From contig LADV01000176.1 of NCBI GenBank assembly GCA_000961805.1, positions 1 through 27,864 on the forward strand: a stretch of DNA of 27,864 bases, read 5' to 3'. This stretch comes from Peptococcaceae bacterium BRH_c23 (GTDB lineage: Bacteria; Bacillota_B; Desulfitobacteriia; Desulfitobacteriales; Desulfitobacteriaceae). Shown here in pieces: positions 1 to 27,864 of this stretch. Each line of letters starts with the position of its first letter. The first letter of the stretch is position 1. The notes under the pieces were generated by a model. It was not told the origin of the DNA, made no database searches, and saw nothing but the letters and a program-made list of their open reading frames with translations. Position numbers and translations under genes: made by a program.

Positions 1-1
1 G

Positions 2-367
2 TATCGAGAGAAAAACAAGATTGAAGAAGCTTTTCGAGAGATGAAATCACAACTTGCATTACGTCCCATCTATTTGACACGGCCAGAGCGAGTGAAAGCC
101 CATGTGACCATCTGCATCTTAGCTTACTTGCTGATAAACTCAATCGAGATGATGCTCAGGAAAGCGGAAATCACACAGTCGTCTGAAGAACTGCTGCGAC
201 AAGTGAGTAGCTGTCGATTAAATCAGGTTGGGTTAAAAAATTCTTCTCAACGTTCATTAACTATTACAGAGATGACTGACCAGCAGGAAAAATTGGTCAA
301 ATTATTTAGTTGTGAAAAAATGATGAAGCCGAAAGTGATTAACCAGTTCAATAATTTCTTACTGTAA
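2..367 (+). pseudogene. 3' end of an IS4/IS1634-type transposase (cut by window edge)
   Basis: The open frame enters from the left edge and encodes about 121 residues, ending in TAA. It begins YREKNKIEEAFREMKSQ, which fits the Y-(2)R-(3)E-(6)K signature around the last catalytic Glu of IS4-superfamily DDE transposases. The following stretch (RPIYLTRPERVKAHVTICILAYLL) is typical of the C-terminal end of IS1634/IS4 proteins. Only the C-terminal part is visible, so it cannot be said whether the element is intact; 'pseudogene' here means partial in this window. An in-frame ATG at 41 is internal and should not be taken as the start. The right end of the element probably lies within about 370-460, where GTCGCCAAACTCGGGATAG (441-459) could be the terminal repeat; the left end needed to confirm this is missing. 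Confidence 0.8.
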
Positions 368-471
368 AACATGTTGTAGTGACAAAACGCTTTCTTACGC
401 ATGGTCTAAAGCCTTGCTACGCCTGGGTCTGGAAAAAAATGTCGCCAAACTCGGGATAGAACTTTAGAATC

Positions 472-514
472 TTTTTATAAAATTTTTATAATTGCTTTAA
501 AACGAGTTTAAAAC
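472..514 (+). promoter_or_regulatory. Candidate response-regulator binding site (paired 11-bp direct repeats)
   Basis: TTTTTATAA occurs at 472-480 and 483-491, and TTTAAAAC at 496-503 and 507-514. Within each pair the repeats are exactly 11 bp apart, one helical turn, which is the usual spacing of half-sites bound by OmpR/PhoB-type dimers. The downstream pair covers the place where a -35 box would lie, and no good -35 hexamer is present, so this looks like a class II activator site. The OmpR-type regulator at 2700-3386 is the obvious candidate binder (inference). Confidence 0.5.
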
Positions 515-521
515 CTCCCGC

Positions 522-527
522 TATAAT
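522..527 (+). promoter_or_regulatory. -10 box TATAAT for the His-rich protein gene
   Basis: A perfect TATAAT lies 33 bp before the ATG at 561. No TTGACA-like sequence sits 16-18 bp upstream; that position is occupied by the TTTAAAAC repeats, suggesting activator dependence. Confidence 0.55.
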
Positions 528-560
528 CAATTTGTAGCAAAAAACAGGGAGGTCGTTTAG

Positions 561-1244
561 ATGAGTAAACTGAAACTTATGTACGATGTGATTTCCATAT
601 TGAAAGAGAAGGAGGTTATTAGTGGTATTTTTCAAGCGGAAGCCAAGAAAGATCAACTACAATTAGTAAGCTTTACGAATGAATTTGAAAAGAATCTTTC
701 CAGCGGTGAGACCAAAGTCAAGATTAGTACAGAACTGGATTGTGATGGCAAGAAAGTGAAACATGAAAGCCAAACCGAGTTTACAATGCAGGACTGCTGC
801 GCTGGGCATAGGCATCATGGCTTTATGAAACATATGCATCATACCCACCACGATAATGGTCAAAACAATGGGGATTTAAAATGTGGAGGGTTTAAAGGGA
901 AATTAACGAAACTGGCGTTTGTACTAAGTATTTTTAATCAAATTAAGGTTGATGAGAAAGAGGATAAGTCCGTCTTTTTATCCTTAAGCCTAAATGATAT
1001 TCCGGATGACATTAAAAAAACCTTCCAGGAAAGATGTAGTCAGGGAAAAATGTCCGAGCATCATCAACATCACGGCTGTATAAAGGAGTTCTGTGCCTTG
1101 AAAGATCCAAAGATCGAGGTTAAGGTTTGGATCAAAAAGACTAGAGAAGTAGAAAAGCTTGTGGTGACCGTTGATGGAAAGCAAGTCAATGAACTTAATG
1201 AAAACCATGATATGAGTCTATTGGCAGAATTGCGTCTAACTTAA
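561..1244 (+). CDS. His-rich hypothetical protein linked to a two-component system
   Basis: This gene encodes 227 residues and belongs to no family I recognise. Its start is well set by AGGGAGG (546-552), 8 nt before the ATG. There is no signal peptide or membrane segment, so it is probably cytoplasmic. Its distinctive feature is a Cys/His-rich block at about residues 76-112 (DCCAGHRHHGFMKHMHHTHH, then a Cys), with a second cluster (SEHHQHHGCIKEFCALKD) at about 165-183. The outer parts are charged and mixed alpha/beta. Such clusters usually bind transition metals. The next gene is a sensor kinase that itself has a His-rich N-terminus, so the protein may be a metal buffer or an accessory or target of that system. 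A strong terminator follows, making it its own transcription unit, and its promoter carries OmpR-type repeats. Function is unproven. Confidence 0.85.
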   Translation: MSKLKLMYDVISILKEKEVISGIFQAEAKKDQLQLVSFTNEFEKNLSSGETKVKISTELDCDGKKVKHESQTEFTMQDCCAGHRHHGFMKHMHHTHHDNGQNNGDLKCGGFKGKLTKLAFVLSIFNQIKVDEKEDKSVFLSLSLNDIPDDIKKTFQERCSQGKMSEHHQHHGCIKEFCALKDPKIEVKVWIKKTREVEKLVVTVDGKQVNELNENHDMSLLAELRLT

Positions 1245-1284
1245 CTAAACCAAGTCAGAAAAGAATTTTCCTCCTTTAAACCGA

Positions 1285-1318
1285 GGACGCAAAACAATGA
1301 TTTGTTTTGCGTCCTTTA
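1285..1318 (+). terminator. Rho-independent terminator after the His-rich protein gene
   Basis: A perfect 13-bp stem (1285-1297 with 1302-1314, GGACGCAAAACAA) with a 4-nt loop TGAT is followed by a short T run. Confidence 0.85.
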
Positions 1319-1454
1319 ATAGATATAATGAATACGATAAGCTTCAATGAAGGTTAAGGAACAATGGTTATAGTCACTCTGATTAGTTTTGATTAACTTG
1401 ATTAAAGCAAAACTAAATTGGTACTGTAGTGTTTAAAATTAGAAGGAAGCATCG

Positions 1455-1475
1455 ATGGGTGAACTTATGTGTTGA
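1455..1475 (+). CDS. Possible 6-codon leader ORF overlapping the kinase start
   Basis: AGAAGGAAG (1441-1449) is well placed for the ATG at 1455, which opens a frame MGELMC ending at TGA 1473-1475. It overlaps the presumed GTG start of the kinase at 1469 in another frame. It could couple kinase translation to an upstream initiation event, or simply be chance. Confidence 0.2.
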   Translation: MGELMC

Positions 1476-2722
1476 AGAGAATGATAAAACGTCTTATGAG
1501 AAAATTAAAAAAAGGAAAGAACGTTCACCATAGCGGTCATCGGGAATTCCGCAGAAAACAACTGGAATTCCATGAGCAGCAACGTGAATTATGTTGTCAT
1601 CAGGAATTTCAGAGAAAACATCGGGAATTCAATCAGTTTCATAAGTCTCTTCGTTTTTTACGTCCAGTTAGCATCGTATTTAACTTAATCATTCTATACT
1701 TACTATTTAAATGGGTAGGTATTAAGTCAATTAGTATTTTTTTTGCAGTATTTATAATTATTAAAGAAATCTTGCAGTTTTCTTTTCTCTGGCGTTTAGA
1801 GAAGAGGGTATTTAAACCCATTCATAAGCTTAAAGATGGAGTGGAAGAGATTTCTAAAGGGAATTATAATGTTAAAGTGGAGAGCGACGTAATGAATGAT
1901 CTCGGATTCATTGGGCTTTTAGTGGATTCTTTTAATGAAATGGCCCAAAAGTTACAAGCAAGTGAGAAAGTGAAGTCCGAGTATGAAGAAAATAGAAAGA
2001 TGCTCGTTGCTAATATTTCACATGATCTTAAGACACCTATCTCAACAGTTCAAGGGTATATTGAAGCGATTTTGGACGGGGTCGTTATATCACCGGAAAA
2101 ACGGACGATGTACCTTAAAACGATCTATCAAAATACAGTTTATATGGATAAATTGATCGATGATCTCTTTTTGTTTTCTAAGTTGGATCTGCAAAAACTG
2201 GATTTTCAGTTTGAAAATGTACAAGTAAGAGCTTTTATGGATGATTTGATGGAAGAATTTAAGTTTGAACTTGAAGAAAAGCAGTGTAATTTTTATTATC
2301 TGAATAAGATGGAAGGTGATTGCCTGATTAATATTGATAGGAAAAGATTATATCAGGCTTTTAGGAATATTATTGGAAATGCTGTTAAATATGGATCTAA
2401 TCAGGATTTAACCATCAAGATAGAACTGGATAGACAAGACGATTTTATAGGTATTAATATCGAAGATAATGGACCGGGAATTCCTGAAGACAAACTTCCT
2501 AATATTTTCAATAGATTTTACAGAATTGATAACGAGCGTACAAAAGACTTAATGAGTACTGGCCTTGGACTTGCCATTGCTAAGGAACTTGTGCAAGCCC
2601 ATGGAGGATCAATTACTGTATTAAGTCTGGAAAGAGAGGGCGCTTGTTTTACAATACGGCTCCCAATTCTTATCAAAAATGATTTGGAAAGAGGTAGGTA
2701 TGAAACGGATTTTAATTATTGA
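1469..2722 (+). CDS. Membrane sensor histidine kinase with His-rich N-terminus
   Basis: This 417-residue kinase autophosphorylates on His and passes phosphate to the regulator encoded just downstream. Residues 1-60 are basic and His-rich, with repeated HREF/HQEF plus RK units and a CCH motif. Two closely spaced membrane helices follow (about 66-82 and 86-103), so there is almost no extracytoplasmic sensor domain. A HAMP linker (about 110-165) leads to the H-box ANISHDLKTP, phosphoacceptor His185. The ATPase domain shows the N box (FRNIIGNAVKYG), G1 (DNGPGIPED) and G2 (STGLGLAIAKE). The likely start is GTG 1469, with GGTGA at 1458-1462 as ribosome site; ATG 1481 is an alternative. Its end overlaps the regulator by 23 nt, so the two are translationally coupled. 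I infer that the His-rich cytoplasmic segment senses a metal or pH; this is not shown. Confidence 0.92.
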   Translation: MLKRMIKRLMRKLKKGKNVHHSGHREFRRKQLEFHEQQRELCCHQEFQRKHREFNQFHKSLRFLRPVSIVFNLIILYLLFKWVGIKSISIFFAVFIIIKEILQFSFLWRLEKRVFKPIHKLKDGVEEISKGNYNVKVESDVMNDLGFIGLLVDSFNEMAQKLQASEKVKSEYEENRKMLVANISHDLKTPISTVQGYIEAILDGVVISPEKRTMYLKTIYQNTVYMDKLIDDLFLFSKLDLQKLDFQFENVQVRAFMDDLMEEFKFELEEKQCNFYYLNKMEGDCLINIDRKRLYQAFRNIIGNAVKYGSNQDLTIKIELDRQDDFIGINIEDNGPGIPEDKLPNIFNRFYRIDNERTKDLMSTGLGLAIAKELVQAHGGSITVLSLEREGACFTIRLPILIKNDLERGRYETDFNY

Positions 2723-3386
2723 AGATGATCAAAATATTGCTGAACTAGAACGAGATTATCTTCAATTAAATGGATATGAAGTGGATATTGTACAAGATGG
2801 AGCACAGGGTCTGAGGATGGCCTTGACGGGCCAATATAATGTTATCATTGTGGATTTAATGTTGCCAGGTAAAGATGGATATCAAATCACCAAAGAAGTT
2901 CGCGATAAATTTGAGATTCCTGTGCTCATCGTGTCTGCTAAAAATGAGGATATCGATAAAATTAGAGGACTTGGTTATGGAGCTGATGATTATTTAACAA
3001 AACCATTTAGCCCTGCGGAGTTGGTGGCAAGGGTTAAATCTCATATTACAAGATATGAACGTCTGAAAGGCAAAACAGTAGCTTCTGAAATAATAAACCA
3101 CAGAGGATTGGAGATAAATACAGCATCCCATAAAGTCTTTGTTAATGGGAAAGAAGTTCAAATGACGACAACAGAATATGGATTGCTAGTGTTTTTTGCC
3201 ACAAATCCAAATATTGTTTTTAGTAAAGAACATATTTTCGAGACTATATGGGGGAATGAATACTTTGGAGATAGTGCAACCGTACCTGTTCATGTACAAA
3301 AGATAAGAAAAAAGATCGAAAGAGACCCTTCAAATCCGGAATTTATCGAAACTTTATGGGGAACGGGATATAGATTTAATTCTTGA
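2700..3386 (+). CDS. OmpR/PhoB-family response regulator
   Basis: A 228-residue two-domain regulator. The receiver domain has the acidic pair D9/D10, phosphoacceptor Asp52 (IIVDLMLPGKDGY), Ser79 in the switch position (LIVSAKNED) and Lys101 (LTKPFSP). The C-terminal winged helix carries the usual EYGLLVFFATNPN, VFSKEHIFETIWG and VHVQKIRKKIE segments and the WGTGYRF end. The ATG at 2700 is chosen over an upstream in-frame ATG at 2679 because AGAGG (2690-2694) lies 5 nt before it and the protein then starts MKRILIIEDD as the family does. It is the partner of the overlapping kinase. The 11-bp repeats upstream of the gene at 561 are its best candidate target. Confidence 0.95.
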   Translation: MKRILIIEDDQNIAELERDYLQLNGYEVDIVQDGAQGLRMALTGQYNVIIVDLMLPGKDGYQITKEVRDKFEIPVLIVSAKNEDIDKIRGLGYGADDYLTKPFSPAELVARVKSHITRYERLKGKTVASEIINHRGLEINTASHKVFVNGKEVQMTTTEYGLLVFFATNPNIVFSKEHIFETIWGNEYFGDSATVPVHVQKIRKKIERDPSNPEFIETLWGTGYRFNS

Positions 3387-3427
3387 CACTTTACGGCGGC
3401 AACAAGTGGTAAATGGATAAAAGGGGG

Positions 3428-3448
3428 CGCAGTTCATTTTGAACCGCG
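3428..3448. terminator. Possible bidirectional terminator between convergent genes
   Basis: GTTCA (3432-3436) and TGAAC (3440-3444) pair around a TTT loop, extended by a GC-rich base after one mismatch. It lies between the convergent regulator gene and the minus-strand MocR gene. The flanking T runs are modest. Confidence 0.4.
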
Positions 3449-3462
3449 AGATACTTTTACGT

Positions 3463-5016
3463 TTACACCAAAGGTTCGGTAAAACGAGGCCGGTTAGTCG
3501 TACCTTTAGTTTGAGATTGATTTAACATCTCCGTAATAGCCTCGCAGAGGCGGTAAATCCCTTCTCGAATCGTTGTTTCCGAATGACGACAGAAACAAAG
3601 TCTAATCCGGTCTTTCCCTCCGGAGTTAACATAAAAGGCATTCCCTGGGACAAACGTCACTTTCTTTTCTGCTGCTTTGGTGAGCAGCGCTGCGGCTTTC
3701 ATGCCAGGCGGCAGTTCACACCACAAGTAATAACCACCTTCCGGGACTGTCCAGGATAAGCCCTGAGGCGCAAACTCCTTTAAAGCGTACACCATGGCAT
3801 CGCGTTGACACTTATATTGTTTTCTAACGATTAGAAGGTGTTCGTCCAGCAGTCCTCGTTTACAAAATTCTGTCATAACCCACTGAGCGGTCGTGCTGGT
3901 ATGGAGGTCAACGTGCTGTTTGGCAAGGGATAATTGCTCTAGTACTGGGGTAGGTGCCACACACCAGCCGAGGCGAAGTCCAGGAAATAGTATTTTGGAG
4001 AACGTTCCCAGATAGATAACATGTCCATACTCATCTAAGGACTTAAGAGAAGGGAAGGGCTGATTTCCGTAAAACAGTTCGCTATAGGGATCATCTTCCA
4101 CGATCGGTACATGGTATTGATAGGCCAATTTAAGAAGCTGTTGCCGTCGTGCCAGACTCGTGGTTATCCCGGAAGGATTCTGGAATGTCGGAAGGGTGTA
4201 GATGAATTTAGGCCTATGTCGTGCTAAGATTTGTTCTAAGACATCTATTCTTAAACCTTCCTGATCTAACGGTACAGTAAGGATATGGGCGCCTGATGCC
4301 TTAAAAACACCAATAGCTCCAAGGAAAGAAGGTTCCTCCATGACGATGTAATCTCCTGGCTCCAAGAAAACCTTAGTTAGAAGATCAAGCCCCTGTTGAG
4401 AACCGGAGGTTATTAAAATAGTCTGGGCTTGAGTGCGTATGCCTCTCTGACTAAGCCAATCCGCTATATATTGGCGCAGGGGATAATGACCAATGGTAGG
4501 TCCGTATTCGAAGGCTTGCCAATTGCCGGGGCGCATGACCTCCTGGCTTATTTGACTAAATTCCTGAAGCGGATAGTATTCACCTGCTGGGGATCCCAAG
4601 GCGAAAGAAATCTGATCCTCTTCACCAATCTCATCCAATATTGACGCCAAGACGGGATTATGCAGGCGCTCTGACTGTCTGGTATAAAAATTTTGCCAAG
4701 ATATCGGCTGTACAGGCGCACCCAGTGCCTCAGAATCGTTGGCATTTGTAAAACGGTCATGAGAAGGGCCTACTGGCTGAGGGGGGCTTACGATGGTCCC
4801 TTTGCCAACGTGTGGCTGAATCAATCCATCGGCTACCAGTTCATGGTAGGCATTGACCACGGTGCTGCGATTGACGCCTAAGGTGGTTGCCAGCTTTCGC
4901 TCAGGCGGGAGGCGGAAACCGGGAGGAAGATCATTAGCTAGGATGAGTTGACGAATCTGGCTCCTGATCTGTAAGTAAAGCGGCGTCTTACCGGAACGGT
5001 CTATGTGCAGTTTCAT
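3463..5016 (-). CDS. MocR-family regulator (GntR winged helix fused to aminotransferase fold)
   Basis: The 517-residue protein has the MocR layout. Residues 1-75 form a GntR winged helix (TPLYLQIRSQIRQLI, LPPERKLATTLGVNRSTVVNAYHEL, GKGTIV). A linker of some 50 residues leads to a type I aminotransferase domain. PLP-binding residues are in place: the YTLPTFQNPSG segment, EDDPY (Asp308/309), Lys341 in GTFSKILFPG and the RLGW Arg. Proteins of this kind (GabR, PdxR) sense PLP-amino acid adducts and control nearby amino acid or vitamin B6 genes. The ATG at 5016 has GAGGG about 10 nt upstream. It follows a same-strand aminotransferase gene by 91 bp and is probably co-transcribed with it. The effector is unknown. 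Confidence 0.93.
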   Translation of the reverse strand: MKLHIDRSGKTPLYLQIRSQIRQLILANDLPPGFRLPPERKLATTLGVNRSTVVNAYHELVADGLIQPHVGKGTIVSPPQPVGPSHDRFTNANDSEALGAPVQPISWQNFYTRQSERLHNPVLASILDEIGEEDQISFALGSPAGEYYPLQEFSQISQEVMRPGNWQAFEYGPTIGHYPLRQYIADWLSQRGIRTQAQTILITSGSQQGLDLLTKVFLEPGDYIVMEEPSFLGAIGVFKASGAHILTVPLDQEGLRIDVLEQILARHRPKFIYTLPTFQNPSGITTSLARRQQLLKLAYQYHVPIVEDDPYSELFYGNQPFPSLKSLDEYGHVIYLGTFSKILFPGLRLGWCVAPTPVLEQLSLAKQHVDLHTSTTAQWVMTEFCKRGLLDEHLLIVRKQYKCQRDAMVYALKEFAPQGLSWTVPEGGYYLWCELPPGMKAAALLTKAAEKKVTFVPGNAFYVNSGGKDRIRLCFCRHSETTIREGIYRLCEAITEMLNQSQTKGTTNRPRFTEPLV

Positions 5017-5107
5017 GATGCGTTTTCCCTCAATTCGGTGGTGAAGTGCGAAACTCGATGTCGAGGCCTGATGTTCGAAGTTTTGATATTCGGACTTCGT
5101 ATCCCCT

Positions 5108-6286
5108 TTAAAGTGTCAGTATAGTTGCCAAGAGTTTAATTCCCTGTTGTATTTGCAGCGGTGTAGGGTTGGAAAAATTTAATCTCATGCTACTGCAGCT
5201 TCCTTCGTCCGTAAAAAAATGCGCTCCCGGAACATAGGCTACATTACCCGTCAGGACAGAGGGCAGGAGGTTAACCGTGTCATATTTTTCTGGTAGGGTT
5301 AGCCAAATAAACATACCTCCGGTTGGCTTGGTCCAGATGGCTTGATTGGAGAAGTTCTCCTGGAGTTCACTGAGCATAAGATCTCTGCGTACTTTATAGG
5401 CTTGACGAATCGTTTCGATGTGTTGATTGGCGTCAAAATGGTTTAGGTAGTAGTGGGTAGCCCTTTGTAAGAGAGTGCTGGTGTGCAAATCAGTTCCTTG
5501 TTTTGCTACCACGAGTTTGGCTATCAGGCTCTTTCCGGCAACGATCCAACCGAGTCGAAGTCCGGGGGCTAGTGTTTTAGAAAAGGTACCAAGGTAAATC
5601 ACCTCGTCCTCGGTGGAGAAAGACCTGATAGCTGGTAAGGCAGAACCTTCATAGCGGAGTTCACCGTAGGGATCATCCTCTATTATAGGAACCCCGTACT
5701 TACTCGCTACGCGGAGAACCGCCTTTCGTTCTTCGATAGTAAGGGTGGTACCGGTAGGATTCTGATAAGTGGGAGCAAGGTAAATGAGCTTGGGACGGTT
5801 CAGTTTTATAGATACTTCGAGAGCGATGTCATCAATTCCTGCCGCATTTGTAGGAATGGTCGCAAAATTGGCCTGGTAACTGCGAAAGGTTTGGATGGCT
5901 CCAAGATAACTCGGGTTTTGAAGGAGCACTACATCCCCAGGATCAAGAAAGAGCTTGGCAATGAGATCCAATCCTTGTTGTGAGCCGTTGGTAAGAAAAA
6001 TGTTGTCTGCTTCAGAGGGGATCCCCTTAGAGCGCATTTGGTCGGATATCTCCTCACGTAAGGGTAAATATCCTTCGGTAGTTCCGTATTGGAGGACAGA
6101 AGGGTCGCCTGCTCCAAGAACTTGAGCATAAGACTCCCTGATTTCGGAGAGTGGAAATAACTCTGGGGCTGGAAGACCACCAGCAAAAGAAATGATATGC
6201 GGTTGTTCAGCAAGTTTTAGAAGTTCACGAATCGCTGAATTTTCCATGTGGGTTACCCTTTTGGCATAGGTATGTTGCATAACCAT
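5108..6286 (-). CDS. PLP-dependent class I/II aminotransferase (2-aminoadipate/aromatic type)
   Basis: This 392-residue enzyme belongs to the fold I aminotransferase group related to LysN and MocR C-terminal domains. Visible motifs are ISFAGGLPAPELFP near the N-terminus, YGTTEGYLPLRE, LTNGSQQGLDL, APTYQNPTGTT, EDDPYGEL, the PLP lysine Lys237 in YLGTFSKTLAPG and the substrate-carboxylate region RLGW/MRLNFS. It should transfer an amino group between an amino acid and a 2-oxo acid; the substrate cannot be named. The ATG at 6286 is preferred over an upstream in-frame ATG at 6388 because TAGGGGG lies a few bases before it and a TATAAT promoter falls inside the longer frame. The MocR gene downstream probably regulates it. 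Confidence 0.9.
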   Translation of the reverse strand: MVMQHTYAKRVTHMENSAIRELLKLAEQPHIISFAGGLPAPELFPLSEIRESYAQVLGAGDPSVLQYGTTEGYLPLREEISDQMRSKGIPSEADNIFLTNGSQQGLDLIAKLFLDPGDVVLLQNPSYLGAIQTFRSYQANFATIPTNAAGIDDIALEVSIKLNRPKLIYLAPTYQNPTGTTLTIEERKAVLRVASKYGVPIIEDDPYGELRYEGSALPAIRSFSTEDEVIYLGTFSKTLAPGLRLGWIVAGKSLIAKLVVAKQGTDLHTSTLLQRATHYYLNHFDANQHIETIRQAYKVRRDLMLSELQENFSNQAIWTKPTGGMFIWLTLPEKYDTVNLLPSVLTGNVAYVPGAHFFTDEGSCSSMRLNFSNPTPLQIQQGIKLLATILTL

Positions 6287-6311
6287 GTTCCCCCTATCGA
6301 GTTTTAAACTT

Positions 6312-6340
6312 ATTATAGGGGCGAGATTGGCACTTGAAAA
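6312..6340 (-). promoter_or_regulatory. Promoter of the aminotransferase-MocR unit
   Basis: Reading the minus strand, TATAAT (complement of 6312-6317) stands 25 bp before the ATG at 6286. TTTTCA (complement of 6335-6340) is a weak -35 at 17-bp spacing. The CATCCAAT palindrome begins immediately upstream of this -35. Confidence 0.55.
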
Positions 6341-6373
6341 CATCCAATTGGATGATTGTATATAGCATCCAAT
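6341..6373. promoter_or_regulatory. CATCCAAT operator candidate for the MocR regulator
   Basis: A perfect 14-bp palindrome CATCCAATTGGATG (6341-6354) is followed by a third direct copy of CATCCAAT at 6366-6373, 25 bp from the first. MocR regulators such as GabR bind direct repeats separated by a few helical turns upstream of a divergent or target promoter. Position next to the -35 of the aminotransferase unit supports autoregulation. Confidence 0.5.
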
Positions 6374-6528
6374 ATTCAGTGCTGCCACGAGTTAGTCGAT
6401 GTTAGGTAGATTAACCCGAATTTTATCAGGGGCAGTCGTAAAAATGGAAGGTATTTGAAGCAGCATGGAGAAATAAGTAGTTAGACTTTTCGGTTATTGT
6501 AAGAAAGCAAAGAAAGAAAGTGACGCTG

Positions 6529-7500
6529 ATGATTTTTGAACCACTAGGGATTTATAAAGTGAAATTACCCTTGCCATTTAGACTAAATCATGTGAACTGT
6601 CATGCAGTAAAAGGAACCCTTGGTTGGTGGCTCATCGATGCGGGTCTCAGCCGGGAGGCTACAGTTGAAGGGTGGATGCAGTTTTTTGAAGAACATGCTA
6701 TTAAGCCTTCAGATATTAAAGGAATCTATCTAACTCATTTTCACCCGGACCATTATGGATGTGCGGGGTGGCTTCAGAATTACTCAGGTGCTCCAGTCTA
6801 TATTGGGGAAATTGATGCCGATCGGATAGAACGCTACTGGAAAGGTAAATACGCTATTCTCGATGCGCTGGACACCTTGTTTAGGGATAATGGCATGCCT
6901 AATAAGATCGTCAAAGAGACCATCGGTTCCGTTGATAACCTGATTCGTTATACATCTCCACATGCAGAGCTGACAACCTTAAAGGCAGGCCAGGCGGTGA
7001 CAATAGGGGATTTCGAATACCAAGTCATCTTGACACCAGGGCATACGGATGGACATATCTGCTTTTACAATGTAGAACAAGGGGTACTCTTATCAGGGGA
7101 TCACCTCTTGCCTGAAATTTCGTCCAATATTAGTTTGTGGCCCCAAACCGGCGCTGATCCTAACCCCTTGGAAAACTTTCTGCTGGCCATCGACAGTATC
7201 CGGAGCTTGAATTGTAAATTAGTTTTGCCCGCTCACGGCAAGCCGTTCTCCACGGTTGAAGAAAGAATCAGTCAATTAGAGGCTCATCACAAAGCGCGCT
7301 TGCAAGAAATGAAAGACTGTACTGGCAGTGGTGCGACAGCTTATCAAGTCTGCCAACAGGTTTTTAGACAGGATCTCAGCTTTCATGAGCTGCGTTTCGC
7401 CATGGCGGAAACCTTGGCTCACCTCGTGTATTTGACCTATAAAGGTGAATTAAAGGTTTTCACTAAGGCAGGAATCGATAATTATTGCCTTAGTGTATAA
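6529..7500 (+). CDS. MBL-fold metallo-hydrolase
   Basis: A protein of about 323 residues with the metallo-beta-lactamase fold. Ligands for two metal ions are all visible: THFHPDHYG (His70, His72, Asp74, His75), PGHTDGHICF (His172), LSGDHLLP (Asp191) and PAHGKPF (His236). The C-terminal 90 residues (ISQLEAHHKARLQEM onward) resemble the winged-helix tail found in many MBL hydrolases of the glyoxalase II/LACTB2-like group. A thiolester or phosphoester hydrolase role is likely, but no substrate can be named. No strong ribosome site is present; ATG 6529 and GTG 6520 are both possible. It is divergent from the aminotransferase unit and may share the 6287-6519 intergenic region. Confidence 0.88.
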   Translation: MIFEPLGIYKVKLPLPFRLNHVNCHAVKGTLGWWLIDAGLSREATVEGWMQFFEEHAIKPSDIKGIYLTHFHPDHYGCAGWLQNYSGAPVYIGEIDADRIERYWKGKYAILDALDTLFRDNGMPNKIVKETIGSVDNLIRYTSPHAELTTLKAGQAVTIGDFEYQVILTPGHTDGHICFYNVEQGVLLSGDHLLPEISSNISLWPQTGADPNPLENFLLAIDSIRSLNCKLVLPAHGKPFSTVEERISQLEAHHKARLQEMKDCTGSGATAYQVCQQVFRQDLSFHELRFAMAETLAHLVYLTYKGELKVFTKAGIDNYCLSV

Positions 7501-7532
7501 TTGTTTTTTTCACACAGAGAATGGTTAGAAAT

Positions 7533-7564
7533 GCCCTTCATGTTCATTCACGGACATGAAGGGC
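7533..7564 (+). terminator. Terminator-like hairpin after the MBL gene
   Basis: GCCCTTCATGT (7533-7543) pairs perfectly with ACATGAAGGGC (7554-7564). Two further pairs can extend into the loop. The T run after it is weak. Confidence 0.55.
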
Positions 7565-7958
7565 TTATGTATTATCTTGTCTATTGTTGGCATGGCAAAC
7601 TATGCCTTTCCGAGTATCTGATTAAATCAAAAAAGGGACTTTGAGATTTAGTTATTTCCACATAAAGGTGTCTTTAGCCGGCGTATTTGAGTTCCCATAA
7701 TATATTGTTATAACAAAATTCTTAGCTTAGCACCAAAAGTGAGGAGGAAGATTTATCCGATTTTACTATGCGACAATCATGTTACCCCAGCCTTTGCCTT
7801 CATTAGACTTTAGGAGTTTGAGTTACCAAGCATTCTATTTATAGACCAAGCAACACAATTAAGTTCAAATTTAATGACAAAGAGCTTATGTAACAAAAGA
7901 ACGATATATTCCAATCGGCTATTGTTAGCATAAGAGAAAAAAATTCTAGCCAATCATA
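7565..7958. other. Intergenic stretch without a recognised gene
   Basis: No convincing coding region was found on either strand. It holds a small hairpin (GGCAT 7589-7593 with ATGCC 7602-7606), a perfect 12-bp palindrome TTGTTATAACAA (7705-7716) and a strong ribosome-site-like sequence GAGGAGGA (7741-7748) that no nearby start codon follows at normal spacing. These may be the leftovers of a lost gene. Confidence 0.5.
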
Positions 7959-7988
7959 TTGACCACTTGGTCAAAAGGGGCGTATAAT
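7959..7988 (+). promoter_or_regulatory. Promoter and TetR-type operator of the efflux operon
   Basis: -35 TTGACC (7959-7964) and -10 TATAAT (7983-7988) are 18 bp apart. A near-perfect palindrome TTGACCA-CT-TGGTCAA (7959-7974) covers the -35 box, so a bound repressor would block RNA polymerase. Autorepression by the TetR protein encoded next is the natural reading. Confidence 0.8.
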
Positions 7989-8045
7989 CCTATCATCGTT
8001 GATCATAAGCGGTTGGTAAAAGGAGTTTTACAAGGAGCGATAACA

Positions 8046-8687
8046 TTGTACCGTAATTTTGAAAATCTACATGAAGATAAAAAGCAAACAATTTTAAAGG
8101 CCTGTATCCAAGAATTTGCCGATAAAGGATATGATAAGGCCTCAACGAACTCAATTATTAAGGAAGCTGCAATTTCTAAAGGAATTCTGTTTCATTACTT
8201 TAAGAATAAGCGACGTTTATTTTTGTATATTGTCGATTACTGTATTCAGAAAATGCTTGCTGAGTTTGACAAATACCCCTTAACTGAGACGAGGGATATC
8301 TTTCAAAGATTGAGTGAACTGGGAGTGATTAAGCTTAAAATAGCTCATGAATATCCATATATTGTAAAGTTATTCGTGGAAGGACTTATGAATTCTCCTC
8401 AGGACATGCGAACGGAAATTGAACAGAAATACGTTCAAGCCTCAAAGGAATCTATGCCGATGTTTTTTAAGGATATTGATTATTCAAGGTTTCGTAGTGG
8501 AGTGGAAGCATCTAAGGCAATCGAAATAATCATGCTCTTTTTAGGGGCACTTGGAGAAAAATATCTCAAGGATTATAAAGGTAAGGAACAAGATTTGTTC
8601 GAGAATTACGATAAAATCATGGCGGAGTACATGGAGTATTTAGAAATTTTAAAGTATGGGATGTATGATTTAGAATTGAAGAACTAA
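8046..8687 (+). CDS. TetR/AcrR-family transcriptional repressor
   Basis: The 213-residue protein begins (L/M)YRNFENLHEDKK and has the TetR N-terminal helix-turn-helix at about residues 31-53 (ASTNSIIKEAAISKGILFHYFKNK). The all-helical C-terminal ligand and dimer domain is diverse, as is usual in this family. I place the start at TTG 8046 because AAGGAG (8032-8037) lies 8 nt before it. The open frame runs further upstream, to 7959, but those codons would lie on top of the promoter and operator. It heads a four-gene unit with an ABC exporter (93 bp gap to the ATPase gene), so it most likely represses its own operon until a toxic or signal compound binds. Confidence 0.88.
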   Translation: MYRNFENLHEDKKQTILKACIQEFADKGYDKASTNSIIKEAAISKGILFHYFKNKRRLFLYIVDYCIQKMLAEFDKYPLTETRDIFQRLSELGVIKLKIAHEYPYIVKLFVEGLMNSPQDMRTEIEQKYVQASKESMPMFFKDIDYSRFRSGVEASKAIEIIMLFLGALGEKYLKDYKGKEQDLFENYDKIMAEYMEYLEILKYGMYDLELKN

Positions 8688-8780
8688 ATTCAATAACTAT
8701 ATTAAATAACTAAATCCAAAAGCTAGGTACCAAAAATACGTAGAGCAAGATAGTATACATTTTCTGGGAGGTGAGACGTA

Positions 8781-9485
8781 ATGGATGTGCTTATGGAAGG
8801 AAAAGATCTCCGCAAGCTTTATCGGACTGGCGAAGTAGAAATTGAAGTCTTAAAGGGGATCAACTTTCAAATCTTCTATGGAGAATTCATTGTCGTATTG
8901 GGTCAAAGCGGCTCTGGCAAGACCACGTTGCTGAATATTATCGGTGGAATGACCCAGGCGACAACAGGTGAGCTTTATTACAAGGGGCAACCCCTTCATG
9001 AGATCGATGACCAAGAACTTACTTTTTATCGACGCAATGAAGTAGGCTTCGTCTTTCAAAACTATAACTTAATGCCAAATCTCACAACTTATGAAAATGT
9101 AAGGTTAGCAGTAGAAATCGCTCAAAATCCACTCTCCGTCTCGGATATCTTACGTGAAGTAGGTCTTGATGCTTGGGCGGACCATTTCCCATCCCAGCTC
9201 TCAGGAGGCCAGCAGCAAAGGGTTGCTATTGCTCGGGCCATTGTCAAAAACCCGGAGCTATTGCTCTGTGATGAACCGACGGGTGCCTTAGATATTCAAA
9301 CTGGGATTCAAGTATTAAAAGCATTACAGAAGTTAAACCGTGAATACCATAAGACGGTGATGATCATTACCCATAATGTTGAAATCGCCAAAATGGCGAA
9401 CCGGGTTTTTTATTTAAAAGATGGGCTGCTCGAGGATGTTAAAGTTAATGAACATCCACTTTGTCCTGAGGATATATCATGGTGA
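8781..9485 (+). CDS. ABC transporter ATP-binding protein (MacB/LolD type)
   Basis: This 234-residue ATPase powers the exporter formed with the next two genes. All motifs are intact: Walker [10 protein letters not shown] (41-49), Q-loop Gln93 ([11 protein letters not shown]), signature LSGGQQQR (140-147), Walker B LLLCDEP (160-166), D-loop GALD and H-loop His198 (IITHN). The stretch after the Q-loop and the overall size match the LolD/MacB/FtsE branch, which pairs with FtsX-like permeases. GGGAGGTGAG lies upstream of the ATG. Its last 7 nt overlap the permease start, so the two are co-translated. Confidence 0.95.
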
Positions 9486-11857
9486 TGCTCAGAAGAAAGA
9501 CATGGAGAGATATCAAAGAGAATAAAGGGGTCTATTTTGCCTGTATTATGGTCATCGCCCTAGGTTTGCTCATTTATACTTCTATGTCGATTGCCGTGGA
9601 GAGCATGGATAAGACCTTGCAGGAGTATTATACTGAAACAAACTTTGCGGACGGATTTATCAGCGTAACAGGTTATCCCGAAAACAAAGTGAACTCATTG
9701 TCGTTCATACCTGGAATTGATCAAGCAGCCGGCCGAATTACCAAAGAGGTGCGCATTATTGATCAACAGAAAGACTCTAATCGTTATTTAAAAATCCTCA
9801 CCCTTAATCCTCCGAATACCCCACAAATCAACCAAATTCATCTCACAACGGGGCAGCTACCGAGAGAAAACCAACCCGAAATTCTCGTGGACCCCAAATT
9901 TTTGGCCGCTAATCATTTGTCCTTAGGGGATACCATCAATGTGAATCTTGATGGCAATCAAGTGCCTTTGATGATTACTGGAACTGCGCAAAGCCCAGAG
10001 TTTATTTACATTATGAGAAATGCCCAAGACCTTTACCCATCCCCAGAAGAATTTGGCATGGCGTACGTTTCCTTTAGCACGCTCAAAGCACTCGTTAAGG
10101 AAAAAGGTCAAGTTAATGATCTGGTGATAACCCTCAAGGAGGGTGTTAGTTTTGATTCAGTTAAGGACAGTCTTCAAGCCATGTTAAAACCCTATGGAGT
10201 TCGGAGTATTATCCCTCGTAAAGATCAAACGAGCCACACCATTATGACCAGTGAGATTAAACAAATCCGAACCATGTCCAAAACTCTGCCTGTAGTGTTT
10301 TTGGGAGTGGCTGCCATAATTTTGTATACTATGTTGCGGCGCCTCATCGAGCTGCAACGAGGGATCATCGGTACCCTGAAGGCCTTTGGCTTTTCGGGTC
10401 GAGAGATTGTCTTGCATTATCTGACCTATCCCGTCGTCATAGGCACGACAGGGGGATTATTGGGAGGATTAGCTGGGGTGGCTCTTTCCTTTCCCTTAAC
10501 AACGATGTACAAGGCATTCTTTGATTTGCCGGGTCTTAAAAGCGAATTCTCTATTAAATACCTCTTTATTAGCCTTGCATTAGCACTCGTCTTTAGCGTT
10601 CTAAGTGGGATCAAAGGCAGTCTCGATGTTTTGCGTTTAGAACCAGCCGAAGCCATGAGGCCCCCGGCTCCAGGGACCGCGTCTAAAACCTTGATCGAAA
10701 AATTCACCTGGTTTTGGCAAAACCTTTCGTCACAAGCCCAGATGGGTATTCGAGATGTGTTTCGCACCCCTATGAGGAGTCTCTTTAACGTCCTTGGGAT
10801 TGCGGTAGTCTTTAGCTTGATGACAGTTTCTTGGTCGATGCAGAACATGACTGATATATTGACGACGGTCCAGTTAGAAAAAGTTCAAACCTTTGATGTC
10901 AAATTGTCGTTAAGCCAGCCTTCCCCCACAGGAGCTACAAAATTTGCCGTCGCGCATGAACCTGGGGTAACTAAAGTTGAACCCTTATTAGAAGTACCCG
11001 CTTCTTTGAGAAACGGTTGGTTAAAGAAAGACGTCGCGCTGATGGGTCTTACTCAAGAAACCACACTTTATAATATTCTCGATAAAAAAGGGCAAAAGGT
11101 GGAGGTTCCTGATCATGGGGTTTTGCTATCTGAACATTTAGCTAAATCTCTAAATGTCAAAGCAGGAGACGAAATATATGTCGAAAGTCCCTTGAGGAGA
11201 GAAACTATTGGGCAGAAGGGTGAGATGCTGTTAGTCAAGGGAGTAGTTCCTCAGTATGTAGGGCTTAATGCTTTTATGAAGGATACAGAATTGCATCGCT
11301 TCTTAAGGCAAGGAGAAATCAGTACCTCAATGCTGATTGAGATGGACCCTTCTGAAGTTGGAACCATGAAGAGTAAGTACCGAAATGCCAGTAATGTCGC
11401 TTCGATCGAATCTCTCAAGGATACGGGGGAAAAGATTAGTAAAATGATGGAATCCTTCGGTTTTACGGTTTGGATAATCGCCATTCTCGGTGGAATTTGC
11501 GGATTTGCCCTTATCTATAATGCTAGTATTATTTCACTTTCTGAACGGAAACGAGAATTGGCATCCCTCCGAGTATTAGGAATGACACCCAGAGAAGTAT
11601 TACGGGTGATTACCTCAGAACAATGGACCTTATATATTTTTGGAATCCTGCTTGGAATTCCCTTGGCCTATGGATTAAGTATTAGTATGGCGGGGTCTAT
11701 GAGCAATGATATGTACTCTCTACCGGCAGACCTTCCGCCAATGGCTTTACTGGGAGCGGCTGCAGGAACCGCTTTTTCTGTTCTGGTGGCACAAAGCAGG
11801 GCTTACTACAAAATAAAGTCACTTCCCTATGTTGAGATTCTTGCAACACGAGATTAA
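9479..11857 (+). CDS. ABC transporter permease with two FtsX domains
   Basis: A 792-residue inner-membrane protein. One helix near the N-terminus (about 17-38) is followed by a large extracytoplasmic domain. Three helices at about 270-390 form the first FtsX domain (LRRLIELQRGIIGTLKAFGFSGREI marks it). A helix at about 430-455 starts the second half, which has its own extracytoplasmic domain and a second FtsX domain at about 660-780 (LSERKRELASLRVLGMTPREVL). This duplicated form is common in Gram-positive exporters of lipids, peptides or drugs, in contrast to the single-domain MacB. It starts inside the ATPase gene and is followed closely by an HlyD-type adaptor. Confidence 0.93.
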   Translation: MVMLRRKTWRDIKENKGVYFACIMVIALGLLIYTSMSIAVESMDKTLQEYYTETNFADGFISVTGYPENKVNSLSFIPGIDQAAGRITKEVRIIDQQKDSNRYLKILTLNPPNTPQINQIHLTTGQLPRENQPEILVDPKFLAANHLSLGDTINVNLDGNQVPLMITGTAQSPEFIYIMRNAQDLYPSPEEFGMAYVSFSTLKALVKEKGQVNDLVITLKEGVSFDSVKDSLQAMLKPYGVRSIIPRKDQTSHTIMTSEIKQIRTMSKTLPVVFLGVAAIILYTMLRRLIELQRGIIGTLKAFGFSGREIVLHYLTYPVVIGTTGGLLGGLAGVALSFPLTTMYKAFFDLPGLKSEFSIKYLFISLALALVFSVLSGIKGSLDVLRLEPAEAMRPPAPGTASKTLIEKFTWFWQNLSSQAQMGIRDVFRTPMRSLFNVLGIAVVFSLMTVSWSMQNMTDILTTVQLEKVQTFDVKLSLSQPSPTGATKFAVAHEPGVTKVEPLLEVPASLRNGWLKKDVALMGLTQETTLYNILDKKGQKVEVPDHGVLLSEHLAKSLNVKAGDEIYVESPLRRETIGQKGEMLLVKGVVPQYVGLNAFMKDTELHRFLRQGEISTSMLIEMDPSEVGTMKSKYRNASNVASIESLKDTGEKISKMMESFGFTVWIIAILGGICGFALIYNASIISLSERKRELASLRVLGMTPREVLRVITSEQWTLYIFGILLGIPLAYGLSISMAGSMSNDMYSLPADLPPMALLGAAAGTAFSVLVAQSRAYYKIKSLPYVEILATRD

Positions 11858-11888
11858 GAGTGACAATGGAAAAGTCTATGAGAGGGTG

Positions 11889-13196
11889 ATGAAAGTGGCC
11901 ATAGAAAAAACAAAATTTAAGCTAACCCCAAAAACGTTTAAACTGCCTAAGCTCAAACAACGCAAGTTCGTTCTTATGGGAGGGCTGGCACTCCTGATTC
12001 TGATTGCTGTTACGATCTCAAATGCCATGCCCCTACCTGTGAACGTTCTTACTCTGCAGCCCAAAGACTTTAGCAAAGGTTTTACAGAGGAAGGGGAAGT
12101 AATGGCTGCTCAAGAGTGGCCGATCTTCAACTCTGTTGAAGGGAAACTGCAATCCCTCAAGGTTCAAAATGGAGATAGCGTTAAAAAGGGAGACGTACTC
12201 TTAGAAATGAGTACTAGCGACTTAAACTACCAGTTGGAAGGACTAAAAGCACAATTACAAAGTCTGGAAGGACAACGCCTACAGAATTATCAAAGTCCCA
12301 AAACGGCGCAAATCGCCCAGCAAACCTTACTCATACAACTAGCGGAAAAGGATGCTCAGACAGAAGAACTAAACTTGACTCGAATGAAGGCCCTCTATGA
12401 TAGTGGCTCCATTGCTCGAGTACAATATGAAGAAGCTGAGAGAAGCTTCGAGAAAGCGAAAAACCTTTTAGAACAGCAGAAATTAGGCTTACAATTAATC
12501 TATGAGCAACATCAGACTTCTCAGGGGACTGAACTATATTATAGTAATCAAAAGAAAGCTCTTCAAGCGCAAATTGACCCATTGGAAGATAAGATTAGCA
12601 AAGCCGTAGTGGTTGCCCAGCAAGACGGAATCATCAAAGACCTCACTCTTAAAGAAGGCAACCTAATCCCTCAAGGCGAGCAGATCATGACCGTGTTCAC
12701 AAACGAGGGTTATAAATTAGAGAGTTTTGTCCTAGCTAGTGATGCCCTTGATATCAAAGTTGGGAGCCCGGTCCAAGTGACCCAAGCGACCAGCACAGTT
12801 CATAAATCCTTTGAGGGTACGGTTAGTGCCGTAGATATCTCAGCCGTGGAGAGAATTTCTCCCCTTGGACTTAAGGAGAACCGCGTAAAAATCACGATTC
12901 AACTCGCTAAACCCTCTCCCAACGTCGTTCTGGGCAGTAATGTGGATGTTAAATTTACCACTGTGGAAATTCCTGCTCAACTAATGATCCCGAAAACAGC
13001 CCTTTTTCCCTATCAAGAAGGGGATGCTGTCTGGATGATTCGGGAGGGCAAGGCTAAGATCCAGCCTGTGAAGAAAGGTCTGGAAAATGACAGTCAGGTG
13101 ATGATTGAGCAAGGATTAGTAGAAGGGGATCTTATTTTACAAGACCCTAGCTTAAAGGAACTTAAGGAAGGTAAACGCCTTAAAGAAATGCTGTAA
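11889..13196 (+). CDS. HlyD/MacA-type periplasmic adaptor protein
   Basis: About 435 residues. A basic cytoplasmic head (KTKFKLTPKTFKLPKLKQRK) is followed by one membrane helix (FVLMGGLALLILIAVTIS). A lipoyl/barrel-sandwich half (VQNGDSVKKGDVLLEMS), a long coiled-coil hairpin and the second lipoyl half (AQQDGIIKDLTLKEGNLIPQGE) come next, then beta-barrel domains. Such proteins link an exporter to the outer layers or gate the permease from outside. The start is uncertain: ATG 11889 and GTG 11895 share the ribosome-site-like AGAGGGTGAT at 11881-11890, which suits GTG 11895 better. An in-frame ATG at 11829 inside the permease gene has no ribosome site. With the three genes before it, this forms a MacAB-like system in which no outer-membrane partner is seen. 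Confidence 0.9.
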   Translation: MKVAIEKTKFKLTPKTFKLPKLKQRKFVLMGGLALLILIAVTISNAMPLPVNVLTLQPKDFSKGFTEEGEVMAAQEWPIFNSVEGKLQSLKVQNGDSVKKGDVLLEMSTSDLNYQLEGLKAQLQSLEGQRLQNYQSPKTAQIAQQTLLIQLAEKDAQTEELNLTRMKALYDSGSIARVQYEEAERSFEKAKNLLEQQKLGLQLIYEQHQTSQGTELYYSNQKKALQAQIDPLEDKISKAVVVAQQDGIIKDLTLKEGNLIPQGEQIMTVFTNEGYKLESFVLASDALDIKVGSPVQVTQATSTVHKSFEGTVSAVDISAVERISPLGLKENRVKITIQLAKPSPNVVLGSNVDVKFTTVEIPAQLMIPKTALFPYQEGDAVWMIREGKAKIQPVKKGLENDSQVMIEQGLVEGDLILQDPSLKELKEGKRLKEML

Positions 13197-13232
13197 GAAT
13201 AACTTGTAGCAAACACCAGTGGCAGTAGACTT

Positions 13233-13428
13233 GTTCGAAGTTCGATGCGCCTAGTTCGAACCAAAAGTAGTTTTTTTGGGTCAAACCACGAACATCGAAC
13301 CACGAACTACGAACCACGATTATTCCCGTATCTGCAGAGAAGACAGTTATTAGTTAGTTGTCAACTTGGGTGGTACCGCGAAACTAACCCTTCGTCTTAA
13401 ATATGAGACGAAGGGTTTATTTATTTTT
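13233..13428 (+). promoter_or_regulatory. Orphan 3' half of a T-box leader
   Basis: This 196-nt stretch is nearly identical to 21914-22102 in the leuA leader, differing by about ten substitutions and one 7-nt insertion. It carries the canonical T-box core TGGGTGGTACCGCG (13367-13380), which pairs with the tRNA acceptor end. The terminator hairpin follows: AACCCTTCGTCT 13386-13397 with AGACGAAGGGTT 13406-13417, then a T-rich tail. The specifier stem I that reads the anticodon is missing; sequence upstream is the end of the adaptor gene. As it stands it should act as a plain terminator, or as an attenuator with lost specificity, ahead of the 7TMR kinase. Confidence 0.85.
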
Positions 13429-13429
13429 C

Positions 13430-13507
13430 AAACTCGAACTCCCCCTTGACTTTGAAGGAGAAAGACCTCGATATTTGGAGAAGAATAGCGTAGAATGGAA
13501 GTATAAA
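13430..13507 (+). repeat. Dispersed intergenic repeat, copy A
   Basis: The block starts AACTCGAACTCCCCCTT, continues through GAAGGAGAAAGACCTCGATA and TTTGGAG, and ends TAGAATGG near TATAAA. It recurs at 23765-23856 with few changes and a 13-nt or so length difference in its first third. CTCC..CCTT and AAGGAG can fold into a small hairpin. Both copies stand upstream of signalling operons. Its role (promoter, regulatory site or mobile repeat) is unknown. Confidence 0.75.
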
Positions 13508-13527
13508 AAGAGAAAGCAGGACTTTAT

Positions 13528-13554
13528 ATGAAGGTTTATCCTAAAGAGTTATGA
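13528..13554 (+). CDS. Possible 8-codon leader ORF coupled to the kinase
   Basis: ATG 13528 opens the frame MKVYPKEL, whose TGA overlaps the kinase ATG as ATGA (13551-13554). AGGAC (13517-13521) lies before it. The kinase itself has no good ribosome site, so re-initiation after this mini-ORF is plausible but unproven. Confidence 0.3.
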   Translation: MKVYPKEL

Positions 13555-15467
13555 AAAGCACTAAATTGAATTGGAGAATAGGATTCATCATAGTATTAAT
13601 TGCTTTTATGCTTTTTGCCCTTGGCATGATGTATTCATTTGGTTCAGGGCGCGTTGTTGACGGCAAGGTGGATTTGTCGAGGGTTGATTTTAAGCAGAAT
13701 AAATCAGTGCAATTAAATGGTCACTGGGAATTCTATTGGGATCAATTATTGACGCCGGAGGATTTTATTGCTGAGCAACCTCCACAAATGGATTCGCTTA
13801 TGAAAGTGCCAGGCACTTGGGATGATAGAAAAGCAGGAACCAAGGTTTATCCACAACGTGGGGTTGCCACCTATCGTATGTGCCTATCCTATCCATCGAC
13901 ACTTAATGACCCAGCTCTACGCATCCGAAATGTTGCTAATGCCTATAAGTTCTATGTCAATGGACAGCTTATAGCTGAAGTTGGAAAGGTATCCGACAAA
14001 CCTTCAGATTTCAAAGAAGGCGAGGAATCGCTCATTTTAAATTTGCCAAAGGATACGCTAGAGCTTGAATTGGTTTTTCAGGTTGGCAATCTCAATTATG
14101 CCAGAGGAGGACTTCGCGAAGGTCCAGTCTTTGGATCAAAACAAGTATTAGAGCGGCAAAAGATGATCTTCTTAGCGCAGCAGCTCTTCTTTATGGGCAG
14201 TGTTTTTATATTCGGTATTTATTATTTCTTACTCTTTCTCTTGCAAACCAAAAATAAGACTGCCCTGTTCTTTAGCATACTTTGTTTTATCACAGCCTTG
14301 CGTTCCTTAATTTGGGGCGAAGTCCCTGTTGTGATCTTCTTTCCTAATATGCCATTCGAGGTCGGGGCATATATTAATTATTTGACAGCTTATAATTTAT
14401 TGCCGATTATGAACTTATTTGTCCTAAGTATTTATCCTTTGGACTATAAAAAAACGATAGCTGGTTTAGTTTTACTACCTTCCGTATTTTTTAATATATT
14501 GTTCCTAACCCCCCCTGAATTTATGTCTACATTCACTAAGTATTTATACGTACTGATTCTGCTGCAAATGATTTACATCATGGGCGTCCTAATAAAAGCC
14601 GTGCTCTATAAAAGGGACAATGCGATCTTAATGTTTATTGCTATCTACGTTTTCGTTTTAGCGATCCTCACAGATATCCTTCACTACAAAGGGATGGGTG
14701 GAATTAATAGTTCCTATGTGTTTTTATATGGAAATTTCGTAGTTATATTAGCTATGTCTTTTGTTCAAGCCAAACAACAGGCCCATACCCATAAAAAGCT
14801 CATTTTGTTCAATGAAAAGTTAGTTGAGGCAGACAGACTCAAGGACAAAATAATGGCAAGCGAAATGTCCTTTTTACAAGCCCAGATTAAGCCGCATTTT
14901 CTCTACAATGCCCTGAATGCTATTGCCAATGTCTGCGAAAAGGATGGGAAAAAGGCTGGCAAGCTCATTGTAGACTTAGCAATCTATTTAAGAGGAAGTC
15001 TGGAATTTAATCATCTGGATAAAATGGTAACGCTAGACAAAGAACTGGAATTTATCAACACGTATTTTAGCATTGAACAAGCACGCTTTGGTCAAAAGAT
15101 ACAGCTGCTTACAGAGATTGAAATACCTTTAGATTATCAGTTACCTGTACTCATACTCCAGCCCTTAGTGGAAAACGCCGTTCGACATGGTATATCAAAA
15201 AAACCAGGCGGAGGAAGAGTTATCGTCAGGGTAATACAGATAGAGGAAGGCATAGGCATAGGCATTGAGATTGAAGATGATGGGATTGGAATTAATGAGG
15301 AAAAGCTTACGCTCCTCTTAAGTGAAAAAGGAAACGATCAAGGCGTCGGTCTCCTTAATATCCACCATCGGCTCCTGAGATTGTATGACAGAGGACTTGA
15401 TATCAACAGTGAGTTAGGATGTGGCACCTGCGTGAGAATGGTGATACAGAAAGGGGGAAGGCAGTAA
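13551..15467 (+). CDS. 7TMR-DISM sensor histidine kinase (LytS-type kinase core)
   Basis: A 638-residue membrane kinase. After an N-terminal helix (about 10-29), an extracytoplasmic beta-rich domain of the 7TMR-DISM type follows (LNGHWEFYWDQLL ... VPGTW ... YRMCL ... LRIRNVANAYKFYVNGQ), a fold that often binds carbohydrates. Seven membrane helices span about 205-405. The kinase core is of the His_kinase (PF06580) class, with His449 in QAQIKPHFLYNALNAI. The ATPase part carries LQPLVENAVRHGI and DDGIGI, then GVGLLNIHHRL. It probably senses a cell-envelope or sugar ligand. TAA is followed directly by the TTG start of the regulator gene, so they are coupled. The orphan T-box terminator upstream may limit its expression. 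Confidence 0.92.
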   Translation: MKSTKLNWRIGFIIVLIAFMLFALGMMYSFGSGRVVDGKVDLSRVDFKQNKSVQLNGHWEFYWDQLLTPEDFIAEQPPQMDSLMKVPGTWDDRKAGTKVYPQRGVATYRMCLSYPSTLNDPALRIRNVANAYKFYVNGQLIAEVGKVSDKPSDFKEGEESLILNLPKDTLELELVFQVGNLNYARGGLREGPVFGSKQVLERQKMIFLAQQLFFMGSVFIFGIYYFLLFLLQTKNKTALFFSILCFITALRSLIWGEVPVVIFFPNMPFEVGAYINYLTAYNLLPIMNLFVLSIYPLDYKKTIAGLVLLPSVFFNILFLTPPEFMSTFTKYLYVLILLQMIYIMGVLIKAVLYKRDNAILMFIAIYVFVLAILTDILHYKGMGGINSSYVFLYGNFVVILAMSFVQAKQQAHTHKKLILFNEKLVEADRLKDKIMASEMSFLQAQIKPHFLYNALNAIANVCEKDGKKAGKLIVDLAIYLRGSLEFNHLDKMVTLDKELEFINTYFSIEQARFGQKIQLLTEIEIPLDYQLPVLILQPLVENAVRHGISKKPGGGRVIVRVIQIEEGIGIGIEIEDDGIGINEEKLTLLLSEKGNDQGVGLLNIHHRLLRLYDRGLDINSELGCGTCVRMVIQKGGRQ

Positions 15468-16334
15468 TTGATACGGATTGCGGCAGTCGACGATGAGATG
15501 CATGTGTTAGAACGATTCGAAAGAATAGTGTTGGAAGTTAAGGAACTTGAGTTGTGTGGTCTGTTTGAAACGGGAGAACAGTTATTATCCTATCTAAAAG
15601 ATCATCCCTTGGATGCTGTATTCTTAGATATCGAAATGCCAGGTGTTAATGGCCTTCAGCTATCCGAACGGATCTTAGATATAAATGAAACGATCGATAT
15701 TGTTTTCGTGACCGCCTATAACCAATATGCAGTTGAGGCTTTTGAGTTACAGGCGATGGATTATATTATGAAGCCCTTGACAGCGGAAAGACTGGGTAAA
15801 ACTGTCCAGCGATTATTGAAAACCAAAAGGACAGTCGAGCGCCCCGGGAAACCAATTATTCAATGCTTTGGTGATTTCGAAGTTTTCTTAAACGGAGAAG
15901 TGCTGGCCTGGAAAAACTCCAAGGCCAAGGAACTATTAGCTTTTTTAATTCACAAAAAGGGCGTACCAGTCAATTGGGAAAAGATAGCGGATGCAGTATG
16001 GCCTGATTATGATTCTGAGAAAGCCCAAACAAATTTCCATGCCAACACCTATCTGCTGCGTAAACGATTGGCAGAGGCAGGCATATCTCAAATATTGGAA
16101 AGCCGTCGTGGGAATTATCGAGTTGTGACAGAGCAGGTTTTCTGTGAACTCTATCAGTTGGAAGAGTTGATCAAGGGCTATCAGAGCAAAAGGACGGAAG
16201 ATTTACGTTTACTTGAGCAATTAAAGCATAGGGGATATATGGAAGCGAGCGGGTATGCCTGGGCCCATCCAAGAGCAGCTGAACTTGACGAAATGTGCAC
16301 AAGGGTAATGGATGATTTGAAGAAAAAGAATTAA
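15468..16334 (+). CDS. Response regulator with SARP-like winged-helix output
   Basis: The 288-residue regulator starts with TTG directly after the kinase stop, served by GGGGGAAGG in the kinase's last codons. The receiver domain has D8/D9, phosphoacceptor Asp54 (VFLDIEMPG), Thr82 (FVTAYN) and Lys102 (YIMKPL), a sequence style typical of LytR/AlgR receivers. The output domain is not LytTR, however. IIQCFGDFEVFLNGEVLAWKNSKAKELLAFL, VNWEKIADAVWPD and FHANTYLLRKRL form a PhoB/SARP-like winged helix, followed by a short remnant of a bacterial transcriptional activation (BTAD) helical region. This receiver plus SARP combination is known in Bacillota but uncommon. It surely pairs with the preceding kinase. 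Confidence 0.9.
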   Translation: MIRIAAVDDEMHVLERFERIVLEVKELELCGLFETGEQLLSYLKDHPLDAVFLDIEMPGVNGLQLSERILDINETIDIVFVTAYNQYAVEAFELQAMDYIMKPLTAERLGKTVQRLLKTKRTVERPGKPIIQCFGDFEVFLNGEVLAWKNSKAKELLAFLIHKKGVPVNWEKIADAVWPDYDSEKAQTNFHANTYLLRKRLAEAGISQILESRRGNYRVVTEQVFCELYQLEELIKGYQSKRTEDLRLLEQLKHRGYMEASGYAWAHPRAAELDEMCTRVMDDLKKKN

Positions 16335-16413
16335 ATAGATAGAAGTTTTCAAGGCAAATATGTTGAGATTTCGAGAATAAGTACGAAAAACATAGGATAT
16401 ATAAGGTTTTACC

Positions 16414-16453
16414 GAAGTGCCCAATAGGAGAGATCAATCCTATAGGGCACTTC
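16414..16453. terminator. Strong hairpin, probable terminator of the kinase-regulator operon
   Basis: GAAGTGCCC (16414-16422) pairs with GGGCACTTC (16445-16453). Inside it ATAGGA (16424-16429) pairs with TCCTAT (16438-16443). A clear T tract is absent on either side, so it may also serve as an mRNA stabiliser. Confidence 0.55.
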
Positions 16454-16524
16454 CCATTTAGGGTTCATTTAGGGTGAGTGTTTTATGATCGGAGTAACGC
16501 AGTAAATAGGAGGCGAAGCTATGA

Positions 16525-16617
16525 ATGAAAGTCTATAAGCAATATCAATTCAGAGTAAAAAATGTATCGATTCGACTTTCTGAACTGGAGTCATCAAAAA
16601 ATCTTAAACATCTTTAA
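16525..16617 (+). CDS. Possible 30-residue small ORF upstream of csrA
   Basis: AGGAGG (16508-16513) precedes two overlapping starts. ATG 16521 gives only five codons (MNESL). ATG 16525 gives 30 codons (MKVYKQYQFRVKNVSIRLSE and so on, ending SSKNLKHL). The ribosome site is good but there is no recognisable family. It could be a leader peptide, or the remnant of a gene such as one normally next to csrA; neither can be shown. Confidence 0.3.
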   Translation: MKVYKQYQFRVKNVSIRLSELESSKNLKHL

Positions 16618-16625
16618 AAAAGCCC

Positions 16626-16652
16626 TTAAGTTTTGCATCGATATTACGATAA
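16626..16652 (+). promoter_or_regulatory. Sigma-28 (SigD/FliA)-type promoter of csrA copy 1
   Basis: TTAAGTTT (16626-16633), an 11-bp spacer, then TACGATAA (16645-16652) match the flagellar sigma consensus TAAAGTTT-N11-GCCGATAA with one and two mismatches. It lies immediately upstream of the csrA ribosome site, giving a leader of about 20 nt or less. It ties csrA expression to the flagellar regulon. Confidence 0.6.
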
Positions 16653-16671
16653 TATAGTAGGAGGAACAATC

Positions 16672-16866
16672 GTGCTAGTGTTAGGAAGAAAGCCTGGCGA
16701 ATATGTGATGATTGGCGATGACATCATGGTCAAAGTCATTAAAAGTGAATTCGGTGATTTAAGACTCGCAATCAATGCCCCTCTAAGCACAACTATTACA
16801 CGTGGAGAATTATATGAAAATCAAAATGACTCTCTTACGATTAATAAACACCAAGCCATTCAGTAA
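16672..16866 (+). CDS. csrA: Carbon storage regulator CsrA, copy 1
   Basis: CsrA is a small dimeric RNA-binding protein that binds GGA motifs in hairpin loops and usually blocks ribosome access; in Gram-positives the main target is flagellin mRNA. This copy has 64 residues. The start is GTG 16672, with AGGAGGA (16659-16665) 6 nt upstream; an in-frame ATG at 16633 would lie inside the sigma-28 promoter. Conserved features are VLVLGRKPGEYVMIGDDIMVKV, GDLRLAINAP and the RNA-binding Arg in TTITRGELYE. RGEL replaces the more usual REEI/REEV. The C-terminal tail (about 14 residues after ELYEN) is longer than in many CsrA proteins. It is closest to copy 3. Confidence 0.95.
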   Translation: MLVLGRKPGEYVMIGDDIMVKVIKSEFGDLRLAINAPLSTTITRGELYENQNDSLTINKHQAIQ

Positions 16867-16901
16867 CTAACTAGAACAAGTAACTAAATATAGTTGCATG
16901 G

Positions 16902-16975
16902 ACGAGCAAATAAGCCAAATCATCCTTACAGGACGTAGGGGAGATTAGGAATATTTGCTCGTTTTCTTTATTTAT
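16902..16975 (+). terminator. Terminator hairpin with CsrA-site loop, after csrA copy 1
   Basis: The outer stem ACGAGCAAATA (16902-16912) pairs with TATTTGCTCGT (16952-16962), followed by a T-rich tail. The middle stem AATC (16918-16921) pairs with GATT (16942-16945). The inner stem CCTTAC (16924-16929) pairs with GTAGGG (16935-16940), closing a pentaloop AGGAC (16930-16934). The loop region UUACAGGACGU is close to the CsrA consensus RUACARGGAUGU. A further GGA (CATGGAC, 16897-16903) sits at the stem base. See the findings for the CsrA-binding proposal. Confidence 0.8.
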
Positions 16976-17012
16976 TGATTTATTAGTTCACCAAAATCAA
17001 GGAGGAAAAAAC

Positions 17013-17192
17013 ATGTTGGTGTTAGGAAGAAAGCCTGGAGAATATATCATGATCGGCGATGTTATGGTTAAAGTAGTCAGGAGTAACTCAGGTGATTTAA
17101 GACTCGCCATTGATGCTCCTAAAAACGTAAGTATTACACGGGGAGAGTTATACGAATGTCAAAAGAATTCTCTCACGACTAATATCCAGTAA
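17013..17192 (+). CDS. csrA: Carbon storage regulator CsrA, copy 2 (divergent)
   Basis: A 59-residue CsrA paralog with ATG start and AAGGAGG ending a few bases upstream (17000-17006). It reads MLVLGRKPGEYIMIGD, then VMVKVVRSNSGD, RLAIDAP and SITRGELYECQ. It lacks one residue in the GDDI loop compared with copies 1 and 3 (GD-VMVK against GDDIMVK), and it carries a Cys near the C-terminus. Leu4, Arg6 and the RNA-binding Arg of ITRGELY are kept, so it should still bind RNA. It could form heterodimers with the other two. It is flanked on both sides by the AGGAC-loop terminators. Confidence 0.93.
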   Translation: MLVLGRKPGEYIMIGDVMVKVVRSNSGDLRLAIDAPKNVSITRGELYECQKNSLTTNIQ

Positions 17193-17243
17193 TGTCTTTT
17201 CAACGGCACACTAGTATGAACTAAACTTAATGCAGGTACATGG

Positions 17244-17314
17244 ACGAGCAAATAGCCAAATAAACCCTACAGGACGTAGGGGAGTTATTTGGGATAGTTT
17301 GCTCGTTTTTTTTA
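17244..17314 (+). terminator. Terminator hairpin with CsrA-site loop, after csrA copy 2
   Basis: The outer stem ACGAGCAAA (17244-17252) pairs with TTTGCTCGT (17298-17306), followed by a run of T. CCAAATAA (17256-17263) pairs with TTATTTGG (17285-17292). The inner stem CCCTAC (17265-17270) pairs perfectly with GTAGGG (17276-17281) around AGGAC (17271-17275). CUACAGGACGU is nearly the CsrA consensus. TACATGGACGAG at the base repeats the extra GGA seen after copy 1. Confidence 0.85.
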
Positions 17315-17344
17315 TTAATCCAATTAATCAAGGAGGAGTAAATT

Positions 17345-17536
17345 ATGCTGGTGTTAGGAAGAAAGCCTGGCGAGTATGTGATGATTGGCGACGACATCAT
17401 GGTCAAAGTCATTAAAAGTGACTTCGGTGATTTGAGATTGGCAATCGATGCCCCTAAACACACACCTATTATACGTGGAGAATTATTTGAAGAGCAAAAT
17501 AAACCACCAAGATCAACTAACAAAAGTATCTCGTAA
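17345..17536 (+). CDS. csrA: Carbon storage regulator CsrA, copy 3
   Basis: A 63-residue CsrA with ATG 17345 and AAGGAGGAG about 7 nt upstream. The core is almost the same as copy 1 (VLGRKPGEYVMIGDDIMVKVIKSDFGDLRLAIDAP), pointing to recent duplication. The RNA-binding Arg is in TPIIRGELFEE. The C-terminal tail (QNKPPRSTNKSIS) is basic and differs from that of copy 1. It is the closest csrA to the flagellin gene. In many Bacillota a single csrA follows fliW and precedes hag; fliW is not in this window. Confidence 0.95.
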   Translation: MLVLGRKPGEYVMIGDDIMVKVIKSDFGDLRLAIDAPKHTPIIRGELFEEQNKPPRSTNKSIS

Positions 17537-17564
17537 TTTTGAAAAGAACCTTAATAAATACTTC

Positions 17565-17633
17565 AAGGATGATTACCTTTGCTCATTCCAGCAGGACGCT
17601 GGGTTAGATGAGGCAAGGATCGTCCTTTTTTTA
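17565..17633 (+). terminator. Terminator hairpin with CsrA-site loop, after csrA copy 3
   Basis: AAGGATGAT (17565-17573) pairs with ATCGTCCTT (17619-17627) with one G-U pair, followed by a run of T. CCTT and CTCAT pair with ATGAG and AAGG farther in, with mismatches. The inner stem CCAGC (17588-17592) pairs with GCTGG (17598-17602) and closes AGGAC (17593-17597). The sequence differs from the hairpins after copies 1 and 2, yet the apical loop is the same, which suggests selection on the loop. Confidence 0.8.
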
Positions 17634-17690
17634 TAGCTCCTAATCATTAATTTGGTAATAAGCCGAGTGGCCATGAGGCTTGTTATAAAT

Positions 17691-17732
17691 ATGTGAACAC
17701 GGAAGTTCACATAAATAAAAAATACACGGAGG
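17691..17732 (+). promoter_or_regulatory. Flagellin leader with two candidate CsrA-binding sites
   Basis: Site 1 is a perfect 8-bp hairpin: ATGTGAAC (17691-17698) and GTTCACAT (17705-17712) close the loop ACGGAA with a GGA motif. Site 2 is ACACGGAGG (17724-17732), where GGA overlaps the Shine-Dalgarno sequence 8 nt before the ATG. The pair matches the known arrangement in the B. subtilis hag leader, where CsrA bound at both sites blocks translation. No convincing sigma-28 promoter was found right upstream. Confidence 0.75.
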
Positions 17733-17740
17733 TTATAGTT

Positions 17741-20700
17741 ATGATTATCAACCACAATATGGCGTCACTGAACACCTATCGTCAGATGAGTACCAACATG
17801 ACCAACACCAGCAAATCGCTGGAAAAACTGTCCTCAGGTCTTCGCATTAACAAAGCGGGTGACGATGCTGCTGGTCTTGCCATCTCCGAAAAAATGCGTG
17901 GTCAGATCCGTGGTCTAGATCAGGCAGCTCGTAATGGTCAAGATGGTATTTCATTAATCAACACTGCTGAAGGTGCATTGAGCGAAACCCATAGCATTCT
18001 GCAACGGATGCGCGAGCTTGCTGTTCAGGCGGGCAATGATACTAATACCACGAATGACCGTACTGAGATTCAGAAGGAAGTCAATCAGCTTACTTCTGAG
18101 ATCAACCGCATTGGTAACACCACCGAATTCAACACAAAGAAACTGCTTAAAGGCGAACTGAATGTACAGAGTGCAGTCACCGCTAAAGTGAGTGGTGGTT
18201 TGGTTGGTGATAGTATTGACATCATAACTTCCGCGACTAAGGCTACTGCTACAAGTACAGGATTAAGTGACGTGAGTATTTCTGCTGTAGGTGGTAAGAC
18301 AGTAACCGGTGATGTAGCTTATGCAAGTCATGCTGCAGTTGGTTCAGGACCAAATGTTCAATTAACTAAGGCTACAGCTACAAGTAGTGTAGCACTTGCA
18401 ACTGCTGATATTTCAGAAGTAGGCGGCCTGACCGAAACTGGTGATGTGGTTTATGCAGGTCATGCTGCTGCTGATTCAGGACCAACTGTTCAATTAACTA
18501 AAGGAACAGCAACGGGTACAGCAATAACAGATGCTGCTGCTAAGATCGACAGCTTTTCAGGAGATGTAGCAACGGGTACTGCGGCTTATACTGTTGCTGG
18601 TGGTGGTGCAGGAGAATTTGTAGGTCCAACAGTAACAGCTACAGATAATGAACTGCAATTCACACTTAATGGAAGTGCTTACACTGCTACTTTAGTAGCA
18701 AATGATTATGATGGATCAGCTGGTAATGGTGCCGCTAAATTTGCAGATGATTTACAGACTGCCATGCGATTAGCTGCAGCTGCAGATGCTAATCCGAATG
18801 ATATCACCGTAACCCTTGGTGCTGACGGTAAAATTGCTATAGGTTTAGCTGATACGAATAGTAGCACCATGTCAATTGATGGTGGTGGATTAGCAACAGA
18901 ACATTTACTTGCAGCACCAACAGATTCATTAACAACGACAACAGCAACTGCTAACGATGATCTTACGCTAACAGTAAGTGGCACAACTAAGACAATTAAT
19001 TTGGCAAATGCCACATATGATCTAACTGCCTCTGGTGGAGCTGGAGATCAAACTGATTTCTTAGTAGATCTTAATGCAAAATTAGATACGGCTTTCGGTG
19101 CTGGTAATGTAACTGCAACTTTTGATGCAGACGATAAGCTAACTTTTACAAATAATGCAACAGGAACATCAAGTACGCTAACTAATATTTCTGGTGGCGC
19201 AGCGGCAACACTTGGATTAACAGCTGCTACCTCTGTACAAGGAACTGAAAATAATCAGTTAACAGTTACTCTAAACGGCACGCAAAAGACAATTTCCCTA
19301 GAACTAGCTGATTATGCTGCAGGTGCAGACAATAGTGCAGATGACTTTGCAGCAGACATACAAGCCAAGCTTCAAGCCGAAGGCGGAGATTTCGCCAACG
19401 TCACAGTTGGGTTTGATGCTAACAACAAGATGGTATTTACAACAGCTGACAGTACTGACACATTCTCTGTAGATGGTGGCGGTGCAAAAGCCCTTGTTGG
19501 AGGTACATTCACAGCTGGAACAGCGGGGACAGGTAACAATGATTTATCACTTACAGTAGGCGGCGTTACCAAACAAATTACGCTAGCTAATGATAACTAT
19601 GATTTCTCAGTTGCACAAGATAAAACTGATTTCTTAGCAGATATCAATGGTAAATTAGATACAGCTTTTGGTGCTGGTAATGTAGCTGCAAGCTTTGATG
19701 GAACTAATAAGCTAGTTTTTACAAATAATGCAGAGGGAACAACAAGTACTATAACTGATATTTCTGGTGACGCAGCAGCATCACTTGGATTAACAACTCC
19801 TGATATAATACAAGGAACTGAAAATAATCAGTTAACAGTTACCCTAAACGGAACCCAAAAGACAGTTTCTCTAGACATAAAAAACTATGATACAAGTGTA
19901 ACTGAGGGCGCAGATGACTTTGCAGCAGACATACAAGCTAAGCTTCAAGCAGAAGGTGGAGATTTCGCTACAGTCACAGTTGGGTTTGATGCTAACAACA
20001 AGATGGTATTTACCACTGCTGACAGCGGAGACACGTTAACTGTAGATGGCGGCGGAGCGAAAGCGCTTGTGGGCACCAGCTTTGCAACCGCTAATGAGGG
20101 ATCTGGTAACAACGAGTTATCTATCACCGTCGGCGGCGTAACCAAAGCCATTACTCTTGCTACTGATGACTATGATTTTGCTAATGTTGCGCAAGATCGA
20201 ACTGATTTCCTAGCCGACCTACAAGGCAAACTCACTACTGCTTTCGGTGCAGGAAATGTTACAGCTTCTTTTGAGGCTAGCGGATCAGCCTTTGATCCTC
20301 GGCAGAATCTAGTTATCACTAATAATCTGACTGGAGAAAACAGTACAATCGGCAACACCACAGGTAGTGCATCGTCCGATTTAGGATTAAGCTCATCTAC
20401 ACTAGAGCAGGGTAAAAACGCCAATCATACAGGATCAATTGTAATAGACGGGACAACCGCTAATATTAGCTTAGCTGCTGGAACAAAAACAGCAGCGGAT
20501 CTTGCCAGCGAATTACAAACCTCGATTAGAGGAAACGTAGGTCTTGCTAATGCAACTGTAAACGTGGTTGATGGTAAGTTTGAAATAAGTTCGGGCAATA
20601 CTGGAGAAACAGGTACAGTATCTATTAGCTCTGGTGATCTTGCTAAAACCTTAAAGTTGACAGCTGCAGAGGGTGCTGTTAGCACTACTGGTACGAATGC

Positions 20701-21202
20701 CGTAGACAACGGACTTAAGCTACAAGTAGGTGCTAATGCTCAGCAGACTATGGGCATTGATATTTCGGATATGCGCAGTAAAGCCTTAGGTGTAAGTGCT
20801 GACAGCACGGGTACGAGAGTAGCTAAAGACGGGCAAGTTGCATCCTATGTAGCTTCGGGCAATGTAACCGATGGTACAAACAATGACACTACCGAATACT
20901 CACTTGATATTTCCACTGCTGCTAAGGCGACTGCAGCAATTAGTGTAATTGATGACGCAATTACTAGCGTCTCTGCTGAACGTTCTAAGTTGGGTGCCTT
21001 CACGAATCGTCTGGAGCACACTGTCACCAACCTGGGAACTTCAAGCGAGAACTTAACCGCTGCCGAGTCCCGTATACGTGACGTAGACATGGCTAAAGAA
21101 ATGATGCAGTTCCAAAAGAACAACATCCTTTCCCAAGCCGCTCAAGCCATGATGGCTCAAGCCAACCAACAACCTCAAGGTGTTCTCCAACTACTCCGTT
21201 AA
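17741..21202 (+). CDS. hag: Flagellin, giant form with repeat-rich central region
   Basis: Flagellin subunit of the filament, exported by the flagellar type III apparatus. At 1153 residues it is several times the length of common flagellins (roughly 270-500). The start ATG 17741 is set by GGAGG (17728-17732); an in-frame ATG at 17693 falls in the leader hairpin. The N-terminal D0/D1 part ([49 protein letters not shown]) and C-terminal D1/D0 part ([52 protein letters not shown]) are standard. Between them about 900 residues rich in Thr, Ala, Gly and Asp form surface-exposed domains made of repeats, including a 191-residue tandem unit. Very few Lys/Arg and no Cys occur there. It follows three csrA genes and is probably controlled by them. 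Confidence 0.96.
18236..18500 (+). repeat. 43-44-codon repeats in flagellin central region
   Basis: Units begin at ACTAAG 18236, 18365 and (as ACTAAA) 18497, spaced 129 and 132 nt. Each full unit runs from TKATATS through VGG and TGDV.YA.HAA to SGP.VQL. The third is only a beginning. Confidence 0.75.
18956..20400 (+). repeat. Tandem 191-codon repeats in flagellin central region
   Basis: Two alternating modules are seen in order A-B-A-B-A. A modules start near 18956, 19541 and 20114 ([30 protein letters not shown]). B modules start near 19238 and 19811 ([17 protein letters not shown]). The B copies are 573 nt (191 codons) apart. The [12 protein letters not shown] and [18 protein letters not shown] segments resemble the flagellin hook IN motif. 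DNA identity is high enough to allow length change by recombination. Confidence 0.85.
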
Positions 21203-21245
21203 TCGGTGTAGAAGGAAAACACAATACGGGTATTTTGAGAAGACT

Positions 21246-21277
21246 AAGAGCCAGAGACTTGTTCTCTGGCTCTTTTA
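21246..21277 (+). terminator. Flagellin terminator
   Basis: AAGAGCCAGAGA (21246-21257) pairs perfectly with TCTCTGGCTCTT (21263-21274) around CTTGT, followed by TTT. Confidence 0.85.
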
Positions 21278-21278
21278 A

Positions 21279-21605
21279 TACAATGAGCCATACATTCCGG
21301 AAGGGATCTACGCGGAACTGCGAATAGCAACGGCTTGCAGAATGCGCATACAAAAGGAAATGGATAGCATAAAAAACCGTAAACAGCGGTGGCTGAAAAT
21401 ATACTTCCCCGAGCATGGAGCCGTATTTGGAAGGTTCGATGCCATAAGCAATATGCTGGTGCTGCAAGAGGCCCGCGCCCAATGATATCGAAAAACTTGG
21501 AGTAGAAAGAATAAACCGAATTTGGAGAGACAACAAACTGAGGGCAGTTGGAATGAAAAGAGCTAAGAGCCAGAGAATTAATGATGCTGGCATTAGAGTC
21601 GGTAG
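21279..21605 (+). pseudogene. IS110-type transposase remnant, frameshifted
   Basis: The frame from 21279 reads YNEPYIPEGIYAELRIATA, then RIQKEMDSIKNRKQRWLKIY and FPEHGAVFG, and stops at TGA 21483. This resembles the middle of IS110-family transposases (the region with YAELR and WLDIYFPEF). Homology continues in the next frame as APNDIEKLGVERINRIW then RDNKLRAVGMKRAK, so one frameshift at about 21475-21483 split it. Both the N-terminal catalytic (DEDD) part and the C-terminal end are missing. The remnant lies directly behind the flagellin terminator, and CTAAGAGCCAGAGA occurs both at 21244-21257 and 21563-21576. Family assignment rests on recall of motifs and is moderately sure. Confidence 0.65.
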
Positions 21606-21693
21606 TAATTGGCACAATTGACCATGATAGTACATAGATTAAAATCTAGAAGCGATTTCAGCTAAAGAATAGCCAAAGATTATAATAAGACAC

Positions 21694-21721
21694 TTGACAA
21701 TATCGAGAAGTAGTATAGAAT
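21694..21721 (+). promoter_or_regulatory. leuA promoter
   Basis: TTGACA (21694-21699) and TAGAAT (21716-21721) with a 16-bp spacer form a good sigma-A promoter just before the T-box leader. Confidence 0.75.
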
Positions 21722-21730
21722 AGTTAAAAC

Positions 21731-22102
21731 TGCTAAAATGACGATGAGAGGACATAGTACAATCTGTTTCCATTTAAAGAGAGTTGCCGTTTGGTGCAAG
21801 GCAGTAATGGATAGGATTGGAACTCTTCCTCGAGTAGCCGACCGAAATTGGATTAAAAGTAGGCTCGGACGGAGCTTCCACCGTTAAAAGGAAGGAGATA
21901 TCGGAACTTCGATGTTCGAAGTTCGATGCGCCAAGTTCGAACCAAAAGTAGTTTTTTAGGGTCGAACCACGAACATCGGACCACGAACCACGATTACTCC
22001 CGTATCTGCAGAGAAGACAGCTATTTGTTAGTTGTCAACTTGAGTGGTACCGCGAAACTAACCCTTCGTCTCAAATATGAGACGAAGGGTTTATTTATTT
22101 TT
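21731..22102 (+). promoter_or_regulatory. Leucine T-box riboswitch of leuA
   Basis: A full T-box leader. Stem I holds GAGAGGA followed by an AGTA loop-E-like motif (about 21745-21760), an AGAGAG and GGTGCAAG distal part, and GGAACTCTTCC. There the specifier position (21823-21825) reads CTC, a leucine codon, in agreement with the gene controlled. The antiterminator carries TGAGTGGTACCGCG (22041-22054), one base off the canonical TGGGTGGTACCGCG. The terminator is AACCCTTCGTCTC (22060-22072) with GAGACGAAGGGTT (22079-22091), then a T-rich tail. Uncharged tRNA-Leu binding should favour antitermination and leuA transcription. The stretch 21900-21995 between stem I and the core is made of TTCG-rich inverted motifs. 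Confidence 0.9.
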
Positions 22103-22117
22103 AAGGAGGAAAAGCTA

Positions 22118-23629
22118 ATGCGTAAATTGTATGTTTTTGATACTACCCTCAGAGATGGAGAGCAATCCTTGGGGATAACTCTGAATGTTAAAGAGAAGTT
22201 AGAGATTGGCCACCAGTTAGTGAAGCTCGGGGTGGATGTTATTGAAGCCGGTTTCCCAGCTTCTTCGCCGGGAGACATGGAGTCTGTCCGAACGATTGCT
22301 AAGGAAGTTAAAGGAGTCATTATCTGTGGTTTGACAAGAGCCGTTGTCCCAGACATTGATCTTTGTGCCGAAGCGTTACGCAAAGCAGAATACCCTCGAA
22401 TCCACACGGGCATAGGGGTATCTCCGGTTCACATGGCAAAGAAGTTAAAGCTTACTCCAGATCAAGTCGTGGAGCAAGCGGTTGCTGCCGTGAAATATGC
22501 CAAAAAATATGTGAGCGATGTGGAGTTTTACGCAGAAGATGCTTTCCGCAGTGACCCAACCTTCTTGGCCAGAGTGATCGAAAACGTGATTTCTGCTGGA
22601 GCTACAGTCGTTAACCTTCCGGATACAGTCGGTTATGCTAACCCGTGGGAATACGGAGAACTGATTAGTTATGTTATCAAGAATGTGAAGAATATTGATA
22701 AAGCGGTTGTCAGTGTTCATTGCCACAACGATTTAGGAATGGCAACTGCAAATTCCCTGGCAGGGATTAAAGCGGGAGCGAGCCAAGTAGAAGGAACTAT
22801 TAACGGTATTGGAGAGCGGGCTGGTAATACTTCTTTGGAAGAAGTCATAATGTCCATTTATACCCGGCGTGATGGGTACGGAGTGGAGAGTAGAATAAAG
22901 ACCCGTGAAATTTCTGCTACCAGCAGACTCGTTTCTCGGATAACTGGTGTGACGGTCCCGGATCATAAAGCGATTGTAGGAGCCAATGCATTCAATCATG
23001 CCTCAGGTATCCATCAAGATGGGGTTCTGAAAGATAGGGAAACCTATGAAATTATCAAGCCTGAAACCATCGGTGTACCTCAAAATATCATCAGCCTGAC
23101 AGCAAGATCCGGAAGACATGCCCTCCAACATTGCCTGGAGGAATTAGGGTATACCATAGAGGGCGCTCAGTTGGATGACGTATATCAAAGATTCTTACAG
23201 TTGGCGGATCAGAAGAAAGAAGTGTTCGATCAAGATCTATATGTCCTCATGGGGGATTCTGGTGGGATAGAAAGTAATATTGTGCTGCAGAGTATGTCTA
23301 TCGCGACAAATGGGGTTGAGATGGCGACCGCCACCGTAATCCTGGAAATAGAGGGAATTCTTATTACTGATGCCGCTTGCGGGAACGGTCCGGTCAATGC
23401 TCTATTCAACGCGATTGATAGAATCACTGGCAATATAGCTCTCCTTGAAGATTATACCCTCAAGTCTGTGACTCGGAGTAGCGAGGCTCTAGGGGAAGCG
23501 ACTGTTAAATTGCGCTATGATGATGGCCGCCTTGTAGTAGGCAAGGGTTTTTCCACGGATATTATTGAAGCCAGTGCCAAAGCTTATATTAATGCCTTAG
23601 ATAAGAGAGATTTGCATACTGAACTATAA
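22118..23629 (+). CDS. leuA: 2-isopropylmalate synthase
   Basis: LeuA condenses acetyl-CoA with 2-oxoisovalerate to 2-isopropylmalate, the first committed step of leucine synthesis. The protein has 503 residues, close to the usual 510-520. The catalytic TIM barrel begins with FDTTLRDGEQS (Arg12, Asp13) and carries the HxH metal ligands in SVHCHNDLGMA and the GERAGN loop. The segment GANAFNHASGIHQDGVLK is typical of bacterial LeuA. The C-terminal part (LDDVYQRFLQLADQKKEVF through the VKLRYDDGR region) is the leucine-binding regulatory domain, so feedback inhibition is expected besides the T-box control. ATG 22118 follows AAGGAGG at normal spacing; the in-frame codons upstream belong to the leader. 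The gene stands alone; leuB, leuC and leuD are not next to it. Confidence 0.96.
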   Translation: MRKLYVFDTTLRDGEQSLGITLNVKEKLEIGHQLVKLGVDVIEAGFPASSPGDMESVRTIAKEVKGVIICGLTRAVVPDIDLCAEALRKAEYPRIHTGIGVSPVHMAKKLKLTPDQVVEQAVAAVKYAKKYVSDVEFYAEDAFRSDPTFLARVIENVISAGATVVNLPDTVGYANPWEYGELISYVIKNVKNIDKAVVSVHCHNDLGMATANSLAGIKAGASQVEGTINGIGERAGNTSLEEVIMSIYTRRDGYGVESRIKTREISATSRLVSRITGVTVPDHKAIVGANAFNHASGIHQDGVLKDRETYEIIKPETIGVPQNIISLTARSGRHALQHCLEELGYTIEGAQLDDVYQRFLQLADQKKEVFDQDLYVLMGDSGGIESNIVLQSMSIATNGVEMATATVILEIEGILITDAACGNGPVNALFNAIDRITGNIALLEDYTLKSVTRSSEALGEATVKLRYDDGRLVVGKGFSTDIIEASAKAYINALDKRDLHTEL

Positions 23630-23712
23630 CCTTTAAACTGAACGAAAGGATAAAACGCATAGTTTCTATAATAAGATTATGCGGAATATAGGTAGGTAAC
23701 CTCAGGATAAAG

Positions 23713-23763
23713 CAAGAGGGTGATCACAACATATTACGTGTGCGATTGCCCTCTTGACGTATT
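23713..23763 (+). terminator. leuA terminator
   Basis: CAAGAGGG (23713-23720) pairs with CCCTCTTG (23749-23756), with imperfect inner pairing, followed by ATTTT. Confidence 0.7.
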
Positions 23764-23764
23764 T

Positions 23765-23856
23765 TCGAACTCAAACTCCCCCTTTTTATTCACTTTTAAG
23801 TTGAAGGAGAAAGACCTCGATATTTGGAGAGAAGAAATGCGTGGAATGGCTATAAA
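23765..23856 (+). repeat. Dispersed intergenic repeat, copy B
   Basis: This matches 13430-13507: CGAACTCAAACTCCCCCTT, then GTTGAAGGAGAAAGACCTCG, ATATTTGGAG and GGAATGG before TATAAA. It has about 13 more bases in its first third. It stands between the leuA terminator and the c-di-GMP signalling operon. The rest of the gap up to 24010 shows no recognisable gene. Confidence 0.75.
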
Positions 23857-24010
23857 CAGAAAGTATAAAGTATTTTTCTGATGTTAGAGGAGTTATTAAG
23901 AAGGAATTAGAGATAATAAGTCGAATGTTTTAAAAGCGTTATATTTTCGCTGATTCATCAACAATTGCTGAACTGACTGTAGTGTTAATTAAGAAAGGAT
24001 GAGCTGCCAT

Positions 24011-25285
24011 ATGAACTATAAAATAGCAATAATTGATGATAATCTGGACGATATTTTCGCCATAAAGAAGATGCTATCAAAACAAAATAGTGAGTATATA
24101 ATAGTTGAATATACAAACCCTGAAGAGGCTTTAATAGAATTAACCCAAGACACCGTTGATTGTATTATTTTAGATTATTATTTTCCTGCCATGAATGGAC
24201 TTGAGTTCATAACAGAATTTCGTAGCTACCAAAAAATTGATACTCCGATTATATTTCTGACAGGGCAAGGAAATGAGAAGATAGCGGTTGAATCGATTAA
24301 AATGGGTGCATTTGATTATATTGTAAAAAGTGAAATATCAGGAACATTGCTAAACAAATCTATTATGAAAGGAATTCAAAAAAGGGATTTTGACTATAAA
24401 GAAAAATCCTATAATGAATTCATAAAAACTATGATAGATATTATACCTGTACCTTTATTCTACAAAGATAGAAAAGGAAGCTATCTTGGATGTAATAAAG
24501 CCTTTGAAACGTTCATTGGTAAAGATAAAGAAGAAATTATTGGTAAAGGTGTCTATGAGATCTCAAAGAAGAATAATGCTGAAAAATATGACTCTATGGA
24601 TCAACAGTTATTTGATAATCCAGGAACTCAGACTTATGAATATGAGTATGAAACTAGTAATCATGAAAAGAAATACGTTGTTTTTAAGAAAGTAACTTAT
24701 AATAACTCCTTAGGTGAGGTAAATGGTATAATCGGAATAATCAACGATATTACTGAAATCAAACTAAGAGAAACAGAATTAGCGGCAAAGACCTTTTTTG
24801 ATTCTTTAACAGGGATATACAATAGAAGATATTTTGATGAGAATATAGAGAAAGAATGGAAAAAATGTCTAAGGGAAAATGAATCGTTATCTCTGATAAT
24901 GTTAGATATTGATTTTTTTAAAAATTATAATGATTTTTACGGACATCAGGAAGGAGACAATTGTCTTAAAAAAATCGCACAGGAAATAAGACTCTCTTTG
25001 CTACGTCCTTCTGATATTGTAGTGAGGTATGGTGGAGAGGAATTTGTCGTAATTCTTCCAAATACTAATAAGAATGGGGCGCTTCGTGTAGCTGAAAGAA
25101 TTAGAAAAAATATTTCAAATCTTGCTATTAAACATGAGGCTTCAACTGTAAGTAAAGTTGTAACGCTTAGCCAAGGTATAGCGGAAATGAATACTATTAA
25201 CGATATAGTTTATGAGTGTCTTAAGAATGCAGATAAATCATTGTTTTCGGCAAAGAATAACGGTCGAGATAGGATAGAATTTTAG
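24011..25285 (+). CDS. Response regulator diguanylate cyclase (REC-PAS-GGDEF)
   Basis: A 424-residue cytoplasmic protein. The receiver domain (1-120) has D9/D10, phosphoacceptor Asp55 (CIILDYYFPAMNG), Thr84 (IFLTGQG) and Lys106 (YIVKSEIS). A PAS domain (about 130-252) follows (MIDIIPVPLFYKDRKGSYLG, ending IGIINDITEIK). The GGDEF domain (about 260-424) has DSLTGIYNRRYF, LDIDFFKNYND and an intact active site GGEEF (341-345). RPSD five residues upstream is the inhibitory I-site (RxxD). It should make cyclic di-GMP under phosphorylation control and be product-inhibited. ATG 24011 is chosen because AAAGGATGA precedes it by about 7 nt; ATG 23999 lies within that ribosome site. The kinase gene follows after 39 bp. 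Confidence 0.93.
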   Translation: MNYKIAIIDDNLDDIFAIKKMLSKQNSEYIIVEYTNPEEALIELTQDTVDCIILDYYFPAMNGLEFITEFRSYQKIDTPIIFLTGQGNEKIAVESIKMGAFDYIVKSEISGTLLNKSIMKGIQKRDFDYKEKSYNEFIKTMIDIIPVPLFYKDRKGSYLGCNKAFETFIGKDKEEIIGKGVYEISKKNNAEKYDSMDQQLFDNPGTQTYEYEYETSNHEKKYVVFKKVTYNNSLGEVNGIIGIINDITEIKLRETELAAKTFFDSLTGIYNRRYFDENIEKEWKKCLRENESLSLIMLDIDFFKNYNDFYGHQEGDNCLKKIAQEIRLSLLRPSDIVVRYGGEEFVVILPNTNKNGALRVAERIRKNISNLAIKHEASTVSKVVTLSQGIAEMNTINDIVYECLKNADKSLFSAKNNGRDRIEF

Positions 25286-25324
25286 GTAAGTCTTTAAGTC
25301 AAAAATGAAGGCAGGAAGATTATT

Positions 25325-26671
25325 ATGGACTATAAATTTTCTGAGCTTATTGACATCAATGAACTTCAATCACTTCTAGAAAGTTTTACTACAGCGACTG
25401 GATTTGGAACTGCCATACTTGACTTAGATGGGCAAATTCTTACGGCAACTGGTTGGGCGGATATTTGTACAAAATTTCATCGGATACACCCTTTAACGAG
25501 TAAAAAGTGTACCGAAAGTGATACCGTACTTGCAGCTCAATTGAGTAAAGGGAAACAATATAATATTTATAAATGCAAAAATGGATTGATGGATGTTGCT
25601 GTTCCGATAATAATTGAAGAAAATCATATGGGAAATCTTTTTATCGGTCAATTATTATTTGAAGCACCTGATCTAAACTATTTTAAAGCACAAGCAAAAG
25701 AGTTTGGATTTGATGAATCCTTATATCTTGAAGCGTTAAACAAAACGCCAGTATTCACAGAAGGTAAAATTAAAAAAACTATGGAGTTTCTGTTAAAATT
25801 AGCAAAAATGATTGGGAATTTAGGATTAGCTAAAAAACAACAATTGGAAATTAATAAAAAGATATCTAATTTGCTAAATATAGAAGAAAACCTAAATCTA
25901 GAATTAACCATTGAAAAATATAAATTAGAAAAGTTAACCCTAGAATTGCAAAAGAGCAATAAAGAACTTGATGATTTTGCATATATTGCCTCACATGACC
26001 TAAAAGAACCCTTACGAGGTATAAACAATTATTCAAACTTTCTATTAGAAGATTACACCGATAAACTTGATGATGAAGGAAAAACTATGCTTACTACAGT
26101 AAGTAAACTTGCTAATAGATTAGACCAGTTTATTGACTCACTTTTATTTTATTCGCGACTGGGTAGAACATCCGCAGAACAAAAAACTGTTTCAATAGGA
26201 GATATTATTGATGAGGCAGTTAGTTCATTTGAGCTTACAATTAAAGAGAGACCAACTATCATTAATATTATGAAGAATCAACCAGTAATTATCTGCGATC
26301 GGTTAAGAACCACAGAAATATTTAAAAATATAATCGGAAATGCATTAAAATATAATGATAAGGCCGAAAGGTATATTGAAGTTGGGTATATGTCTACAGA
26401 ATCGAATAGCCCAATCTTTTACGTTAAAGATAATGGAATAGGGATAGAGGAAAAACATTTCCAGAATGTTTTCATGATTTTTAAGAGATTGCACCCCAGA
26501 GATAAGTATGGAGGAGGCACAGGAGCTGGGCTAACCATTACAAAAAAATGTGTTGCCTTACAAGGTGGTGAAATATGGATAGAATCGAAATTAAGGGAAG
26601 GGACAACCTTTTACTTTACTGTGACAGAAGGAAAAAATACTTGCTCAGTGGAGGATACTAATGAAAAATGA
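25325..26671 (+). CDS. Soluble histidine kinase with PocR sensor domain
   Basis: A 448-residue kinase with no membrane segment. Residues 5-170 form a PocR-type ligand-sensing domain (INELQSLLESFTTATGFGTA, then FHRIHPLTSKKCTESD, YKCKNGLMDVAVPI, GNLFIGQLLF). It has the family's cysteines Cys48, Cys62 and Cys84, which may bind a metal or act in redox sensing. A coiled coil (about 172-220) leads to the phytochrome-like H-box IASHDLKEPLRG with phosphoacceptor His224. The ATPase domain has IIGNALKYND, VKDNGIGIEEKHF and GGGTGAGLTI. PocR domains are thought to sense small organic molecules; the ligand here is unknown. It overlaps the next gene by 11 nt and probably serves both receivers of the operon. 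Confidence 0.92.
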   Translation: MDYKFSELIDINELQSLLESFTTATGFGTAILDLDGQILTATGWADICTKFHRIHPLTSKKCTESDTVLAAQLSKGKQYNIYKCKNGLMDVAVPIIIEENHMGNLFIGQLLFEAPDLNYFKAQAKEFGFDESLYLEALNKTPVFTEGKIKKTMEFLLKLAKMIGNLGLAKKQQLEINKKISNLLNIEENLNLELTIEKYKLEKLTLELQKSNKELDDFAYIASHDLKEPLRGINNYSNFLLEDYTDKLDDEGKTMLTTVSKLANRLDQFIDSLLFYSRLGRTSAEQKTVSIGDIIDEAVSSFELTIKERPTIINIMKNQPVIICDRLRTTEIFKNIIGNALKYNDKAERYIEVGYMSTESNSPIFYVKDNGIGIEEKHFQNVFMIFKRLHPRDKYGGGTGAGLTITKKCVALQGGEIWIESKLREGTTFYFTVTEGKNTCSVEDTNEK

Positions 26672-27107
26672 TACTAATAGCCTAATTATAATAGTTGAAG
26701 ATAGCCCAGAGGATTATGATACTACTATAAGAGCATTCAAAAAGGTAGGGATGAATAATAAAGTCATAAGATTTGAAATGGGCGATGAATGCCTAGATTA
26801 TTTATTCGGAAGGGGCAAATTTGAGGGAGAAAAAATTCTATTTCCAGGGTTAATATTGCTTGATTTGAACTTGCCGGGAATCGATGGAAGAGAAGTGCTA
26901 AAAATAATAAAGTCAGATCTTAATTTGAAAAAGATACCGGTTGTCGTATTAACGACTTCCAACGATATTAGAGATATAGAAAAATGCTATCAATTAGGTG
27001 CAAACAGCTATATTCAAAAGCCAGTCGGCTTTGAGGGATTCATAAACGCAATCATAAAATTAAAAGAATATTGGTTTGAGATTTCAATATTACCCAAAGC
27101 TCCATAA
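26661..27107 (+). CDS. Single-domain response regulator (Rcp1-like)
   Basis: A 148-residue receiver without output domain. It has Glu13/Asp14 of the acidic pair (VEDSPEDYD), phosphoacceptor Asp68 (LILLDLNLPGIDG), the TTS switch and Lys120 (YIQKPV). The long loop before the Asp (FGRGKFEGEKILFPG) and the LNLPG.DGREVL style are typical of Rcp1-type receivers that pair with phytochrome-like kinases, which fits the H-box style of the preceding kinase. GGAGGA (26650-26655) is 5 nt before ATG. It may act as a phosphate sink or shuttle beside the REC-PAS-GGDEF protein, or act by protein contact. Confidence 0.92.
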   Translation: MKNDTNSLIIIVEDSPEDYDTTIRAFKKVGMNNKVIRFEMGDECLDYLFGRGKFEGEKILFPGLILLDLNLPGIDGREVLKIIKSDLNLKKIPVVVLTTSNDIRDIEKCYQLGANSYIQKPVGFEGFINAIIKLKEYWFEISILPKAP

Positions 27108-27156
27108 TGGATAAAGATTTTAAAAATCCTTAATGCTAAAAAACTGTGTAAAGTAC

Positions 27157-27205
27157 AAGGGCAGTTGACCAGGATTGCTGGTTCAACTGCCCTTCCGGTT
27201 TTATT
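27157..27205. terminator. Terminator between convergent operon and bactofilin
   Basis: AAGGGCAGTTGA-CCAG (27157-27172) pairs with CTGG-T-TCAACTGCCCTT (27178-27194) with a single bulged T, followed by GGTTTTATTATTT. It may serve the minus-strand bactofilin gene as well. Confidence 0.85.
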
Positions 27206-27238
27206 ATTTCAAGTATATTAGCTTGCCGCTGAAAGAAC

Positions 27239-27673
27239 TCATGAACGCTTTGAAACGAGTTTCTTGTCTTTCACTGCGTGAAGTTCTTTGCTATCTTCAG
27301 TTAAGGATAAAGGAGTTGTAGCCTCTTCAAGAAGCTGACTCGCCCCAGTAAAATGGGCACCTTGTTCTACTTTAAACTGACGGGTGCAAATATCGCCGAC
27401 TAAGCGAGCAGTAGGATTCAATTCCAATAGATCCGTAGTTTTGATATTACCATGCACTTCTCCAGCAAGGCTAACAGTGCTTGCCTCAATATTAGCCTTC
27501 AAGAAGGCATTTGCACCAATTATCAAATCGCCGGTTACATGGACATTTCCATCAATTTTCCCGTCAATTCTTGCATTACCTTTAATAGTGATTGATCCGG
27601 TAATTTGGCACTCTGCCGCAATGAAGGTGGTGTCTCCACCGCTGGATTGATTGCTTGATGGTCTTTTAAACAT
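27239..27673 (-). CDS. Bactofilin (polymer-forming cytoskeletal protein)
   Basis: A 144-residue bactofilin. The core (about residues 14-112) is a right-handed beta-helix of short repeating strands (IAAECQITGSITIKGNARID, GKIDGNVHVTGDLIIGANAF, KANIEASTVSLAGEVHGNI). It has the usual disordered N-terminal (MFKRPSSNQSSGGD) and C-terminal tails. Bactofilins polymerise without nucleotide into filaments that scaffold envelope, flagellar or cell-shape proteins. ATG 27673 with AGGA a few bases upstream is preferred; a TTG at 27691 in frame has no ribosome site. TAGAAT on the minus strand at about 27704-27709 could be its -10 box. The usual neighbour, an M23 peptidase gene, is not visible before the window ends. 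Confidence 0.9.
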   Translation of the reverse strand: MFKRPSSNQSSGGDTTFIAAECQITGSITIKGNARIDGKIDGNVHVTGDLIIGANAFLKANIEASTVSLAGEVHGNIKTTDLLELNPTARLVGDICTRQFKVEQGAHFTGASQLLEEATTPLSLTEDSKELHAVKDKKLVSKRS

Positions 27674-27691
27674 CCGGTTCCTGGTTTCCAA

Positions 27692-27864
27692 ATACTAAAC
27701 AATTCTATACATTTGCCTAATATCTTCACTTTGCTGACTAAACAAAGCGGTAGCGTCACAGGATTCAGCTACTAGGGTCAATACTCTCGTATCAAACATC
27801 CGCAAGCCTATGGAGTAAGACATCCATTAAGTACATCAGATGTGCGACGGTTAGTCGCCCTTAA
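27692..27864. other. Upstream region of bactofilin to window end
   Basis: No coding region is recognised here. It contains a possible minus-strand -10 box (TATAGAAT) and nothing else I can support. Confidence 0.4.

Follow-up and report, generated by a model that had tools for sequence, protein, structure and literature searches.

The question raised by this locus is why three tandem csrA genes, lying just ahead of a flagellin gene, should each be followed by a hairpin with the same pentaloop, AGGAC. CsrA has been characterized chiefly in the control of translation, with an activity that is set by sponge RNAs in Gammaproteobacteria or by the FliW protein in Bacillota and others. The locus is part of a 27,864-nt stretch of DNA from Peptococcaceae bacterium BRH_c23 (contig LADV01000176.1; the whole stretch is referred to below as the window), in which a sequence-only reading had taken the hairpins for likely CsrA-trapping 3' ends of the csrA genes.

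All features of the locus are encoded on the forward strand. A tentative sigma-28-like promoter, identified by pattern match (TAAG, 15 nt, ACGATAA; 16627..16652), is located 19 nt upstream of csrA1 (16672..16866, 64 aa, GTG start) and would result in a very short leader; pattern matches at the equivalent place, 20 nt before csrA, were found in the loci L001 and L002. It is followed, in this order, by csrA1, element 1 (16900..16964; GGA at the 5' foot, 16900-16902, AGGAC tip, 16930-16934, then a U-rich run), csrA2 (17013..17192, 59 aa), element 2 (17242..17308; foot GGA 17242-17244, AGGAC tip 17271-17275, then a U-run), csrA3 (17345..17536, 63 aa), element 3 (17565..17627; foot GGA 17567-17569, AGGAC tip 17593-17597, then a U-run), the flagellin leader and the flagellin gene (17741..21202). 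All three elements are terminator-like hairpins, elements 1 and 2 double as 5' leaders for the next csrA genes (csrA2 and csrA3, respectively), and element 3 precedes the flagellin gene. The csrA3 product has its closest relatives (86% and 84% identity) in two Desulfosporosinus genomes, and the window resembles Desulfosporosinus.

The flagellin leader contains a GGA-loop hairpin (17690..17713; loop ACGGAA, 36 nt before the flagellin start codon) and a Shine-Dalgarno sequence that itself includes GGA (ACGGAGG, 17726..17732). The ACGGAA loop resembles the upstream one of the sites that CsrA binds in Bacillus subtilis hag. About 28 nt 3' of element 3 begins another conserved leader hairpin (AAUAAGCC ... 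GGCUUGUU; 17655..17686), which is near-identical (UAAUAAGCC-GAGUGGCCAUGA-GGCUUGUUA, with the palindrome UGGCCA within its loop) in Desulfosporosinus, Sporomusa-type and Geosporobacter loci and was also found in L001, L002, L008, L018, L020, L023, L034 and L057. It has no Rfam match in the window, L001, L018 or L057, and is possibly a separate leader motif. The flagellin itself is unusually long (~1,150 aa), with repeated blocks in the middle of the protein that are visible by eye.

The three AGGAC loops could be confirmed at the positions given above, where they sit on unbroken runs of 7, 6 and 6 base pairs, counting G-U. Three AGGAC hairpins with at least 5 pairs in the region 16601-17745 compare with a mean of 0.01 in 300 dinucleotide shuffles, and there is one further such hairpin elsewhere in the window, at 2966. 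Each loop caps a long stem with a U-run behind it (folding z-scores -6.96, -7.17 and -4.91; predicted stabilities from -28.6 to -32.1 kcal/mol), so that all three elements have the form of intrinsic terminators, with a strong GC-containing stem and a U-run, and are predicted to terminate transcription. The flanks of the third hairpin, which had been called unrelated to those of the other two, do differ in their letters but share the layout, with a GGA at the 5' foot, long arms and the AGGAC tip. The segment CUACAGGACGU of the second hairpin had been described as nearly the SELEX consensus of CsrA, which is given as RUACARGGAUGU in a review (PMC7652899); the fit is poorer than that, with ACA directly abutting GGA and no R between them, and the SELEX-type ACA before RGGA is unmatched at the element tips. 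Each stem also carries, at its 5' foot, a further Csr-like site that the earlier reading did not mention (CAUGGACGA, CAUGGACGA and CAAGGAUGA, all with CANGGANG spacing). The AGGAC tips, with GGA in a hairpin loop, and the CANGGANG feet agree in sequence with Csr-type sites, and both are predicted to be bound.

For the survey of related loci, 80 loci were gathered by similarity to the CsrA3 protein, hence the choice of loci was blind to hairpins. Intrinsic terminators were called on both strands in 77 genome loci and the window, with identical sequences counted once and with L078-L080 and six loci from viral contigs (L081-L086) excluded. A first count found a GGA loop in 61 of 71 terminators located no more than 320 nt 3' of a csrA gene with G at position 5, versus 79 of 909 others, and many of those 79 sit just upstream of the same csrA genes. 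In the two-sided count (within 350 nt of an LGRKP-type csrA, see below), GGA was present in the loop of 106/132 terminators versus 32/831 others; L058, where no csrA ORF was called, was excluded from this count, though two such terminators are listed there. Among long and strong terminators (at least 55 nt, at most -25 kcal/mol) the GGA loop was found in 101/107 near csrA and in 4/29 elsewhere in the loci, the four exceptions (L049, L059, L063 and L076) being the same element at a flagellin, fliD or more distant csrA gene. The 101/107 is the figure unselected for the loop. At least one GGA-loop terminator near csrA was called in 65 of 78 loci, which contain one to four elements each, and none in the remaining 13; given the common ancestry of the element set, counts over the 77 loci are not independent of each other. 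Loci with elements include those of Desulfosporosinus, Sporomusaceae, Clostridium, Tepidibacter, Geosporobacter, Paenibacillus, Cohnella, Bacillus, Halalkalibacter and Alkalicoccus. The three hairpins of the window are members of a widespread RNA element of Bacillota with two Csr-type sites, and an origin by chance or as a general habit of terminators was rejected on the basis of the shuffles (0.01 expected) and of the other terminators (4/29).

The foot exhibits the consensus CANGGANGA at the base of the 5' arm, ~30 nt from the apical AGGAN loop. The sequence GGAYGA at the foot is found in 87/132 terminators near LGRKP-type csrA versus 10/831 others, and among 44 distinct foot segments (chosen for a foot GGA) there is G at +4, A at +5 and C/T at -3 in 43 each. 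The length of the arms is nearly uniform (s.d. 2.5, 106 elements, versus 8.5 for 375 other terminators). The GGA of the foot is separated from that of the tip by 26-37 nt, mostly 30-32, which falls within the range of 10-63 nt over which a CsrA dimer can bridge two sites according to the review cited above (PMC7652899).

The alignment comprises 47 elements, 45 of the 55 listed plus elements 1 and 2 of the window added by hand, with ten omitted due to awkward length or spacing; all 47 have GGA at tip and foot, for which 45 were selected and which the two added ones also possess. In this alignment 95.7% of the cells are paired, versus 74.3% in shuffles, and 170 cells are doubly changed, versus 48.9 (0/500 shuffles reach either value), while the number of pairs with changes on both sides is 13 versus 9.9 (2/500). 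These compensatory changes indicate that the stems drift by compensation while the AGGAN loop stays, and the tip is the most constant feature of the aligned elements. The pattern is the opposite of the one named beforehand as evidence against a Csr role, namely related loci with stems kept and the GGA loop drifting freely, and selection appears to have maintained the GGA loops, which resemble Csr-type sites. This conservation goes with one csrA subfamily and with flagellin genes.

In RNA cut ahead of the 3' arm, the foot GGA of 102 folded elements has a mean unpaired probability of 0.73 (0.60, 0.66 and 0.27 in window elements 1, 2 and 3), which falls to 0.06 in the full hairpin, while for the GGA of the tip the respective values are 0.91 and 1.00. 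The foot can form a mini-hairpin of its own in many loci (134 pairs versus 107.7 in permutations, 44 clusters, p ~5e-5 in a test that is not tree-aware), but such pairing is also fairly common in ordinary terminators (4 pairs in 34%, versus 62% of elements; 5 pairs in 18% versus 24%). The mini-hairpin is good in many Bacilli and Clostridium-type loci, poor in several Desulfosporosinus and Sporomusa-type loci and weak in the window (4, 1 and 2 pairs in elements 1, 2 and 3). A universal antiterminator mini-hairpin at the foot was therefore rejected, and only the linear foot site is claimed as general.

The csrA genes of these loci, including all three in the window, belong to a subfamily characterized by G at position 5 and, in most members, P at position 8 (LGRKPGEY). 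In a tree built on 63 columns, with the bootstrap not settled, a branch with support 99/97 separates 113 of 116 LGRKP-type rows from 16 usual-type rows, and the three odd LGRKP-type rows (L078, L079 and L084) group with the usual-type csrA. The LGRKP-type proteins are shorter (median 57 aa versus 78 for the usual type) and retain R6 and the later R, with the RGE motif in most rows; both arginines belong to the binding surface of CsrA. Compared to the TIGR00202 profile, the three window proteins exhibit clear homology (E-values from 8.1e-14 to 3.6e-15), with 51.5-55.9 bits against a cut-off of 70.1, and the subfamily as defined here thus has three members in the window that score under the curated cut-offs of NCBIfam. 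FliW genes are present in 31/31 genomes checked.

A covariance model of the element was used to scan whole genomes, scoring 150, 41 or 65 of the ~230-3300 first-look candidates per genome, so that absences are soft; E-values are rough. Among 29 genomes from the genus of G001, matches with E < 2e-5 occurred in 9, which are exactly those with at least two csrA genes, and in none of the 16 with one csrA or the 4 with none. Twenty of 22 other genomes had matches at E <= 0.001, and all these places are near a surveyed csrA locus except for two (G043 C12:108374 and G047 C12:143381), which precede fliD and a flagellin. More broadly, matches were found in 14/116 genomes from the family of G036 and in 9/73 from the order of G001. 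There are up to three matches per genome at threshold, nearly all of them at csrA-flagellin loci, and scattered mobile repeats were rejected on account of this clustering, which was seen with partial scoring of candidates; weak extra matches in G026 (L129) and G016 (L139) were read as plain terminators without two GGA sites. The model identified 71 loci, many of which are places it was built from, and 65 of these could be located by pattern (6 could not). The next gene in the 65 is csrA in 38 (36 assigned by script and 2 on inspection by eye), flagellin in 18 (16 and 2, respectively), fliD in 1, a ~120-aa protein in 4, and none or a spurious one in 4. The ~120-aa ORF (starting with MKESLVY or similar; L162, L179, L187 and L190) lies between the element and the next gene, and may resemble the four-helix-bundle proteins of rRNA intervening sequences.

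The position of the elements bears on the view of the hairpins as csrA 3' ends, which is right in that each csrA gene of the window has one at its 3' side, but does not extend to the family, since many elements lie only upstream of csrA and some precede flagellin or fliD away from csrA. Among the 106 GGA-loop terminators near csrA, 44 are only upstream, 28 are between two csrA genes and 34 are only downstream. The recurring order, with many variants among loci, is a sigma-28-like promoter, ~30-50 nt, an element, ~30-40 nt, csrA, ~20-50 nt, an element, ~90-190 nt, and flagellin. Upstream elements end 19-79 nt before csrA in 57/72 cases and 128-205 nt before it in 15/72. Variants include csrA, promoter, element, flagellin in L049 (D. 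hippei), a similar arrangement in L063 but without a strict promoter match, a promoter with two elements and flagellin in L073, and a single element before fliD in L059.

Sigma-28-like matches are enriched 5' of the first element before csrA (40/61, versus 6.9% in shuffles), with a less clear enrichment before csrA genes without an upstream element (16/50, versus 16.4%), and the strict pattern occurs 27-61 nt upstream of 25/102 elements (0.6% in shuffles). The gaps between element and flagellin have no enrichment of sigma-28-like matches (2/29, versus 6.9%) or of sigma-A-like matches, and no sigma-A-like match was found in the window region 16400-17800, where 4.9 were expected. Element-to-csrA gaps contain sigma-28-like matches in 0/57 cases, which means little as these gaps are short (median 34 nt). 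The promoter scan covered the sigma-28-like and sigma-A-like kinds, and promoters of other kinds could serve flagellin. A GGA-loop hairpin, like that in the flagellin leader of the window, is present in 21/25 element-to-flagellin gaps versus 9.2% of shuffles.

With respect to function, we propose that the element is a transcription attenuator that gates csrA and flagellin genes with CsrA as its ligand, a reading to which we assign a probability of roughly 45%. The likely ligand, judging from the sites and their neighborhood, is CsrA, be it the LGRKP paralog encoded alongside or the fliW-linked CsrA. Two features expected of such an attenuator are present, namely a terminator between a sigma-28-like promoter (of predicted use) and the gene, and a Csr-type foot site that overlaps the stem. 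In the cut RNA, foot and tip tend to be open, and their spacing is within the bridging range, therefore a CsrA dimer could seize the RNA as it emerges and prevent the terminator from closing. Until the 3' arm is synthesized, both GGAs would tend to be accessible, and a dimer bridging foot and tip would hold the 5' arm, allowing RNA polymerase that started at the sigma-28 promoter to go on through csrA2, csrA3 and flagellin. If CsrA were scarce or held by FliW, transcription would stop at the elements, and the short terminated RNAs with their GGAs may further titrate CsrA. Translation of flagellin is probably repressed by CsrA as well, at the leader hairpin and the Shine-Dalgarno sequence, as for hag. 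In the full circuit, CsrA would be a direct switch of intrinsic termination along a sigma-28 operon of csrA paralogs and flagellin across Bacillota; polymerase would need CsrA dimers clamped onto the nascent RNA to reach flagellin, so that the flagellin mRNA would be made pre-loaded with its own translational repressor and released by FliW. This circuit is a more doubtful proposition than the attenuator as such. Its least certain step is the sign, i.e. read-through with CsrA, which is not fixed by sequence and might be the opposite; CsrA is described as a repressor of flagellin in B. subtilis (PMC7652899), hence CsrA-driven read-through is not the simplest logic.

The chief alternative is that terminated RNAs and csrA 3' ends act as a sponge, each RNA titrating CsrA with one or two sites while termination itself is unregulated, which is close to the earlier view of the csrA terminators. 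The part of that view according to which the GGA loops are Csr-type sites is very probably right, and a sponge could draw on the full exposure of the tip GGA in the finished hairpin (1.00), on the sigma-28-like promoters 27-61 nt upstream of 25/102 elements, which would give short RNAs, and on the precedent of the Campylobacter flaA mRNA, which titrates CsrA (PMC4894983). It leaves unexplained, however, why the elements sit between a promoter and flagellin or fliD, and why a Csr consensus is present at the foot, where it is buried in the finished hairpin; besides, known sponges have many sites, whereas there are one to four elements per locus here, and a free RNA of the CsrB/RsmZ type was rejected for the same reason (a hairpin has one or two sites, and the 65 loci with elements have 1-4 hairpins each). 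Elements that stand downstream of a sigma-28-like promoter and ahead of the genes are more in keeping with attenuation than with a pure sponge, and as there is no promoter signal of the two kinds scanned for behind the last element, flagellin would hardly be expressed from the locus unless polymerase passes the terminators, which again favors regulated read-through. We regard a pure sponge as unlikely, albeit one to be taken seriously. The opposite sign, with CsrA bound at the tip stabilizing the hairpin and so promoting termination, or else shielding the 3' end, would subject csrA and flagellin to negative feedback, relieved by FliW; it would account for the tip as the most constant feature and agree with the role of CsrA as a flagellin repressor (PMC7652899), but stems of -28.6 to -32.1 kcal/mol in the window leave little to stabilize and binding at the foot would compete with the stem that it overlaps, which makes this reading rather improbable.

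Two further explanations carry much less weight. A different dimeric RNA-binding antiterminator, for instance an ANTAR protein, might use the element, as the targets of these proteins are described (PMC3369931) as two small hairpins, overlapping a terminator, with hexaloops that have A first and G fourth, and the foot hexaloop ANGGAN indeed has A first and G fourth. The tip, however, is a pentaloop (AGGAN) without G at the fourth position, and the GGA sites, the adjoining csrA gene and the GGA hairpin of flagellin all point to CsrA; the ANTAR dual hairpin was rejected because of the pentaloop tip, the foot hexaloop fitting with a stem that is weak in the window, and we consider an ANTAR-type ligand very improbable. 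Ordinary terminators or repeat-type hairpins with an incidental loop seem hardly credible: the elements do have the form of good intrinsic terminators, but other terminators in the same loci rarely carry the GGA loop or the foot site, and model matches at threshold number up to three per genome, nearly all at csrA-flagellin loci rather than as scattered copies (candidates being scored in part).

The attenuator reading has relatives among known systems. As in EutV-type ANTAR dual hairpins (PMC3369931), a dimeric protein would contact two loop sites, one of which overlaps a terminator, but the ANTAR sites are two A1-G4 hexaloops, while the element has loops AGGAN and ANGGAN, a csrA context and its second site at the terminator's own tip. 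In the leader of E. coli pgaA, two CsrA sites likewise remodel a hairpin and alter transcription termination; there, termination is Rho-dependent and promoted by CsrA, whereas the terminator here is intrinsic (PMC7652899). CsrB/CsrC and RsmX/Y/Z share with the element the GGA in hairpin loops of a CsrA-linked RNA, but are free RNAs of Gammaproteobacteria with many sites, whereas the element is a terminator that separates promoter from gene and has only one or two. The B. subtilis hag system has in common with the locus the flagellin, csrA and FliW genes and a GGA-loop leader hairpin before the Shine-Dalgarno sequence; control of hag is translational, and what is added here are terminators with Csr sites and a separate csrA subfamily. 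The flagellin leader of the flaA mRNA from Campylobacter jejuni binds and titrates CsrA, but neither a terminator element nor a csrA neighbor is reported in the available text (PMC4894983), whereas both are present at the csrA-flagellin loci. On this reading the element would be a new form of known kinds, a Csr-site RNA and a protein-controlled attenuator. If the proposal is true, CsrA control in Gram-positives would act at transcription elongation and be coupled to the checkpoint of sigma-28, and there would be a concrete site in Bacillota at which RNA could control CsrA; the conservation of the element before and after csrA and before flagellin genes suggests an unrecognized switch for flagellum production.

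The element corresponds to an RNA family unmatched by Rfam 15 and not described in the literature found. Neither the window nor nine other loci had a match to the elements at gathering thresholds, and known families, including TwoAYGGAY and Bacillaceae-1, were rejected as there was no covariance-model score at gathering in these sequences; a permissive scan of 16400-17800 yielded four sub-threshold matches, all to eukaryotic microRNA or snoRNA families. TwoAYGGAY (RF01731) and Bacillaceae-1 (RF01690) resemble the element in being RNAs of Bacillota with GGA-type loops that are proposed to bind CsrA (in a 2014 paper that named TwoAYGGAY and, for Bacillaceae-1, its reverse complement as candidates for such RNAs beyond Gammaproteobacteria; PMC4333381), but their structures differ from that of the csrA-flagellin element. 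TwoAYGGAY matches in 9/31 genomes (6 over the cut-off) include none at csrA-flagellin loci among the places listed. A literature search at the level of titles and abstracts, with subscription journals and bioRxiv preprints mostly outside its coverage, found no description of the element; a 2016 paper on Paenibacillus motility places csrA and flagellin in one cluster (PMC5072692).

Several other RNA matches were observed along the way. L031 contains two Bacillaceae-1 matches among flagellar genes (3491-3557 and 4343-4409), the reverse complements of which show AGGAC loops, and one of them is just before an ORF at 4448 that appears fliW-like by eye. In the window, a T-box leader match (21735-22076) lies ahead of an ORF ending at 23629 that resembles 2-isopropylmalate synthase, also by eye. 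Finally, a c-di-GMP-II riboswitch match in L064 from Tepidibacter formicigenes (7435-7517) ends 30 nt before the csrA ORF at 7548 and, if real, would link second-messenger control to a csrA locus.
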